Shown one piece after another: positions 1-64,000 of a DNA stretch of 64,000 nucleotides; position 1 is the first letter of the stretch, and every line of letters starts with the position of its first letter. Source of the stretch: Halalkaliarchaeum desulfuricum (GTDB lineage Archaea; Halobacteriota; Halobacteria; Halobacteriales; Haloferacaceae); contig NZ_CP025066.1 of NCBI RefSeq assembly GCF_002952775.1, positions 2,728,001 to 2,792,000 of the forward strand, read 5' to 3'. The translations under genes were made by a program, and so were the position numbers. The notes beneath the pieces are model-generated. The model did not search any database, was not told the origin of the DNA, and saw only the letters and a list, made by a program, of their open reading frames with translations.

Positions 1-1
1 C

Positions 2-1036
2 GGCGCGGTCACCCAGGGGGGAAGTATTTCCGAAACCGTCGGAACCGACCTCATACTGGGGACGACTATCACCCCGCTGGCGGCGACGACGGGACTACTC
101 GTCGCCGCGACGTTCATGACGTTCGGCGTCTATTCGGGGTATCCCGTCCCGGCGGCGTTCGCGACGACCGGCGCGATGGTGGGGGTGGGCCTCTCGCTGG
201 GCGGCGCTCCCGCGTTCGAGACGTACCGTCGGATCGGAACGTTCTGGCTGCTCGTCCCGCCGGTGTCGGGCGGACTCGCGTACCTGACTGCGACACTCCT
301 CCGCCGGGACGACGTCCCCGAAACCGTCGGCGTTCCCCTGCTGGCGGCGGTCGTCGCAGCAATTCTCGCACACATCCGGCTCGGGGTGATTCCACATCCC
401 GATCGCGCCCAGGGATCGGTTGCGGAGTTCGCGTCGCACGCGCTCGGTAGTCCGAGTATCTTCGGCGTCGATCCGGCACTCGGGGTCGTCACCGTCGTCT
501 TCGCCGCAGTTGGATTCCTATACATTCGGCGGAAGGTGTCCGCGTCCGTCGATCGGGGGATCAGGTCGTTCCTCCTCGTCCTCGGCGGAATCGTCGCGTT
601 CAGCAGCGGCGGGAGTCAGGTGGGGCTGGCGACCGGTCCACTGGAGGAGTTGTACGGGGTCGAACTCGGTCTTCCGGGGATCGTGTTGTTGACAATCGGG
701 GCCATGGGGATCCTCGCCGGGGCGTGGATGGGGGCCCCACGACTGTTGCAGGCCACCTCCCGGGAGTACGCCCAGCTGGGCGTGCGACGTTCGATCGCGG
801 CACTGGTTCCGGGGTTCATCATCGCGCAGGCCGCGATCGCGCTCGGGATTCCGATCTCCTTTAATAACATCATCATCTCGGGCGTGATCGGCGGCGGGCT
901 GGCCGCCGGGGCCGCCGGCGTCTCCCGCAAGAAGATCGGGGTGACGATAACGTTCTGGCTGCTCACACTGGCATCGTCGATCGGGATCGGGTTCGGGCTG
1001 TATCGGCTGTTTTCGACGCTCCTGGGGATCCAGTGA
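2..1036 (+). CDS. PiT-family inorganic phosphate transporter (3' part)
   Basis: Integral membrane permease, probably importing inorganic phosphate with a cation. The reading frame is open from the first bases of the window, so the true start lies upstream; the ATG at 116 is internal. The visible 344 residues are almost entirely hydrophobic segments. The stretch ALGIPISFNNIIISGVIG near the C-terminus matches the second copy of the PiT signature (usually PVSTTH followed by a helix), and an equivalent GYPVPAAFATTGAMVGVG lies about 40 residues into the visible part, fitting the inverted-repeat architecture of the family. A universal stress protein gene converges on it from the right, an arrangement common for haloarchaeal transporters. 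Substrate is inferred from family membership only. Confidence 0.8.
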   Translation, partial: GAVTQGGSISETVGTDLILGTTITPLAATTGLLVAATFMTFGVYSGYPVPAAFATTGAMVGVGLSLGGAPAFETYRRIGTFWLLVPPVSGGLAYLTATLLRRDDVPETVGVPLLAAVVAAILAHIRLGVIPHPDRAQGSVAEFASHALGSPSIFGVDPALGVVTVVFAAVGFLYIRRKVSASVDRGIRSFLLVLGGIVAFSSGGSQVGLATGPLEELYGVELGLPGIVLLTIGAMGILAGAWMGAPRLLQATSREYAQLGVRRSIAALVPGFIIAQAAIALGIPISFNNIIISGVIGGGLAAGAAGVSRKKIGVTITFWLLTLASSIGIGFGLYRLFSTLLGIQ

Positions 1037-1069
1037 GCGACACCGACCCGGTCAGTGCCGGGGCGTGAG

Positions 1070-1501
1070 TCACTGAACAACCGTTACGGGAACTGGCGAT
1101 TCGCCGGTGACGGTGGTTGCGACGGTTCCCAACAACCGACGAACGACGCCGGTTCGCGGCCCGCCGTGACTCCCCATCACCACCTGATCCACGTCGGAGC
1201 CCTCGATGTACGCGAGTATCGTCTCCGCCGGATCGCCGGTCTCGATTGCCGTTTCGACCGTCCGATCCGCGGCCTCGGCCCGAACCCGGGCGCGTTCGAT
1301 CAACCGTTCGGCACGCTCGTTGGCCTCCTCGAGCCGCGACATCTCGGGTTCGAGGATTCCGCCTTCGCTCATCTTCACGTCGATCGGCGTCACGACGTTC
1401 AGCACGGTGATTCGACAGTCGAATACATCGAGGGCGTAAACGAGCGCGTCGGCGGCTAATGGTGAACCGTCCAGCGGAACGAGCACGTGTGATGGCGTCA
1501 C
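1070..1501 (-). CDS. Universal stress protein (UspA domain)
   Basis: Single-domain cytoplasmic Usp protein of 143 residues, the usual family length. It begins with the beta-strand and loop SHVLVPLDGSPLA and ends with the nucleotide-binding loop GSHGGPRTGVVRRLLGT and PVPVTVV. The glycine loop has two extra residues compared with the G-2x-G-9x-G(S/T) motif, so ATP binding is likely but not certain. A longer open frame extends upstream to 1795 but is Arg/Ser-rich shadow. I chose the GTG at 1499-1501 because homology begins right after it and a TATA-like element (TATAAG on the minus strand) lies about 30 bases upstream, as expected for a leaderless haloarchaeal transcript. It converges on the PiT permease gene and may modulate it. 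Confidence 0.85.
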   Translation of the reverse strand: MTPSHVLVPLDGSPLAADALVYALDVFDCRITVLNVVTPIDVKMSEGGILEPEMSRLEEANERAERLIERARVRAEAADRTVETAIETGDPAETILAYIEGSDVDQVVMGSHGGPRTGVVRRLLGTVATTVTGESPVPVTVVQ

Positions 1502-1574
1502 TACTGTCCTGTTTGGGGGGCTTCTTCTTATATTCGACGTGGTGATTAACCGTGTCCTCCACGAATAGGTCGCC

Positions 1575-2276
1575 ATGTGCGGACGGAACTCACTGTTCGT
1601 CCCGCGGGAGCAGTTGGAAGCGCGGTTCGACGCCGAACTCGTCGCCGATGGTGGGTACGAACCGCGATACAATATCGCCCCCGGAGACAGCCTGGAAGTG
1701 ATCACGGCCGAAGCCCCGGACGAGATCGATCGGTATCGCTGGGGAATCGTTCCGCCCTGGAGCGATAGTCCGGGTCGCGGAGAACTCCTGATCAACGCCC
1801 GAAGTGAAACAGTCGCCGAGAAGCCGACGTTTCGGGACGCGTGGAAAGCGCGTCCGTGTCTCGTCCTCTCGTCCGGATTTTACGAGTGGCAGTCGACGGC
1901 TGGGGGATCGAAACGGCCGTATCGGATCCACCGGGACGGGGACACCGTGTTCGCGATGGCGGGGCTGTGGGAGCCCCCCGACGCCCGGGAGGACAACGCA
2001 GGCGAAACGGTCCCGAGAGTAACGATCCTGACCACAGAGGCGAACCGGTTGATGGAGCCGATCCACGATCGGATGCCCGTTCTGCTTCCGGAAGAGACCG
2101 AATCCGAGTGGCTCGCTGCGGGACCTGCAGCTCGGGAAGAACTGTGTCGTCCGTACCCCGACGACGACCTCGATGCGTACGAGATCTCGACGCGGGTGAA
2201 CGATCCCGGAAACGACGACGAGCGCGTGATCGAACCCCTCGAACACGAACAGTCCGGCCTGGGCGAGTTCTCCTGA
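1575..2276 (+). CDS. SRAP-domain protein (HMCES/YedK family)
   Basis: DNA-protein crosslink enzyme that shields abasic sites in single-stranded DNA by forming a thiazolidine link through its N-terminal cysteine. The 233-residue protein starts MCGR, so removal of Met exposes Cys2. The other family residues are visible: Asn74 in INARSET, Glu104 in SGFYEW, and His164 in PIHDRMPVL, with the RWGIVPPW motif at about 55-62. Length matches YedK (about 220). It stands alone as a short transcription unit; no SOS operator is expected in archaea and none is seen. Older annotation would call it an SOS-response-associated peptidase. Function is by family. Confidence 0.93.
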   Translation: MCGRNSLFVPREQLEARFDAELVADGGYEPRYNIAPGDSLEVITAEAPDEIDRYRWGIVPPWSDSPGRGELLINARSETVAEKPTFRDAWKARPCLVLSSGFYEWQSTAGGSKRPYRIHRDGDTVFAMAGLWEPPDAREDNAGETVPRVTILTTEANRLMEPIHDRMPVLLPEETESEWLAAGPAAREELCRPYPDDDLDAYEISTRVNDPGNDDERVIEPLEHEQSGLGEFS

Positions 2277-2376
2277 CACACCGCCCGACGAATGTGACGC
2301 GCCTTTCGAGTGCACGCGAAGAGAGCACGTTCTTGGTTTCGACACCGGTTTACCGATCGGTGGCCTAACGGCGACG

Positions 2377-2754
2377 ATGACCCAACGATCCCTCCTCACC
2401 CGGGCGCTGTGGTTCCTCTTCGTGGGCTGGTGGACGACCCCGATCGTCGTCAACGTCGCCTGGGCGCTGAACGCCACCGTGATCCTCATCCCGATCGGAA
2501 TCAAGCTAATAAACCTCGTCCCGACGGTGCTCACGCTGGCGGAACCGCGGTCGCTTTCCGACCAGTCCTCGAGCCGCGGCCAGTATTCGTTACTACTCCG
2601 GGCGATCTACTTCGTGCTCGTCGGCTGGTGGCTGAGTTTCCTGTGGGCCAACGTGGCCGCGCTGCTCGCGATCACCATAATCGGACTCCCGATCGCGATC
2701 TGGATGCTGAACCGGCTCCCGTTCGTGACGTCGCTCTACCGGTTCCACGGCTGA
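2377..2754 (+). CDS. YccF-domain inner membrane protein
   Basis: Small membrane protein of 125 residues with two copies of the YccF unit: LWFLFVGWWTTPIVVNVAWALN followed by ILIPIGIKLINL near the N-terminus, and IYFVLVGWWLSFLWANVAALL followed by IIGLPIAIWMLNRLP near the C-terminus. Each unit gives two hydrophobic segments, so four in total. The duplicated G-W-W and P-I-G/A-I elements are diagnostic of the family. The biochemical role of YccF is unknown; neighbours give no firm hint. A TATA-like element is not obvious and the gene lies about 100 bases after the SRAP gene, so it may be co-transcribed with it. Confidence 0.85.
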   Translation: MTQRSLLTRALWFLFVGWWTTPIVVNVAWALNATVILIPIGIKLINLVPTVLTLAEPRSLSDQSSSRGQYSLLLRAIYFVLVGWWLSFLWANVAALLAITIIGLPIAIWMLNRLPFVTSLYRFHG

Positions 2755-2823
2755 GTGTCAGGTCCGGGCGGGGTCCGGACGTGGTCCCCGCAATTAAAAG
2801 CCGACCGTCATTTGAACTGTTTG

Positions 2824-3393
2824 TCACTCGAGTTCGATCGTTCGGTCCGCCCACCGTTTGAGCTTCGCGAGGCTCTCCCGCTCCCGCCGGGAAACGGGGT
2901 CGTCCGTCCCCAGCTCTGCGCCATCGTAGGCGTTGACAACGGCACACCCGGCGCGGTCGCAGTACCCGGTCAGCTCATTCGGGTTCCCCACGTCGTGCTG
3001 GAACGGGATCGTGGCGTCGTTGACGAACACTGCCGCGGGTTTTTGCGGCGCGGCCTCGAGAAGCGTCCCGGCGCGATCGGCGTTGTCCCGGGCCAGCGCC
3101 TGCGTCTCGTCGTCGGTTGTTCCCTGGAGCCTCGGTGCGTGCGCCTCGAGGACGCCGTGCCAGACGCCCTCGGGAACGTCGAGAAACCGATCGAGTCGGC
3201 CGCCGATCACCCGACCGTCGCGTTCGACTTCCGGTCCGAATTCGAACACGACGACGCCGTCCGTTCCGTGCTGGTCGATCCAGGCCGAAAGCGCCCGGGC
3301 GGTAAGACGGGTTTTTCCCGCGCCCGAAGGGCCGACGATCAGCGTCGATCCCGACAGCGGAACGTCCAGATCCCCGTCGTCGCGGTCACTCAT
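2824..3393 (-). CDS. Small P-loop NTPase coupled to Nramp-like transporter
   Basis: Predicted cytoplasmic ATPase of 189 residues. The Walker A motif GPSGAGKT lies at about residues 19-26 after a short acidic N-terminus, and a probable Walker B strand PAAVFVND follows near residue 130. No DNA-binding, kinase or ABC signature is seen (no LSGGQ), so the family is not recognised. Its ATG overlaps the stop codon of the upstream transporter by four bases (TCAT on the plus strand at 3390-3393), so the two are translationally coupled and probably work together. It could energise, gate or regulate the transporter; this is inference from gene arrangement. Confidence 0.75.
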   Translation of the reverse strand: MSDRDDGDLDVPLSGSTLIVGPSGAGKTRLTARALSAWIDQHGTDGVVVFEFGPEVERDGRVIGGRLDRFLDVPEGVWHGVLEAHAPRLQGTTDDETQALARDNADRAGTLLEAAPQKPAAVFVNDATIPFQHDVGNPNELTGYCDRAGCAVVNAYDGAELGTDDPVSRRERESLAKLKRWADRTIELE

Positions 3394-4736
3394 CCGGTCA
3401 CCTCCTCGCGACCGTACTTCCCGACGAGGCCGACGATCGCGATCGCGAGCACGACGGCGAACGCGAGCACGAATCCGGAGATCGGATCGACGCCGGTCGA
3501 AACCTCCTCCCGAACGAAGTTGGCGGCGAGGGTTCCCGACACGGCAAACAGCACGATTCCGCCGAGGTTCGCCACCCGGGAGTTGGGTTCGGGCACCGCG
3601 TCGCTGTTCAGGAGGTACAACACGACCGCGATCGCGAACGGCGTCCCGACGGTTCCCAGCGCCAGCACGAGCACGAGTTGGCCGAGCACCTCCCCACCGA
3701 TGAACGCGCCGGCGCCGGAAACGACGGCGAACCCCGCAAGCAGCAGCCGATAGCGTGCGTCGGCGATGGTCGTCTCCCAGCCGAGTTTGTCGGCGACCAG
3801 GAACGGCGGCACCACCGTGTTGGCGCCGAGCGTCGACACCGCGGCGCCGCCGAGTCCAAGCAGGAACAACAGCCTGGCGTGCTCGCCGACCAGCGGTCCC
3901 AGCGCCTCGGCGGCTCCCACCGCGGTCAGGTCCGGATCCGAGAGCACGCTCGCGGCGACGAGGAAGATCGCGACGCTGTAGATCCCGAAGGCCACGAGCA
4001 TCGACGCGCCGACGTCGAACGTTGCGAGCCCATACTCTCGCTCCGTCCACCCGCGTGCCCGCATCGTGTACGAGTGCATCGTGATCAGCGTGATGTGGAC
4101 CGCGCCGCCGAGCACGCCCGCCGCGACCAGCGCGCCGCCGGACGGGAGCGTGGGAACGAGCCCTGTCGCCGCCGTTCCCGCGTCGATCGGGACCACGAAC
4201 AGTGAGGCGACGAACGCGGCCACCGCCAGCGCGACGAGCACCTTCGCCGCGAGCTCCAGGAGGTCGTACCCCCTCCCGGCAAGCCCGAGGAGGAGGATCA
4301 GCGCCCACAGCACGCCCCACGCACGGGCGTCGACACCCGTGAGCGTTGCCGACACGCTGGCGAGGGTGTTCATGATCACGAGCTGGGCGACGCCGGCGGC
4401 GATGACGACGTCTAACACCAGCACCCACGCCCACAACTCGCCGAGGTGGTCCTCCGTGACGCCGACGATCCCCCGTTCGGTAAGCAGCCCCAGACGCATC
4501 GCCAGGTACTGTGCGAGCGCGCCTGCTCCCGCCGACAGGACGACCACCCAAAGCAGGGCGTAATCGAACAGCGCGCCCGCGGTGATCAGGCTCGCCATCG
4601 TCGCCGGCCCAGCCGCGATCGCGCCGGCGATCCAGGACGGCCCCATCTCCCGCAGGTACGACCGGACCGTTCCCCGGGTGACGGCAGTCACGTCGGTCGT
4701 CGACTCCGTCGACTCAGGTGCCGTCGCTTCGCTCAT
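3390..4736 (-). CDS. Nramp-like divalent metal transporter, noncanonical
   Basis: Polytopic membrane protein of 448 residues with about eleven hydrophobic segments. The fold is that of the Nramp/MntH family: the opening [20 protein letters not shown] aligns with the first transmembrane helix and [27 protein letters not shown] with the second. The metal-binding DPGN of helix 1 is replaced by GPAT, and the M-P-H of helix 6 is not present (the corresponding stretch reads [20 protein letters not shown]). The Asp, Asn and Met ligands are therefore missing, as in Nramp-related proteins that move magnesium or other substrates. The following ATPase gene overlaps its stop codon. Calling it a Mn/Fe importer would be unsafe. 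Confidence 0.8.
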
Positions 4737-4835
4737 GTCGGAGGATGACTGCTCCCGGTCGAAATAAGTTGGTGATACAATTCAGTTATGACTCCCGGCA
4801 GTACCGATTTGTATTTGCCGGTGGTAGCAACACCT

Positions 4836-6218
4836 ATGGAGACACAGAGACGCGCCGCAACCGTACGGAAACCAGTCGTCTTGACGATCGCCGGCAGCGA
4901 CTCCGGCGGTGGCGCCGGCATCCAGGCCGACCTCAAGACCATGGAGGCACTGGGGACGTTCGGGACGAGCGTCGTCACGAGCGTCACTGCACAGAACACC
5001 GTCGGCGTCGAGTCGACGCATCCGGTACCGGTCCCGGAGATCGAGGCACAGATCGACGCCGTTCTCTCGGATTTCGACGTGCGGGCCGTCAAAACCGGTA
5101 TGCTCGGGACTCGAGCAGTCGTCGAGGCGATTACCGAGCGAGCAACCGATATGTCGATCCCGCTTGTCGTCGATCCGGTGATGGTCGCGGCGTCGGGCGA
5201 TCGATTGCTGGAGCCGGCGGCCGAGGCGGCCTACGAGGAACTGATCGCGGAGTCGACGCTGGTGACGCCGAACGCCGACGAGGCTGCCGTGTTGACCGGA
5301 ATGGAACCCGAAGGGGAGGAAACCGCACGCGAGGCGGGCGAACGATTGGTCGAACTCGGTGCCGAGGCCGCCCTCGTGAAGGGCGGACACGTGCCGGGCG
5401 ACCGGATACGCGACGTGCTCGTCTTCGCCGGCGGCGAGGAAACGCGCGTCTTCGACCACCCTCGCGTCGATACCGATGCGACGCACGGCTCCGGCTGTAC
5501 TCTCTCGAGTGCGATCGCCGCCCGGCTCGCACGGGGGGCTGCTCTCGAGGACGCGGTTCGTGACGGAATTTCGCTTCTGGAACGTGCGGTCCGGTATCCA
5601 CTCGATGTCGGTTCCGGCCCGGGACCAGTGCATCACCTGGTCGGGATCCGGGAGCGTGCGTCGCGACATCCCACCGCCGAAGCGGTCGAGGGGATCGTCG
5701 ACTCGCTGGTCGAGATGGACGCGCGACCGCTCGTCCCGGAGGTCGGTACGAACGTGGTCGGCGCCACGCCGTTCGCCGAGGCGCCGGCCGAGACCGCCGC
5801 CGTCGAGGGACGGATCGCCCGCACACGCTCGGGCGTCAGGCCGAACCGTGGGGTCCGTTTCGGGGCGTCGAGCCACGTCGCTCGCTTTCTACTTTCGGCC
5901 CGGGAACACGATCCGGACCTCCGGTTCGCGGCGAACCTCCGGTTCGACGACGGCGTCGAATCGGCGCTGTCGGCGCTGGAGGGCGCCGTCGAGATCGATC
6001 GCTCGACGGAACCCGCGCCAGACGTGGAGGGATCGACGATGGGCTGGGCCGCCGGCCGGGCGTTCGACCGCGCCGACGGAACACCCACGGCGGTGTTCGA
6101 CCGGGGAGATGTCGGCAAGGAAGCGATGACCCGCCTGCTGGCATCGGATCCGGAAACGCTGGTGGGGCAGTTGCGAACTGTGCTCGAGGAACTCGATAAC
6201 GGCGGCGCGAATTCCTGA
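4836..6218 (+). CDS. thiDN: Bifunctional HMP(-P) kinase / thiamine-phosphate synthase ThiD-ThiN
   Basis: Thiamine biosynthesis fusion. The ThiD part (about residues 10-265) phosphorylates hydroxymethylpyrimidine and its monophosphate; it shows [21 protein letters not shown], the VDPVMVA strand, and the [16 protein letters not shown] ribokinase-type anion hole. The C-terminal ThiN domain (about 285-460) is the archaeal thiamine-phosphate synthase that replaces ThiE, with DVGKEAM near its end. Fusion of the two is usual in archaea. An in-frame ATG at 4788 would add 16 residues; I prefer 4836 because homology starts ten residues later and an AT-rich element (ATTTGTATTT) sits about 25 bases upstream. 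No TPP riboswitch is evident. It is divergent from the Nramp-like gene. Confidence 0.92.
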
Positions 6219-6240
6219 CTGCATAGAACAGTAATGATAA

Positions 6241-6250
6241 TTTATTAAAT
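6241..6250 (+). promoter_or_regulatory. TATA-like element for the CBS protein gene
   Basis: AT-only run TTTATTAAAT 38 bases before the ATG of the CBS gene in an otherwise GC-rich context. The purine-rich GGGGGAGGGA at 6271-6280 lies between it and the start and could act as a ribosome binding site, so this gene probably has a short leader. Confidence 0.55.
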
Positions 6251-6287
6251 ACCGTCGGGATTGTTCACCTGGGGGAGGGAACACAAC

Positions 6288-6707
6288 ATGCCAGTGGACG
6301 ATCTCGCAAGAAGCGACGTAGTGACGGCCGGAGTGGACACGACAGCAGCCCAACTCGCAACGACGATGCGCGACGAGAGCGTCGGTAGCGTCGTCATCGT
6401 GGACGGTACCGAACCGGTCGGTATCGTCACCGACCGCGATCTGACCGTGCGCATCATCGCAGCGGAAACTGATCCGACGGCGGTCACCGCGGCGGACGTG
6501 ATGACCGAGGAAGTGGTTACGATCGACTGGAACGCCGGGTTCTACGAGGCGACCGCGCTCATGAGTAACCACGGCGTCCGGCGGCTTCCCGTGTGCCGGG
6601 ACGGCGATCTCGTGGGGATCATCACCGCAGACGATCTGTTCGAACTCATCGCCGACGAGAAACAGCAGCTCGCAGAGGTCATCCGGGCACAGCGGCCGGA
6701 GTACTGA
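6288..6707 (+). CDS. CBS-domain pair protein
   Basis: Small cytoplasmic protein of 139 residues consisting of two CBS domains and nothing else, so a Bateman module. The first domain covers about residues 5-60 (VGSVVIVDGTEPVGIVTDRDLT), the second about 70-125 (GVRRLPVCRDGDLVGIITADDLFEL). Such stand-alone modules bind adenine nucleotides and regulate partner proteins; the partner is unknown here. The ATG at 6288 is preferred over one nine codons upstream because a GGAGG-type site precedes it and homology starts at DLARSDVVT. It converges on the ligase-like gene with a 30-base gap. Confidence 0.9.
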   Translation: MPVDDLARSDVVTAGVDTTAAQLATTMRDESVGSVVIVDGTEPVGIVTDRDLTVRIIAAETDPTAVTAADVMTEEVVTIDWNAGFYEATALMSNHGVRRLPVCRDGDLVGIITADDLFELIADEKQQLAEVIRAQRPEY

Positions 6708-6737
6708 CTCGGATCGCCCCGCTACCGGGCGTCCGGA

Positions 6738-8276
6738 TCAGAACCACTCTTCGAACGAGCCGTCGAGTAACGTTTCGGTCTGGTTTTCGATGTACGCGCG
6801 TTGCATCCCCTGAATCGATGCATCCAGCGATCGGCCTGACTCGAACCACTCGCGTATCTTGTCCCGTTTCCAGCCGGCGGGCGTCATCCCGGATTCCAAA
6901 CGCCATCTGAGCGGTCGGAGGATCTCTTCGGCCTGACGTTCGGTACAGCCCGCGGCGTTGAGCCCGACCGCCGCGTGATCGAGGAGGTCGGTAAACAGCC
7001 GTTCGGTGTCGGTGACCGATTGACCGTCGGCGTCGATCCAGACCAGGTCGGCTCCGAATCCATCGCGGACCGCGGCGTAAAAATTCTCTCGTGCGCGTTC
7101 CCACGGCTGTTCCCGGATCGGATGCTCTCGCCGGGGGAGCGCCTCCATCAGGCCGGCGAACGCCGCCTGCACCGCAGTCGAGTCCCGGACCGTCGGCTGT
7201 GCGGGGATCGGTCGGAACTCGATGCGTGCGTTGGCCTCCGAACGGGTCGCCCCGTCGAACACCGGGCGGACCCACCGCCAGTAGGTGCCGTGTTTCTCCC
7301 GCAGGGTGGCAAACGAGTCGTCGAACCGGTTCCCCGCCGACGGCAGCATCGGAACGAACGGTTCGTCGTTGGCAACGCGGTCGACTGCCTCCTCGACGTC
7401 CGCGAGGTCTTTCGGGAAGCGGACCTTCTCGGCCTCTGCGGCGTCGTTGAGCAACGATTCGAACACCGGGATCCGGTTTTCGTGCCACCCCTCCACGAGC
7501 ACGTCCTCGCCGGTGGTCCCATCCGCGTACAGGTCCGGAGGGAACACCGGCGAATTGACAGAAAGCGCAAGTAGTGGGCCGGCGACCCGGAGTGCATAGT
7601 TGAACACGAGTGCGAGATCTGCCGCCTGCTTCACCTGATAGTGCGGCTGGATCGACGTGATGAGACTCTCGGGCATCACGGTGTCGGCCGACAGATCGAC
7701 CAGCGGAGCGTCCACCGAAAACGCCCGATCGCCGTCCGTCTGATTCGCCATCGCGTGATACCGTACCGCGCGGCTCATGTTGGTCGCGATCCGGATCCCG
7801 CCGTCGCTGACGCTGTCAGTGAGATACCCCCGTGCGGTCTCGCCAACCGGCGGAATCGTCCACATTCCATCGCTGACGAGCCGCATTCCCTCCGCACGGG
7901 TACAGTTCAGCGCGGCCCTGAGGCGGGCCCGTACCTCCGCCTGCTGTGCCTGGAGTCCGTGGGCGTTGAACGGCTGCGGGTTCGTCGTCATCTCGGCGTT
8001 GTGCAGACCCAGCTCCTTCTCGAAGCCGATCAGTTCGAGCAACCGCCGCGGAACCCGCATCAGCGCGTACTCCCCGGCCTGTGATTCGCCGGACCAGCGT
8101 CCGTCGGCCACCGCGTAGAACTCGTATTCGAGGCCGACGATCGACTGGTGGTTGTCGAACGTTCCCTCGTGGATGGCCTCCGTTACCGCTTCCGCGTCGG
8201 CGGCCGCCCGCGAGCGGAACTCCTCGGGATCGACCTCGAGTACGTCCCGAACCGACTCCGCGAGGTCCTCGCTCAT
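6738..8276 (-). CDS. GCS2-type glutamate-cysteine ligase family protein
   Basis: Large soluble protein of 512 residues resembling the GCS2 carboxylate-amine ligase fold. Supporting stretches are GLEYEFYAV near residue 49 (the acidic E-x-E strand), HNAEMTTNPQPF near 92, and QPHYQVKQAADLALVFNYAL further on. Haloarchaea use gamma-glutamylcysteine as their main thiol and carry a shorter GshA (about 360 residues), so this longer protein may be a paralogue with another substrate. The start was set at the ATG at 8276, homology beginning shortly after; a further ATG nine codons upstream is possible. It is divergent from the acetyl-CoA synthetase gene and shares the intergenic region with the palindrome at 8343. 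Confidence 0.6.
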   Translation of the reverse strand: MSEDLAESVRDVLEVDPEEFRSRAAADAEAVTEAIHEGTFDNHQSIVGLEYEFYAVADGRWSGESQAGEYALMRVPRRLLELIGFEKELGLHNAEMTTNPQPFNAHGLQAQQAEVRARLRAALNCTRAEGMRLVSDGMWTIPPVGETARGYLTDSVSDGGIRIATNMSRAVRYHAMANQTDGDRAFSVDAPLVDLSADTVMPESLITSIQPHYQVKQAADLALVFNYALRVAGPLLALSVNSPVFPPDLYADGTTGEDVLVEGWHENRIPVFESLLNDAAEAEKVRFPKDLADVEEAVDRVANDEPFVPMLPSAGNRFDDSFATLREKHGTYWRWVRPVFDGATRSEANARIEFRPIPAQPTVRDSTAVQAAFAGLMEALPRREHPIREQPWERARENFYAAVRDGFGADLVWIDADGQSVTDTERLFTDLLDHAAVGLNAAGCTERQAEEILRPLRWRLESGMTPAGWKRDKIREWFESGRSLDASIQGMQRAYIENQTETLLDGSFEEWF

Positions 8277-8342
8277 GAGTACGTCCCCACTGGAGCAGGA
8301 CAAACGGTTAAAGCCGACGGCTCCCGTCGAAAACCGCCGTAA

Positions 8343-8366
8343 ATCAATGAGGATATAATCATTGAT
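8343..8366. promoter_or_regulatory. Inverted repeat, candidate operator upstream of acd
   Basis: Perfect 8-base inverted repeat ATCAATGA / TCATTGAT separated by GGATATAA. It lies in the divergent intergenic region between the GCS2-like gene and the ADP-forming acetyl-CoA synthetase, about 57 bases before the acd ATG and about 25 bases upstream of its TATA-like CTTTTAAC (8393-8400). Placement suits an activator or repressor site. The binding protein is unknown. Confidence 0.5.
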
Positions 8367-8423
8367 ACTGATCGTTGTTCGGCGTCAGGAGGCTTTTAAC
8401 CCCTGATTGCGAAGCTTCCGAAG

Positions 8424-10571
8424 ATGGGAGTCGTATCGGAATTATTCACGGCAAACCGGGTCGCGGTGGTCGGCGCTACACCCCGAGAGGGATCGATCGG
8501 TCGGGCCATCACCCGGAACCTCCTCGAGGACTACGAAGGCGAGGTGGTTCCGGTGAATCCAAACTACGATGAGGTGCTCGGCATTCCCGCAGTCGGCGAT
8601 GTCGACGACGCCGACGCGGATCTCGCGGTCGTCGTCGTTCCCCCCTCGATCGTGATCGACGCGATCGAGTCCTGCGGGGAGGCGGGCGTTCGAAACGTCG
8701 TCGTCATCACGGCCGGTTTCGGCGAGGCTGGCGCCGAGGGCGCACAGCGCGAACGGCGGTTACAAGAAATCGCCGAGGAGTACGAGTTGAACCTCGTCGG
8801 CCCGAACAGCCTCGGGATCATGTCCACGCCGACGGGCATGAACGCCACGTTCGGACCCGAGAATGCGATTCCCGGGGGACTCTCGTTTATGAGCCAGTCG
8901 GGCGCGTTCATCACAGCGGTCCTGGACTGGGCGAACGACCAGGGAATCGGCTTCAAGGACGTCGTCTCGCTGGGGAACAAGGCGGTGCTCGACGAGACGG
9001 ACTTCCTCCGCACGTGGGGCGACGACGAGGAGACAGACGTCGTGATCGGCTACCTCGAAGGGATCGAGGAGGGTCGGGAGTTCATCGACACCGCACGCGA
9101 GGTGACAAACGACACGCCGGTCGTGCTCGTCAAGTCCGGCCGGACGAGCGCGGGTGCGCAGGCGGCCTCCTCCCACACGGGGACGCTCGCAGGATCCGAC
9201 CGAGCCTACGAGGCCGGGCTGGATCAGGCGGGCGTGCTCCGTGCGGAGTCGGTCCAGGAACTGTTCGATTACGCGGGCGTACTCGCCGGGCAGCCGCTTC
9301 CGGAGACCGAAGACGTTGCGGTGATCACGAACGCCGGCGGGCCGGGTGTGATGGCGACCGATGCGATCGGCGACTCGGACCTGTCGATGGCGTCGTTCAC
9401 GACGGAGACGACCGACCGCCTCAAGGAGTCGATGCCCGAGGAGGCGAACATCCACAACCCGGTGGACATCATCGGCGATGCGGACATCGATCGGTTCAGG
9501 GAGGCCCTCGAGATCGTTCTTGCCGACGACAATGTTGGGTCTGCACTGGTGTTATCCGCCCCGACGGCAGTGCTTTCCTTCGACGATCTCGCGGAGGCGG
9601 CCGCGGACGTCCAGTCGGATACCGGACTCCCGATCGCGACCTGCCTGATGGGCGGGGACGACGCCAGGGCTGCCGGCCGGCAGCTCCAGGAGTACGGGAT
9701 TCCCTCGTATTTCGATCCGGCACGCGCGGTCTCGAGCCTCGATGCGCTCGCGCGGTTCCGGCGCATAACCGAACGGGAGTACGAAACACCGACGGAGTTC
9801 GACGTCGACAGGGAGCGCGCACGGGAGATACTCGGCTCCGTGCTGGATCGCGACGACAACCGACTCGGCGTTGAGGCGATGGGCCTCCTCGACGCCTACG
9901 GCATCCCGATCCCGGACGGCGATATCGTCGACTCGCCCGACGAGGCGGAGTCGGTCGCCCGCGGGATCGAGGGGCCGGTGGTGATGAAGATCGTCTCGCC
10001 GGACATCCTCCACAAGTCCGACATCGGCGGCGTCGCCGTCGGAGTGGATGACGCCGACGTCGCCGACACGTACGAAGACCTCATTACGCGGGCTCGAAAC
10101 TACCAGCCCGACGCGGATCTCCTGGGCGTTCAGGTCCAGGAGATGGTCGACCTCGAGGACGGCATCGAGACGATCGTCGGGATGAACCGGGACCCGCAGT
10201 TCGGACCGCTGTTGATGTTCGGACTCGGCGGGATCTTCGTCGAGGTGCTCGAGGACACCGCGTTCCGCGTGGCGCCGGTCGCGAAATCGGAGGCCCGCGA
10301 GATGACCGAAGAGGTGAAGACTGCGCCGTTGCTTCGCGGCGCTCGCGGGCGGGATCCGGTCGACGTCGACGGAGTCGTCGAGACGGTCCAGCGGCTCTCA
10401 CAGCTCGTGACGGACTTCCCCGCGATCCTCGAACTCGACATCAATCCACTGGTCGCGCTTCCCGAAGCGACGGGAGACGCCGACGAGGCACAGCAGACGG
10501 CGGGCGTTACGGCCGTCGACATCGCACTCACTGTCGATCCGGAACAACTGGAGGCGGAACACAATGACTGA
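8424..10571 (+). CDS. acd: Acetate-CoA ligase (ADP-forming)
   Basis: Cytoplasmic enzyme converting acetyl-CoA, ADP and phosphate to acetate, CoA and ATP, the haloarchaeal route of acetate formation with substrate-level phosphorylation. The 715-residue protein has alpha and beta parts fused: CoA-binding Rossmann domain (about 1-130, RVAVVGATPREGSIG), succinyl-CoA ligase-like domains with the phosphorylated His251 in SSHTGTLAGSD, and a C-terminal ATP-grasp domain (about 475-700, GPVVMKIVSPDILHKSDIGG, FGLGGIFVEVLED). Haloarchaeal Acd proteins have this fused layout. The next gene overlaps its last eight bases. Promoter: TATA-like CTTTTAAC about 28 bases before the ATG. Confidence 0.95.
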   Translation: MGVVSELFTANRVAVVGATPREGSIGRAITRNLLEDYEGEVVPVNPNYDEVLGIPAVGDVDDADADLAVVVVPPSIVIDAIESCGEAGVRNVVVITAGFGEAGAEGAQRERRLQEIAEEYELNLVGPNSLGIMSTPTGMNATFGPENAIPGGLSFMSQSGAFITAVLDWANDQGIGFKDVVSLGNKAVLDETDFLRTWGDDEETDVVIGYLEGIEEGREFIDTAREVTNDTPVVLVKSGRTSAGAQAASSHTGTLAGSDRAYEAGLDQAGVLRAESVQELFDYAGVLAGQPLPETEDVAVITNAGGPGVMATDAIGDSDLSMASFTTETTDRLKESMPEEANIHNPVDIIGDADIDRFREALEIVLADDNVGSALVLSAPTAVLSFDDLAEAAADVQSDTGLPIATCLMGGDDARAAGRQLQEYGIPSYFDPARAVSSLDALARFRRITEREYETPTEFDVDRERAREILGSVLDRDDNRLGVEAMGLLDAYGIPIPDGDIVDSPDEAESVARGIEGPVVMKIVSPDILHKSDIGGVAVGVDDADVADTYEDLITRARNYQPDADLLGVQVQEMVDLEDGIETIVGMNRDPQFGPLLMFGLGGIFVEVLEDTAFRVAPVAKSEAREMTEEVKTAPLLRGARGRDPVDVDGVVETVQRLSQLVTDFPAILELDINPLVALPEATGDADEAQQTAGVTAVDIALTVDPEQLEAEHND

Positions 10572-11751
10572 CGACACATCGAACGAAAACGGCGGTACCG
10601 AAACCGAAACCGAAACCGAAACCGAAACCGAAACCGAAACCGAAACCACGACGGCGTCGAACCCGGGGGGCGAAACGGAGACGATCCTGGTTTCGGCCGT
10701 CGACGACGTGACCGGGAAGACGGCGGTCACCCTTGCGATCGCGACGCAGGCGGCCGAGGAGCGTTCGGTCGGCTACATGAAGCCGAAGGGGACGCGCCTC
10801 GAGAGCAAGGTGGGCAAGACGCTCGACACCGATCCGATGCTCGCCCGGGAGCTGCTCGGGCTCGAGGCCGAAATGCACGACCTCGAACCGGTCGTCTACT
10901 CGCCGACCTTCATAGAGGGGGCGATCCAGGGGCGCGAGGATTCCGCCGAGCTGCACGACCGCATCCGGGAGGCGTTCGACTCGCTCAGTTCCGGACACGA
11001 CCTGATGTTCGTCGAGGGGGGCGGCCGATACACGACCGGCGGAGTCGTCGATCTCAGCGACGTCGACATCGCGGAGCTGCTGGACGCTCGCGTCGTCCTC
11101 GTGGCCGACTACGAGGAGCCGGGCGATCTCGACGATCTGCTCGGCGCTGCGGACGCGTTCGGCGACCGGCTGGAGGGCATCATCTTCAACGCGGTCGACG
11201 ACGCAGCCTACGACGGGCTCGAACGGGACGCGATCCCGTTCCTCGAAGCCGAAGGAATCGACGTGTTCGGCGCGATTCCCGAGGTGCAGGAGCTATCCGG
11301 AGTCACTGTCGACGATCTGGCGGACGAACTCGGTGCGGACGTTCTCACGGACGTGCCTGGCGACGCGTTCGTGGAGCGGTTCCTGGTGGGCGCGATGGGC
11401 GGGGACGCCGCCCTCCGCCACTTCAGACGCGCCCGGGACGCGGCCGTGGTGACCGGCGGGGATCGGTCCGACGTCCAGACGGCGGCACTCGAGGCGCCGG
11501 GCGTCCGGTGTCTGGTGCTCACCGGCGGCCACCGCCCCTCCAGCGCCGTACTCGGGAAAGCCACAGAAGCGGGTATGCCGGTGCTCGCGGTGAACACCGA
11601 CACGCTCACCGCGATCGAACGCGCAGAAGGAGTTGTGCGGGGGGGACGCACACGGTCGCCCGAAACCGTTGAGGTGATGCGCGGGCTGTTACACGAGCAC
11701 GTGGATGTCGACCGGGTGTTGGAGGGAGAAGACTTTCGAGCCGACTACTGA
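10564..11751 (+). CDS. Phosphotransacetylase-like protein with DRTGG domain
   Basis: Protein of 395 residues built from an N-terminal dethiobiotin-synthetase/BioD-like P-loop domain (about residues 38-235; ETILVSAVDDVTGKTAVTLA and FVEGGGRYTTGG) and a C-terminal DRTGG domain (about 240-385). It resembles the regulatory front part of some bacterial phosphotransacetylases but lacks the catalytic Pta domain, so it is more likely a regulator or sensor of acetate metabolism than an enzyme. It overlaps acd by eight bases and must be co-transcribed. The first 30 residues are low complexity: eight Thr-Glu repeats encoded by eight ACCGAA units, a likely slippage site (see the repeat entry). Confidence 0.85.
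   Translation: MTDDTSNENGGTETETETETETETETETTTASNPGGETETILVSAVDDVTGKTAVTLAIATQAAEERSVGYMKPKGTRLESKVGKTLDTDPMLARELLGLEAEMHDLEPVVYSPTFIEGAIQGREDSAELHDRIREAFDSLSSGHDLMFVEGGGRYTTGGVVDLSDVDIAELLDARVVLVADYEEPGDLDDLLGAADAFGDRLEGIIFNAVDDAAYDGLERDAIPFLEAEGIDVFGAIPEVQELSGVTVDDLADELGADVLTDVPGDAFVERFLVGAMGGDAALRHFRRARDAAVVTGGDRSDVQTAALEAPGVRCLVLTGGHRPSSAVLGKATEAGMPVLAVNTDTLTAIERAEGVVRGGRTRSPETVEVMRGLLHEHVDVDRVLEGEDFRADY
10597..10647 (+). repeat. Hexanucleotide microsatellite (ACCGAA)8
   Basis: Eight perfect ACCGAA units followed by ACC, inside the 5' end of the DRTGG-domain gene and encoding eight Thr-Glu pairs. Because the unit is six bases, changes in copy number keep the reading frame and would only lengthen or shorten the acidic N-terminal tail. 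Confidence 0.95.
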
Positions 11752-11766
11752 GACGACCAGGTGAGC

Positions 11767-11789
11767 GGTGGTAATGGCTGATTACCGCC
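11767..11789 (+). terminator. Hairpin after the acd operon
   Basis: Nine-base stem GGTGGTAAT / ATTACCGCC (one G-U pair) with a GGCTG loop, starting 15 bases after the stop of the DRTGG gene. There is no T-run behind it, so it may be a terminator or an mRNA-stabilising 3' hairpin. Confidence 0.4.
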
Positions 11790-11892
11790 AGCGGCCGGCG
11801 GGATAGACAGAGCACAGTGGGGGTCGAGGCGCCCGGAACTGATCAGTATCAGGCGGCCCATACCTATTGGGTTTCGGGACTATTCTTCGTCC

Positions 11893-12069
11893 ATGGGGTT
11901 CGTCTGGGAAGCCAGCCTTCGGTGTGGGAACTGCAACGCCGCGTTCAAGGGGCGACCGATCGAGTACGACGACCTCGGCTATCCGATCTGTCCCGCCTGC
12001 GGCGAGTCGCACGGCCCGACCTCGCCCGGTGGAACCCGGCGACGGGAATCCTCCACGGGTCAGGTGTAA
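11893..12069 (+). CDS. Small zinc-ribbon protein (58 aa)
   Basis: A 58-residue gene. The protein starts MGFVWEASLRCGNC and carries two CxxC knuckles: Cys11/Cys14 (CGNC) and Cys33/Cys36 (CPAC), 18 residues apart, the spacing of a rubredoxin-type zinc ribbon. A basic tail (GGTRRRESS) follows. Many haloarchaeal micro-proteins of this kind exist and some affect swarming, biofilm or stress responses, but the function of this one is unknown. A TATA-like CCTATTGG about 25 bases before the ATG suggests a leaderless transcript. It lies between the acd operon and the aldolase gene, same strand. Confidence 0.75.
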   Translation: MGFVWEASLRCGNCNAAFKGRPIEYDDLGYPICPACGESHGPTSPGGTRRRESSTGQV

Positions 12070-12115
12070 GCGGTTTCGGCTGTCGCTCGTCACTGCTCGA
12101 CGTCCGGGGCCGGGA

Positions 12116-12121
12116 GTTTAT
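12116..12121 (+). promoter_or_regulatory. TATA box for the HpcH/HpaI aldolase gene
   Basis: TTTATA centred about 29 bases before the ATG at 12148. The distance fits transcription starting at or next to that ATG, which supports it over the in-frame ATG at 12133, only 12 bases downstream of the box. Confidence 0.65.
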
Positions 12122-12147
12122 AGTGCACCCCTATGGGAAACTGTAGT

Positions 12148-12924
12148 ATGGAACAACGACTGGCGACTGCCGTCGACACCGCCGAACCCTTGATCGGGAG
12201 CTGGGGATTCATTCCGCATCCGTCGACGGCCGAACTCGCAGCGAGCGTCGGGTACGACTTCGTCGTCGTCGACGCGGAACACTCGCCGATGTCGGACGAG
12301 ACGGTGGCGGAGATGCTCCGTGGAATCGACGCCGCAGACGGCGACGCCGAAACGATGGTCCGCGTCGCCGACGACGACCCGACGACGCTACAGCGAACCC
12401 TCGATCTCGGTCCCGACGCGATCCTCGTTCCGATGGTCGATACCCCCAAACAGGCAGAGCGCATCGTCCGCGCCGCTCGCTACCCGCCGTCCGGCAGCCG
12501 TGGGATCGGACCCGCGCGATCGACGGGATACAGCCTCTCGCTCGCCGAGGCAGTCGAGGCCAACGACGACGCGTTCGGACTTCACGTCCAGCTCGAATCG
12601 GAGCAGGCGATCGACAACGCCGCCGAGATCGCTGCCGTCGACGGGGTCGACGGCGTGTTCGTCGGGCCGATGGACCTCTCGCTGTCGATGGGAGGGCTCG
12701 GCGAATACGACACCGACAGGTTTCAAACCGCGGTGGATCGGGCGCTTACCGCAGCCCGGGAGGAAGCCGTCGCGGTCGGAACCCTGGCCACCGACGCCAC
12801 CGAACGCGAGCAACGGCTCGCGTGGGGGGTCGACTATCTCGTCGCCGGCGTCGACCTGCTCCACGTCGCCGACGGGGCGAAGGAGGCGCTCGCCCATAGC
12901 CGAGATCTCGTGGGGGATGAGTAG
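12148..12924 (+). CDS. HpcH/HpaI-family aldolase
   Basis: Metal-dependent class II pyruvate aldolase of 258 residues, probably cleaving a 2-oxo-3-deoxy or 2-oxo-4-hydroxy acid to pyruvate (or oxaloacetate) and an aldehyde. Family motifs are present: GSWGFIPHPSTAELAASVGYDFVVVDAEHSP near the N-terminus, the metal-binding Glu in HVQLESEQAIDNA, and the metal-binding Asp in VFVGPMDLSLSMG. A cluster of sugar-acid catabolic genes is not present nearby, so the substrate remains open. The start is set by the TATA box at 12116. It converges on the AhpD-like gene. Confidence 0.88.
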   Translation: MEQRLATAVDTAEPLIGSWGFIPHPSTAELAASVGYDFVVVDAEHSPMSDETVAEMLRGIDAADGDAETMVRVADDDPTTLQRTLDLGPDAILVPMVDTPKQAERIVRAARYPPSGSRGIGPARSTGYSLSLAEAVEANDDAFGLHVQLESEQAIDNAAEIAAVDGVDGVFVGPMDLSLSMGGLGEYDTDRFQTAVDRALTAAREEAVAVGTLATDATEREQRLAWGVDYLVAGVDLLHVADGAKEALAHSRDLVGDE

Positions 12925-12980
12925 CGTCGCGGGCTGCTTTTGCCGACACGCCGAACGTCATGTCCGTAGATGGATGCCGA

Positions 12981-13589
12981 CTATCCTCCGTCGTCAGTTC
13001 CGCTCCGGCCCAACTCGTAAAACTCGTCGTTCGGCCGCCAGTCGGCGAACGTCGCGAGCCGGTTCGAGAGGTTAAAAAACGCCGCGACGACGCCGATGTC
13101 CCACACTTCTGCCTCGGAGAACCCGGCATCGTACAGCCGGTCGAGGTCCTCGCGTGTGACTGACGCGGGTCGTTCGGTCAGTTTCACCGCCACGTCGAGC
13201 ATGACCCGGTGAGCGTCGCTCACGTCGGCGGTGCGGTAGTTGGAGATCAGCTGCTCGGCGAGGTGTGGATCGCCGGCGTAGATCCGGCACAGCGCGCCGT
13301 GGGCGACGTTGCAGTACAGACAGTGGTTGACTCCCGAGACGGCGACGACGATCATCTCTATTTCCGCCCGGTCGAGCGCCCCCTCGTCGACGATCGCGTC
13401 GTGGAAGTCGACGAACGGCCGGAAGTGCTCCGGTCGGTGCGCGAGCGCGGCAAACACGTTCGGCGTGAAACCAGCGTCGGCGGTTTCCTCGGCGATCCGG
13501 TCCTGCAGGTCTGCGGGGAGATCGTCGAAGTCGGGCACCGGGAAGTTGCGCTGTGCGTCGTCGGAAAGCGTCGGTTCGGAACCGCTCAT
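12981..13589 (-). CDS. AhpD/carboxymuconolactone decarboxylase-like peroxidase-related protein
   Basis: Alpha-helical protein of 202 residues with the AhpD core: a CxxC pair in NHCLYCNVAHG near residue 111-114, followed by a His, the arrangement used for peroxide reduction in alkylhydroperoxidases. The remainder (VMLDVAVKLTERPASVTREDLDRL, FSEAEVWDIGVVAAFFNLSNRLA) matches the peroxidase-related subfamily of about 200 residues. An upstream extension to 13703 is out of family and I start at the ATG at 13589. It stands alone between the aldolase and a serine hydrolase. Confidence 0.88.
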   Translation of the reverse strand: MSGSEPTLSDDAQRNFPVPDFDDLPADLQDRIAEETADAGFTPNVFAALAHRPEHFRPFVDFHDAIVDEGALDRAEIEMIVVAVSGVNHCLYCNVAHGALCRIYAGDPHLAEQLISNYRTADVSDAHRVMLDVAVKLTERPASVTREDLDRLYDAGFSEAEVWDIGVVAAFFNLSNRLATFADWRPNDEFYELGRSGTDDGG

Positions 13590-13656
13590 GATCGGCGGTT
13601 CGTCACACGTGCCCTTCAAACTACGACCGGCAATCGACAACGTTTGACCGCGCAGC

Positions 13657-15042
13657 TCAGGCCTGGTGCAGGCGGAGGCGTTCGAGGAACAGGTCGATCC
13701 CATCGTCGGTTTCGACGAACTCTACTGTCGACTGCCGCCCGCCCCGAGTGCGCGTCCGGAACTGCCACTCCTCGAGGTTCTCCGGGACGAGCGCGACGGT
13801 CCGTTCGTCGATCCCGTTTTCGAGGGTCACCCACAGAACCCCGTCACGTTCTTCGACCGTCGCCTCCCTGATCCCCGCGTACGCCTCGTAGCTCCCCACG
13901 AGCGGATCGATACTGTCGTGGTACGTGTAGTAGGGCACGACGTCGGCGGGGTCTTCCCCCTGGAGGGTGGCGACGATCCCCTCTGCGACCTGGGTCGGAT
14001 GGGGTCTGGCACCGATATTGCAGGCGATCGCGACGCCGAGCCCCTCCTCGGGGAGAAAGCCGACGTACGCGGTCGAGACCATGATCGACCCGCCGTGGCC
14101 GACCAGTTGTGTGCCGGCGATCTTCCGGGTGCGCCAGCCGTAGCCGTACGGTCCCGACGGGGTCTCGACGTGGCCCTCGTGAGCCCGGGCCAGCAGATCC
14201 GGATCGACGAGTTGCGAGCCGTCCGGCAGTGGCTCGCCGCCCGAAAGATGGTAGCGCAGATAGGCTGCGAGTTCCTCGACGGTGCCGAAGAGCCCGCCGG
14301 GGCCGTGGCTCAGCTCACGGACGGGGAGTGACGCCTCCTCGGGGGCGTCCTCGCCCGGCCGGTAGGGCGTCATCACGTCCGGAGCGTCCTCGTCGTCGGT
14401 GTCCAGTCCGGGAAGGCTATCGGAAAGCAGCCGTGAACGATCCATGCCGAGCGGGGCGAAGATTTCGCTGTCGACGTATTCGGCGAACCGTCTACCGCTT
14501 TCACGTTCGACTGCGTCCGCGAGCAGGACGTACGCCTCGTTGTTGTACATGAATCGTCCCTCGCTGTGAGCGTCCCGCTCTCTCTCGGCGCCGTCGACGT
14601 GTGCGTACACGTCGTCCATGTCGCCCAGCGGGATTCCGTGTTCGCCGGCGCCGCCCTGGCGCGCGATCAGTACCTCGCTCGTTCCCAGGGACGGAACCCC
14701 CGAGGAGTGCGTCAGCAACTGATGGAGTGTGACTTCACCAGCCCCGTCGAACTCGGCCGGCGTGTGCTCGGCAATCGAGTCGGAGAGGTCGAACCAGCCC
14801 TTTTCAACCCCCTGGAGCACGGCAAGCGCCGTGAACGACTTCGTGACGGAGCCGAACCCGTACAGCGTGCTCGGCGTCGCCGGTGCGTTGCTCGCGAGGT
14901 CCCGCGAGCCGAATCCGTCGGCGTACACGACCTCGTCACGATCGGTGATCGCGATGCTCGCTCCCGGAACGTTCGCCTCGGCCATCCACTCGCGGACGAA
15001 CGAGGCGATTTCGCGTTCGGTGTCGGTCGATAGGTCGGCCAT
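13657..15042 (-). CDS. Serine hydrolase, beta-lactamase/class C family
   Basis: Protein of 461 residues of the penicillin-binding-protein/beta-lactamase superfamily. The nucleophile motif SxxK is SVTK (Ser65-Lys68), the YxN motif is in [10 protein letters not shown], and the third motif is GHGGS near residue 350. A C-terminal lipocalin-like domain (last 110 residues, [15 protein letters not shown]) follows, as in many archaeal and bacterial esterase/peptidase homologues. No signal peptide or lipobox is seen at the chosen start, so it is probably cytoplasmic; a longer open frame to 15285 is shadow of the divergent permease. Substrate unknown: esterase, D-peptidase or other. Peptidoglycan is absent in archaea. 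Confidence 0.88.
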
Positions 15043-15162
15043 ATCGCTATCCGTGCGGCCAGCCGACTTCAAACTCCGCGTACCGGGAGAGACAGCCGGT
15101 TCGGCCGAAGTGAGTCCGGTTCCGACGGCAGACTTATTGGCCTGTTGTGTGATCATTCCGGT

Positions 15163-16614
15163 ATGGCCGATCGGGACGTCGAGGTGCCGATCGACGGAGA
15201 ACAGGTCGCCGGGACGGGGGCGAACGTCGAGGGAGCCCGGCCCGAAGACGAACCGGACGCAATCACTGAAAGCGCGACAGTTCACGACGACGACGTCGAG
15301 CTCGAACGGACGATCGGACTGGCGGGAGGGTTAGCGATCGGGATCGGCACGATGATCGGCGCGGGGATCTTCGTGTTTCCGGGATTGGCCGCGGGCAACG
15401 CGGGACCGGCAGCCGCAATCTCCTTCGCCATCGGCGGTGTGATCGCCCTGCTGGTCGCCCTGCCGGCATCGGAGCTGGCGACGGCAATGCCGCGAAGCGG
15501 CGGGGGATATTACTTCGTCTCCAGGAGCATGGGCACCGGATACGGCGCAATCGTGGGGCTCGGGCTATGGCTCGGATTGGTGTTTGCATCCGCCTTTTAC
15601 CTGGTTGGACTCGGGCATTACGCTGCCGCGGTTTTCGCGGAGATCGGCGTCGCACTGCCAGTTAGCCCGGTGATCCCGCTCGGGTTACTGTTCGGGGTGC
15701 TGTTGACCGCACTGAGCATCGGCGGGACCGAAAACACCGCCAAGATTCAGAACGCGGTCGTCGGGATTTTATTGGTGATCCTGACAGTGTTCCTGTCGTA
15801 TGGCGCCCTCGATGCGGTGGGCGTCTTCGGCCGGGAGACGGTGCCGGAGGCGTTCTTCCCGCGGGGATACCTGCCGGTACTGACCACCGCCGCGCTCGTG
15901 TTCACCTCGTATCTGGGGTTCGCGCAGGTGGCGACGGTCGCCGGGGACATCCAAAAGCCCAGCCGGAACCTCCCGCTCGCGATGGTCGGCTCCGTGATCG
16001 TCGTTACGGTCTTTTACGTGGCGACGATCTTCGTGGCGACCAGCGCGTTCGGGGCCGCAGAGCTCGAGGCGTTCGGCGAGACGGCGATGGTCGAGGTCGC
16101 CCGTGAATTCGTCGGCCTGCCCGGCGCGGTCGCGATCCTGTTTGCGGGGCTGCTGGCGACGTTCTCGAGTGCGAACGCCTCGATTCTCAGCGCCTCGCGC
16201 ACCGTTTACGCGCTGAGCCGGGACGCGCTGTTGCCCAGGAAGGCAAGCGTGATCAACCTCAGGTATGGGACTCCCCACGTCGCGCTGCTCGCGGCCGGGG
16301 GCCCCATCCTGATTCTGGTCGCCACCGGGCAGGTCGAGGTGCTCGCGGAGGTGGCCTCGTTCCTTCACCTGATCATGTACGGGCTGATCTGCGTGGCGGT
16401 GATCGTGCTTCGGCGTCAGAGCCCGTCGTGGTATGAACCGACGTATCACATGCCAGGAGTGCCAGTCCTGCCGATCGTCGGCGCGGTCGCCAGCTTCGGT
16501 CTGATCGTCTTCATGCAGCCCGCCTCGATCGTCATCGGTGTCGGCGTGATGATCCTCTCGTACCTGTGGTACCGCTACTACGCCGGCACCGTCGAACTCA
16601 AAGGTGACTTCTGA
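15163..16614 (+). CDS. APC-family amino acid permease
   Basis: Integral membrane transporter of 483 residues with about twelve hydrophobic segments after an acidic cytoplasmic N-terminus (about 45 residues). The APC signature is clear: [29 protein letters not shown] in helix 1 and the [21 protein letters not shown] stretch in helix 3. It probably moves an amino acid or polyamine; specificity cannot be read. The UspA gene starts two bases after its stop, so the pair forms one operon, a common haloarchaeal arrangement in which the Usp part regulates the carrier. A TATA-like element (CTTATTGG, about 15133) lies roughly 28 bases upstream of the ATG. Confidence 0.92.
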
Positions 16615-16616
16615 CC

Positions 16617-17393
16617 ATGACAGATAGACCAAACGTACTCGTTCCGATCCAAATCCTCGAGGGGGAATCGATACCGGAAGGCATCCCCGAACTGCTCGCG
16701 AACGCCCACGTCGTCCTGCTGGGGTATCACGTCATCCCGGACCAGACTGCTCCCGGTCAGGCGCGGATGCAATTCGAAGAGCGCGCCGCACCACGTCTCG
16801 ACCAGTTCGAGGAGATCCTCGAGAAGGCCGGAGCGACCGTCGATACCCGACTGGTGTTCACCCACAAGGCGCAGACGACGATCGACCGAATGATCTACGA
16901 ACACGACTGCGTCGCTGCCATCGTTCCGAAGGCGACCCGCCCGCCGGAGGAGGTGCTCGTGGCCGTGCGCGGTACCGTCGGCGTCGACCGTATCGCCCGC
17001 GTGGTGGCGGGGCTGTTCGGGGACACTGACGTCTCGGTTACCCTGTATCACCTCGCCGCAGAGGACGCAACCGACGAGGACGTCCAGACGCTTCTGGATG
17101 GGGTCGCCGATCGACTGGTGGAACTGGGGATGGACGAAGATGCACTCGACACGCGAGTCGGGCGCGGAAAGAATCCAAAGCAGGCGATCGCCGACGCCGC
17201 AGACGAGTTCGACGCGATCGTGATGGGCGAGTCGGACCCGTCGATCGCGACGTTCGTGTTCGGGATGCGGGCCAAACAGGTTGCAGAGCGGTTCCTCGGT
17301 CCGGTGATCGTCGTCCAGCGAGAGCGCCCCCAAACGGAAGCGGAAACGGAAACTGAAACTGAAACGGACGGGAACCCTAACGAGGACGACTAG
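16617..17393 (+). CDS. UspA-domain protein paired with the APC permease
   Basis: Cytoplasmic protein of 258 residues with two Usp-like halves. The first half (VLVPIQILEGESIPEGIPELLAN) is degenerate; the second (about 125-235) ends with MGESDPSIATFVFGMRAKQ and PVIVVQ, a nucleotide-binding-type loop without the classic glycines. The last 25 residues are a Thr-Glu-rich acidic tail encoded by GAAAC(G/T)-type repeats at 17334-17369. It begins two bases after the permease stop codon and probably modulates that carrier. Function by context. Confidence 0.82.
   Translation: MTDRPNVLVPIQILEGESIPEGIPELLANAHVVLLGYHVIPDQTAPGQARMQFEERAAPRLDQFEEILEKAGATVDTRLVFTHKAQTTIDRMIYEHDCVAAIVPKATRPPEEVLVAVRGTVGVDRIARVVAGLFGDTDVSVTLYHLAAEDATDEDVQTLLDGVADRLVELGMDEDALDTRVGRGKNPKQAIADAADEFDAIVMGESDPSIATFVFGMRAKQVAERFLGPVIVVQRERPQTEAETETETETDGNPNEDD
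17334..17369 (+). repeat. Degenerate Thr-Glu hexanucleotide repeat
   Basis: Six imperfect (A/G)C(G/T)GAA-type units coding for TEAETETETETD at the C-terminus of the UspA-domain protein. It is the same repeat theme as the perfect ACCGAA array in the DRTGG gene, at the opposite end of its protein. Confidence 0.8.
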
Positions 17394-17470
17394 CCGACGT
17401 GTTGTAGAGAAGGAAAGGACCCATCGTCGGCGTCCGTTACTGCTAAACGCACGGCAACGGATTCGAAGAC

Positions 17471-20011
17471 ATGGACTATCACGAGGCAGCGAATTTCCTT
17501 TTCGGCCTCCGCCGGTTCGCCATCGATCCGGGAACCGACTCCGTGATGGAGCTTCTCGCAGAGCTTGGAGATCCCCAGAAGTCGTTCGACAGCGTCCAGA
17601 TCGCCGGGAGCAACGGCAAGGGAAGCACCGCGCGGATGGTCGAGTCGATCCTCCGCGCGGAGGGGAAGACTGTCGGTCTGTACACCTCCCCCCATCTTGG
17701 TGACCTGGGCGAAGAGGTTCGGATCGACGGACGGCCGATGGCCGACGCCGCGATCGCAGAATTCGTTTCGGAAGTCCGACCCTTTCTTTTGGATCGGTCG
17801 CCGGCGGACGACCCGCTCACGTTCTTCGAGGTCGTCACCGCGATGGCACTGTGGCAGTTTGACCGTGCCGACGTTGACGTCGCGGTGCTCGAGGTCGGAA
17901 TGGGCGGCGAGTACGACGCGACCAGCGCCGTCGACCCGATCGCCTCCTGTGTGACGAACGTCTCACTCGAGCACACGGAAGTGCTGGGCGACACCGTCGA
18001 GGAGATCGCCCGGACGAAGGCCGCCGTCGCGCCGACGGACGCCCCGCTGGTCACCGCCGCGACGGGCGACGCTCTCGCGGCGATCCGGGAGGTTGTAGGT
18101 GAGGTGTTCACCGTCGGTCCCGACGCCGATCGCGACCTGGTCGTGACACCGGACGGTCGGGTCTCGAGTCAGGAATCGGCGGTGAGACTCGCCGGCGACG
18201 GGTGGGAGTTCGACGCCCGGATCCCCCTCCTGGGAGACTACCAGGCCACGAACGCCGGAGTTGCAGTCGCTCTTGCCGGCCAGGTGATCGGGTTCGAATC
18301 GGTCGGGGAGACGCCGGACGACGCCCGCAGTCGTCGCGACTCCCCGTTCCACCGGGGACTCAGACGGGCGAACTGGCCGGGGCGGTTCGAGGTGCTCTCG
18401 GAATCGCCGCTCGTGGTTCTCGACGGTGCCCACAATCCGGACGCGTGCTCGACGGTTGCAGAGACGCTCTCGACGTTCGCGTACGACGACCTGGAGATCG
18501 TGCTCGCGGCGATGCACGACAAGGATCACGCCGGGATGGCGGCGGCGCTGCCCGACGCCGGCAGGGTGACGGTCTGCGAGGCGGACCTGGAACGGGCCGC
18601 CGACGCCGACGTCCTCTCCAGGGCCATCGAAGCGACCGTCGACCCCGAAACCGCCGTCGAGACCGCCAATTCGGTCCCGCAGGCGTTCGCGACCGCCAGA
18701 GAGCGTGCCGGAGACGACGACGCGGTTCTGCTCACCGGTTCGCTGTCGGCGGTTCGGGAGGCGCGGGCGGCGTACACCCGGCTCCAGGTCCCCACGCGCG
18801 TGGAGAACCCTGGAGACGCCGAACGCGTCCTCGAGAACGCCGACGTTCCTCCATCGGAGGCCCGCCAATTAGCCGACGGGATGTCCCACCACGTCGTTCG
18901 CACCCGTCTCGAGCCTGGCGAGGCACGGACCGTCCGCACCGAACTCCTCAGGGCCGGCGGCGAGTGTGGCGTCTCGGGGGTCGAATCGGGCGAACGGGTG
19001 TCCGTGGTGCTCTCGGGGACCCGCAGCGAGTTCGATCAGTTGATCGATGCACTCGAGAGCGATCGCGTCGGCCTGCCGACGATCGCGGCCGAATTGCGGC
19101 AGCGTCTCGAGTTGGATACAGGGACGGTGGACGAACCGGAGACTGGAAGAAACGGCGGCGAAACCGAAGACGGTATCGACGCCGGACCTGCCTACCCCTG
19201 GGAGGAAGGGACCGCAGTGATGGGTATCTTGAACGTCACACCCGACTCGTTTCACGATGGGGGCGAGTACTACGACCTCGAGGACGCCGTCACACAGGCG
19301 GAAACGATGGTCGAGGCCGGTGCGGACATCGTCGACGTCGGCGGGGAGTCGACCCGACCGGGCGCCGAACCGATCTCGATCGAGGAGGAGATCCGTCGCG
19401 TGGTTCCGGTGATAGAGGCGGTCTCGGAGGTCGACGCGCTGGTGTCGGTCGACAGCCGGCGGGCCGCCGTCGCCGAGGCAGCACTCGATGCGGGCGCCGA
19501 CATTCTCAACGACGTGACCGGTCTCGAGGATCCGGAGATGCGCTTTCTCGCTGCAGAACGGGACGTCCCGGTCGTGGTGATGCACAGCGTCGACGCGCCG
19601 GTCGTTCCTGGCCAGTACGTCGAGTACGACGACGTCGTCGACGACGTCATGCGCGACCTCCGGGAGCGCGTGCTGCTCGCTGAGAAAGCGGGCGTCCCTC
19701 GGGAGAACGTCGTGATCGATCCGGGGCTCGGCTTCGGCAAGTCGGCGGCCGAGAGTTTCGAACTCCTCGACCGAATCGAGGAGTTCACGGCGCTGGGCTG
19801 TCCGGTGCTCGTGGGCCACTCCCACAAGTCGATGTTCGAACGTGCCGGCGGGGAGGCAGGGGACGCGTACGCCGAGACGGTCGCCGGGACAGCGATCGCG
19901 GTCGATCGTGGTGCTGACATCGTTCGGGTCCACGACGTCCCCGATAACGTCGCCGCCGTGAACGTCGCGGCGGCAACCCGCGAGGGAACGAAACAGCATC
20001 GACCGCGGTGA
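17471..20011 (+). CDS. folCP: FolC-FolP fusion: folylpolyglutamate/dihydrofolate synthase and dihydropteroate synthase
   Basis: Folate biosynthesis fusion of 846 residues. The FolC part (about 1-430) adds glutamate to dihydropteroate/folate: P-loop AGSNGKGSTARMVESIL, GLYTSPHLGDLGEEV, and VLDGAHNPDAC. A linking region (about 435-545, DGMSHHVVRTRLEPG) matches the N-terminal domain seen on some dihydropteroate synthases. The FolP part (about 575-846) joins pterin and para-aminobenzoate: MGILNVTPDSFHDGG, DVGGESTRPGA, VIDPGLGFGK, GHSHKSM. This fusion is known from haloarchaea, which unlike methanogens use folate-type cofactors. The Rpp30 gene starts four bases downstream, so folate and RNase P genes appear co-transcribed. 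Confidence 0.95.
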   Translation: MDYHEAANFLFGLRRFAIDPGTDSVMELLAELGDPQKSFDSVQIAGSNGKGSTARMVESILRAEGKTVGLYTSPHLGDLGEEVRIDGRPMADAAIAEFVSEVRPFLLDRSPADDPLTFFEVVTAMALWQFDRADVDVAVLEVGMGGEYDATSAVDPIASCVTNVSLEHTEVLGDTVEEIARTKAAVAPTDAPLVTAATGDALAAIREVVGEVFTVGPDADRDLVVTPDGRVSSQESAVRLAGDGWEFDARIPLLGDYQATNAGVAVALAGQVIGFESVGETPDDARSRRDSPFHRGLRRANWPGRFEVLSESPLVVLDGAHNPDACSTVAETLSTFAYDDLEIVLAAMHDKDHAGMAAALPDAGRVTVCEADLERAADADVLSRAIEATVDPETAVETANSVPQAFATARERAGDDDAVLLTGSLSAVREARAAYTRLQVPTRVENPGDAERVLENADVPPSEARQLADGMSHHVVRTRLEPGEARTVRTELLRAGGECGVSGVESGERVSVVLSGTRSEFDQLIDALESDRVGLPTIAAELRQRLELDTGTVDEPETGRNGGETEDGIDAGPAYPWEEGTAVMGILNVTPDSFHDGGEYYDLEDAVTQAETMVEAGADIVDVGGESTRPGAEPISIEEEIRRVVPVIEAVSEVDALVSVDSRRAAVAEAALDAGADILNDVTGLEDPEMRFLAAERDVPVVVMHSVDAPVVPGQYVEYDDVVDDVMRDLRERVLLAEKAGVPRENVVIDPGLGFGKSAAESFELLDRIEEFTALGCPVLVGHSHKSMFERAGGEAGDAYAETVAGTAIAVDRGADIVRVHDVPDNVAAVNVAAATREGTKQHRPR

Positions 20012-20015
20012 GACA

Positions 20016-20762
20016 ATGAGCGATCCATACGAGGCCGTTGTCCCCTATCCCGACGGAAACGCGACCGCGAGCAGGTACGCGAAAACCGCCAGGAAGTACG
20101 GCTACGGCGGGATCGTCCTGCGGTCGCGGATCGACCGCGGCGACGGGGACCTTCCGCTGTCTGTCGTGGATTCCGAGAAGTCGACGATATACGGCGTCGA
20201 CGTGGTTCCCGGCGTCGAAGTGGTTCCGGACTCCCAGACGCAGGTTGGTGGACTCGCCTCCTCCGTCCGGGAGCGAACGGTCGTGTTGACCGTTCGCGGC
20301 GGGAACTCGGGGGTCAACCGCGCCGCACTCGAGGATCCCAGGGTCGACGTCCTCTCCCGGCCGTTCGGCGATGACGGCACCGGCGGAGACGACGACGGCG
20401 ACGTGAATCACGTGCTCGTGAAGGCGGCCCGCGACAACGACGTCGCGATCGAGTTCGACCTCTCCCCGGTGCTTCGACTCTCCGGCGGCCGCCGGGTTCG
20501 AGCTCTCGGACGGCTCCGGAAGTTGCGGGAACTGATCGATCACTACGGGGCGCCGTTCGTGGTGAGCGCCCGTCCCGACTCCCATCTCCGGATGCGTTCC
20601 GTTCGAGAACTGTCTGCGGTGGGATCTCAGATCGGGTTCGAGCCGGAGACGATACGCGAGGGGCTCGAGCGGTGGGGAAACATCGCAGATCGGAACCGCA
20701 AACGACTCTCCGAGTCGTTCATTGGGGAGGGGATCGAACGTGGACGATATGAAACGGAGTAA
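20016..20762 (+). CDS. rnp3: Ribonuclease P protein component 3 (Rpp30)
   Basis: Protein subunit of archaeal RNase P, which removes 5' leaders from pre-tRNA; it pairs with Pop5 (rnp2) in the catalytic half. The 248-residue protein has the TIM-barrel-like PHP-derived family features: YEAVVPYPDGNATASRYAKTA, YGGIVLRSR, VLVKAARDNDVAIEFDLSPVL and PFVVSARPDSHLRMRS. It starts four bases after folCP, and its last 23 bases overlap the methyltransferase gene. Pop5 lies one gene further on, the normal archaeal order apart from the interposed methyltransferase. Confidence 0.93.
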   Translation: MSDPYEAVVPYPDGNATASRYAKTARKYGYGGIVLRSRIDRGDGDLPLSVVDSEKSTIYGVDVVPGVEVVPDSQTQVGGLASSVRERTVVLTVRGGNSGVNRAALEDPRVDVLSRPFGDDGTGGDDDGDVNHVLVKAARDNDVAIEFDLSPVLRLSGGRRVRALGRLRKLRELIDHYGAPFVVSARPDSHLRMRSVRELSAVGSQIGFEPETIREGLERWGNIADRNRKRLSESFIGEGIERGRYETE

Positions 20763-21417
20763 TGAGGAACACGCCGAGCGCTTCTCCCGGAAAGCCGGCG
20801 AGTACGACGACTCGAACACCCCGGAGTACCGCGCCTGCGCCGACCTGGTGATCCAGCACGCTGCGCCCCGCCCGGACGACGTCGTTTTGGATCTGGGCAC
20901 CGGAACCGGTGCGATCGCGCTGGCGCTTGCATCCCGGGCCGGGCGGGTCGTCGGCCGAGACATAAGCGAAGGAATGCTCGAAGAGGCCGAACGGAAACGC
21001 GAGGAAGGCGCCCACGACAACGTGACCTTCGGCGAGGGATCGTTCCGGGAGCCGAACTACGACGGGCCCGCCGACGTGGTCACCTCGAACTTCGCGTTAC
21101 ACCACCTCTCCGACGAAAAGAAACGGGAGGCGATCGAGGTCGTGGCAGACTACGAACCCCGGCGGTTCGTGCTCGGGGACGTGATGTTCTTCGGCGAACC
21201 CGACCCCGAGGAACCCTTTTACAGCCCGGACGTGGACGATCCGGCGACGGTGGGGGTTCTCGCGGACGCGTTCACCGACGCGGGATTCGCGCTCACCGCC
21301 GTCGAGCAAGTGCACCCGCAGGTGGGCGTTCTCGTCGGGGAGTACGCCGGGGACGGAGAGTACGCCGAGGACGGAGAGTACGCCGAGGACGGGGAGCCCG
21401 ACGGCTCGCTGGAGTGA
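20740..21417 (+). CDS. Class I SAM-dependent methyltransferase
   Basis: Rossmann-fold methyltransferase of about 225 residues. Motif I is VVLDLGTGTGAIALALA, followed by GRDISEGMLEEAE and DVVTSNFALHHL. It lies between the two RNase P protein genes and overlaps Rpp30 by 23 bases, a position conserved in haloarchaea that suggests an RNA-related target, though none can be read. I start at the GTG (20740) because GGGAGGGG lies about nine bases before it; the ATG at 20749 is also possible. The C-terminus carries three copies of an 18-base tandem repeat (GEYA(G/E)D repeats, 21340-21393) outside the conserved fold. Confidence 0.85.
   Translation: MDDMKRSNEEHAERFSRKAGEYDDSNTPEYRACADLVIQHAAPRPDDVVLDLGTGTGAIALALASRAGRVVGRDISEGMLEEAERKREEGAHDNVTFGEGSFREPNYDGPADVVTSNFALHHLSDEKKREAIEVVADYEPRRFVLGDVMFFGEPDPEEPFYSPDVDDPATVGVLADAFTDAGFALTAVEQVHPQVGVLVGEYAGDGEYAEDGEYAEDGEPDGSLE
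21340..21393 (+). repeat. 18-bp tandem repeat x3 in methyltransferase C-terminus
   Basis: Three tandem 18-base units of the form GAGTACGCCGRGGACGGA, the first differing at one base, encoding three six-residue Gly-Glu-Tyr-Ala-(Gly/Glu)-Asp blocks just before the stop codon. In-frame expansion of a dispensable acidic tail is the simplest reading. Confidence 0.92.
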
Positions 21418-21429
21418 GGGAGTGAACTG

Positions 21430-21909
21430 ATGAAACACCTCCCGAAACATCTCCAGCCGCGGTGGCGGTATCTCGCCGTCGGGATCGAGTCGTGGCCGGA
21501 CGCGTCGATCGACCGGGGCGCATTCCAGCGCGAACTGTGGTACGCCGCCGGAAACCTGCTGGGGGATCCGGGGAGCGCCGACGCTGACCTCACAGTGTTC
21601 GCGTTCCGGTTCGCCGACGGCGAGGGGGAGGCAGTCGTCCGGGTCCGTCGCGGTGAGGTGGGGTCTGCACGGGCGGCGATCGCCTGCATCGGCGAGATCG
21701 ACGGGGCGTCGGTCGGTGTCCGCGTGCGGGGCGTTTCCGGAACAGTTCGGGCGTGTTCGGAAAGGTATTTAGGACGTGCGGGCGGAAAAACCAACCAGAG
21801 AGACGTGGCGTTCGCGAACGAACGTCGGTCCGCGTGGAAACGCGACGAGTCGTACGACGTCCGGACCGACGACGGGTTCGTGGGCGCGACGGGACTCGAT
21901 TTCGAGTGA
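21430..21909 (+). CDS. rnp2: Ribonuclease P protein component 2 (Pop5)
   Basis: Archaeal RNase P subunit of 159 residues, the partner of Rpp30. The ferredoxin-like RNA-binding fold is recognisable from HLQPRWRYLAVGIESWPDA at the start, LWYAAGNLLGDPGSADADLTVFAF, and the stretch GEAVVRVRRGEVGSARAAIACI. The last 35 residues (NQRDVAFANERRSAWKRDESYDV) are charged and variable in the family. Thirteen bases separate it from the methyltransferase and five from psmA, so the whole folCP-rnp3-MTase-rnp2-psmA stretch reads as one operon. Confidence 0.93.
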   Translation: MKHLPKHLQPRWRYLAVGIESWPDASIDRGAFQRELWYAAGNLLGDPGSADADLTVFAFRFADGEGEAVVRVRRGEVGSARAAIACIGEIDGASVGVRVRGVSGTVRACSERYLGRAGGKTNQRDVAFANERRSAWKRDESYDVRTDDGFVGATGLDFE

Positions 21910-21913
21910 TACT

Positions 21914-22732
21914 ATGCAGGGACAAGCCCAACAACAGGCGTACGACCGCGGGATCACCATCTTCTCGCCGGACGGACGGCTCTATCAGGTCGAATATGCA
22001 CGCGAGGCGGTCAAGCGAGGCACCGCAAGCGTCGGCATCCGGACGGCAGAGGGAGTCGTGCTCGCGGCGGACAAGCGCCCGCGCTCCTCGCTCATGGAGC
22101 CGGCGAGCATCGAGAAGATCCACAAGGCGGACGACCACGTCGGCATCGCCTCGGCGGGACACGTCGCCGACGCCCGTCAGCTGATCGACTTCGCCCGGCG
22201 ATTCGCCCAGATCAACCACCTCCGGTACGGGGAGGCGGTCGGCATCGAGACGCTGACGAAGACGGTGACCGACCACATCCAGCAGTACACCCAGATCGGC
22301 GGCGCGCGGCCGTTCGGGGTCGCGTTGATCATCGGTGGTGTCTCGAACGGCGAACCCCGGCTGTTCGAAACCGACCCCTCCGGCACCCCCTACGAGTGGA
22401 AGGCGCTGTCGATCGGCTCCAACCGGTCCGACATCCGCAACTACCTCGAGGAGCGGTACCACGACGATATCACCCTCCAGGAGGGGATCGGACTCGCGCT
22501 CGAGGCGATCGCCGAGAGCAACGACGAGGGGCTCACGCCCGAGGGCGTCGGCGTCGCGACCGTCCCGGTCGAGGACGAGCAGTTCCACGACCGGTCGCCC
22601 GAAGAGATCGAGGAGATCCTCGAGGAGCACGACCTGCTCGCGAGCGAGGAAGAGGAAGAGGAAGAGGAAGCAGCCGAAGACGACACCGACGAGGACAACG
22701 ACACCACCGAGAGCGACGACACCGACCAGTAA
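21914..22732 (+). CDS. psmA: Proteasome subunit alpha
   Basis: Outer-ring subunit of the archaeal 20S proteasome, 272 residues. The N-terminal gating segment MQGQAQQQAYDRGITIFSPD and RLYQVEYAREAVKRG are the alpha-type signature. There is no processed threonine, as expected for alpha. The C-terminus after about residue 220 is an extreme acidic tail with an eight-glutamate run encoded by GAGGAA repeats (22646-22670), typical of halophiles but not part of the fold. It is downstream of Pop5 by a few bases; the alpha-with-RNase-P arrangement is the conserved archaeal exosome/proteasome superoperon. Confidence 0.97.
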   Translation: MQGQAQQQAYDRGITIFSPDGRLYQVEYAREAVKRGTASVGIRTAEGVVLAADKRPRSSLMEPASIEKIHKADDHVGIASAGHVADARQLIDFARRFAQINHLRYGEAVGIETLTKTVTDHIQQYTQIGGARPFGVALIIGGVSNGEPRLFETDPSGTPYEWKALSIGSNRSDIRNYLEERYHDDITLQEGIGLALEAIAESNDEGLTPEGVGVATVPVEDEQFHDRSPEEIEEILEEHDLLASEEEEEEEEAAEDDTDEDNDTTESDDTDQ

Positions 22733-22760
22733 CGGTCCGATCACGCTCACCCACCATTCG

Positions 22761-23243
22761 ATGGTCGCCGACCGAACGGACGAGTACGCGTTCGAAACCG
22801 GCACGCCCTCCCCGGAACGGTTCACCGAACTCCGCCGCCGTTCGGGGATGACGCCCCGGACGGTCGAGTCGGCCCGACGTGGGCTGCCGGGCACGCTGTA
22901 CGGGGTCGTCGTCACAGTCGGTGAGGCTCCCGAATCCGCCGCAGGTGCCGACGACGCCCACGGAGTCCGCAAAGACGACGATACCGGGACGGTCGTCGCG
23001 ATGGGTCGGATCGTCGGCGACGGCGGGGCAGTGTATCAGATCTCGGACGTGGCGGTAGATCCCGATCATCAGGGCAACGGCCTCGGCACTGCCATCATGG
23101 ACCGTCTGATGGCGTATATCGAGGAGACTGCACCAGATGGGGCGTACGTCAACCTGATCGCGGATGTCGACGGATTCTACGAGCAGTGGGGGTTCGAACC
23201 CGTCGCTCCGGGATCGAAAGGGATGGGACGATACGTGGAATGA
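22761..23243 (+). CDS. GNAT-family N-acetyltransferase
   Basis: Acetyl-CoA-dependent transferase of 160 residues. The CoA-binding motif A is ISDVAVDPDHQGNGLGTAIMDRLMAYI, followed by ADVDGFYEQWGFEPV, the classic motif B. The N-terminus (30 residues) is variable. The substrate may be a protein N-terminus, an amine or an antibiotic; it cannot be read. It starts 28 bases after psmA on the same strand and may be the last gene of that transcript. It converges on the winged-helix regulator. Confidence 0.9.
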   Translation: MVADRTDEYAFETGTPSPERFTELRRRSGMTPRTVESARRGLPGTLYGVVVTVGEAPESAAGADDAHGVRKDDDTGTVVAMGRIVGDGGAVYQISDVAVDPDHQGNGLGTAIMDRLMAYIEETAPDGAYVNLIADVDGFYEQWGFEPVAPGSKGMGRYVE

Positions 23244-23262
23244 ATCCGTCTGCGGCCCTCTT

Positions 23263-23616
23263 TCAGTATTCCTCGTAGGCGAGGTTCATCAGCCACTGGG
23301 AGAACGCGTCGCTTTGCGGATCGACCTCCTCCTCGCCGATGAACGGCGAGAGCATGTCGCCGGCCATCAGCAGTTCGAAGTCGAGATCCCGAGCCGTGGG
23401 TCGAAGGAAGTAGGTGTTGTGTCCCTGGTAGACGGTTTCCTCCCGCTCTATGAGCCCCGTACTCTCGAGTTTGGCCGCGATTCGACTCCCCTTCCGCGAG
23501 GAGATATCCAGCTCCTTCCAGAAGTCGCTTTGATGGATCCCCCCGGTCTCCCGGACGAGCTCGAGTCCCGCGAGCTCGTCGTCCGACAGTTCAGCTTCCT
23601 CCTCGGAGACGCTCAT
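23263..23616 (-). CDS. MarR-like winged-helix transcriptional regulator
   Basis: Small DNA-binding protein of 117 residues. Residues 10-65 form the winged helix: ELSDDELAGLELVRETGGIHQSDFWKELDISSRKGSRIAAKLESTGLIEREE, followed by a beta wing (GHNTYFLRP). The remaining 45 residues are acidic and helical and may be a dimerisation or sensing part. The family is common in haloarchaea but regulators of this type mostly lack known targets. The gene next to it on the same strand, upstream, is the TANGO2-like gene about 25 bases away, which may be in the same unit or divergent in function. Confidence 0.8.
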   Translation of the reverse strand: MSVSEEEAELSDDELAGLELVRETGGIHQSDFWKELDISSRKGSRIAAKLESTGLIEREETVYQGHNTYFLRPTARDLDFELLMAGDMLSPFIGEEEVDPQSDAFSQWLMNLAYEEY

Positions 23617-23641
23617 ATACGTACTCCCGCCTGCAAGTCGC

Positions 23642-24448
23642 TTAAAACCTGCTCTCTCGGCCCGCCTCGAGTGTAAACGATGCGTCGGGGTCGACCGGTT
23701 CGGCGGGCGTCTCGCAGGGTGGACCGTCGGCGTAGTCGTACCGCACGCTCCCGTCGTTCGTGAGCCGCACCAGTGACATCGACCGGGTGCCGAAGCCGTC
23801 GGTGTGCACACAGACCCCGGCCTCGTGATCCCCGAACGCGTCGCCCGCCCGATCGAGCCAAGGATCGGCCGTTTCCCCCGGCTCCGGCTGGAGACGGGCC
23901 CGGAGTTCGTCGGCGTTCCGTGCCTGGGTTTCCCCCAGTTCGGCACGGTCGTGGGGGATCTCGTAGGCGCCGTCCGCACCGACGTTGACGACGACGTGGA
24001 TGCCAGGGGCAAAGCTGTACACCTCGAGCTGCCCGGTCCACTCGAGGAAATGGGCCGCTCCAGCGTCGGCGAGGACGAGATTGAACCCTTCGTATGCGGT
24101 CTCGTCGAGCTCCCGTTCGACGTATCTCGCCGCGTCGGTCGCCGATTCGGCACCGAGACAGTCCGCGACCAGCAGCCCCCGGGATCGCTCCCCGTTCAGG
24201 TCCGCAGCGTTCCAGCGGTTGGTGATCGCAGCGAACACTCCGCGATCGTTGAGCCCGATCCAGGTACCCCCGGCGCGGTCGTCGACCGGCGCGAGCACCG
24301 ACGGCCCGGATTCCTCGGGAGACGTCACGATCCCGTCGGGATGAACCCGCGGCGGCGACGACGGCCGATCGGTCGCTTCGTCCCGGTTTGCGGCCGCAAC
24401 GATCGGCGCGTCGGGGAACACCTGCCAGGCGAGTATCAGGGTACACAC
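23642..24448 (-). CDS. NRDE/TANGO2-family protein
   Basis: Protein of 268 residues starting MCTLILAWQVFPDAPIVAAANRDE, with the conserved N-R-D-E block at residues 21-24 and the invariant Cys2. Further family stretches are GGTWIGLNDRGVFAAITNRW and the C-terminal GTRSMSLVRL. The family belongs to the N-terminal-nucleophile hydrolase superfamily by fold, and the eukaryotic member TANGO2 has been linked to heme and lipid handling; the archaeal substrate is unknown. The first Met is strongly supported because Cys2 is the likely nucleophile. It lies just upstream of the winged-helix gene on the same strand. Confidence 0.88.
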   Translation of the reverse strand: MCTLILAWQVFPDAPIVAAANRDEATDRPSSPPRVHPDGIVTSPEESGPSVLAPVDDRAGGTWIGLNDRGVFAAITNRWNAADLNGERSRGLLVADCLGAESATDAARYVERELDETAYEGFNLVLADAGAAHFLEWTGQLEVYSFAPGIHVVVNVGADGAYEIPHDRAELGETQARNADELRARLQPEPGETADPWLDRAGDAFGDHEAGVCVHTDGFGTRSMSLVRLTNDGSVRYDYADGPPCETPAEPVDPDASFTLEAGRESRF

Positions 24449-24534
24449 AACGCAGGGTACGTCTGTTCGGATAATAAAAGACAGCCGGCCCGGGAGCGTC
24501 GCCTCGAAGAACGGGAATCCTCGAACCGCCTGTT

Positions 24535-25146
24535 TCAGGCGACGTCACGGCGCATCGCGATCTCGAACCAGGGACAGAGCCTGAGCTGGCGGTACAGCTT
24601 GGGGTTCTCGTGGAGGTGCTCGTAGTCGACCCACAGTCGGCCGCCGATTTCGGCGTCGTCCGGTGACAGCGTCGTATCCTCGAGCGTGACCTTCAGTACG
24701 GCGCACACCTCCCACTCGACGCCCTCGTTCGGGTAATAGCGTTTGTATTCGAACTTGTCGGTGACCTGGAGATCGCTGTACTGATCCGGCCTCACGCCGA
24801 GTTCCTCTTCGAGCCGTTGTCTCGTCGCCTCCTTCTGGCTCTGTCCTTCGACGGGGTGTGAAGCGACTGTGCCGTCCCAGTGGGTGTCCCAGAGCCGCTT
24901 TTCGGGCGCGCGCTGTGCGAGCAGAATCCGACCCGCGCCGTCGAACACCATGCAGGTGAACGCGCGGTGTCGGACACCGTCGCCGGTGTGTGCCTCGAGG
25001 CGGTTGACCGTCCCCGTCGCCTCGTCTTCGGCATCGACTGCGATTACGTCCTGGCGGGCGTTCTCGTGGGCGGGTTCGTCGCCTGCAAGCCGATCCGCGT
25101 CGGCGGAGCCGTGACCGCTCTCTGTGTTCGTCTGCTCGGAACTCAT
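24535..25146 (-). CDS. idi: Isopentenyl-diphosphate delta-isomerase, type I
   Basis: Nudix-fold enzyme of 203 residues that interconverts IPP and DMAPP for archaeal lipid and carotenoid synthesis. Visible features: HRAFTCMVFDGAGRILLAQRAPEKRLWDTHWDGTVASHPVEGQS (the catalytic Cys region and metal-binding His), EELGV in the Nudix helix, and PNEGVEWEVC with the catalytic Glu. The 60-residue acidic N-terminus is variable, so the start could be slightly different; the ATG at 25146 has a TATA-like element (TTATTG on the minus strand) about 30 bases upstream. The archaeal pathway otherwise uses the type 2 enzyme, but haloarchaea often carry type I as well. Confidence 0.9.
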   Translation of the reverse strand: MSSEQTNTESGHGSADADRLAGDEPAHENARQDVIAVDAEDEATGTVNRLEAHTGDGVRHRAFTCMVFDGAGRILLAQRAPEKRLWDTHWDGTVASHPVEGQSQKEATRQRLEEELGVRPDQYSDLQVTDKFEYKRYYPNEGVEWEVCAVLKVTLEDTTLSPDDAEIGGRLWVDYEHLHENPKLYRQLRLCPWFEIAMRRDVA

Positions 25147-25267
25147 GTGCGCCGTGACGGTCAGCGGACACAATAAGGGTTCGGTGTCCGGTTTGGTGGT
25201 GTTCCTCGAGCCATTCGCTACGCTCATGGCTCATCGCTCGCTCTCGTCGCATTGTGCCGCCGAAAAG

Positions 25268-25352
25268 TGCGTGGGACCGGATTTGAACCGGCGGACCTCT
25301 ACAGGACAGCGCCCTCAACGCTGCGCCGTTGGCCTGGCTTGGCTACCCACGC
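25268..25352 (-). tRNA. tRNA-Leu (anticodon GAG)
   Basis: Class II tRNA of 85 bases. The acceptor stem pairs GCGTGGG with CCCACGC, discriminator A. The D-arm begins TAGCCAAGCCAGGCC, the anticodon stem CAGCG/CGCTG encloses the loop TTGAGGG with anticodon GAG, a long variable arm TGTCCTGTAGAGGTCC follows, and the T-arm is GCCGGTTCAAATCCGGT. No intron and no encoded CCA. A TATA-like TTTTAATTAT (25393-25402, minus strand) lies about 40 bases upstream. Confidence 0.95.
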
Positions 25353-25494
25353 CCGATGTGAATTTTTGCCGCGGTCAATCGTACCCGGGGGATAATTAAA
25401 AGCCCTTCCCTTTGCCCCGCGAGTGCCGGGGAGTCCCACGGAAGATACCGACGGAATCCCGTCCGTTTTTCTCCCGGGAACCCGTACGACCAGT

Positions 25495-26061
25495 ATGGAA
25501 GTTCGACGACGGGCACGAGACAACGTCCCTGCCCTGACTGCTATCCTCACGGTCGTCGCACTGACGCTCGTCTTCGGTGCCGCGCTCCAGGCGATCCCGA
25601 CCGACCTGCTCCCGCAGGCGGGTGATCCGCTCCTCGATGCGATACCCACGATCAACGCCGCCCTGAGCCTGCTCGCGATCGGCTCCATCGCTGCCGGCTG
25701 GCGGTTCATCCGTACCGACCAGGTCGAAAAACACCGTGCCGCGATGCTCGCCTCGTTCGGCCTCTTTGCAGCCTTCCTCGTGTTGTACCTCTACCGCGTC
25801 GCCCTGCTGGGGCCGGCGGAGTTCCCCGGTCCGGCGACAGTCGAGACGTTCGTGTATCTCCCGCTTCTGGGAGTCCACATTCTGCTTGCCGTGCTCTGTG
25901 TCCCGCTGTTGTTTTACGTGCTCCTGCTTGCAGCCACCCGTCCGATCTCCGAAATCTACGACACCCGTCACCGGATTGTCGGCCGGGTGGCCGCCTCGCT
26001 GTGGCTCGTCTCCTTCGCGCTCGGTATCGTCGTCTACTTCCTGCTGTACGTCGTGTACTGA
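25495..26061 (+). CDS. DUF420-family membrane protein
   Basis: Integral membrane protein of 188 residues with five to six hydrophobic segments. It has the DUF420 pattern: a first helix after EVRRRARDNVPALTAILTVV, a helix starting LDAIPTINAALSLLAIGSIAAGWRFIRTDQVEKHRAAML with the conserved K-H-R, and a C-terminal RHRIVGRVAASLWLVSFALGIVVY. Members are often next to cytochrome oxidase or heme A assembly genes and contain conserved His residues, suggesting a link to terminal oxidases, but here the neighbours are a tRNA and purF. Start chosen at the ATG at 25495, right before the charged N-terminus. Confidence 0.85.
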   Translation: MEVRRRARDNVPALTAILTVVALTLVFGAALQAIPTDLLPQAGDPLLDAIPTINAALSLLAIGSIAAGWRFIRTDQVEKHRAAMLASFGLFAAFLVLYLYRVALLGPAEFPGPATVETFVYLPLLGVHILLAVLCVPLLFYVLLLAATRPISEIYDTRHRIVGRVAASLWLVSFALGIVVYFLLYVVY

Positions 26062-26088
26062 GCGACCGAGTTGCGATCGAACACGCCG

Positions 26089-27597
26089 TCAGTCGTCGCC
26101 GAGCGCCCGTTCGGGTTCGGTTTCCGGCCTCGTGATCGGTCGGTCCGTCTCCTCGCCGTCGATGTCGTACGGGTACGCACCGGTAACGCAGCCGAGACAC
26201 AGGTCCTCGCGGCCGGTTCCGATCGCCTGCGCGACTGCGTCGACCGACAGGTACGAAAGCGAGTCGGCTCCGATCGCCTCGCGGATCTCCTCGACCGACC
26301 GGTCGGCGGCGATGAGTTCCTCCCGCGTGGCCATGTCGATACCGAGGTAACACGGCGCGACGATCGGCGGTGCCCCGATCCGGACGTGCACTTTCTCGGC
26401 CCCCGATTCCCGGAGCAGTTCAACCAGTTGCGTGGACGTCGTCCCCCGGACGATCGAGTCGTCGATCACCGTGACTGTCTTCCCGTCGACCGTGCTCTTG
26501 ATCGGGTTGAGCTTCAGCCGGACGGCGCGTTCGCGCTCGTCCTGTGTCGGCATGATGAACGTCCGACCGACGTAGCGGTTCTTCATCAACCCCTCTGCGA
26601 ACGCAACCCCATCGTCCTCAGGATCGCGAAGCTCGCCGTCGACGGTGGTTTCGGATGCGGCGTCGGCGTATCCGGCGGCGAACGCCCGTCCCGAGTCCGG
26701 TACCGGCATCACGACGTCCGTCTCGATTCCGGATTCGTTCCACAGTTGGCGCCCGAGTTCACGCCGAACTTCGTAGACGAGTTCGCCGTCGATGACGGAG
26801 TCCGGCCGGCCGAAGTACACGTGTTCGAAAAAGCAGTTGGCGGTGCGATCGCGTTCGAACAGTCGGTAGGAGTCGAATCCCGACCCGTCCGCATCGAGAA
26901 CGATCAGTTCGCCCGGTCGGACGTCCCGAATCAGTTCGCCATCGAGGGTGTCGATCGCGGCCGACTCGCTCGCGAGGAGGTAGCCATCGTCTAACTTCCC
27001 GATGCACAGCGGTCGGTTTCCACCCGGATCCCGTACGCCGAGAACGGTGTCACCGTGAGTGATAGTAAGCGAGTACGAACCGTGGATCCGCTCCATCGTC
27101 CGCTTGATCGCCCGCACGAGATCCGCCTCCAGCAGGTTGCGGGCGAGATCGTGGGCGATCACCTCGGTGTCGCCCTCGCTGGTGAACGCGTGGCCCAGTC
27201 CCGCCAGTTCCTCGCGGATTTCGTCGGCGTTGACGAGGTTTCCGTTGTGGGCGAGCCCGAGCGAGCCCGACTTGAACGACACTGTAAACGGCTGTGCACA
27301 GGAGGCATCGACCCCGCCGGCCGTCGGATAGCGAACGTGGCCGATCCCGTTGGAGCCGTTGAGGGAGTCGAGCGTCTCCTCGTCGAAGACGTCGCCGACG
27401 AGACCGGTCTCGACGTGGCTGTGCTGCTGAAACCCGTCGTGGGTGACGATCCCCGCCGATTCCTGTCCCCGATGCTGGAGCGCGTACAGCGCGTAGTACA
27501 GCGGCCGTGCCGCCGCACGCTCTGTGAGCGAGACCCCGACGACGCCGCACTTCTCCCGCGGCCCGCCGATCCCGCCCGGCTCCCGGTCGGATACCAT
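26089..27597 (-). CDS. purF: Amidophosphoribosyltransferase
   Basis: First enzyme of purine synthesis, making phosphoribosylamine from PRPP and glutamine; 502 residues. The glutaminase nucleophile is Cys17 in EKCGVVGV, so a 16-residue propeptide must be removed, as in the Bacillus-type enzyme. YALQHRGQESAGI and NGNLVN confirm the Ntn-hydrolase half. The PRPP loop VTVIDDSIVRGTTS lies in the transferase half. The four Cys that bind a [4Fe-4S] cluster in the Bacillus enzyme have counterparts here (NCFFEH, APCYLGID, LCLGC). An upstream in-frame ATG at 27687 exists; family alignment favours 27597. Converges on DUF420. Confidence 0.95.
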   Translation of the reverse strand: MVSDREPGGIGGPREKCGVVGVSLTERAAARPLYYALYALQHRGQESAGIVTHDGFQQHSHVETGLVGDVFDEETLDSLNGSNGIGHVRYPTAGGVDASCAQPFTVSFKSGSLGLAHNGNLVNADEIREELAGLGHAFTSEGDTEVIAHDLARNLLEADLVRAIKRTMERIHGSYSLTITHGDTVLGVRDPGGNRPLCIGKLDDGYLLASESAAIDTLDGELIRDVRPGELIVLDADGSGFDSYRLFERDRTANCFFEHVYFGRPDSVIDGELVYEVRRELGRQLWNESGIETDVVMPVPDSGRAFAAGYADAASETTVDGELRDPEDDGVAFAEGLMKNRYVGRTFIMPTQDERERAVRLKLNPIKSTVDGKTVTVIDDSIVRGTTSTQLVELLRESGAEKVHVRIGAPPIVAPCYLGIDMATREELIAADRSVEEIREAIGADSLSYLSVDAVAQAIGTGREDLCLGCVTGAYPYDIDGEETDRPITRPETEPERALGDD

Positions 27598-27744
27598 ACC
27601 GGCGTTCACGTCCCGATCGGTAAAAATCCCCGTGGTTGTGACGTACTCTTCGATAGAGCCGGATGGATTATACATATTCTTGTACACCTATCGGAATGAG
27701 AGTCGTCCCACGGCAGTTTTTATCCCGGGGCACGACCCGCCGGT

Positions 27745-28485
27745 ATGGACGTCACGTTCCTCGGAACCGGGAGCGCGATGCCGGTCCCCGAGCGGGTACA
27801 GACTGGACTGTTGCTGGAACGGGGGGACCGAACGCTGCTCGTCGACTGTGGGGCGGGAGTTCTCCATCGACTCTCCCGCCTCGAGGGGGGATACGAGTCG
27901 GTCGCGTCGGTCCTTCTGACACACCATCACCTCGACCACGTCGCCGATCTGCTTCCCCTTTTGAAGGCGCGATGGCTCGCCGGCGAGACCCACCTCGAGA
28001 TCGCCGGGCCGCCGGGGACGAAGGCACTCGTCGACGAACTTCTCGACGTGCACGACTACCTGCGCGATAGAGTGGATCTCCGACTGCGGGAGGTTCATGC
28101 CGGCTCGGCGTTCGAGATCGCTGGGTTCGACATCGAGGCGTTCGAAACTCGGCACTCGATGACCTGCTTCGCCTATCGATTCGCCGACGGAGACTTCACG
28201 TACTCGGGCGACTCGGAGGCGTTTGCCGGTCTCGCCAACTTCGCGGACGGCTCGCGGGTGCTCGTCCACGACTGTTCGTTTCCGGACGGGCTGGACGTCT
28301 CCAACCATCCGACGCCGACCCAGCTCGGGAAAGCGCTCGCGGGGACCGACATCGATCGGCTGTATCTCACCCACCGCTATCCGCAAACCGAAGGAAAAGG
28401 CGAAGCCCTCGTCGAGAGCGTTCGAGCAGCCGGATTCGACGGCGAGGTCCGACTCGCTCGGGACGGGATTCGTGTCACCGTTTGA
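27745..28485 (+). CDS. MBL-fold hydrolase, RNase Z-like
   Basis: Metallo-beta-lactamase-fold protein of 246 residues. It begins MDVTFLGTGSAMPVPERVQTG, carries the metal motif LTHHHLDHVADL (HxHxDH) at about 59-67, then GDSEAFAGLA with the second-metal Asp, and a final His in LYLTHRYPQ. The layout is that of RNase Z, but the exosite arm is absent and haloarchaea have a separate longer RNase Z, so this may be another phosphodiesterase or hydrolase. A TATA-like TTTTTATC about 28 bases before the ATG supports a leaderless start. It is divergent from purF with about 147 bases between. Confidence 0.85.
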   Translation: MDVTFLGTGSAMPVPERVQTGLLLERGDRTLLVDCGAGVLHRLSRLEGGYESVASVLLTHHHLDHVADLLPLLKARWLAGETHLEIAGPPGTKALVDELLDVHDYLRDRVDLRLREVHAGSAFEIAGFDIEAFETRHSMTCFAYRFADGDFTYSGDSEAFAGLANFADGSRVLVHDCSFPDGLDVSNHPTPTQLGKALAGTDIDRLYLTHRYPQTEGKGEALVESVRAAGFDGEVRLARDGIRVTV

Positions 28486-28575
28486 GGAGTTACTTCGCCG
28501 CTTTTGTAATTGATGTTGGTTTCATTATGCCGGAAATTACCCGTCAACTTAAGTCATCGTGTACAAAACTCCCGG

Positions 28576-29604
28576 ATGATGACGGAGCCACTCGCTGACG
28601 ACTTCGGTCGGGAGGAGACGGGGGCACTCTCGGACGACTTCGGCCGGGAGGTGACGGGGGTTCGGATCTCTCTTACGGATCGCTGTAACTTCGACTGTAT
28701 TTACTGCCACAACGAAGGGCTCGGCGACACGCGGGGGCCGATGGAGCCGGAGGACGACGAGATGACCGCCGACGAAGTGGTCCGGTTCCTGGAGGTCGTC
28801 GAGGAGTACGGCGTCCGGAAGGCGAAGTTCACGGGCGGGGAGCCGATGCTCCGCGGGGATCTCGAGGAGATCGTCCGCCGCACTCCCGACTCGATGGAGA
28901 CGTCCCTGACCACCAACGGGACGTTCCTTCCCGGGCGTGCGGAGGCGCTCCGCGAGGCCGGTCTCGAACGGGTCAACGTCTCTCAGGACGCGCTCGATCC
29001 CGAGGCGTTCGCGGAGATCACGAAGTCGGGCGCGTACGACCGGGTTCTCGAGGGCGTCGACGCCGCCCTGGATGCCGGGCTGGATCCGGTAAAGCTCAAC
29101 ATGGTCGTCTTCGAGCACACCGCCGGCTACGTCGAGGACATGGTCTACCACGTCGCCGAAAACGAGGGGCTCCAACTCCAGCTCATCGAGTACATGCCGG
29201 AGCTCACGGGGCGACCCGAGTGGAGCATCGACATCCAGCGAGTCCACGACTGGCTGGCCGATATCGCCGACCGGATCGAACACCGCGAAATGCACGACCG
29301 GAAGCGGTACTTCGTGAACGGCGGGATGATCGAAATCGTCGATCCCGTCGAAAACGAGGAGTTCTGTGCCAACTGTGGCCGGGTCCGGGTCACCCACGAG
29401 GGGTATCTGAAGGGCTGTCTCAACCGCAACGACGACCTTCGGCCGATGGGCGAGATGTCGCGCGAGGAAATCCGGGAGGCGTACGAAGAGACAGTCGCCA
29501 ATCGGGTGCCGTACTACGGCGAATACCTGAAAAAGAACGGGAGCGGCGAGTACGAGATAAACGAGAGGTACATCGAGGCGCCGAAATCGACTACGAGCGA
29601 CTGA
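28576..29604 (+). CDS. moaA: GTP 3',8-cyclase MoaA
   Basis: Radical-SAM enzyme of the first step of molybdenum cofactor synthesis; 342 residues. The SAM cluster motif is CNFDCIYC near residue 38-45. The second, C-terminal cluster is at [10 protein letters not shown] and GCLNRN (C-x2-C and a distant C), and [14 protein letters not shown] is present. The N-terminus is unusual: a 12-residue block [12 protein letters not shown] is followed by [13 protein letters not shown], an in-frame tandem duplication (28597-28660). Homologues normally have one such block. The start ATGATG at 28576 is supported by a TATA-like CTTAAG about 28 bases upstream; a longer frame to 28510 lacks homology. Confidence 0.93.
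28597..28660 (+). repeat. 36-bp in-frame tandem duplication in moaA
   Basis: The 28-base stretch GACGACTTCGGTCGGGAGGA... at 28597-28624 recurs at 28633-28660 with two mismatches, a 36-base offset that keeps the reading frame and duplicates the N-terminal DDFGRE(E/V)TG block of MoaA. Confidence 0.9.
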
Positions 29605-29624
29605 TTTTTGCGGCGTTTCGTGAT

Positions 29625-29678
29625 CCGCCGAAACACCCGTCACCACTGAAACGCCTGTCACCGCCGAAACGCCCGCCT
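29625..29678 (+). repeat. Degenerate 18-bp tandem repeat after moaA
   Basis: Three imperfect 18-base units CC(G/A)CC/TGAAAC(A/G)CC... (29625-29642, 29643-29660, 29661-29678) between moaA and the ribosomal operon. The T-run TTTTTG at 29605-29610 right after the moaA stop is a plausible terminator. Confidence 0.75.
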
Positions 29679-29690
29679 CCGGTTCGTGAT

Positions 29691-29700
29691 GTTTAAATAC
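29691..29700 (+). promoter_or_regulatory. TATA box for tRNA-Ser/ribosomal protein operon
   Basis: GTTTAAATAC, the strongest TATA-like element in the neighbourhood, about 100 bases before the tRNA. It would place the transcription start near 29720, giving a precursor with a leader of about 70 bases before the tRNA, followed by rps13. Confidence 0.6.
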
Positions 29701-29792
29701 AGTCACCCAGTTGTATCGTGTACACGTGAACTGTAGGGGCGAACGTCCCGAGTCCCGGACCGGTGGTCCGGTGGCGACGATACCAACCGCGA

Positions 29793-29876
29793 GTTGCGGT
29801 AGCCAAGCCTGGCCCAAGGCGCTGGGTTGCTAACTCAGTGGCGCAAGCCTCCGGGGTTCGAATCCCCGCCGCAACG
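29793..29876 (+). tRNA. tRNA-Ser (anticodon GCT)
   Basis: Class II tRNA of 84 bases. Acceptor stem GTTGCGG/CCGCAAC with discriminator G, D-arm TAGCCAAGCCTGGCC, anticodon stem CTGGG/CTCAG (one G-U pair) around the loop TTGCTAA with anticodon GCT, a long variable arm, and T-arm CGGGGTTCGAATCCCCG. No intron. It lies 17 bases before rps13, the known archaeal position, so it is processed out of the operon transcript. Confidence 0.95.
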
Positions 29877-29893
29877 CTGCAACGCAACCAGAT

Positions 29894-30427
29894 ATGAGTG
29901 CAGACGAACCACAGGACGGCTCTACGGAGGAGGACGAGGAGCTCCGTTACTTCGTCCGGGTCGGACAGACCGACCTCGACGGGACGAAGTCCGTAGAGCG
30001 AAGCCTGACAGAACTGAATGGAATCGGCACGCGTACGGCGCGTTTCGTGGCCGACACGGTCGGGATCGACCGGACTGCCACGTTCGGCGCGCTGGACGAC
30101 GAAGTGATAGAGGAGGTCGTCGACGTGGTCGAAAACCTCTCGGAACACGCTCCCGAGTGGATGGCCAACCGTCGCAACGACTTCTACACCGGAGAGACGA
30201 CCCACGAGACAGGCTCCGAGCTCGATCAGCGTCGCCGGTACGACATCAACCGGATGAAAATGATCGACTCCTACAAGGGCGCCCGGCACAAGCGCGGACA
30301 GAAAGTGCGCGGTCAGCGCACGAAGTCCACCGGACGGACCGAAGGGACGATCGGCGTCAACGTCGAGGAGATCCGCGAGGAGGCCGCAGAAGAAGCGGCA
30401 GCGGAAGAAGAGGAGGATGAGCTATGA
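29894..30427 (+). CDS. rps13: 30S ribosomal protein S13
   Basis: Small-subunit head protein of 177 residues, contacting both subunits and the P-site region. Core features are [30 protein letters not shown], the helix-two-turn-helix, and the basic [16 protein letters not shown] near the end. It carries acidic extensions at both ends ([15 protein letters not shown] and a Glu/Ala-rich tail), as in haloarchaea. It is the first protein gene of the operon after tRNA-Ser and overlaps rps4 by four bases. Confidence 0.97.
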
Positions 30428-30951
30428 CGACCGGTAGCAACACGAAACGGTACGAGACGCCGAACCATCCCTACCAGGGCGAGCGGATCGCCGAGGAGTC
30501 CGGCCTGATCGGCCAGTACGGACTCAAGAACAAAGAGGAACTCTGGCGTGCGCAGTCGGAACTGCGCGACTACCGCCGCGAGGCCCGCCGACTGCTCGGC
30601 GAGGCGCAGGGTGACGTCGACCTCGCCGGGGAGTACGGCGCGGAGTTCGTTGCCCGACTGCGACGGTACGGGATCCTCTCGGAGAACGACGACATCAGCG
30701 CAGTCCTGGAACTGGACGTCACCGACGTCCTCGAACGGCGGCTACAGACGGTCGCCTACCGACAGGGGCTCGCGAGCACCACCAAACAGGCACGACAGTT
30801 CATCGTCCACGGCCACGTCATCGTCGACGGCGCGCGGGTCACCCGCCCGTCGAAGAAGGTGGCCGTCGGCGAGCAAGACCACATCGAGTTCGACGAAAAC
30901 AGTCCGCTCGCGGACGAACTGCACCCCGAGCGGGCAGAGGGACAGGAGTAA
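30424..30951 (+). CDS. rps4: 30S ribosomal protein S4
   Basis: 16S rRNA-binding primary assembly protein, 175 residues. It begins [21 protein letters not shown], has the S4-domain motif [35 protein letters not shown] near residues 100-135, and lacks the zinc-binding Cys of some bacterial S4 forms. Its start overlaps the rps13 stop (ATGA). The S13-S4-S11-RpoD order is diagnostic of archaea. Confidence 0.97.
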
Positions 30952-30953
30952 CC

Positions 30954-31343
30954 ATGTCAGCAAACGATTCCGACAAGTGGGGAATCGCCCACGTGTTCGC
31001 GTCGTTCAACAACACGCTCATCACAATTACCGACCAGACCGGCGCCGAGACGATCGCCAAATCCTCTGGCGGCACCGTGGTGAAGCAGAACCGCGACGAA
31101 GCCTCGCCGTACGCCGCGATGCAGATGGCCGAGGTCGTCGCGGAGGAAGCACAGGCGAAGGGGATCGAGGGCGTTCACGTACGCGTTCGCGGCCCGGGCG
31201 GAAACGGCAACAAGTCGCCGGGCCCCGGCGCGCAGGCGACGATCCGTGCGCTGGCGCGTGCCGGCCTCGAGATCGGCCGGATCGAGGACGTGACGCCGAT
31301 CCCCCACGACGGAACGAAGGCTCCGAAGAACATGGGCGTATGA
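30954..31343 (+). CDS. rps11: 30S ribosomal protein S11
   Basis: Platform protein of 129 residues that contacts mRNA near the E site. [32 protein letters not shown] and [39 protein letters not shown] are the family signature. It starts two bases after rps4 and its stop overlaps the rpoD start. Confidence 0.97.
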
Positions 31344-32089
31344 GCGAAGAGTTCGACGTCGAGTTCATCGAGCGCGACGACCGGAGTGCCCGGTTTCTCG
31401 TCCGGGGGGCCTCCCCGGCGTTCGCAAACGGGCTTCGCCGCGCGATGATCGCAGATGTCCCGACGTTCTCCATCGACACGGTGCGGTTCGTGGAGAACTC
31501 CTCGGTGATGTTCGACGAGATGATCGGCCTTCGGCTGGGGCTGGTTCCGCTGACGACCCCGCTCGACGAGTTCGAGGTCGGCGACGAAGTCACCCTGGCG
31601 CTCGACGTCGAGGGGCCGGCGACGGCCTACTCCGGCGATCTGGTCTCCTCCGAGCCGATGGTCGAACCCGCCGACGAGAACGTGCCGATTATCGAACTCA
31701 AGGAGGGACACCGTCTCGAACTGGAAGCGGACGCGGTGCTCGACACCGGCAAGGAACATTCGAAACACCAGGGTGGTGTTTCCGTCGGTTATCGTCACCT
31801 CCAGCGCGTGGAGGTCGTCGGCGACGTCGGAGAGTTCCACGATGACGAGCCGCAGATCCTCCGGGGCGTCATCGAGACCCCCGACGGGGAACTGGTTCTC
31901 ACCGACGAGTTCGATCACGATCTCACGAACCGGTACCCCGGAAAGGAGCTCGAAGTGACCGACGTTTCGGGCGCGTTCGTCTTCCACGTGGAGACGGACG
32001 GCTCGTTCACCGTCGAAGAACTGGTCCGCCGTGCGGCCACCACGATCGGCGACCGCGCGGACGAACTACGCGAGAAAGTCGCAGTATAA
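31340..32089 (+). CDS. rpoD: DNA-directed RNA polymerase subunit D
   Basis: Assembly subunit of archaeal RNA polymerase, equivalent to bacterial alpha/eukaryotic Rpb3, pairing with subunit L; 249 residues. The alpha motif is [23 protein letters not shown] and the second dimerisation part [30 protein letters not shown] lies at the end (reading [17 protein letters not shown]). No cysteine is present anywhere, so the ferredoxin-like [4Fe-4S] site of other archaeal RpoD is absent, as is known for halophiles. The ATG overlaps the rps11 stop. This is not the bacterial sigma factor of the same symbol. Confidence 0.97.
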
Positions 32090-32218
32090 TCCGAGTATGT
32101 GCCCGACCACCGACGATCCGGCGTTCGCCCGAAGCCCGGAAGCAACGCGTCCGTTCCGGACGCGTCAGGCGCCGACGGCGATCCGGACCGAAAGTGGTTT
32201 GAATGGGCACCTGGTACG

Positions 32219-32320
32219 TCGGAGTGCACGCAGGGATAGCCAAGTCAGGTCAACGGCGCAGCGTTCAGGGCGCTGTCCCATAGGGGTCCGCAGGTTCGAA
32301 TCCTGCTCCCTGCACTCCGA
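32219..32320 (+). repeat. Inverted repeat flanking tRNA-Leu(CAG)
   Basis: TCGGAGTGCA at 32219-32228 and TGCACTCCGA at 32311-32320 are exact inverted copies surrounding the tRNA. In RNA this extends the acceptor stem by seven pairs beyond the mature ends with a four-base bulge (GCAC) on the 5' side at the RNase P cut site. Confidence 0.8.
32230..32314 (+). tRNA. tRNA-Leu (anticodon CAG)
   Basis: Class II tRNA of 85 bases. Acceptor stem GCAGGGA/TCCCTGC, discriminator A, D-arm TAGCCAAGTCAGGTC, anticodon stem CAGCG/CGCTG around the loop TTCAGGG with anticodon CAG, long variable arm TGTCCCATAGGGGTCC, T-arm GCAGGTTCGAATCCTGC. No intron. It sits between rpoD and rpl18e in the ribosomal superoperon, the usual archaeal place. 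Confidence 0.95.
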
Positions 32321-32421
32321 TTTTACCGTCTCCCCGATCGAACAGTACCCGCCTCGTTCGCGAGGTCGGGTCCGGGGGACGCTCACTTTCGAACATACAC
32401 CCTCATACGGAGGGAACTGTC

Positions 32422-32775
32422 ATGAGTAGCAAGACGAATCCACGATTACAGAACCTCATTGCCGAGCTGAAGTCGGTGTCCCGCGACTCCGGTGCCAACG
32501 TCTGGCAGGACGTCGCGACCCGGCTGGAAAAGCCACGGCGCACCCACGCGGAGGTCAACCTGGGCCGCATCGAGCGGTACGCCCAGGAGGACGAGACCGT
32601 CGTCGTCCCCGGCAAAGTGCTGGGAAGCGGTGTGCTCGAAAAGAACGTCACCGTCGCTGCCGTCGACTTCTCGGGGACCGCCCGAACGAAGATCGAACAG
32701 GCCGGCGAAGCGGTGAGCCTCGAACAGATTGCCGAACAGAACCCGGAAGGAACCAACGTCAGGGTGATCCGATGA
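32422..32775 (+). CDS. rpl18e: 50S ribosomal protein L18e
   Basis: Archaeal/eukaryotic-specific large-subunit protein of 117 residues, related in fold to L15. [45 protein letters not shown] is the family signature and [25 protein letters not shown] follows. It opens the second half of the superoperon after the tRNA and overlaps rpl13 by four bases. The short purine-rich GGAGGGAAC about eight bases before the ATG is a candidate ribosome binding site. Confidence 0.97.
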
Positions 32776-33221
32776 GCCTCGCAGAGTTCGACGCAGACCT
32801 CGTCGTCGACGCCCGTGACTGCATTATGGGCCGGGTCGCCAGCGAGGTGGCCCAGTCCGCGCTCGACGGCGAGCGCGTTGCCGTGGTGAACGCCGAGCGG
32901 GCGGTCATCACCGGCAACGAGGAGTCGACGATGGAGACGTATCGCAAGCGCGCGGATCTGGGCTCCGACCGCGGACCGTACTATCCGAAGCGACCGGACC
33001 GGATCTTCAAGCGCTCCATTCGCGGGATGCTCCCGCACAAGAAACCGCGCGGCCGCGAGGCGTTCGAAAACGTCCGCGTCTACGTCGGCAACCCCTACGA
33101 TGACGATCCCGACCGGGAAGCGGTCGTCCTGGACGGCACGTCGCTGGATCGCCTGTCGAACATCAAGTTCACCACGCTCGGGGAGATCTCCGAGGAACTG
33201 GGTGCTACTGTCACATGGTAA
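32772..33221 (+). CDS. rpl13: 50S ribosomal protein L13
   Basis: Early-assembly large-subunit protein, 149 residues. It shows [41 protein letters not shown] and [32 protein letters not shown] overlaps the rpl18e stop, and the next gene rps9 overlaps its end by seven bases. All of rpl18e-rpl13-rps9-rpoN-rpoK are in the conserved archaeal order. Confidence 0.97.
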
Positions 33222-33613
33222 CGAACACGTCCGGAAAGAAGAAGACGGCCATCGCCCGCGCCACCGTCCGAGACGGCGAAGGTCGCGTACGAATCAACTC
33301 CCAGCCCGTCGAACTGTGGGAGCCGGAATCGTCCCGCCTGAAGATGCTCGAGCCGTTCCGCATCGCCGGGGAGGACCTCCGGTCGCAGGTCGACATCGAC
33401 GTCAGCATCTCCGGGGGCGGCTTCTCGGGACAGGCCGACGCCGCGCGGACGGCGATCGCCCGCGGGCTGGTGGAACATCTCAACGACGCCGAACTCCGCG
33501 AGGCGTACATGGAGTTCGACCGTTCGCTGCTCGTCAACGACGTCCGGCAGCCGGAACCCAAGAAGTGGGGCGGTCCGGGCGCCCGTGCCCGATACCAGAA
33601 GTCCTACCGCTGA
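33215..33613 (+). CDS. rps9: 30S ribosomal protein S9
   Basis: Small-subunit head protein of 132 residues whose basic C-terminal tail reaches the P-site tRNA. The family features are [47 protein letters not shown], and the C-terminal [17 protein letters not shown], ending in the invariant lysine/arginine tail. It overlaps the end of rpl13. Confidence 0.97.
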
Positions 33614-33625
33614 GGTGATCAGTAC

Positions 33626-33820
33626 ATGATGATCCCAGTCCGGTGTTTCACCTGCGGCAACGTCGTGGGGGAACACTGGGAAGAGTTCAAGGCGAGAACG
33701 GAGGAGAACGGCGAGGACCCCGCAGCGGTGCTCGACGACCTGGGCATAACGCGACACTGCTGTCGCCGCATGCTCGTCTCCCATACGGACCTCGTCGACG
33801 TCGTCGCACCGTACCAATGA
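33626..33820 (+). CDS. rpoN: DNA-directed RNA polymerase subunit N
   Basis: Small zinc-binding assembly subunit (Rpb10 homologue), 64 residues. The zinc site is [10 protein letters not shown] (C-x2-C) paired with the double cysteine in RHCCRRM, the family's hallmark. It begins with ATGATG; the second ATG (33629) gives the usual MIPVRC start and is the more likely. Not the bacterial sigma-54 of the same symbol. Confidence 0.97.
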
Positions 33821-33845
33821 TCGAACCCGAACCCACACGCCACGG

Positions 33846-34025
33846 ATGACACGGCAACGCTACAACCGGTACGAGAAGGCACGGATCCTCGGAGCGCGAG
33901 CGCTACAGGTCTCTTACGGGGCACCCGTGCTGGTCGACACCGACCAGTCGGAGCCGATCCTCGTCGCTGCAGAGGAGTACGACGCCGGCGTCCTGCCGTT
34001 TACCGTCCGTCGGGGGGGGAAATGA
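33846..34025 (+). CDS. rpoK: DNA-directed RNA polymerase subunit K
   Basis: Rpb6/omega homologue of 59 residues. Sequence begins [21 protein letters not shown], the family signature in the archaeal form, and continues through SYGAPVLVD to a short C-terminus. It stabilises RNA polymerase assembly. It follows rpoN and its stop overlaps the enolase ATG by four bases (ATGA). Confidence 0.96.
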
Positions 34026-35251
34026 CGCGCATCAGGTCGATCTCGCTTCGTCGCGTGCTCGACTCCCGGGGGAACCCGACAGTCGAGGCCGACGTGCTCA
34101 CCGAATCCGGCGGCTTCGGCCGGGCCGCTGCGCCGTCGGGCGCATCGACCGGCGAGTACGAGGCCGTCGAACGCCCACCGACGGAGGCGATCGCCGCCGC
34201 GCGAGAACACGCGGTCCCCCGCATCGAGGGGTTGTTCGCCGGCGACCAGCGGGAGGTCGACGCGGTGCTTCGCGCAGCCGACGGCACCGACGACTTCTCG
34301 GAGATCGGCGCGAACAGCGCAGTCGCGATCTCGATGGCGACGGCGAAGGCAGCCGCCGACGTCCTCGGCGCCCCGCTGTACCAGCATCTCGGCGGTGCCT
34401 TCAGGGGCGACAACTTCCCGATCCCGCTCGGTAACGTGATCGGCGGGGGCGAACACGCGCGCGACGCCACCCACATCCAGGAGTTCCTCGCAGCGCCCGT
34501 CGGCGCCCCGAGCGTCGTGGAGGCGGTTTTCGCCAACGCAGCGGTTCACGCCGCCGTCGCAGAGGAACTCGACGAGCGTGACGTTCCGGCGGCCAAAGGC
34601 GACGAGGGAGCCTGGGCTCCGGCCATCTCGGACGCGGAGGCGTTCGAGGTGATGGACGCCGCAGTCGAGACGATCGAAGACGAGGTCGGGTTCGAAATCC
34701 GATTCGGACTCGACGTCGCCGCCGCTGAGTTGTACGACTCCGACGAGGAGGTGTACGTCTACGGCGACGAGACGAAAACACGGGCGGAACAGATCGCGTA
34801 CGTCGCCGAGATGATCGACGAGTACGACCTCGCGTACGTCGAGGACCCGCTCGACGAAGACGACTTCGAGGGATACGCGGAACTGACCGAACGGGTCGGC
34901 GTCGCGGGCGCCCGCCCGAGCCAGGCAGGCGACTGTCTGATCTGTGGTGACGACCTGTTCGTCACCAACACCGACCGGCTGCAAACCGGCATCGACGTCG
35001 GCGCGGGCAACAGCATCCTGATCAAGCCCAATCAGATCGGGACGCTTTCGGATGCGTTCGACGCCGTGGAACTGGCCCACCGGAACGGCTACGACGCGGT
35101 CGTCTCTCACCGCTCCGGGGAAACCGAGGACACGACGATCGCCCACCTCGCCGTCGCGACCGACGCCGCGTACATCAAGACCGGTACGGTCGGCGGCGAA
35201 CGAACCGCCAAGCTCAACGAACTGATCCGCATCGCGGACGACGCAGTATGA
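34022..35251 (+). CDS. eno: Enolase
   Basis: Phosphopyruvate hydratase of 409 residues, converting 2-phosphoglycerate to PEP with two magnesium ions. Markers: [19 protein letters not shown], the catalytic loop [30 protein letters not shown] (metal Glu), [17 protein letters not shown] with the catalytic Lys, and SHRSGETED. Enolase between rpoK and rps2 is the normal archaeal arrangement. Its start overlaps rpoK. Confidence 0.96.
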
Positions 35252-35264
35252 CTTACACCCAGAC

Positions 35265-36068
35265 ATGACGGACAACGAAGACGCGGTCGAGGTCGAGGCC
35301 GACGACGAGTCGCCGACCGAGGCCGACACGACCGAGGAACAGCCGGCCGACCGAGCCGACGAGGCGGCGGAATCCGCCGACTCGCCGGCGACGGACGCCG
35401 AAGAGACGACGGCCGAAGGCTCGGCCACCGAAGCGGAGCCCGAGGAGGCGGCCTCCCCGTTCGACGAGGACGTGATGCCCGACGACGAGGCGGATCTCCT
35501 CATTCCCGTCGAGGAGTACCTCTCGGCGGGGGTCCACATCGGGACCCAGCAGAAGACGAAGGACATGGGGCGGTTCATCCACCGCGTTCGCGACGACGGC
35601 CTGTACGTGCTCGACGTCTCCCGGACGGACGAGCGGATCCGCGTCGCGGCGGATTTCCTCGCGAATTACGCTCCCGAACAGATCCTGGTGACGTCCTCGC
35701 GGCAGTACGGCCGGTTCCCGGCCGAGAAGTTCGCCGACGCGATCGGCGCCCGCGCCCGAACTGGCCGGTTCATTCCCGGAACGCTCACCAACCCGAAGTA
35801 CGACGGCTACATCGAACCGGACGTCGTCGTCGTTACGGACCCGATCGGCGACGCCCAGGCCGTAAAGGAAGCGATCACCGTCGGTATTCCGGTGATCGCG
35901 ATGTGTGACTCGAACAACCAGCTGTCGAACGTCGATCTCGTCATCCCGACGAACAACAAGGGTCGGCGTGCGCTGTCGGTCGTCTACTGGCTGCTCGCCA
36001 ACGAGACGCTCGATCGCCGCGGCGCCGACACCGTGTACGCGCTCGAGGACTTCGAGGCCGACATCTAG
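35265..36068 (+). CDS. rps2: 30S ribosomal protein S2
   Basis: Small-subunit protein of 267 residues. The core from about residue 75 on has [69 protein letters not shown] and [16 protein letters not shown]-type strands ending [13 protein letters not shown]. The first 70 residues are a low-complexity acidic extension (Glu/Ala/Thr/Asp-rich), much longer than in non-halophiles. It starts 13 bases after enolase and is the last gene of the ribosomal/polymerase superoperon. Confidence 0.96.
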
Positions 36069-36423
36069 ACGCCGTTACTGTTTGCCGTTGGTTTGCGAAA
36101 ACTCAGTAGCCGTGAGCCGCATCGATCGACGCGATTGACGCGTGCAGTCCCCAGTTCCCCTCGATGCGACCGGCGGCCCGTCAGTTTTGCGACTCTTCCG
36201 CCGCGTATTTACCATCGTGCGCATCGTATAAAAGGTATCGGCGTGACACCCGTTGGCTCCCCCGGAAAGCCCCCGAGAGTGGCGCGGAGGATGTCACGTT
36301 TCGGCGATCGCGCAACCGAAGCCGATCCGAACCGGAGGCCGACCCTGGAGTTCCCGTACGCCGAGTACCGGGATCGAATCGCGGAGCGCAACACCTGTAA
36401 CACCCGCCGTTTAATGAACGCGT
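36069..36423. other. 355-bp region without a convincing gene, with an orphan TATA box
   Basis: Between rps2 and mvk. It contains a textbook TATA box (TATAAAA at 36227-36233), much stronger than those of neighbouring genes, and 58 bases downstream GGAGG followed directly by ATG (36291). The frame from that ATG encodes a plausible stretch (FPYAEYRDRIAERNTCNTRRL) for about 44 codons and then runs out of frame through mvk as Arg-rich shadow. A short expressed peptide, a decayed gene fragment or simply the mvk promoter with a long leader are possible; none is proven. Confidence 0.5.
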
Positions 36424-37440
36424 ATGACAGTCTCCAGCGCACCGGGGAAGGTCTATCTCTTCGGGGAGCACGCGGTCGTCTACGGGGAACCCGCGGTTCC
36501 GTGCGCGATCGAACGCCGGGCGACCGTCGAGGTCGTGCCCCGCGAGGACGATCACGTCCGGGTGCGGGCCGACGACCTGTCGTTGAACGGGTTCACCGTC
36601 GAATACGAGGGGAGAACCGGAGACGATCCCGACGTCGACGTCCCGCGACCGCTCGTGGAGGCGGCCATGGGATACATCGACGCGGCGGTCCGTCAGGCCC
36701 GTGCTGCCGCGGAAGCGCCGGCGGCCGGATTCGACATCACCGTCAGATCCGAGATTCCCCTCGGCGGCGGGCTCGGTTCTTCCGCAGCGGTCGTGGTCGC
36801 CGGGATCGACGCCGCCACCCGGGCGCTGGGCGAACCGCTCGAGAAGAGGGAGCTCGCGGACCGGGCCTACCGCGCGGAGTTCGAAGTCCAGGACGGACAG
36901 GCGTCCCGGGCGGACACGTTCTGTTCGACGATGGGTGGTGCCGTCAGAGTCGAAGGCGACGACTGCCGGACGATCGAGGCCCCGAACCTCCCGTTCGTGA
37001 TCGGCTTCGACGGCGGCGCGGGTGAGACCGGGGAACTGGTTTCGGGAGTTCGGGAGCTTCGCGAGCGGTACGATTTCGCCGCCGAGACGCTGGCAACGAT
37101 CGGCGACGTGGTTCGAAACGGGGAAGCGCTGCTCTCGGAGGCGATCCCCGAAACTGACCCGTCGCCGGAGTTGCTCGCGGATCTCGGCGACCTGATGGAC
37201 TTCAACCACGGCCTGCTGTCTGCGCTTGGGGTGTCGGCCCGGTCGCTCGACGAGATGGTGTGGGCGGCTCGCGAGGCAGGCGCCCACGGCGCGAAACTCA
37301 CCGGCGCCGGCGGCGGCGGCTGCATCGTCGCGCTCGATCGAACCCCGGAGTCCAGAACCGCCCTCGAGTTCACGCCCGGCTGTCAACGCGCGTTTCGGGC
37401 CGAACTCGCGACCGAAGGCGTCCGGGTCGAGGAGGCGTAA
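36424..37440 (+). CDS. mvk: Mevalonate kinase
   Basis: GHMP kinase of 338 residues phosphorylating mevalonate for archaeal isoprenoid lipids. Motifs: SAPGKVYLFGEHAVVYGEPAV (motif 1), IPLGGGLGSSAAVVVAGID (P-loop, motif 2), and HGAKLTGAGGGGCIVALD (motif 3). Length and order match archaeal Mvk. The isopentenyl phosphate kinase gene follows six bases later, so the two pathway steps are co-transcribed. The rest of the archaeal pathway (hmgA, idi) lies elsewhere in this window. Confidence 0.95.
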   Translation: MTVSSAPGKVYLFGEHAVVYGEPAVPCAIERRATVEVVPREDDHVRVRADDLSLNGFTVEYEGRTGDDPDVDVPRPLVEAAMGYIDAAVRQARAAAEAPAAGFDITVRSEIPLGGGLGSSAAVVVAGIDAATRALGEPLEKRELADRAYRAEFEVQDGQASRADTFCSTMGGAVRVEGDDCRTIEAPNLPFVIGFDGGAGETGELVSGVRELRERYDFAAETLATIGDVVRNGEALLSEAIPETDPSPELLADLGDLMDFNHGLLSALGVSARSLDEMVWAAREAGAHGAKLTGAGGGGCIVALDRTPESRTALEFTPGCQRAFRAELATEGVRVEEA

Positions 37441-37446
37441 TCGCGG

Positions 37447-38211
37447 ATGCACAGCGCGGAACACGATCTCGTCGTGGTGAAGCTCGGCGGCAGCGTGATC
37501 ACCGAAAAGGACCGGCCGGAAACGCTGGACGGACCGGCGCTTTCGGCCGCCGCCGACGCGATCGCCGCGGCGAGAGGCGACGGCGCCGCCGGGCGGCTCG
37601 CGATCGTCCACGGCGGCGGGAGCTTCGGCCACCACCACGCGAGCCGGCACGGCGTCACGACCGAACACGGAACCCACGACGCAGGGGCGGCGCTGTCGAT
37701 TCACGGCGCGATGACCACGCTCAACCGGTTCGTGCTCTCCCGGCTCCACGACCGCGACGTCCCGGCGCTTCCGGTTCATCCCCTCTCGGTGGCCGCCCGC
37801 GACGCGGACGGCTCGCTTTCGTGTTCCCTCGAGCAGGTCGACGCCATGCTCGCGGAGGGGTTCGTTCCGGTGTTGCACGGCGACGGTGTCGCCCACCGCG
37901 GCGAGGGGATCACCGTGCTCTCGGGCGACGAACTCGTCTGCCGACTGGCCGATGGACTCGACGCAGACCGGGTGGGCGTCTGTTCGACCGTCCCCGGCGT
38001 GCTCGACGGCGACGGGGCAGTGATCCCGGAGATTACTGCCTTCGAGGATGTCGCAGACGCCCTCGGTGAAAGCGAATCCACCGACGTAAGCGGCGGGATG
38101 GCCGGCAAAGTCCGCGAGCTTCTGGCGCTTTCCGCGCCGGCGCACGTGTTCGGTCCCGACGATCTCCCGGCGTTCCTTCGCGGGGAGTCGCCCGGTACCA
38201 GGATCGATTGA
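37447..38211 (+). CDS. ipk: Isopentenyl phosphate kinase
   Basis: Amino-acid-kinase-fold enzyme of 254 residues that phosphorylates isopentenyl phosphate to IPP, the last step of the archaeal alternative mevalonate pathway. VVVKLGGSVITEKDRPETLDGPAL opens the protein, the catalytic-site HGGGSFGHHHA (with the His that orients the phosphate) is at about 57-67, and SGDELVCRLADGLDADRVGVCSTVPGVLDGDG follows. Six bases from mvk, as in other archaea. It ends just before the convergent Rieske protein gene. Confidence 0.94.
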   Translation: MHSAEHDLVVVKLGGSVITEKDRPETLDGPALSAAADAIAAARGDGAAGRLAIVHGGGSFGHHHASRHGVTTEHGTHDAGAALSIHGAMTTLNRFVLSRLHDRDVPALPVHPLSVAARDADGSLSCSLEQVDAMLAEGFVPVLHGDGVAHRGEGITVLSGDELVCRLADGLDADRVGVCSTVPGVLDGDGAVIPEITAFEDVADALGESESTDVSGGMAGKVRELLALSAPAHVFGPDDLPAFLRGESPGTRID

Positions 38212-38228
38212 ACGCGGCGGGAACCGGC

Positions 38229-39977
38229 TCACGCCTCGTGGATCTTCTCGCCGCGGTTGAGTCGGTCGGCGATTCGATACGTCTGTTCGCCGGCCCGTCG
38301 GGTCGGGGTGTGCGCGGAGAGATATCGGGCCGTCGCGACGAGGTGTACCCGTCCGCGCTGTTCGTTCGCGGCGGCGTCGTACTGAGTGAACGCCGCCTCG
38401 AGGTTCTGTCGCGGGTGGAAACCGGCGTCCTCCCGCAGGAGTGCTTCGCCGAGAGTTCGTTTTAGCCGGTCGACGTCGCCGTCGACTGCGAGATACTCGG
38501 CCGTGAGCCGGCCGGCCCTGTCGACTTCTTCGTCGCTCTCGACTTCGAAACACTCCATGACGTCCTCGAGGATCTCCCCGGGCTCTCGGCCCCCGTCTGG
38601 ATCGGGCAGTGGCGTCGGCGGCGTATTGAGGAACCTGTCGAGATAGACGTTCATCGCTGCGTCGAAGACGCCCCGATACACCTCGATGGCATCGGTTCGC
38701 CGGCTCAGACAGAACACCGCGTTCGCGTACGTGTACGTGTGGTGGACCGTGTTCCAGTCTCGAAACTCGTTGCTCGTTCCGAAGTGGGCGATCCGGCGGC
38801 CGGCGGCGTGGCTGACCACGGCAGCGAGCTCCTCGGCGGTCGCTCCGTTCGCGATGGCGTCGGTCAGCGCGTCGATGCTCTCGTGTGGATCCTCGCCCAT
38901 CACGACGTCGATCAGTTCGTCCGGTTGTTCCCACGTCTCATTCGATCCCTGTTCGACCGCATCCGGAAGTTCCGCTGCGGCGTCGAAACACAGCTGGGCG
39001 GCGTCGATCGGCTGCCGCCACGAGGAGTTCTCCTCGGCGCGATCTGCGGTTGCGAGTCCGGGCACGAGACTCGGGAGCACCTCGTCGGCGTGCTCCCAGC
39101 CGACGTGATCGAGTGTCTCGAACGCCTTGTTGATGAAATCCAGGCGGTGGCCGTTGTCGAGGTACAGGTGATCCGTGGCGGCAGCGACCAACAGTTCGGC
39201 GATCTCTGCCTCCTCGAGGTCGGCCGCGATCCCGGCCCGGAGGACGCGCTCGGCGCCGTCGGAGTCGCGAACCTCGAGGTTGTTTTGAAACCACCGCTTG
39301 AGTCGCTCGGGTGTGACGTCGTCGGTGGAGAGTCGCTCCTGTGCAAAAAACGGGGGTTCGCCCGCACAGTCGTCGGCGACCTCCGAGAGCCCGACGTAGA
39401 GCGCTCGTCGCTTGTCCTCCGGACGGAGATCCCCGAGGAGGTTCGCCATCACGCCGAGCGTGGTGAGCCCGCGTCCCCAGCCGTCTTCCCGGTACCGGGT
39501 GCCGAACTCGGTTCCGATCCGGACCGGGACCGAGGAGGCAACGCCGGCGTCGTCGAGGCCGATCACGGACTTGGCGACGATCAACCCGAGATTCTCCTGG
39601 AGGCCGTGTTCGAGCCGTTTCCGCCAGCGTTGCTCCGGCGGTTCCTCCCTGGGCGGATGGGGGTCGACGTAGACGTCGCCGTCCCGTACCTCGACTGGAT
39701 AGGTCCTGACGTCGTCCGCGAACGGATCGAACGTGTCTCCACAGGAGATCTCGAACCGGGCGTGATGCCAGGGACACGTCAGTATCCCGTCGTCGACCGA
39801 CCCATCCGTGAGCGGAAACCCCATGTGGGGACACCGGTTGTCGGTCGCGTAAAACGCTCCGTCGTGATGAAACAGGCCGATCGTCCGGCCGTTGACGCGG
39901 AGGGTCTGTGGGCTCTCCGTTGTGGCTTCCTCCACGGACGTCGCTTTGACGTACCGGCCGTCGGACTCAGACGTCAT
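38229..39977 (-). CDS. Rieske [2Fe-2S] domain fused to a large uncharacterised domain
   Basis: Protein of 582 residues. The N-terminal 105 residues are a Rieske domain: Cys49-Pro-His51 and Cys68-Pro-Trp-His71 (CPHMGFPL, CPWHHARF) with 16 residues between, a ferredoxin-like (not cytochrome bc) type. After a linker (residues 106-120) come about 460 helical residues with no family I recognise, including AVVSHAAGRRIAHFGTSNEFRDWNTVHHTYTYANAV with many His. No signal peptide, so cytoplasmic. A longer frame to 40037 exists, but the ATG at 39977 is closest to the domain. It could be an oxygenase component or redox sensor; that part is inference. Converges on ipk. Confidence 0.82.
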   Translation of the reverse strand: MTSESDGRYVKATSVEEATTESPQTLRVNGRTIGLFHHDGAFYATDNRCPHMGFPLTDGSVDDGILTCPWHHARFEISCGDTFDPFADDVRTYPVEVRDGDVYVDPHPPREEPPEQRWRKRLEHGLQENLGLIVAKSVIGLDDAGVASSVPVRIGTEFGTRYREDGWGRGLTTLGVMANLLGDLRPEDKRRALYVGLSEVADDCAGEPPFFAQERLSTDDVTPERLKRWFQNNLEVRDSDGAERVLRAGIAADLEEAEIAELLVAAATDHLYLDNGHRLDFINKAFETLDHVGWEHADEVLPSLVPGLATADRAEENSSWRQPIDAAQLCFDAAAELPDAVEQGSNETWEQPDELIDVVMGEDPHESIDALTDAIANGATAEELAAVVSHAAGRRIAHFGTSNEFRDWNTVHHTYTYANAVFCLSRRTDAIEVYRGVFDAAMNVYLDRFLNTPPTPLPDPDGGREPGEILEDVMECFEVESDEEVDRAGRLTAEYLAVDGDVDRLKRTLGEALLREDAGFHPRQNLEAAFTQYDAAANEQRGRVHLVATARYLSAHTPTRRAGEQTYRIADRLNRGEKIHEA

Positions 39978-40169
39978 CGCTCTGGACCACCCACGGAGTT
40001 GGATCTTCGTCGGCCAGTCCCGTTCGAGGGTTGTCAAGTATTGCCATACGGCACGTCAAGGAATCGGGCACGGTAAATTTTGCGCCGGGGCGGAGTTCGG
40101 CCTCGCTTCGGGCCGACAGGACCGAGCCGTTCTTTTCAAGTAGCACAGTCCATTAGGGGTCGACAACGA

Positions 40170-41330
40170 ATGAGCGAGGACTTCTATGAGGTACTCGGGG
40201 TGTCACGCGACGCCGACGCCGACGAGATCAAACGCGCCTACCGGAAGAAGGCCGCAGAGTACCACCCCGACGTCAACGACGATCCGGACGCCGAAGAGAA
40301 GTTCAAGAAGGTCCAGAAGGCAAAGGAGGTGCTCACCGACGAGGAGAAGCGGCAGCTGTACGATCGCCTGGGCCACGACCAGTTCGAGCGGGCCGAAAAA
40401 CACGGCGCGACCGACAACGGTGGTGCCGGCCGCGGTGCGGGGCGGGGCCCGTTCGGCGCCGGCGGTCCGTTCGGCGGCGCCGGCGGAGGCGGCTTCGAGG
40501 ATCTGTTTTCGGATCTGTTCGGCGGCGGCAGCCGCGACCCGAACCGTCCCCGCCAGGGACGCGACCTCCGAACGGAGATCACGATCGACCTCGAGGAGGC
40601 GTTCCACGGGGCGGAAAAGCGGCTCACCGTCACCCGCCCCGCCGAGTGTGACGACTGCGGCGGCACCGGACACCCGCCGGACGCAGACGTCCGGACCTGT
40701 CCGCAGTGTAACGGTCGCGGCCAGGTGACGCAAGTTCAACAGACCGCGTTCGGACGGGTCCAGCAGACGACGACCTGTCCCCGGTGTGAGGGGGACGGCG
40801 ACCTGTACTCCGAGACGTGCCCCTCCTGTGCGGGCGACGGCGTCGTCCGCGAGGACGCGACACTCACCGTCGAGATCCCTGCCGGGGTCGAAAGCGGCCA
40901 GACCCTCCGGATGGGCGGCGAGGGTGCCCCGGGTGAGAACGGCGGTCGACCGGGCGATCTCCTCATCGACGTGACCGTCGAGGAGAACGAACGGTTCGAA
41001 CGCGACGGCGACGACCTCCATCTCAAGCAGCCGATATCGTTCCCGCAGGCTGTCTTCGGGGACACCATCGAGATCGAGACGCTCGACGGCACCGTCGAGA
41101 TGGACGTTCCAGCCGGCACCCAGAGCGGCGAGACGTTCCGGCTGCGTGACAAGGGGATGCCCCGGCTCCGTGGTCGCGGGCGCGGCGACCTCTACGTCCG
41201 GGTGCAGGTGGTCACACCCGAGAGCCTCAACGAGGAACAGCGGGAGGCGCTCGAGGCGTTCGCCGAGGCGGGTGGCGAGGAGATCGAAGTCGAGGAGAGC
41301 TTCTTCGAGCGAATCAAGCGGAGTCTGTGA
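40170..41330 (+). CDS. dnaJ: Chaperone protein DnaJ
   Basis: Hsp40 co-chaperone of 386 residues, stimulating DnaK ATPase. J domain at residues 1-65 with YHPDVND (HPD), then a Gly/Phe-rich region (about 75-125), the four CxxCxGxG zinc repeats CDDCGGTG, CPQCNGRG, CPRCEGDG, CPSCAGDG (about 153-235), and the C-terminal substrate domains. It is a complete type I DnaJ. The neighbouring dnaK and grpE, often adjacent in haloarchaea, are not in this stretch: the flanking genes are the Rieske fusion and a protease. The start is set by the J-domain; an upstream in-frame ATG at 40080 gives an Arg-rich extension. Confidence 0.96.
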   Translation: MSEDFYEVLGVSRDADADEIKRAYRKKAAEYHPDVNDDPDAEEKFKKVQKAKEVLTDEEKRQLYDRLGHDQFERAEKHGATDNGGAGRGAGRGPFGAGGPFGGAGGGGFEDLFSDLFGGGSRDPNRPRQGRDLRTEITIDLEEAFHGAEKRLTVTRPAECDDCGGTGHPPDADVRTCPQCNGRGQVTQVQQTAFGRVQQTTTCPRCEGDGDLYSETCPSCAGDGVVREDATLTVEIPAGVESGQTLRMGGEGAPGENGGRPGDLLIDVTVEENERFERDGDDLHLKQPISFPQAVFGDTIEIETLDGTVEMDVPAGTQSGETFRLRDKGMPRLRGRGRGDLYVRVQVVTPESLNEEQREALEAFAEAGGEEIEVEESFFERIKRSL

Positions 41331-41363
41331 TCTGCTGTGCTCACCGCCGGCGTCGTCCCGGGA

Positions 41364-42527
41364 TCAGCCGGACACGACCTGAACCGGCACGAGCATGAAA
41401 CACAGTAGTCCCAGCGCGAACGTGATGATTCCGACGAGCATTCGCGGCCAGCCCAGCTGTGACTCGTCGACGGGATCGGCGGGGCCGTTGAACGCGATAA
41501 ACAGCGCGAACACGCCCCAAAACGCCCACAGTCCGACCGACTCGTTGAGGCCGTACTCCAGCACGTAGTAGAGGTACGCGGCGATCCCGAACAGGATAGC
41601 CGGCACCAGCGACGCGACGGTTTCCTGTCGCTCGCCGATCATCGCACGCATGATGTGGCCGCCGTCCAGTTGCCCCACCGGGAGCAGGTTGAGCAGTGTG
41701 AAGAACATCCCGACCCACCCGCCGATGACGACCGGGTGGGCGGCCTTGTTCGCCGCCTCGTAGGCGGTCGGCTCGCCCAGTGCCGACGCGATCAGCGTCA
41801 ACAGCGGCGGATCGTTGAACCGGATCATGCTGCCGTCGGCCTCGAGGATGCGCTCGGGGATGGTGATCGGGTCCAGCGAGAGCCCGATCGCCGTCACGAC
41901 GACCGTCGCCGCGAGTCCCGCAAGCGGCCCGGCAGCGCCGATGTCGAACAGCACTTTCCGGGAGGGCATCTGCCCTTTCATGCGAATCACCGCACCGAGG
42001 GTGCCGAACGGGAAGACGAACGGGATGACGTACGGCAACGAGACGTTCACACCGTAGTACCGTGCGGCGGCGTAGTGGCCCAGTTCGTGGACCAAAAGCA
42101 CGCCCAGCACCGCTGCCGTGAACGGCCACGCCTGGAGGATGACCAGCGGGTTGGCGGTGATCTCCGAGAGGGGGACATAGTACCAGCCGTACGCGCCAAC
42201 GAACAGCGTCGAGATCACCGTCGTCACGAACAACACGAGGTTGGTCCACGGGATCCCCTCGGGTCCGGCGCCGATCGGACGCGCGATAACGACGTCGGCC
42301 TCGCTGGTACGGGTGAGTTCGACCTCGTAGCCGATCTCTCGGAAGGCGGGAGCGATCCGACGCATGAGCGCTCGGTCGGGCACCAGCGACTCGCCGTAGT
42401 AGAGGATCCGATCGCCGTCCCGGCGCGTCGCTGTCAACTGAAAGAACGTTCGAAGCGGCTCCGGCCGGGGCGTCTCGCTGGGGGATTCCGCCTCGCCCAC
42501 CGGGCCAGAGACCTCCTCGTCTGCCAT
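41364..42527 (-). CDS. Site-2 protease family (M50) membrane metalloprotease
   Basis: Integral membrane protease of 387 residues, cutting substrates within the membrane. The zinc motif HELGHYAAARYYG lies at about residue 165, and the third ligand motif NLLPVGQLDGG at about 275. The other halves are hydrophobic segments (about six or seven). The N-terminal 90 residues (IAPAFREIGYEVELTRTSE) form a cytoplasmic domain. Such archaeal S2P proteins lack a PDZ domain. Substrates unknown. It converges on dnaJ with 33 bases between. Confidence 0.9.
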   Translation of the reverse strand: MADEEVSGPVGEAESPSETPRPEPLRTFFQLTATRRDGDRILYYGESLVPDRALMRRIAPAFREIGYEVELTRTSEADVVIARPIGAGPEGIPWTNLVLFVTTVISTLFVGAYGWYYVPLSEITANPLVILQAWPFTAAVLGVLLVHELGHYAAARYYGVNVSLPYVIPFVFPFGTLGAVIRMKGQMPSRKVLFDIGAAGPLAGLAATVVVTAIGLSLDPITIPERILEADGSMIRFNDPPLLTLIASALGEPTAYEAANKAAHPVVIGGWVGMFFTLLNLLPVGQLDGGHIMRAMIGERQETVASLVPAILFGIAAYLYYVLEYGLNESVGLWAFWGVFALFIAFNGPADPVDESQLGWPRMLVGIITFALGLLCFMLVPVQVVSG

Positions 42528-42610
42528 CGAACTCAGTTAGGGATCCGCAGGCAAAACGCTTGTCGTACGGGCGGGAGCAGACGTGTCGTCGGGGGCGACA
42601 GTGGAGTCGC

Positions 42611-43609
42611 TCACGGCGAGGGTGCCGCCTTCTGGAGTGCGGTTTCGGCGATGTTGCCGCCGTAGTCCCCACACCGGGAGACGGAGTCGACGATGAGGCC
42701 GAGCAGCTGCGCCCTCGCGGGATCGAGGTTCCGCAGATACGAGTCGATCCGGCGGGCGTCCTCGTCGATCCGCTGGACGGATTTCCGCGCGTCGTTTGCG
42801 ACCCGTGTCGCGACGTCTCTGTCCTCCGAAAACAGCGCGTCCATCGCGTCGTCGATCACCTGGGCGACCTCCTCGCGGAGTTCCTCGAGCGCCTCGAGTA
42901 TCTCCTCCGGGACGGGTTGTTCCAGCTCCAGGGTAAGGTGGGCGATCTTGGTAGCGTGATCGCCGATGCGTTCGAGCTGTCTGGCGCTGGATTGGTAGTC
43001 GAAACAGACCTCCCGGGGGAGCCCCAGCTTCTCTGCGGCCTTCGGGGTCCGCAGCGTCGCCCTGAAGATCCGCGAGACCACGAGCCAGAGCCGGTCGAGG
43101 TCGTCGTCGCGCTCGATCACGTCCCGAGAGAGGTCGTCGTCGAGTTCCTCGAGCGCGGCGAGGGCGTCTTCCAGCATCGACAGCGCGATCAACCGCATCC
43201 GGGTCACGGCGTTGTGGATCGAAAGCTCCGAGGAGTCGAGCAGGTCACGGATCACGACCGTCTCTTTCGTCTCCTCGAACACCTCGAGGCCGACGAGGCT
43301 CTGGACCGCCTCCCGGATCGTGCGGCGCTGTCCGGTCGTGATCCGGCTGCTCTCGAGGACGATGTCGTCGAACCCGCTCACGTACATCGCCGTGACCGCC
43401 CGCACGAGCTCCTCGCCGGTCAGGTCGGTCACGTCCAGCGTCCCCTCCGTCCGTTCCTCCTCGGTTTTCGGCGTGAGAAACAGCGCGTCGCCCTCCGGAT
43501 AGAACTCCACTTCGCTTCCGGCCCCGACGTCGTTTGCGGTCGCCCAGGACTTGGGAATCGAAACCGTGTACGTCGACCCCCCGGTGACCTGAACCTTCCG
43601 GGTCTCCAT
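42611..43609 (-). CDS. AbrB/SpoVT-PhoU fusion regulator
   Basis: Protein of 332 residues: an N-terminal SpoVT/AbrB DNA-binding fold (residues 1-48, METRKVQVTGGSTYTVSIPKSWATANDVGAGSEVEFYP) followed by two PhoU helical bundles (about 110-330, ERDDDLDRLWLVVSRI, ARQLERIGDHATKIAHL and CGDYGGNIAETAL). It stands divergent from the pst operon and is the likely phosphate-responsive transcription regulator of that operon, as proposed for haloarchaeal AbrB-PhoU proteins; this is inference from architecture and position. A perfect inverted repeat over its promoter (43629-43656) is a candidate autoregulatory site. The ATG at 43609 is chosen because the fold starts at METRKVQ. Confidence 0.92.
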   Translation of the reverse strand: METRKVQVTGGSTYTVSIPKSWATANDVGAGSEVEFYPEGDALFLTPKTEEERTEGTLDVTDLTGEELVRAVTAMYVSGFDDIVLESSRITTGQRRTIREAVQSLVGLEVFEETKETVVIRDLLDSSELSIHNAVTRMRLIALSMLEDALAALEELDDDLSRDVIERDDDLDRLWLVVSRIFRATLRTPKAAEKLGLPREVCFDYQSSARQLERIGDHATKIAHLTLELEQPVPEEILEALEELREEVAQVIDDAMDALFSEDRDVATRVANDARKSVQRIDEDARRIDSYLRNLDPARAQLLGLIVDSVSRCGDYGGNIAETALQKAAPSP

Positions 43610-43628
43610 ATCGGTAGATCCCGACCGT

Positions 43629-43656
43629 GTATATATAAATTTGTCCAAATATATAC
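43629..43656. promoter_or_regulatory. 8-bp inverted repeat over the AbrB-PhoU promoter
   Basis: GTATATAT (43629-43636) and ATATATAC (43649-43656) are perfect inverted copies with a 12-base spacer (AAATTTGTCCAA). The inner AT run is also the likely TATA box for the minus-strand gene (TTTATATA about 25 bases from its ATG), so a bound dimer would block transcription. Confidence 0.6.
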
Positions 43657-43778
43657 CTGGTCGACGCAGATCCGTTTCGGCTGCCAACCGCTCCGCCGCA
43701 GTTCACCGGCAGTATCGGCCGGATTTCCGCAGGACGTCGACCGGCCGAAAATAGAGGTAACGTGTCCCAAACATAGGT

Positions 43779-43807
43779 CTATATAGTTATTATAGTAGAG
43801 TATTTAG
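43779..43807 (+). promoter_or_regulatory. pstS promoter region (TATA and inverted repeat)
   Basis: TATTTAG at 43801-43807 lies 25-31 bases before the pstS ATG and is its likely TATA box. Just upstream, CTATATAG (a self-complementary 8-mer) and TATAG form a short palindromic AT cluster (43779-43795), a candidate phosphate-control site. Confidence 0.55.
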
Positions 43808-43831
43808 GTCGTCCTCGCGGACCCGAAACCG

Positions 43832-44950
43832 ATGGAACGGAAACCCCCTGCAGGGGGGAACGAACGGTCGAACACTGACGACGGATCGGACGTCAGTCCG
43901 TCGAGATCGTCTCGTCGGCGGTTCCTTTCGGCAGTGGGCGCCTCCACCGCAGCCCTGTCGGTCTCCGGACTCGCGGGCTGTCTCGTTCGTGGAGAACCGA
44001 GCCACCTCGAAGGACAGATCGTCGTCGACGGCAGCAACACGTTGTTGCCTCACGGCGCCGCCGTCGCCGAGGAGTTCCAGTGGCGGAACAATCGGGTCCG
44101 GATCCCGGTTCGTGGATCCGGAACCGGGGCCGGATTTCAGCTGTTCTGTGAGGGCGCCACGGACGTCCAGAACGCCAGCCGACCGATCCTCGGGCCGGAA
44201 GACGTCCCCGAAGGACAGCTCAGCGAGGTAGAGCAGTGCGGGCAGGCCGGCGTCGACTACGTCGAGTTCGAGGCGGCCCTGGACGGGATCGCGATCTGGG
44301 TGCATCCCGACAACCACTGGTGTGACTGTCTCACCACCGAGGAGTTGCGACGGATCTGGGAACCCGGCTCCGATGTCGAAACGTGGGGAGACATTCGCGA
44401 GGAGTGGGCCGAAGCGGGTCACGATGGCGAACTGGAGCTTTACGGCCGCGACCCGGCCTCGGGAACGTTCGACTCGTTCACGAAAGCGATCAACGACGAG
44501 ATCGGCGCGATCCGGTCGGACTACTCCGCCAGCGCCGACACCAACGTGATCGTTCGCGGGGTTCGCGGAAGCGAGAACGCCCTCGGCTGGGGCGGACTGG
44601 GCTACTACGAGGAGAACAAGGAGGACCTGAAACTCGTCGACATCGACGACGGCGACGGCTGTGTCACCCCGACCAGGGAGACGATCGAGACCGGGACCTA
44701 CCAGCCGTTGACGCGGGCGATGTACGTCTACTTCAACGTGAACTCCTTCGAAAAGGAGCAGGTCAGAGAGTACGCCCGGTTTTATTTCTCCCCGATCGAC
44801 GAGCGCGCGGACCGCAGCGACGTCGAACCCGGCGAACAGCTCACGTGGACGCAGTGGGCCGCACGGAAGGTCGGCTACTTCGCGACGACCGACGAATCGG
44901 TCCGGGAGGCACGCGACCGACTCGAGGAGGTGCTCGCCCGATATGAGTAG
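43832..44950 (+). CDS. pstS: Phosphate ABC transporter substrate-binding protein PstS
   Basis: Extracytoplasmic phosphate-binding lipoprotein of 372 residues. The N-terminus carries a Tat signal with twin arginine (SSRRRFLSAVGAS) and lipobox LAGC, so the mature protein is anchored by a lipid on Cys50. Phosphate-binding loops are VDGSNTLLPHGAAVAEEF and RGSGTGAGFQLFCEGATD, and DPASGTFDSFTKAIN follows. The order pstS-pstC-pstA-pstB-phoU is complete. Tat export of a folded solute-binding protein is normal in haloarchaea. Its stop overlaps the pstC start (ATGAG). Confidence 0.96.
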   Translation: MERKPPAGGNERSNTDDGSDVSPSRSSRRRFLSAVGASTAALSVSGLAGCLVRGEPSHLEGQIVVDGSNTLLPHGAAVAEEFQWRNNRVRIPVRGSGTGAGFQLFCEGATDVQNASRPILGPEDVPEGQLSEVEQCGQAGVDYVEFEAALDGIAIWVHPDNHWCDCLTTEELRRIWEPGSDVETWGDIREEWAEAGHDGELELYGRDPASGTFDSFTKAINDEIGAIRSDYSASADTNVIVRGVRGSENALGWGGLGYYEENKEDLKLVDIDDGDGCVTPTRETIETGTYQPLTRAMYVYFNVNSFEKEQVREYARFYFSPIDERADRSDVEPGEQLTWTQWAARKVGYFATTDESVREARDRLEEVLARYE

Positions 44951-45857
44951 CGTCGACCTCACACGCGCCGGTTCCGGAATAGACGGAACGAAAAACCGGC
45001 TGATCCGGTACGTCTTCTTCGCCTGCGCCGCAGTTACCGTGTTGACGACTGCCGGGATCATCGTCGTCCTCGTCGAGGGTGCCGTCGCCTTCTTCAGGGA
45101 GGTGTCGATCGTGGAGTTCTTCACGACCGCCGACTGGTCACCGATCATCCGCCCCCGGTCGTACGGCGTGTTGCCGCTGATCTGGGGGACGATGCTCATC
45201 GTGGTCGGCAGCGCGGTCATCGCGATCCCGGTGGGAACGGCGACGGCGGTGTACCTCGCCGAATACGCCGACAGACGCGTCCGCAAGGTCGTCAAACCCA
45301 CGCTGGAGGTACTCGCGGGAATTCCGACGATCGTATACGGCTTCTTCGCGCTGTCGTTCATCACGCCGCTGCTCCAGCGCTTTTTCCCCGAGACGGGGAC
45401 GTTCAACGCGGCCGCCGGCGCGATCGTCGTCGGCGTCATGGTGATCCCGATGGTCTCGTCGCTTTCCGAGGACGCGATGTCGGCGGTCCCAGACGAGCTC
45501 CGTCAGGCGGCCTACGGGCTCGGAGCGACCAAATACGAGGTGTCCACCGACGTGGTGATCCCGGCGTCGGTCTCGGGGATCACTGCGGCGTACATCCTCG
45601 CGATCTCGCGGGCCATCGGCGAGACGATGGCAGTCACGCTCGCGGCGGGGATGCATCCGAACGTCACGTTCAATCCACTCGAACCGATCCAGACGATGAC
45701 CGCTTACATGGTGCAGGTCGGGATCAGCGACGTGTCGGTCGGTTCGATCGGCTATCAGTCGCTGTTTGCGGTCGGCATCACCCTGTTTGCGATGACGCTT
45801 TCGATGAACCTGCTCAGCCTCTGGGTCAAATCCCGCTTCCGGGAGGAGTACCAATGA
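44943..45857 (+). CDS. pstC: Phosphate ABC transporter permease PstC
   Basis: Membrane permease of 304 residues with about six transmembrane segments. The ABC coupling motif [58 protein letters not shown] is intact (EAA-type loop). Overlaps pstS by eight bases and pstA by four, so all are translationally coupled. Confidence 0.96.
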
Positions 45858-46801
45858 GTGAAGAACCGAGCACCGAACCGGCTGACCCGTTTGCGGGGAT
45901 CGCCGACGACGTCCACCGAAAGCGGCTGATCGGGCAGGTCTTCGTCGCTATCTGTCTCGCCTCGACGCTCGTGGGGATCGTCGCGCTCGTCGCGCTCGTC
46001 GCCGACGTGCTTTATGAATCGTGGGGGTGGGTCACCTGGGAGTTTCTCTCGTATCCACCCTCGCGGTTCGTCGAGAACTACCTGCCCGGCGGACGGGGTG
46101 CGGGGATCTATCCGGCGTTGATCGGGTCGATCCTGTTGATCGTTCTCACCGCCGTCTTCACGCTGTTTCTGGGCGTCGGCGCCGCGATCTACCTCGAGGA
46201 GTACGCTGCCGACTCCTGGCTCACGAGTTTTATCGAGGCGAACATCGCCAACCTCGCCGGCGTCCCCTCGATCGTGTACGGCCTCCTCGGTCTGGCGCTG
46301 TTCGTCCGGGCGGCGGGTCTCGGATCGAGCCTTCTCGCGGGGGCGCTCACCCTCACACTTCTCATCCTCCCGATCGTGATCGTTTCTGCCCAGGAGGCGA
46401 TCCGGGCGGTGCCCGATTCCCAGCGACGCGCCGCCTACGGCGTGGGGGCGACAGACTGGGAGGTGATCCGCGACATCGTGTTGCCGGCGTCCATGCCCGG
46501 GATCATGACCGGGACGATCCTGGCGCTGTCGCGAGCGATCGGGGAGACCGCCCCGATCTTGATGGTCGGCGCCGCGACGTCGATGTTCGTCGCGCCGGTC
46601 CGGGACGGTCCGCTCGGGCTGCCGGTGCCGGACTTCCTCGGGCCGTTCGCGGCGATGCCGATGCAGATTTTCGACTGGGCCCGGCTCCCGCAGGCGGATT
46701 TCCAACACGTCGCCGCCGCCGGGATCGTCGTGTTGCTCGCGGTGCTTTTGGGGATGAACGCGACGGCGATATACATCAGAAACAGGTACGAGAGACAATG
46801 A
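45854..46801 (+). CDS. pstA: Phosphate ABC transporter permease PstA
   Basis: Second permease of the pair, 315 residues and about six hydrophobic segments. [54 protein letters not shown] is the cytoplasmic coupling loop. It begins four bases before the pstC stop and its own stop overlaps pstB. Confidence 0.96.
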
Positions 46802-47649
46802 GTCAGGAATCACAGACAGCGAGTCAGGAAGGATCGCCTGCGAGTCAGGGGCGGATCGACGACGATCTCGAACCGAGCATCGAATCGACACCGGAGGCCC
46901 ACACCGCGATCGAGACGCGCGACCTGGAGGTGTTTTACGGCGAGGAACGTGCGCTGTATCCGACCTCGGTCCGGCTCCCCGAAAAGCAGGTAACCGCGAT
47001 CATCGGTCCATCGGGGTGCGGAAAATCGACGTTCCTCCGGTGTTTGAACCGGATGAACGACCTGATCGACGTCGCCCGTATCGAGGGCGAGGTGTTATTT
47101 AAAGGCAAGAACGTCTACGACGACGACGTCGACCCGGTGGCGCTGCGCCGCCGGATCGGGATGGTGTTTCAGAAGCCGAACCCGTTCCCGAAGTCGATCT
47201 ACGACAACGTCGCCTACGGGCTGAAGATCCAGGGGTTCGACGGCGACCTCGACGCCCGCGTCGAGGAGTCGCTCCGCCGGGCGGCGCTGTGGAACGAGGT
47301 GAAAGACCAGCTCGGTTCCTCGGGGCTGGATCTCTCTGGGGGGCAACAACAGCGGCTCTGTATCGCCCGGGCGATCGCCCCCGATCCGGAAGTGGTGTTG
47401 ATGGACGAGCCGGCCTCGGCGCTGGATCCAATCGCCACCTCGAAGGTGGAAGATCTCATCACCGAGCTCGCGGAGGATTACACCGTGATCGTCGTCACGC
47501 ACAACATGCAGCAGGCGGCCCGCATCTCCGACAAGACGGCGGTGTTTCTGACCGGCGGCCGACTCGTGGAATTCGGAGACACCGACCGCATCTTCTCGAA
47601 CCCCGAACACCAGCGGGTGGAGGATTACATCACTGGCAAGTTCGGATGA
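46798..47649 (+). CDS. pstB: Phosphate ABC transporter ATP-binding protein PstB
   Basis: ATPase of 283 residues that powers phosphate import. Walker A is GPSGCGKST, the signature [16 protein letters not shown], Walker [14 protein letters not shown], and the His-loop [13 protein letters not shown]. The first 45 residues (Gln/Ser/Glu-rich) precede the conserved core [13 protein letters not shown] overlaps the pstA stop by four bases. A longer frame to 46021 is not homologous. Confidence 0.96.
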
Positions 47650-47745
47650 TCCACCGTGGACTTCACCCCGAGGCGCCTCCACGGGCCGACACGGGCGAGC
47701 GGAGATAGCCTTTTGAAACGAGCCGACGTCACAGGGAACAACGAC

Positions 47746-48420
47746 ATGCCACGCACGGATTACCAGGAGAAATTGACCCAGCTCAGGGAGGACGTGCTGT
47801 TCATGAGCGAGGTGGTCACCGAGCGGTTACAGATGGGACTCGACGCGCTCGAACAGCAGGACGCCGAACTGGGAGAGGAAGTGATCACCCGAGATCACGA
47901 GGTGAACCAGCTGTATCTGGAACTGGAGAAAGACTGCATCGACCTGATCGCGCTCCAGCAGCCCGTCGCCGGCGACCTGCGCTTCATCGCCGCCTCGTTC
48001 AAGATCATCACCGACCTCGAACGGATCGCTGATCTCGCGACCAATCTCGGAGAGTACGCAAAGCAGGCCAATCGAAGCGTCTTCCCCGACGTCGACGCCC
48101 AGCAGATCGGCGCGAATACTCTCACGATGCTGGATACGGCGATGGAGGCGTACGCGAACGAGGACACGGAGGCGTGTTACGACGTCGCCGCGATGGACGA
48201 CGACCTCGACCAGCTGTGCGAGGAGGCGAGCGAGGCGGTCGTCCGCGAACTCATCCAGCAGGAGCGGTTCGAGGACGAAGAGGAACTCGAGGGGCTCATG
48301 AACGAAGTATCGCGGCTCCTGCTTACGATTCGGGACCTCGAACGCGTCGGCGACCACTGCGTCAACGTCGCGGCGCGGTCGCTGTACATGATCGAAAACG
48401 ACGACGAATTACTGTACTGA
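47746..48420 (+). CDS. phoU: Phosphate transport regulator PhoU
   Basis: Helical-bundle regulator of the Pst system, 224 residues. The two PhoU repeats are visible: LTQLREDVLFMSEVVTERLQMGLDALEQQDAELGEEVITRDHEVNQLY and, in the second, TDLERIADLATNLGEYAKQ and DLERVGDHCVNVAARSLYMIEND, with the metal-binding E/DxxxD patterns. It starts about 96 bases after pstB, so it may be co-transcribed or have its own promoter. Together with the AbrB-PhoU fusion it makes two PhoU-type proteins in one locus. Confidence 0.95.
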   Translation: MPRTDYQEKLTQLREDVLFMSEVVTERLQMGLDALEQQDAELGEEVITRDHEVNQLYLELEKDCIDLIALQQPVAGDLRFIAASFKIITDLERIADLATNLGEYAKQANRSVFPDVDAQQIGANTLTMLDTAMEAYANEDTEACYDVAAMDDDLDQLCEEASEAVVRELIQQERFEDEEELEGLMNEVSRLLLTIRDLERVGDHCVNVAARSLYMIENDDELLY

Positions 48421-48442
48421 TCTGGGCGGTTCGGTTTCCCAT

Positions 48443-49657
48443 TCAATTGTCGATCAGTGGGAGCCGGCTCGATAACACGATCAGCACAACGGTGAGGACG
48501 GCAAGTACCAGGAAGGTTTCATCGAAGAATCCGCGGTCTGCGGCTGCGCCGAACGCGATGGGGCTCGCCGCACCGGCCGCGAACACCAGCGTGCGCAAGA
48601 TTCCGAATCCTGTCCCCTCGACGTCCTCGGGAAGTGCGCCGACGAGATATGACTCGGTGGCAGTTTCGAACGAGAGTAGTGTCCCAAGGAGGATCGAGAT
48701 GGCGACCAGAAGCCACAGGTGGTCGACAAACGGCAACGCCGCCAGGGCGAGGACGGACGCGACGATCGGGACCGCCGTGTACCGGACGTTGAGCCGGTCG
48801 TAGATCATTCCAGAAACCGGGTGAATAATCGCAGTCGAGACGAAATACAGCCCGAATAGCAGGCTGGCGATGACGGGCGAGACGCCTTTCTGCTCGATGA
48901 GATACGTCGGATAGAAGCCGGTGAACGCCTGCCAGATCGAAAACCCGACGATCAACACCAGGGTGGCGAGTAGAACCGGGGGGTTTTTGAGTTCACCGGC
49001 GACGTATCGCGCGGTCGCAACCGAGACCGTGTCGACTGCACTCCCGGTGTCGTCTGACTCGACCGGAACCGTCACCCACAGCGCGATCGCGACGAGGACG
49101 AACGCGGGGATCGCCACACCGAAGCCGAACTGCCATCCCAGCGCAACCGCGATCACGCCCGCGATGGGGGGTAACGCCGCCTGCCCGATCTCCGGGGCGA
49201 CGTTCGTGATCCCGATCGCGGTGCCGTAGCCGTCGGGATACACCTTCGCGATCGCCGTAAAACGGGCGATCGCATAGAACCCGACGCCGAACCCGAACGC
49301 GGCGGTCGCCAGAAACAGCGCAATCGGGGACCCGGCGACGACGATCAACACGACCGAGCCGCCCGAAAGGACCATGCTTGCGACGAGCGTCTTCCGTTCG
49401 CCGATCCGGTCTGCAAACAGCCCGCCGGGAAGCTGGCCGAGCGCGTAGGCGGCGAAAAGCACCGTCAACAACGCCCCCGCGGTGGCGAGATCCAGGCCGT
49501 AGGCCACACGGAGGTCCGGCAATAACACCGGATAGATCGTTCGCGTCCCGATCGTGAGACCCCAGCCGGCCGCGATGGCAAGCAGGATCGGGCCCCGCCC
49601 CTCGCTTGCGAGGTGTCGAAGCTGGCTTGCGACTGACGGGAGATACCGGGAGCACAT
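48443..49657 (-). CDS. MFS transporter
   Basis: Major facilitator membrane protein of 404 residues and about twelve transmembrane segments. Motif A is present between helices 2 and 3 in GQLPGGLFADRIGERKTLVASM, and the second half has SGMIYDRLNVRYTAVP at the equivalent place. No family-specific motif identifies the substrate; a drug or metabolite exporter is plausible. A longer frame to 50686 crosses hmgA on the other strand and is not coding. Start at ATG 49657. Divergent from hmgA. Confidence 0.92.
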   Translation of the reverse strand: MCSRYLPSVASQLRHLASEGRGPILLAIAAGWGLTIGTRTIYPVLLPDLRVAYGLDLATAGALLTVLFAAYALGQLPGGLFADRIGERKTLVASMVLSGGSVVLIVVAGSPIALFLATAAFGFGVGFYAIARFTAIAKVYPDGYGTAIGITNVAPEIGQAALPPIAGVIAVALGWQFGFGVAIPAFVLVAIALWVTVPVESDDTGSAVDTVSVATARYVAGELKNPPVLLATLVLIVGFSIWQAFTGFYPTYLIEQKGVSPVIASLLFGLYFVSTAIIHPVSGMIYDRLNVRYTAVPIVASVLALAALPFVDHLWLLVAISILLGTLLSFETATESYLVGALPEDVEGTGFGILRTLVFAAGAASPIAFGAAADRGFFDETFLVLAVLTVVLIVLSSRLPLIDN

Positions 49658-49816
49658 CGATCGTTCGGGAAGAGATCCGGTTCCGGTGCCTATCACTATT
49701 GACGCAAGGCACAGTATTGCCGCAACCGGAGGGTGAGTAACAACTTGCGCCTGGAGCGTCCGTCCTTCAAGCTCAAACCGACAGTTCTTATCTCCCCGGG
49801 TCGCCACCACACGGAT

Positions 49817-51046
49817 ATGACCGACGTCGATGTCGACGACCTCGCCGACAGCGTCCGGGAGGGGGAGCTCCGGCTCCACGAACTCGAGGAACACGCCGAC
49901 GCCGACGTGGCGACAGCCGCCCGCCGGCTGCTCGTCTCCGAACAGTCCGGTGCCGACCTCGAAACGATCGGTTCCTACGGGTTCCCGGCCGAAGCGGCCG
50001 GACCCAACGTCGAGAACATGCTCGGCGCCGTCCAGGTACCGATCGGCGTGGCCGGCCCCGTCCGGATCCGCGGTGGGGCCCTCGACGACGAGCGGTACCT
50101 CCCGCTCGCGACGACCGAAGGGGCACTCGTGGCCTCGGTCAACCGGGGCTGTTCGGTGCTCGACGCCGCCGGCGGGGCATCGGCCCGCGTCACGAAGTCG
50201 GGAATGACCCGCGCACCGGTGTTCAAAGTCGAGGATGTCGTCGAAGCGGAGGCGCTCGCGGAGTGGGTTCGCGACAACGTCGACGAACTCGCAGACGCGG
50301 CCGAATCCACGACCAGCCACGGCGAACTGCTCGACGTCACGCCGTACGTCGTCGGCGACAACGTCTACCTCCGGTTCCGCTACGACACGAAGGACGCGAT
50401 GGGGATGAACATGGCGACGATCGCGACCGGGGAGGCGTGTGACCTGATCGAATCGGAGACGGGTGCCTCGCTGGTCGCGCTGTCGGGCAACCTCTGTACG
50501 GACAAAAAGCCCGCGGCGGTAAACGCCATCGAGGGGCGTGGGCGGACGGTGACAGCAGACGCGATCATTCCCAGAGACGTCGTCGAGTCGCGGCTCCACA
50601 CGACGCCGGAGGCGATCGCGGAGATCAACACCCGAAAGAACCTCGTCGGCTCCGCGAAGGCCGGAAGCCTGGGGTTCAACGCCCACGTCGCGAACGTGGT
50701 CGCGTCGATGTTTCTCGCGACCGGCCAGGACGAAGCCCAGGTCGTCGAGGGGGCCAACGCGATCACGACAGCGCGGACCCGCGGGGACCCGGGGGACGCC
50801 GATCTCTACGTATCGGTGTCGCTTGCGAGCCTCGAGGTCGGCACCGTCGGCGGCGGGACGAAGCTTCCCACCCAGTCTGAGGCGCTGTCACTGCTCGGCG
50901 TCGCGGGTGGCGGCGATCCGCCGGGAACGAACGCCGACGCCCTGGCAGAAGCAATCGCCGTCGGGGCGCTCGCCGGTGAACTCTCGCTTCTCGCGGCGCT
51001 GGCCTCCAGACATCTCTCGTCTGCGCATGCCGAACTCGGTCGGTGA
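49817..51046 (+). CDS. hmgA: Hydroxymethylglutaryl-CoA reductase (NADPH)
   Basis: Class I HMG-CoA reductase of 409 residues, the rate-limiting enzyme making mevalonate for archaeal lipids. Motifs: VENMLGAVQVPIGVAGPVRI, TKSGMTRAPVF, YDTKDAMGMNMATIATGEA, NLCTDKKPAAVNAIEGRG, and the NADPH site GTVGGGTKLPTQSEALSLLGVAGGG, ending HLSSAHAELGR with the catalytic His. The start at 49817 fits the class I start and a TATA-like TTCTTA about 28 bases upstream; an in-frame ATG at 49733 adds 28 non-homologous residues. This is the enzyme targeted by mevinolin in haloarchaeal genetics. Confidence 0.95.
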   Translation: MTDVDVDDLADSVREGELRLHELEEHADADVATAARRLLVSEQSGADLETIGSYGFPAEAAGPNVENMLGAVQVPIGVAGPVRIRGGALDDERYLPLATTEGALVASVNRGCSVLDAAGGASARVTKSGMTRAPVFKVEDVVEAEALAEWVRDNVDELADAAESTTSHGELLDVTPYVVGDNVYLRFRYDTKDAMGMNMATIATGEACDLIESETGASLVALSGNLCTDKKPAAVNAIEGRGRTVTADAIIPRDVVESRLHTTPEAIAEINTRKNLVGSAKAGSLGFNAHVANVVASMFLATGQDEAQVVEGANAITTARTRGDPGDADLYVSVSLASLEVGTVGGGTKLPTQSEALSLLGVAGGGDPPGTNADALAEAIAVGALAGELSLLAALASRHLSSAHAELGR

Positions 51047-51105
51047 CACCCGCCAGTGGCAGACCGCGCGGGACTGGACTGGCTCCCCGGGAGGACAAAA
51101 GCGGC

Positions 51106-51112
51106 TTTATAC
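51106..51112 (+). promoter_or_regulatory. TATA box for the Moco-fold gene
   Basis: TTTATAC at 51106-51112 is about 41-47 bases upstream of the ATG at 51153, so a short leader would be expected. An ATG at 51128 lies in another frame. Confidence 0.5.
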
Positions 51113-51152
51113 TGTGCAACGACGCTCATGGGGATAGCTCGTCTACTATCGA

Positions 51153-51692
51153 ATGGAGGAGCTTCCCGTGCAGACCAATCCCCAACTCGTCGACGATACT
51201 GCGCCGATCGACGAGGAGACGATCGACGGCGAACCGCGGGAGTCGTACTCTCCCGCGGAGACGCACCCCGAGCCCGAGCGGATACGGATCGGTGGGCACG
51301 ACGACTACTCCCTCGATCGGGCGAGTGCGAGAGAGCGGTTCGAGTGGCAGCAGGTCGACTTCTCGACGCGGTGCCACTCCGGGACGCTCATCGAAGGGGT
51401 CTGGGAAGGGGTGCCCGTCGCCGACGTGCTGGATGCGGCCGACCCGTCGCCGGAGACGACGCACGTGGCCCTGATCGGCGTCGACGGCTACACTCGGTGC
51501 GTCCCGGTGCTCGAGGTGCTGGACGGGATCGTCGGGTTCGACTGCGTCGACGAACGGGACGACGGCGCACCCCGGGTGGTGGCGCCCGGGCTCGACTCCC
51601 AGGCGTCGGTGATGCGGCTGCGAGCGATCGAACCGCTGTCGCTTGCCCCCGGCGAGGACCCCGGGGACGTCGAGGTCGCGCTGCCAGAATAG
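51153..51692 (+). CDS. Small sulfite-oxidase-fold molybdopterin-type protein
   Basis: Protein of 179 residues. After an acidic N-terminus of about 60 residues comes a single sulfite-oxidase/YedY-like molybdopterin-binding core: FSTRCHSGTLIEGVWEGVPVADVLDAADP with the Cys that ligates molybdenum in the family, then VALIGVDGYTRCVPVLEVLDGIVGFD and SQASVMRLRAIEPLSL. No signal peptide, dimer domain or heme domain; the unit is much shorter than a complete sulfite oxidase (about 350-400). It may be a scaffold, a cofactor carrier or a reductase of small size. Follows hmgA on the same strand; ilvD converges on it. Confidence 0.75.
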   Translation: MEELPVQTNPQLVDDTAPIDEETIDGEPRESYSPAETHPEPERIRIGGHDDYSLDRASARERFEWQQVDFSTRCHSGTLIEGVWEGVPVADVLDAADPSPETTHVALIGVDGYTRCVPVLEVLDGIVGFDCVDERDDGAPRVVAPGLDSQASVMRLRAIEPLSLAPGEDPGDVEVALPE

Positions 51693-51698
51693 CCCGTA

Positions 51699-53438
51699 TC
51701 AGTCCCGCTTTAAAGCCGGATTGGTGACGGCCCCGTCGGCCGCCGAGCCGAAGTCGCGGGCGAACTTCGCGAGAACGCCGCCATCGTAAGGGGGGTCCGG
51801 CTCCTCCCACCCTTCGCGACGGCGTTCGAGTTCCTCCTTCGAGAGTGCCACGGACAGCTCCCTGTTCGGCACGTCGACGGTGACCTCGTCGCCCTCCTCG
51901 AGCAGCCCGATCGGGCCGCCGACGGCTGCCTCGGGGGCAACGTGGCCGATCATCGGTCCCCGGGTCCCGCCGGAGAACCGGCCGTCCGTAAGCAGCGCGA
52001 CGTCGTCCTCGTGACCGGCACCCACGACCGCGGCGGTGACCCCAAGCATCTCCCGCATCCCCGGGCCGCCTTTCGGTCCCTCGTTGCGGATTACGATCAC
52101 GTCGCCGGATTCGACGTCCCCGTCCTGGACGTACGCCATCGCGTCCTCCTCGTGTTCGAAGATCCGTGCGGGACCGACGTGATGAAAGGTGTCGTTGCCG
52201 GTCGCCTTCAGCACCGCGCCGTCGGGAGAGAGGTTCCCCGTGAGGATCTTGATCGCGCCCTCGGGCTGTTTCGGCTCGTCGACGGTGTAGAGGAACTCCG
52301 CGTCGATCTCGTCGTCGTCCGGGAGATCCAGGGTTTCGAGTTCCGCTTCGATCGTCCGCCCGGTGACGGTCTCGGCGTCGCCGTGGAACAGATCTGCCTC
52401 GAGCAGCCGGCGGATCACGATCGGCACGCCGCCCACCTCGTGGAGGTCGTTCATCACGTGGGCGCCGCCGGGCTGGAGGTCGGCGATCTTGGGCGTGCGC
52501 CTCGAGATCTCGTCGAACTCCTCGATCGAGAGGTCGACGTCGGCTTCGGCCGCGAGTGCAAGCAGGTGCAAGACGCCGTTGGTCGATCCGCCGATCGCCG
52601 TCTGGAGCGCGATCGCGTTCTCGAAGGACTTTCGCGAGAGGATGTCGGAGGGCCGGCGGTCCTCCTCGACGCACTCCAGTGCGAGTTCTCCCGCGCGCTC
52701 GGCGACCTCGTACCGTTCGGGATCCTCCGCGGGCGCCGACGCCGACCCCAGGGGTGCCATCCCGAGCGCCTCCGAGATCGACGCCATCGTGTTCGCAGTG
52801 AACATCCCGCCACACGATCCCGCACCGGGACAGGCGTTGCGCTCCAGTTCATCGAGTTCCTCGGCCTCCATCGATCCCTCGGCGTACGCGCCCACCCCCT
52901 CGAACACCTGCACGATGGTGACGTCCCGTCCCTCGTGTTGGCCCGGCATGATCGATCCGCCGTACAGGAACACCGACGGGAGGTTCGACCGGATCGCGGC
53001 CATCATCATCCCGGGGAGGTTCTTGTCACAGCCGCCGATCGTGACCAACGCGTCCATGCGCTCGCCGAACGCCACGAGTTCGACGGAGTCGGCGATCACC
53101 TCCCGGGAGATCAGCGAGGCTTTCATCCCCTCTGTGCCCATCGAGATGGCGTCGGAGATGGTGATCGTCCCGAACTCGATAGGCATCCCGCCGTCGTCGT
53201 CGATCCCGTCGATCGCGGCGTCGGCGACGTCCTCGAGGTGGACGTTACACGGCGTGATGTCCGCAGCCGGGTTCGCGACCCCGACCATCGGCGAGGAGAG
53301 GTCCTCGTCGTCGAATCCCATCGCCCTGAACATCGACCGGTGGGGCGCGCGTTCGGCCCCCGTCGTCACGTCGCTGCTGGGCAGCGACGGATCCTTTTCG
53401 CCGGCGAACCGCTCGCCGGAGGACTCTCGTTCGTTCAT
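51699..53438 (-). CDS. ilvD: Dihydroxy-acid dehydratase
   Basis: Branched-chain amino-acid synthesis enzyme of 579 residues, dehydrating dihydroxy acids to 2-oxo acids with an Fe-S cluster. Cluster and metal ligands are visible in [31 protein letters not shown] and [20 protein letters not shown]. The catalytic C-terminal half contains [28 protein letters not shown]. Length matches IlvD. The N-terminal 30 residues are acidic and variable. Converges on the Moco-fold gene with a few bases between. Confidence 0.95.
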
Positions 53439-53523
53439 ACCGCTTGGGAGGGGTTCCGGGGGGTTAAAAACCATCGGCCCGGCAGGGATTGCGCGCACGC
53501 CGACGTGGTGACACTCCACGTGG

Positions 53524-54381
53524 CTACGGATCGATCGTTCGGGCGGCCTCGAGCACGTCCTCGTGGACGCCACCGTTCGAGGCCACGAGGCCGCGGGAGT
53601 CGTATCGCCACGGCTCGCCGTCGAGATCGGTCACCCGCCCGTCGGCCGTGCGGACCAGATGGACGCCGGCGACGGAATCCCACGGGTTGCACTGGACGTT
53701 CGTGATCACGCCGTCGAGCGCGCCGGTCGCGAGCATCGCGAGCTCGAGCTGGGCACAGCCGACGCGCCGGAGGTCGGCAAACCGGGTGACGATCCCCTCG
53801 CAGGCGCGGGCGTACTCGTCGCGTCGGTCGAAGCCCCACCACACGGTCGGCGCGACCGCACACGTTTCGGGGTCGGTCCGGTCGCTCGTTTCCATCCGGT
53901 TTGCTCCAGGCAGGCCCACGAGGCTCCCGGAGTCGGCTGTCTCGGCGACGAGATCCGCGTCGATCGGTCCCTCGATGGCGACCGCCGTCCGGTCGTCGGC
54001 GAGGTACGACTCCCCCAGCGCTGGCGCGTCGATGGCCGTGGCGACCGGTTCCCCGTCGACCACTGCCGCGACCGCGGTAACCCAAAACGGGATGTCGCGG
54101 ACGTAGTTGTTCGTCCCGTCGATCGGATCGACGATCCAGGCGGCCCCCTCGTCGGGAACCTCCTTCTCGGCGTCGCCTTCCTCGCCGACGATCACGTCTT
54201 CCGGAAACTTCTCCCGGATCGCCTCGGCCACTGCCGCCTGTGCGTCCCGGTCGGCGGCGGTGACGACGTTCGTCTTCCCGGTTTTGTTCTCGACGTCGAT
54301 CCCGGTTCGGAACCGCTCGTGGGCCAGCGTCGCACCGGCCCGTGCGGCCCGCGCGGCGACCGCGACCCGTGGTTCGCTCAT
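53524..54381 (-). CDS. Inositol monophosphatase family protein
   Basis: Magnesium-dependent sugar-phosphate phosphatase fold, 285 residues. The three family motifs are in place: [12 protein letters not shown] (metal Glu), [19 protein letters not shown], and [17 protein letters not shown]. Archaeal members act on inositol-1-phosphate or fructose-1,6-bisphosphate, and some also on PAP; which is not decided by the sequence. Start at ATG 54381, because the upstream part of the frame (to 54426) is basic and non-homologous. Divergent from the aminotransferase gene. Confidence 0.9.
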
Positions 54382-54463
54382 ACCGCCTTTTCCTTTCGCC
54401 CCCATCCTGAAGCCGTCGATCCTCACGCCCAGTATTTAAGCCGCCGCCGACGAATCCGCCCGT

Positions 54464-55540
54464 ATGCTCATGACACCGGGGCCCACGGAGGTCCCGAAAC
54501 CGGTCAGGGAGGCGATGGGGGGCGAACTGATAAACCCGAACGTGGATCCGGAGTTCCGGGAGATCTATCGCGAACTGACCGAACAGTTGTCGATGGTATA
54601 CGGGACGAGGAACACCGATCACCAGATCGTCGTCCCCGGCGGGGAGGGGATCCTCGGGCTGGAGGCATCGATCGCGTCGCTGGTGGAACCCGGAACCCGG
54701 GTACTCTGTCTCTCCAACGGGCTGTACGGCGACGGGTTCGCCGATTTCGTCGAGAGCTACGGCGGAGATGCGACGCTCGTGTCGGCGCCTGACACCGAAC
54801 CGCTCCCGATGGAAAAACTCGAACGCCGGCTCCAGGAGGATACCTTCGAGGTCGCCACGATGGTCCACTGCGAGACGCCGACCGGGACGCTCAACCGGAT
54901 CGAACCCGCGCTCGATCTGCTCGCCGATCATGACGTGCTCACCGTCGTCGACGCCGTCTCCTCGCTGGGGGGAACGCCGGTCCCCACCGGGAAGATCGAC
55001 GTCTGCCTGGGCGCCTCACAGAAATGTTTCAGCGCACCACCGGGCCTGACGACCGCGGCGATAAACGAGGCCGCCTGGGACGCCATGGAGGAGCGGGGAA
55101 ATCGGTCGCTGTACACGAACTTCCTCCCCTGGCGGGACACCGACGAAGCGTTCCCGTACACCCACCTGACGACGGAAGTCGTCGCGCTCCGGACGTCGCT
55201 CGAACTTCTGCTCGAGGAGGGGATCGAGTCGGTTTATCGCCGCCACGAGGAGGCAGCACGACACTGCCGCAAGCGGGGGGCCGAACTCGACCTCGAACTG
55301 TACCCCGACGCAGGCGAGGACCGGACGGCCCCAGAGCGGAGTTCGCCGACAGTTACGGCGTTTTCGGTCCCGGGTCGCGCCGAGGTGATTCAGCGCCGGC
55401 TCCGGGAGGACCACGACATAACGATCGCCACTGGACTGGCGAGCCACGCCGAGGACGTGATCCGGGTGGGACACATGGGCCACAACGCCCGGATCGAGAA
55501 GGTCGACCGGACGATGGACGCGCTCGGGGACATCATCTAG
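54464..55540 (+). CDS. Class V aminotransferase (alanine/serine-glyoxylate type)
   Basis: PLP enzyme of 358 residues. MTPGPTEVPKPVREAMGGELINP opens it, and the PLP-lysine sits in GASQKCFSAPPGL near residue 190 with the preceding TVVDAVSSLGGTPVPTGKIDVC. The C-terminal small domain has FSVPGRAEVIQRRLREDHDITIATGLASHAEDVIRVGHMGHN. Close relatives are alanine-glyoxylate, serine-glyoxylate and phosphonate (AEP) aminotransferases; the substrate cannot be chosen. Starts with ATG at 54464, with a possible TATA-like GTATTTAAG (about 54431-54439) roughly 25-30 bases upstream, which supports it. Confidence 0.92.
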   Translation: MLMTPGPTEVPKPVREAMGGELINPNVDPEFREIYRELTEQLSMVYGTRNTDHQIVVPGGEGILGLEASIASLVEPGTRVLCLSNGLYGDGFADFVESYGGDATLVSAPDTEPLPMEKLERRLQEDTFEVATMVHCETPTGTLNRIEPALDLLADHDVLTVVDAVSSLGGTPVPTGKIDVCLGASQKCFSAPPGLTTAAINEAAWDAMEERGNRSLYTNFLPWRDTDEAFPYTHLTTEVVALRTSLELLLEEGIESVYRRHEEAARHCRKRGAELDLELYPDAGEDRTAPERSSPTVTAFSVPGRAEVIQRRLREDHDITIATGLASHAEDVIRVGHMGHNARIEKVDRTMDALGDII

Positions 55541-55605
55541 TCGCCGACCGTCGACCCCCCTGCACAAACGGCAAAAGTGATGACGTCCCCGGCGCAATCT
55601 CGGGT

Positions 55606-55992
55606 ATGCTCGAACGACTCCTGCACGCGTTCGGTTACGCGTTCGCCCACCTGCTGTTTTTCCGGGCGGCGTCGCCGGACACGATCGTCCGTCGACTTCG
55701 GCTCGCCTACCGGCTGGTCGGCGTCCGGATCGTCGAAACGCCCCGCGTGGATGAGGTCCGCCGGACTATCTTTCTGTGTCCTTACCGGAACCTGGCGGCC
55801 GACCGGTTCGGCGAAAAGTGGCTGTGTCACCAGAAACTCGATCGGGTTGACGACGGCTACGTGACCTTCCTCCGGCGGCACCGGGACATCGACTATCAGC
55901 GTCCCCAGTGTTGTAGCGACCTGCCGTACTGTGACGACTCGGAGTACTGCTACTCCGAGGTTTCACGATCGAAAGCGCAAGCGGAACCGTAG
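55606..55992 (+). CDS. Conserved Cys-rich protein (128 aa)
   Basis: Protein of 128 residues I cannot assign to a family. The first 30 residues are hydrophobic/amphipathic (LLHAFGYAFAHLLFF), the rest basic, followed by a Cys-rich end: FLCPYRNLAADRFGEKWLCHQKL and QRPQCCSDLPYCDDSEYCYSE. Seven Cys with a C-C pair suggest a metal or Fe-S site, perhaps a small redox protein. It starts 65 bases after the aminotransferase and 13 bases before the methyltransferase, same strand. Role unknown. Confidence 0.6.
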   Translation: MLERLLHAFGYAFAHLLFFRAASPDTIVRRLRLAYRLVGVRIVETPRVDEVRRTIFLCPYRNLAADRFGEKWLCHQKLDRVDDGYVTFLRRHRDIDYQRPQCCSDLPYCDDSEYCYSEVSRSKAQAEP

Positions 55993-56005
55993 GCGAGGAA
56001 AGCGC

Positions 56006-56920
56006 ATGACCGATCCGGATCTCGCCCGGCGGATCGCCGACCAGTTCTCCGGGCGGGGCAAACGCGCCGACATCTGGCGGGGGTTCGACGCGTTCCTCGA
56101 CACCGACGCGTTTCTCAACCTCGGGTACTCCCCGCGATACGGCAGTCATCTGCTGGGTTCGCCCCAGGACAGGCTCGCGAAGCTCGTCGTCGCGGAGCTG
56201 AACCGCCACCACAGACCCTCCACGGCGGAGGACGGATTCCCCGCGAGGTCGGCCGGAAAACTGCTCGATGTCGGCTGCGGACGGGGCGGTCCGACGTACC
56301 GGTTGGGAGAACGGACTCCCTTCGACGTCGTCGGAATCGACCTCGTGACCGAAAACGTCGTTCGGGCCCAGGACGGCGCAGAGTCGTCCCAACGTCGGGG
56401 AAGTGACACCGGTTTACCGTCGTTTCTGGTGGGCGACGCGACGAGGCTCCCTTTCACGACCGGCGCGTTTTCCGCCATCGTCGCCGTCGACTCGCTGGTG
56501 TACGTGCCGGCTATCGGGCGGGCGCTCGACGAGTTTTCCCGGGTGCTTGCCGACGGCGGCGTCGGCGTCGTTTCGGATCTCGTCGCCGATCGGAACGCCG
56601 GCGTCCCCGACGACGACCTCGAGCGGTTCGGCGAGGCGTGGGACATGCCTCGTCCCCGTCCACGGGAGAGGTATCTGTCGACGATGGCCGAACGCGGGCT
56701 CAGGGTTCGGCGGGTGAGAGATCTCACCGACAACAGCGTCGGTCGGTTCCGAAAGTGGTCGCAGCTGTATCTCGCAGTCGCGGACGGACCTGGGGGCGGG
56801 GTGCTGGAACGGCTCCTCCGGCGGGAGGGCCTCGATCCGGACGCCGTCACCGAACAGGTGCGGGCCGCCCACCGCGCGTTGCCGGCGCTCCGGCACGTTC
56901 TCGTCACCTTCGAACGATAG
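56006..56920 (+). CDS. Class I SAM-dependent methyltransferase
   Basis: Methyltransferase of 304 residues with motif I LLDVGCGRGGPTYRLGE near residue 90, DVVGIDLVTENVVRAQD after it, and FLVGDATRLPFTTGAFSAIVAVDSLVYVPAIGRALDEFSRVLADGGVGVVSDL, a layout seen in the quinone/tocopherol-type methyltransferases. The 75-residue N-terminal extension (LARRIADQFSGRGKRADIWRGFDAF) is helical. It follows the Cys-rich protein closely, so the two are probably co-transcribed. Substrate unknown: a small molecule such as a quinone precursor is likelier than RNA. Confidence 0.85.
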   Translation: MTDPDLARRIADQFSGRGKRADIWRGFDAFLDTDAFLNLGYSPRYGSHLLGSPQDRLAKLVVAELNRHHRPSTAEDGFPARSAGKLLDVGCGRGGPTYRLGERTPFDVVGIDLVTENVVRAQDGAESSQRRGSDTGLPSFLVGDATRLPFTTGAFSAIVAVDSLVYVPAIGRALDEFSRVLADGGVGVVSDLVADRNAGVPDDDLERFGEAWDMPRPRPRERYLSTMAERGLRVRRVRDLTDNSVGRFRKWSQLYLAVADGPGGGVLERLLRREGLDPDAVTEQVRAAHRALPALRHVLVTFER

Positions 56921-56952
56921 AAACGGACACATACGGTTCGCAAAACGGCTGT

Positions 56953-58431
56953 TCAGGCCAGGAACACGTGCCGCGGCCGGTCCGCAAGGACGTCCCGCCC
57001 CCAGTCGACGGTGTCGCGGAACGCGTCAGAGCGGAAGAACGCCATCGCGTCCTCGCGGGAGCGCCACTGACTGGCGATGAACGTGTCGTTTTCGTCTTCG
57101 ACGTTGATCAGCAGATCCGTGTCGTGGTGGCCGTCCATTTCGGCGAGCATGCCGCCAACGGTTTCGAACTTCTCGATGAAATCGTCCCGGTGTTCCGGCT
57201 TGATCGTGTAGAACATCCCCATGGTTCCGAAGCCGGATTCCTCGCCCGCACGCGAGACGATTTCGGGGAGTTCAGACAGGAACCCGGCGGCAGTTTCGGC
57301 CGCGGAGTCGGTCTCCCAGATGCTCACGACCGCGTTGCGGTCGCGTTCGCGACCGCGGTAGACGGCGGTTTTGACGTGCGTGTCGTAGTGGTCGAAATTG
57401 GCACGGAGGCCGTCGACCTCCTCGAACAGGTCTTCCGCCTCCGCCTCGGAGTACAGCACTGTCGCATAGACGTCCTCGCCGTGTGGCTTCCCGGCGTAAA
57501 TGTCCATTTCCTCGAGCTGGCCGCGGATCTCGTCAGTTTCGTCGGCCTCGTCGGCATCGGCGGTGTCGTCGGCATCGTCGGTCTCGCCAGGTGGGCCATG
57601 GCCGTGGCGTTCTCCATGGGCGTGTTCCTGCTCGGGTTCGTCGTGTTCGGCGGTGGGAACTTTCGCGCCTTCGAGGAACGCCCCCAGATCGCTCGGCGGG
57701 AACCGCCGGCCGACGTAGAAGTAGGGGAACTCGCCGTACAGCGAGGAGGCCTCGTCGAACCGCATCTCGTAGACGATATCCTTCAGGTGAACCGGATCGT
57801 CGGCGAACAGCGTGACTCCCCACTCGTGGTCGTCGAGTCCGACGGAGGAGGCGACCACCTGCGAGACGTCGCCGGCGTATTTGCGACCGAACTTCCCGTG
57901 GCCCTCCATCAACTCCGCGCGCTCGTCGAACGAGAGGGCGTACCAGTTGTACTTCTCCCCGCGTCGCTTGTTCATCGGGTAAAAGCAGAGGTACTCGTTT
58001 TCGGGAATCTCCGGTTCGAGCTTGCCTTCGATGTATCGACGCAGCCCCTCGTTGGTTTCCTCTGCGTCTTCCTTGAAGTAGTCGTCCGAGACGTACCCCG
58101 AGACCTCGGTCACCGAGACGTACGACGTCGATCGTTCGGTAAACGCGGCGAGTCCGGTCGTCTCGAACCGGCGCTCTAGCGCCGAGAGGTCATCGAGCGT
58201 CGGACGAAAATGAAGGATGAGCAGATCGGCTTCATGCCCCATCATCGAGAATATCGCCGACTGCCCGTCCTCGGCGTCTGCGAGGGCTTCACACTCCTCG
58301 AGGAACGCCTGTCCCTCCTCGATCGCTCGCGTTCGGCGGCGTTGCGGAGTCTCCTGCCAGTGCTGCCAGTCGATCGTCCGGAAGTCGTGGAGTACGTACC
58401 AGCCTTCGTCGGTCTGGGGTGGCTCTACCAT
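56953..58431 (-). CDS. pitA: PitA-type fusion of chlorite-dismutase-like and antibiotic-monooxygenase domains
   Basis: Protein of 492 residues. The first 250 residues are a chlorite dismutase/HemQ fold: the heme-ligand region ELMEGHGKFGRKYAGDVSQVVASSVGLDDHEWGVTLFADDP (probable proximal His178) and the coproheme-decarboxylase-type FYPMNKRRGEKYNWYAL. Residues 262-282 are a His/Glu-rich linker (EHDEPEQEHAHGERHGHG), followed by an acidic stretch and a C-terminal dimeric alpha/beta-barrel antibiotic-biosynthesis monooxygenase domain (about 318-492). This fusion matches haloarchaeal PitA; coproheme decarboxylation or heme handling is the likely role. Starts at ATG 58431; a much longer frame to 59739 is antisense shadow. 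Confidence 0.9.
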   Translation of the reverse strand: MVEPPQTDEGWYVLHDFRTIDWQHWQETPQRRRTRAIEEGQAFLEECEALADAEDGQSAIFSMMGHEADLLILHFRPTLDDLSALERRFETTGLAAFTERSTSYVSVTEVSGYVSDDYFKEDAEETNEGLRRYIEGKLEPEIPENEYLCFYPMNKRRGEKYNWYALSFDERAELMEGHGKFGRKYAGDVSQVVASSVGLDDHEWGVTLFADDPVHLKDIVYEMRFDEASSLYGEFPYFYVGRRFPPSDLGAFLEGAKVPTAEHDEPEQEHAHGERHGHGPPGETDDADDTADADEADETDEIRGQLEEMDIYAGKPHGEDVYATVLYSEAEAEDLFEEVDGLRANFDHYDTHVKTAVYRGRERDRNAVVSIWETDSAAETAAGFLSELPEIVSRAGEESGFGTMGMFYTIKPEHRDDFIEKFETVGGMLAEMDGHHDTDLLINVEDENDTFIASQWRSREDAMAFFRSDAFRDTVDWGRDVLADRPRHVFLA

Positions 58432-58725
58432 GGACCCGAGTACGGACTGGAACTGTTTGGCTTTTGTGAGTCTTCGTTCCGACTCGTTCGCGGTCTTCGA
58501 GTCGAGATCCGCTGGAAATTGCCCGCGGGGGATTGAATACTGGTGGTTTCGCGCTAGTTGTTGTTTTCCATCAGAACCCGGAGTCAGCACCGACGACCTA
58601 CGGACCCGAGAGTTCAACGTTTTCTGCCCAATCATAAACAACTGTATAATTAATCTCAAGAACCCGCTTATAAACACATGTATATTCGACATCACAACAT
58701 ATGTTCTTGAAGTCGAAACCTGAGT
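58432..58725. promoter_or_regulatory. AT-rich divergent promoter region with 8-bp inverted repeat
   Basis: The intergenic region between pitA (minus) and the duplicated lipoprotein gene (plus) turns AT-rich over the last 100 bases. TCAAGAAC (58656-58663) and GTTCTTGA (58703-58710) are perfect inverted copies 39 bases apart, flanking TATA-like TTATAAAC (58669-58676) and CATATG. The second half ends 15 bases before the ATG at 58726, so a bound protein could govern the lipoprotein gene. Confidence 0.5.
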
Positions 58726-59709
58726 ATGATGCCAGGGGACAGTCCAGCGGTTGACGAGGAGAGGGAACGCCAAACAACTGACAGCAGAGGTCGTGTTTCG
58801 ACGCAGCGTCGGGCGGTACTGGCGGGGACGGCCGGGTTCGCGTCGGTGGCGCTGGCCGGCTGTGCCGGCGAAGAGGAGCCGACGCCGACGCCGGAGCCGA
58901 CACCCGAACCGACGCCGGAACCGACGCCTGAGCCACAGAACTACGTCGTCACCGACGACATCATCGCCGGGTCCGCGGGCGTGCCCGAGGGTGCTGGCGG
59001 CTTCGCGCAGGCCTGCTCGCCCCAGCGGCAGTTCATCCCAGGAATGCAGCCGGTGTTCAAGATCGGCATCTGGGACCCTGCCACGGGCGACATCGTCGGC
59101 GACGACGTCGTCGACGAGGCCACCGTCGACATCGACGACGGGCCGACGCTCGAACTCGAATTCAGCGATGAGGACGCCGAATGGGACCAGAGCTGGGTGG
59201 TTCCCGACGACTGGGAGCCGGGAACCGTCACCTACGAGGTGCAGGTGACAAACGAGGGCGAGTACCGCAACGTCGGCATCCTCGAAAGCGAGTTCGAGGT
59301 CATCGACTTCGACGACCCCAAAAACTACGTCGTCACCGACGACATTCGTGCCTCCAGCGGCGGCATTCCGGACGGCGCACAGTTCGTCTCGACGTGTGGC
59401 CCCTCGCGTGCGTTCGTGCCGGGGATGACGCCGATCTTCGACATCGGCGTCTACGACGGTTCGACCGGCGAGCCGGTCGGACCCGAGGTGATCGACGAGG
59501 CGATGCTCATCACCGACCGGGACTTCGAGGCCGAACTCGAGTGGCAAGGAGAGGACGACGAGGACCAGTACTGGCAAACTACCTGGGAACCGATCCCGGA
59601 AGACGAAGAGACCGGAACGGTCACCTACGAGGTGCAAATCACCAACGAGGGCGAGTTCTACAACGTCGGTATTCTCGAAAGCGAATTCGAGATCATCGAG
59701 TGGGAATAA
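58726..59709 (+). CDS. Tat lipoprotein with two tandem YVVTDDI domains
   Basis: Extracytoplasmic lipoprotein of 327 residues that I cannot place in a family. Twin-arginine signal STQRRAVLAGTAGFASVALAGC gives lipidation at Cys46, followed by a Thr-Pro/Glu-Pro linker (residues 52-70). The rest is two copies of a beta-rich domain: residues 73-194 and 201-325, each starting NYVVTDDI, having FIPGMQPVFKIGIWD or FVPGMTPIFDIGVYD, one Cys (Cys97 and Cys224), and ending TYEVQ(V/I)TNEGE(Y/F).NVGILESEFE. An internal duplication is certain. The single Cys in each copy and the conserved aromatic/acidic residues suggest binding of a ligand or a redox partner; function unknown. It lies next to redox genes. 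Confidence 0.85.
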   Translation: MMPGDSPAVDEERERQTTDSRGRVSTQRRAVLAGTAGFASVALAGCAGEEEPTPTPEPTPEPTPEPTPEPQNYVVTDDIIAGSAGVPEGAGGFAQACSPQRQFIPGMQPVFKIGIWDPATGDIVGDDVVDEATVDIDDGPTLELEFSDEDAEWDQSWVVPDDWEPGTVTYEVQVTNEGEYRNVGILESEFEVIDFDDPKNYVVTDDIRASSGGIPDGAQFVSTCGPSRAFVPGMTPIFDIGVYDGSTGEPVGPEVIDEAMLITDRDFEAELEWQGEDDEDQYWQTTWEPIPEDEETGTVTYEVQITNEGEFYNVGILESEFEIIEWE

Positions 59710-59800
59710 ACCCACAAAGCGCGAGAACACCGAGTTCACGGTGCACGCCGGCGGATCGTCAGTTGATCGACCACCCGACGCGGTGAACCAGTCGGGCCCG

Positions 59801-59810
59801 TTTTTCTTTT
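59801..59810 (+). terminator. T-rich terminator after the lipoprotein gene
   Basis: TTTTTCTTTT 92 bases after the lipoprotein stop codon, in a GC-rich stretch. A poly-T tract is the common archaeal terminator. Confidence 0.65.
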
Positions 59811-59928
59811 GATTCGACGATTGAACGCGCCGGTAGCCAACGCTACGTTCGGCCCCGGGGAAGGGCCGTCAGTCGGGGACGACAAAAGCGATGCGGGTGC
59901 CAGGGGAGTGTTCTTCCCGCAAATGTAG

Positions 59929-59947
59929 ATTACAGGTTATCTGTAAT
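59929..59947. terminator. Perfect hairpin with T-run between convergent genes
   Basis: ATTACAG-GTTAT-CTGTAAT, a perfect 7-base stem with a 5-base loop, then AGGCTTTTTGG. It lies in the convergent gap and may act as a terminator for the plus-strand transcript or a small operator. Confidence 0.45.
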
Positions 59948-60067
59948 AGGCTTTTTGGTTCCGAGTGGATCCGGGACGCGGTTCCGGGACGACACGCGGG
60001 GTCGGATCGGAACGAAAAGAAACGAAAACGCTGTCAGAGACGGTCTGGGAGTTCTCGCCGATATCGA

Positions 60068-60946
60068 TCAGGGGTTTTCGTCGATTGAAAAGTCCGCGCG
60101 CGGGTAGCTCACGCAGGTGAGGAGGTACCCATCCTCGATTTCATCGTCGTCGAGGTACTGATTGCCGTCCATCTCCTGCACCTCGTTGGCGTCACCGTCG
60201 GTTTTGGCTTTGCAGACCCCACAGACTCCAACTTCACACTGGTAGGGGAGGTCGAGTCCCTCCTCGAGGCCGGCGTCGAGAAGCGTTTCGTCTTCGGAGA
60301 TGTCTAGCGTGGCGGCGTTGTTCTGGAACTCGACGGCGTGGGTGGCGTCGTCTTCGTCGTCGTCGACGTCGTCCCAGATGTCGTCTCCCTCGTCGGGATG
60401 GGTGTCGACCGGGAAGTCCGCGCGCGGGTAGCTCACGCAGGTGAGGAGGTAGCCCTCCGCGATCTCCTCGTCATCCAGGTACTGGTTGCCGTCCATCTCC
60501 TGGACCTCGGTTGCGTCGCGGTTGGTCTTGGCCTTGCAGACGCCACAGACCCCGGTTCTGCACTGGTAAGGGAGATCGAGTCCAGCTTCCTCACCGGCGT
60601 TCAACAGGTCCTGGTCCTCGGAAATGTTTACCACCGTCTCATCACGGAGGAAATTCACGTCGAACGCCTGGGCCTCATCGGGGTCCTCATCCTCATCCGG
60701 TTCCTCATCCTCATCGGGATCGGGGTCGGGATCGGGCTCTGCATCCGGTGGATCCGAACGGCCCACGTACCGCTTCTCTTCGGGAACTTCGAACATCCCG
60801 AGACAGCCTGCGAGCGCGACTGTCCCGCCGGCGGCCGCCGATTTCAGGAGAAGCCGACGCTTCGTCCGGGGACAGTCACCACCGTCACAACCTTCGGAAG
60901 TTGAGGTGTCGTCGGGACGTTGCCGTTCGTGATCGTCACTGCTCAT
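60068..60946 (-). CDS. Tat lipoprotein with two tandem plant-type [2Fe-2S] ferredoxin domains
   Basis: Extracytoplasmic electron carrier of 292 residues. Twin-arginine-like KRRLLLKSAAAGG followed by lipobox LAGC gives lipidation at Cys48; then an acidic low-complexity linker (residues 69-92, Asp/Glu/Pro). The first [2Fe-2S] domain has ligands Cys129, Cys134, Cys137, Cys170; the second Cys237, Cys242, Cys245, Cys278 (LDLPYQC...GVCGVCKAK, then YLLTCVSYPRADF). The domains are nearly identical, and the DNA repeats are recent (next entry). Ferredoxins of this class are normally cytoplasmic, so Tat export as a double-domain lipoprotein is unusual. It lies 460 bases from the Fe-S/NrfD genes, divergent. 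Confidence 0.88.
   Translation of the reverse strand: MSSDDHERQRPDDTSTSEGCDGGDCPRTKRRLLLKSAAAGGTVALAGCLGMFEVPEEKRYVGRSDPPDAEPDPDPDPDEDEEPDEDEDPDEAQAFDVNFLRDETVVNISEDQDLLNAGEEAGLDLPYQCRTGVCGVCKAKTNRDATEVQEMDGNQYLDDEEIAEGYLLTCVSYPRADFPVDTHPDEGDDIWDDVDDDEDDATHAVEFQNNAATLDISEDETLLDAGLEEGLDLPYQCEVGVCGVCKAKTDGDANEVQEMDGNQYLDDDEIEDGYLLTCVSYPRADFSIDENP
60090..60451 (-). repeat. Internal duplication of ferredoxin-domain DNA
   Basis: The block AAGTCCGCGCGCGGGTAGCT... at 60090-60127 recurs exactly at 60414-60451 (38 bases, the C-terminal end of each domain), and the CxxxxCxxC regions around 60205 and 60529 are also close copies. The DNA-level identity marks a recent domain duplication of about 324 bases. 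Confidence 0.9.
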
Positions 60947-61406
60947 ACAATAACTGTCGACTCCAGAAGCCATTAGCACTGGTAAAGATTATGAAGATAT
61001 TTAAGTCACATCGCGGGCCGATTTCGGAACCATCTTGATCGGAACCATCTTGAAGGATCCCATCGTGGCGGTGATCGTATTCGAGTTGCTGTTTGGAGTT
61101 TTCATCTCCAATATTCCAGTAGAGAAGATGTTCAGTTTGTCTTCTACAGTTGCTATCCGCACTTTCGTGACGGAATATCCAAAATCATCGTGATTATTCG
61201 TTAATACTGAAGGTAATTTTCACACGTGCTTCGACAGCACCCCCTGCGTTTCGTATCTCCCCGAAAAGGGCAGGATGACGCCAGTTGTCTCCAGTTGTGT
61301 CGGTTTGGGCGCGGGGGGACTGGATTCGGTTTGGCCGACAGGAGGTATATAAACTACTGTCATATTCAAACGGACCCTTTCCCTCCTCTAGTTAAATTAT
61401 ACAGCT
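60947..61406. other. 460-bp intergenic region with repeats and hairpins
   Basis: Divergent region between the double-ferredoxin gene and the Fe-S subunit gene, markedly more AT-rich than the coding DNA. It has a 15-base tandem repeat CGGAACCATCTTGA(T/A) at 61025-61054, the hairpin TTGGAG/CTCCAA (61093-61098 and 61106-61111), and an imperfect GTAGAGAAGA/TCTTCTAC pair (61120-61147). No convincing gene: an ORF at 61226-61465 overlaps the next start and lacks protein-like sequence. Confidence 0.6.
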
Positions 61407-62645
61407 ATGAGTCAGGGAAACGATCCGCCGTATCGGGAGTCACAATCGACCCACGGTTTTCGTGACGCAGTTGGCAACGAGAAAGCCGAGGAGATCGACG
61501 AGGAACGCGCGCGGGAGATTCTGGCCGACGTGGAGTACGACACGGAGCTCGGAATCGAACTCGCTCGCGACTCCCGCCGACTGGCCGCCGGCGAGATGAG
61601 CGATCGCGAGTTCCACGAGAAATACAACGAGGCGATCCTCGAGGAGTTCGGTGTCGACGACCGGCCGACGGACCCCGAGATGGCACACACCACGTCCCGT
61701 GGCGAACCGGGACCTGCGGCGGGTGACCCGAATCCGGGCTCCGACGGCCCGCTCCCGGGGGTTCCCGGAAGCGACGGGCCGACCCGTCGTTCGGTCCTCA
61801 AGACTGCCGGAATGCTGGGGGCGGCCGCGGTCGGCGGCACCGCAGCGCTGCAGGGGGCCGGCGTCGCGGCGGACAGCCAGCCGGAGACCGAGCCCGACAA
61901 GCAGATGGGCATGGTGATCGACACCGAACGCTGTATCGCCTGTCTGCAGTGTATGCAAGCCTGCAACGAGGAGAACAACACCGCCGAGGGATCGCTGTGG
62001 ATGTACGTGTTCCGGTACCAGCAGGACGACTACACCGACCAGGAACACTACCTCTCGCGGCCATGTCAGCACTGTTCGGACGCACCGTGTGTCAACGCTT
62101 GCCCGACGGCCTCCCGGTACCGCCGCGAGGAGGACGGAATCATCCTCACGGACTACGACCGGTGTACTGGTTGCCGATACTGTGAGATTTCGTGTCCGTA
62201 CGGCGTCAACTACTTCCAGTGGATCGAATCCGAGGACGAATTCGACTACGATCAGGAGATCGACGGTCGGACAGCCGCCGGCGATCCGCCGCAGGGCGTG
62301 ATGGGGAAATGTACTTTCTGCATTCAGCGTCAGGTTTCCGACGACCCCGAACTGCAGGGAACCACCGCCTGCGAGGACGCCTGTCCGGTCGACGCGATCC
62401 ACTTCGGCGACCTCGAGGATTCGGAGAGTCCTCCGAGACAGCACCTCGAAGAGAAAAAGGACTCCTCGAAGTTCCGGCTGTTCAAGGATGCGAACACCAG
62501 CCCGAACGTGTTCTACATCGGCAACGAACCGGAGGGGCATCCCGAACCAGTAGACGGCCCGACGAAACCCGAAGACATCGGACTGAGCAGGGACCGTCCG
62601 GGTCGTGACGTCTACAGCGACGGAGGTGAAGACGATGGCAACTGA
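61407..62645 (+). CDS. Four-cluster Fe-S electron-transfer subunit with internal Tat signal (PsrB/DmsB-type)
   Basis: Protein of 412 residues carrying 16 Cys in four [4Fe-4S] groups: Cys176, 179, 182, 186; Cys220, 223, 228, 232; Cys253, 256, 259, 263; Cys302, 305, 322, 326, the DmsB/PsrB/NrfC arrangement. Ahead of it are about 125 residues with an acidic N-terminal domain (EYDTELGIELARDSRRLAAGE..FGVDDRP) and then a twin-arginine motif (TRRSVLKTAGMLG, 126-138), so the Tat signal lies inside the chain, implying that the first 125 residues are cytoplasmic or cleaved. It partners the NrfD subunit of the next gene (11-base overlap). The catalytic subunit is not in view. TATA-like TTAAATTATA lies about 22 bases before the ATG. 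Confidence 0.9.
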   Translation: MSQGNDPPYRESQSTHGFRDAVGNEKAEEIDEERAREILADVEYDTELGIELARDSRRLAAGEMSDREFHEKYNEAILEEFGVDDRPTDPEMAHTTSRGEPGPAAGDPNPGSDGPLPGVPGSDGPTRRSVLKTAGMLGAAAVGGTAALQGAGVAADSQPETEPDKQMGMVIDTERCIACLQCMQACNEENNTAEGSLWMYVFRYQQDDYTDQEHYLSRPCQHCSDAPCVNACPTASRYRREEDGIILTDYDRCTGCRYCEISCPYGVNYFQWIESEDEFDYDQEIDGRTAAGDPPQGVMGKCTFCIQRQVSDDPELQGTTACEDACPVDAIHFGDLEDSESPPRQHLEEKKDSSKFRLFKDANTSPNVFYIGNEPEGHPEPVDGPTKPEDIGLSRDRPGRDVYSDGGEDDGN

Positions 62646-63969
62646 TCAGGAAACATTCGCAGAGCAGACCGTACTGAACCCGCTAACCAGTATCAGCAAG
62701 AAGTATATCGCGGTACTGATCGCGCTGCTCGCGTTCGGGGCGATCTACGCCGAGGCGCTCGTCCACCAGCTCCGGTACGGACTGGTCGTCACCGACATGG
62801 CGTCGTGGGGAACACAGGCCGGCGTCACCTGGGGGCTGTACATCGGCGCCTTCGAGTGGTACGCCGGCTCCGCCCTCGGATCGATCGCGCTCGCGGGCTA
62901 CATCCGATTCCGCGGGATCGACGACTACGAGATGTTGGCCCGACTGGGAGAGCTGTGGGCGGTGATCGCCGCCATCTGTGCGTCGTTCCTCATCGTCATC
63001 GACCTCGGTCGCCCCGAGCGGGTGATCTACGTGATGGAAAGCTGGCCAACAACGGTCCAGCACTCGCCGCTTGCGTGGGACGTGACGTTCGTCACCATGC
63101 TCATCGTGGTTTCGACGACGATGCTCGCGATGTCACTTCGCCGTGACTACGGCTGGATGGACGTCGAGTTGCCGCTTCGTGCCCGGATCCCGCAGAAACT
63201 GTTGACGGTGGGGTACTCACCAACGGAAGGACCGAAGCTCACCTCGATGCTGAAATACATGGGCGCCGGCATGCTGTTGCTGGTCGTCACCGCCGGAATG
63301 GTTCCGGGATGGCTGTTCGGCGTCGTCGGCCCACAGCCGGGATACTACGGCAAGATCCAGGGGGTCGTCTTCATCACCGGTGGTATCCCCGCCGGGATCG
63401 GGGCCCTTACCGTGATCGCGTACGCGATGCGGCGGATTTACGACCTCGAGGACGCCCTGCCAGACTCGATGTTCTTCAACCTGGGGAAGGCACTCGGCCT
63501 GTTCACCTTCGTGTACCTGATCGCGCTGTTCAATCAGTTCATGCCGATGGTGTTCCCGATGGCGCCGCTGGGCGGTGCCTCGATCGCGGACGCGATGCTG
63601 TACGGCGCGCTGTCGACGTACTTCTGGACATCGATCGCGTTGCTCGTGTTCCCGATGCTCGCACTGACGTGGGTGTACGTCTACCGGACGATCACGCCGG
63701 AGGTCACCGTCGTCGCATCGATGATCATCATGTTCGGCGTGTTCATCAAGAAGAACCTGGCCGTGCTGGAGCCGTTGATGTTCCCGGTCGGGCTCCCGTA
63801 CGAACACGGCGTCTACTTCCCGACGACCGTCGAATGGGTGATTTCGCTCGGTGTGCTGTTCGTGGGGATCCTGGCGTTCATCGTCCTCATCAAGATCATT
63901 CCGATGTGTTCCGGGACCGGTGTCTGCTGTCGGAGTTCCGATGAATCGATCGAGGAGGTGGAAGCATGA
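62635..63969 (+). CDS. NrfD/PsrC-type quinone-interacting membrane subunit
   Basis: Integral membrane protein of 444 residues with eight to ten hydrophobic segments, the anchor that exchanges electrons between quinol and the Fe-S subunit. Conserved helices: FEWYAGSALGSIALAGYIRFRGIDDYEML (with charged residues in the helix ends), IYVMESWPTTVQHSPLAWDVTF and YFWTSIALLVFPMLALTWVY. The last 20 residues have an unusual Cys cluster (MCSGTGVCCRSSDESIEEVEA). The start is set at ATG 62635 because GGAGGTGA lies at 62622-62629; an in-frame ATG at 62605 is less likely. The next gene overlaps its stop by four bases. Confidence 0.92.
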   Translation: MATDQETFAEQTVLNPLTSISKKYIAVLIALLAFGAIYAEALVHQLRYGLVVTDMASWGTQAGVTWGLYIGAFEWYAGSALGSIALAGYIRFRGIDDYEMLARLGELWAVIAAICASFLIVIDLGRPERVIYVMESWPTTVQHSPLAWDVTFVTMLIVVSTTMLAMSLRRDYGWMDVELPLRARIPQKLLTVGYSPTEGPKLTSMLKYMGAGMLLLVVTAGMVPGWLFGVVGPQPGYYGKIQGVVFITGGIPAGIGALTVIAYAMRRIYDLEDALPDSMFFNLGKALGLFTFVYLIALFNQFMPMVFPMAPLGGASIADAMLYGALSTYFWTSIALLVFPMLALTWVYVYRTITPEVTVVASMIIMFGVFIKKNLAVLEPLMFPVGLPYEHGVYFPTTVEWVISLGVLFVGILAFIVLIKIIPMCSGTGVCCRSSDESIEEVEA

Positions 63970-64000
63970 GTACGACGACACTCGGCCTCTACGTGCTGTT
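63966..64000 (+). CDS. 5' fragment of the next operon gene
   Basis: Starts ATG at 63966, overlapping the NrfD stop by four bases (ATGA). The visible residues are MSTTTLGLYVL, which suggests an N-terminal membrane segment or signal, but too little is present to name it. It is the third gene of the same operon. Confidence 0.6.
   Translation, partial: MSTTTLGLYVL

Follow-up and report, generated by a model that had tools for sequence, protein, structure and literature searches.

The chromosome of Halalkaliarchaeum desulfuricum AArc-Sl encodes a tandem plant-type ferredoxin that probably acts as a membrane-tethered, extracytoplasmic electron carrier of a quinone module without catalytic subunit, in place of a multihaem cytochrome c. 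Ferredoxins are small iron-sulfur electron carriers that normally stay inside the cell and, to our knowledge, cytochromes c, copper proteins or HiPIPs as a rule serve as the single-electron carriers outside the cytoplasm. The proposed role rests, by sequence and comparison, on two full cysteine sets, a conserved export signal, a conserved neighbouring module and the lack of an adjacent molybdoenzyme. The window referred to below is the whole stretch of DNA analysed, 64,000 nt long, which corresponds to positions 2,728,001-2,792,000 of the single 3,313,120-base chromosome of this sulfur-respiring archaeon (PMC6176080). Its relevant features are collected in Table 1.

Table 1. Features of the ferredoxin gene and its neighbours, in window coordinates
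Feature	Position	Strand	Remarks
Tat lipoprotein with tandem Ig-like beta-sandwich domains	58726..59709	+	near the ferredoxin in 12/22 loci
Tandem [2Fe-2S] plant-type ferredoxin, predicted Tat lipoprotein	60068..60946	-	292 aa
Ferredoxin domain 2 (Cys237, 242, 245, 278)	60080..60343	-	Fer2 / TIGR02008; beta-grasp model
38-base exact match, domain 2 copy	60090..60127	-	
Short acidic linker, domain 1 to domain 2	60344..60391	-	
Ferredoxin domain 1 (Cys129, 134, 137, 170)	60392..60670	-	Fer2 / TIGR02008; beta-grasp model
38-base exact match, domain 1 copy	60414..60451	-	likely gene-conversion patch
Acidic Asp/Glu/Pro linker, lipid anchor to domain 1	60671..60793	-	mostly with AlphaFold pLDDT <50
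Twin-arginine motif (codons 30-31), h-region and lipobox LAGC (Cys48)	60803..60868	-	in 21/21 double-domain relatives; dN/dS ~0.06 against the same-genus orthologue
TATA-like element TTAAATATC	60996..61004	-	50-58 bases upstream of the ATG; putative promoter role
Tat-signal 4x[4Fe-4S] subunit (16 Cys), NrfC/DsrO/PsrB kind, in divergent orientation to the ferredoxin	61407..62645	+	Pfam Ferredoxin_N, Fer4_11
NrfD-family quinone-reactive membrane subunit	62605..63969	+	PF03916 70.6 bits, cut-off 25.8; a crude hydropathy count gives ~9 hydrophobic spans

Gene, export signal and predicted lipid anchor

Two stretches of the ORF match Pfam Fer2 (PF00111; 102.6 bits, cut-off 21), both domains are recognized by NCBIfam fdx_plant (TIGR02008; 140.6 bits, cut-off 81.15), and each domain has a complete cysteine set of the motif CX4CX2CX32C. 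By profile score and cysteine motif the protein is a plant-type [2Fe-2S] ferredoxin, whose cluster sites are presumably occupied. It does not belong to the cytoplasmic haloarchaeal ferredoxin family Fer (NF041393), against which it scores 89.9 bits, below the cut-off of 150. Among proteins of known structure, its relatives by sequence are ferredoxins of plants and cyanobacteria, and the AlphaFold model, in which disordered linkers separate two beta-grasp domains of moderate confidence (pTM 0.36), also matches plant-type ferredoxins in the PDB. Plant-type ferredoxins such as 1rfk and 3p63, or the haloarchaeal 1doi and 1e0z, share this fold and the CX4CX2CX32C motif; unlike them, the window protein has two domains and is predicted to be exported and lipid-anchored. 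Outside the cluster sets its cysteines are 20, 25 and the lipobox Cys48, and 18 of the 33 linker residues from 63 to 95 are acidic.

Regarding the start codon, the ORF begins with the ATG at 60946; a start at the in-frame GTG at 60979 would make the protein 11 aa longer. In favour of the ATG, no in-frame start precedes the equivalent ATG of the same-genus orthologue (L048, genome G004). The TATA-like element has a counterpart, TTTAAATGTC, at the equivalent place in this orthologue.

Near the N-terminus, KRRLLLKSAAAGGTVALAGC comprises the Tat motif, the h-region and the lipobox, that is, all three elements of a haloarchaeal Tat lipoprotein (KRRLLLKS..LAGC, with the twin arginine, the h-region and the lipobox Cys). 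Between 78 and 87% of predicted haloarchaeal lipoproteins are Tat-dependent (PMC2945643). The architecture given in the original prediction, namely a twin-arginine motif, a LAGC lipobox, an acidic linker and two domains (Cys129-170 and Cys237-278), is fully present at those positions. The 21 double-domain proteins aligned agree without exception (21/21) in both arginines, in the Gly-Cys of the lipobox and in the eight cluster cysteines. Furthermore, codons 27-62 of AArc-Sl and of the G004 orthologue differ with a dN of 0.05 and a dS of 0.93, and therefore the signal is translated and selected. This purifying selection and the invariant residues support the predicted export by Tat as a lipoprotein, as had been proposed. 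An internal start at Met51, an in-frame ATG just past the lipobox Cys, would leave the signal unused and give an ordinary cytoplasmic double ferredoxin; this is hardly credible against the strong selection on the signal region, the retention of the arginine pair and the lipobox Cys in several genera, and the conserved TATA-like element upstream of the ATG at 60946.

A separate observation concerns the linker. The 4x[4Fe-4S] lipoprotein of a molybdoenzyme operon (L010:11458-12471; G000:C1:2843457-2844467) resembles window positions 60703-60811 (85% over 109 nt), and the two proteins have in common the lipobox and linker GCLGMFE-PEE-RYVGRSDPP. We rejected this likeness as a sign of a common partner because the linker of the same-genus orthologue differs, which makes a recent exchange of the segment between both genes the likely origin.

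History and distribution of the tandem form

The original prediction also held that near-identical domains with exact 38-base matches reveal a recent duplication. There is indeed one 38-base match (the next longest has 17 bases), which sits in a 227-nt repeat of 78% identity, but "near-identical" overstates the likeness, since the domains are 72% identical in protein and their compared parts 74% in DNA. As for the recent date, it is rejected by dS and by site patterns: the two domains are separated by a dS of ~1.1 within AArc-Sl and of 0.6 within G004, about as far as the two species are from each other, and 24 informative sites favour a duplication before the species split versus 3 that favour later homogenisation. 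The duplication is thus older than the split of AArc-Sl and G004. Two of these three homogenisation sites (60434 and 60428) fall in the 38-base patch, which suggests local gene conversion, and the match looks like such a patch.

In a domain tree of 60 rows and 95 columns, whose deep forks are poorly resolved, domains 1 and 2 group together within the Halorubrum MAG, G422, G339, Halodesulfurarchaeum and G004_D. Therefore, the two-domain form either arose repeatedly or was kept similar by conversion, that is, there were several separate origins or homogenisations. A single ancient duplication was rejected because the tree does not separate domains 1 and 2 and its starred branches force at least 7-8 changes (on 95 columns only). 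One exported protein has a single domain in AArc-Sl and two in G004.

Exported double-domain ferredoxins occur in 14 of the 392 Halobacteriales genomes surveyed (8 of 96 genera), which bears out the claim that a ferredoxin of this kind is uncommon. AArc-Sl has three of them and one single-domain exported form, and of the 170 genomes of the family only G004 and one Halorubrum MAG showed the double form besides AArc-Sl. All matches in a sample of 295 genomes from the phylum belonged to the order, and the search for plasmid spread gave two weak partial matches only. Halobellus, Halapricum, Natronolimnohabitans and Halorubrum have exported forms with a single domain. Beside single-domain exported ferredoxins we also saw Tat lipoproteins of the ethylbenzene-dehydrogenase type (PF09459, haem b; L171:7678-9282 and L055:5455-7119), the one at L055 adjoining a Fer4/NrfD pair as well.

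A search with the window ferredoxin as query finds one or more ferredoxins in 163 of the 170 family genomes, and most of these matches are of another kind. Represented by L014:6951-7610, this kind is widespread in haloarchaea, has one domain and a hydrophobic helix at the N-terminus, and is likely membrane-anchored. It is close to the window ferredoxin in domain sequence. However, it has the hydrophobic helix where the window ferredoxin has the Tat signal and lipobox, it forms its own group in the tree (86/75), and it is not found beside NrfD.

The conserved NrfD module and other neighbours

The two genes that diverge from the ferredoxin encode a 4x[4Fe-4S] (Fer4) subunit and a multi-spanning protein which, with PF03916 above its cut-off, belongs to the NrfD/PsrC family. 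The best NCBIfam match of the Fer4 subunit is DsrO (168 bits, below the cut-off of 200), and the other equivalog scores of both subunits are also below their cut-offs (DsrP 66.8/350, QrcC 137/400, NrfC 125/378); judged by these profiles, the module falls short of the DsrMKJOP, NrfABCD or Qrc complexes proper. Such pairs are of two kinds, Fer4-NrfD(long), to which 61407-63969 belongs, and NrfD(short)-Fer4; AArc-Sl also has a Fer4/short-NrfD pair after the long one, just past the window end. The first is most like DsrO/DsrP and QrcC and the second most like DsrO and NrfD, in all cases below the equivalog cut-offs. The divergent orientation means that ferredoxin and pair do not form a common operon in the window; ferredoxin, Fer4 and NrfD are co-directional at the second and third AArc-Sl loci (L012 and L013) and at L169 and L170 of Halodesulfurarchaeum.

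NrfD and 4Fe-4S genes lie within 9 kb of 18 of the 22 double-domain loci, versus 1 of 67 control loci of non-exported ferredoxins with NrfD anywhere in the 20 kb (Fisher p=4e-14; orthologous loci lack independence, but the 18 come from at least six genera). These tallies used HMMs built in this analysis from few sequences and uncurated, and the survey covered NrfD modules near ferredoxin loci. NrfD was not seen near L049, L168 and L052 (a short contig), and at L164 we saw Fer4 and no NrfD. Furthermore, none of the 22 loci, some of them on short contigs, has a match to the catalytic subunit MoptA within 9 kb. With no adjacent molybdopterin subunit, the ferredoxin locus does not appear to be a complex iron-sulfur molybdoenzyme (CISM) operon.

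Regarding the Ig-like lipoprotein, many of the 12 loci that have it also carry CoxG, an SsuA-like ABC transporter and a 477-aa Ig-like protein. This tandem-repeat lipoprotein (also L227:8895-9875) occurs in 24 of the 392 genomes, and we rejected it as an obligate partner because 13 of these 24 have no double ferredoxin; it is tied rather to CoxG and the ABC transporter. The window also encodes, at 56956-58500, a chlorite-dismutase-like protein fused to an antibiotic-biosynthesis-monooxygenase domain.

Proposed role and alternative readings

The ferredoxin would most likely fold and receive its [2Fe-2S] clusters in the cytoplasm, be exported folded by Tat and then be lipidated at Cys48, so that both domains would hang on a flexible acidic tether between the membrane and the S-layer. 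There it would exchange electrons one at a time with the 4x[4Fe-4S] subunit, likewise exported by Tat, which would dock on the quinone-reactive NrfD subunit, and the three proteins would make up a quinone module without catalytic subunit. The tandem ferredoxin would stand where the NrfB-NrfCD, DsrJ-DsrOP and QrcA systems have a multihaem cytochrome c. We infer this role because the Fer4/NrfD pair resembles DsrOP, NrfCD and Qrc, whose bacterial outer partner is such a cytochrome; like the docking, the electron direction (to or from menaquinone) and the final partner belong to the inferred part of this reading, together with cluster occupancy and lipidation. Bacterial pairs of the Fe-S/NrfD type are encoded with periplasmic c-type cytochromes (PMC10924467). 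The AArc strains have neither complex III nor c-type cytochromes (PMC6176080), and the usual outer carrier of haloarchaea is the lipoprotein halocyanin (PMC8305020). Two Halodesulfurarchaeum genomes have an exported ferredoxin, and the copper proteins of the halocyanin family (PF00127) are absent from both.

The original prediction saw in this protein a possible outer-surface shuttle between the NrfD module and an external acceptor. The link to the module is supported (18/22 versus 1/67), whereas the acceptor has no counterpart among the genes beside the ferredoxin, which encode neither a terminal acceptor nor a catalytic subunit, and either direction of flow is possible. Plant-type ferredoxins usually have potentials well below that of menaquinone, and therefore flow into menaquinone would be easier, while flow from quinol to ferredoxin would be uphill and need a driving force. 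These potentials favour a variant in which electrons from a low-potential oxidation outside, or from an extracytoplasmic dehydrogenase, pass through the ferredoxin, Fer4 and NrfD into menaquinone, and the conserved set of Ig-like lipoprotein, CoxG and SsuA-like ABC transporter suggests that a substrate may be taken up and oxidized. We nevertheless hold this variant to be somewhat unlikely, as no dehydrogenase gene adjoins the ferredoxin and the same set is also found without it.

A second variant of the proposed role, in which the ferredoxin is an outlet to sulfur species outside the cell and passes electrons to polysulfide, to sulfur or to an anchor-less molybdoenzyme lipoprotein, is unlikely, although PsrA-like enzymes are present in 11 of the 14 double-ferredoxin genomes versus 0.9 expected (p=2e-12; by genus 6/8, p=8e-5), and AArc-Sl has two NrfD-less molybdoenzyme operons in which the PsrA-like (L010:7075-9429) or the Fer4 subunit (L010:11458-12471) is a predicted lipoprotein. 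This co-occurrence may mirror an anaerobic lifestyle alone, PsrA has its own membrane anchor in most double-ferredoxin genomes, and 14 of the 25 PsrA-positive genomes have no exported double ferredoxin, so that sulfur respiration does not generally depend on it. The main PsrA-like locus of AArc-Sl (L010) has no membrane anchor beside psrA; however, all but two (L217 and L218) of 18 further PsrA-like loci encode one, and we rejected the idea that the exported ferredoxin serves anchor-less Psr enzymes. It is very unlikely, in our view, that the ferredoxin serves at the surface as a reductant for protection or repair in general, against oxidants for instance, with NrfD nearby only by chance: some single-domain relatives (L053/L059, L054) do lie near universal stress genes without NrfD, and the window has the chlorite-dismutase-like protein, but the contrast in NrfD proximity between double-domain and control loci speaks against it.

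The two NrfD-less operons (L010:7075-10713 and 11458-15882), each with a lipoprotein-type subunit, lie ~50 kb from the window ferredoxin. The Psr operon of AArc-Sl has been reported without psrC (PMC6176080) and may be one of them.

Regarding known systems, the Fer4/NrfD module is close to bacterial NrfB-NrfCD, DsrJ-DsrOP and QrcABCD, which also combine an NrfD-type membrane subunit with a Tat-exported 4x[4Fe-4S] subunit, although their outer carrier is a multihaem cytochrome c and here it would be a lipid-anchored tandem [2Fe-2S] ferredoxin. The halocyanins of haloarchaea, lipid-anchored blue copper carriers (PMC8305020, PMC2945643), are likewise lipoprotein one-electron carriers outside the membrane, but carry copper and not a [2Fe-2S] cluster, and the potential of the ferredoxin is presumably low. 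We found no published experiment on the window ferredoxin and no earlier description of an exported [2Fe-2S] ferredoxin module in the literature searched, which leaves out most subscription journals.

With slightly less than an even chance, anaerobic haloarchaea without a cytochrome c network may use lipid-anchored tandem ferredoxins generally, as low-potential outer-face carriers for NrfD/4Fe-4S quinone modules, iron-sulfur proteins in the part that periplasmic cytochrome c and halocyanin play elsewhere. If plant-type ferredoxins are exported as a conserved trait, and repeatedly with two domains, they would make a further class of extracytoplasmic carrier and a direct lead to the way in which salt-saturated sulfur-respiring archaea, without cytochrome c, connect their quinones with redox reactions outside.
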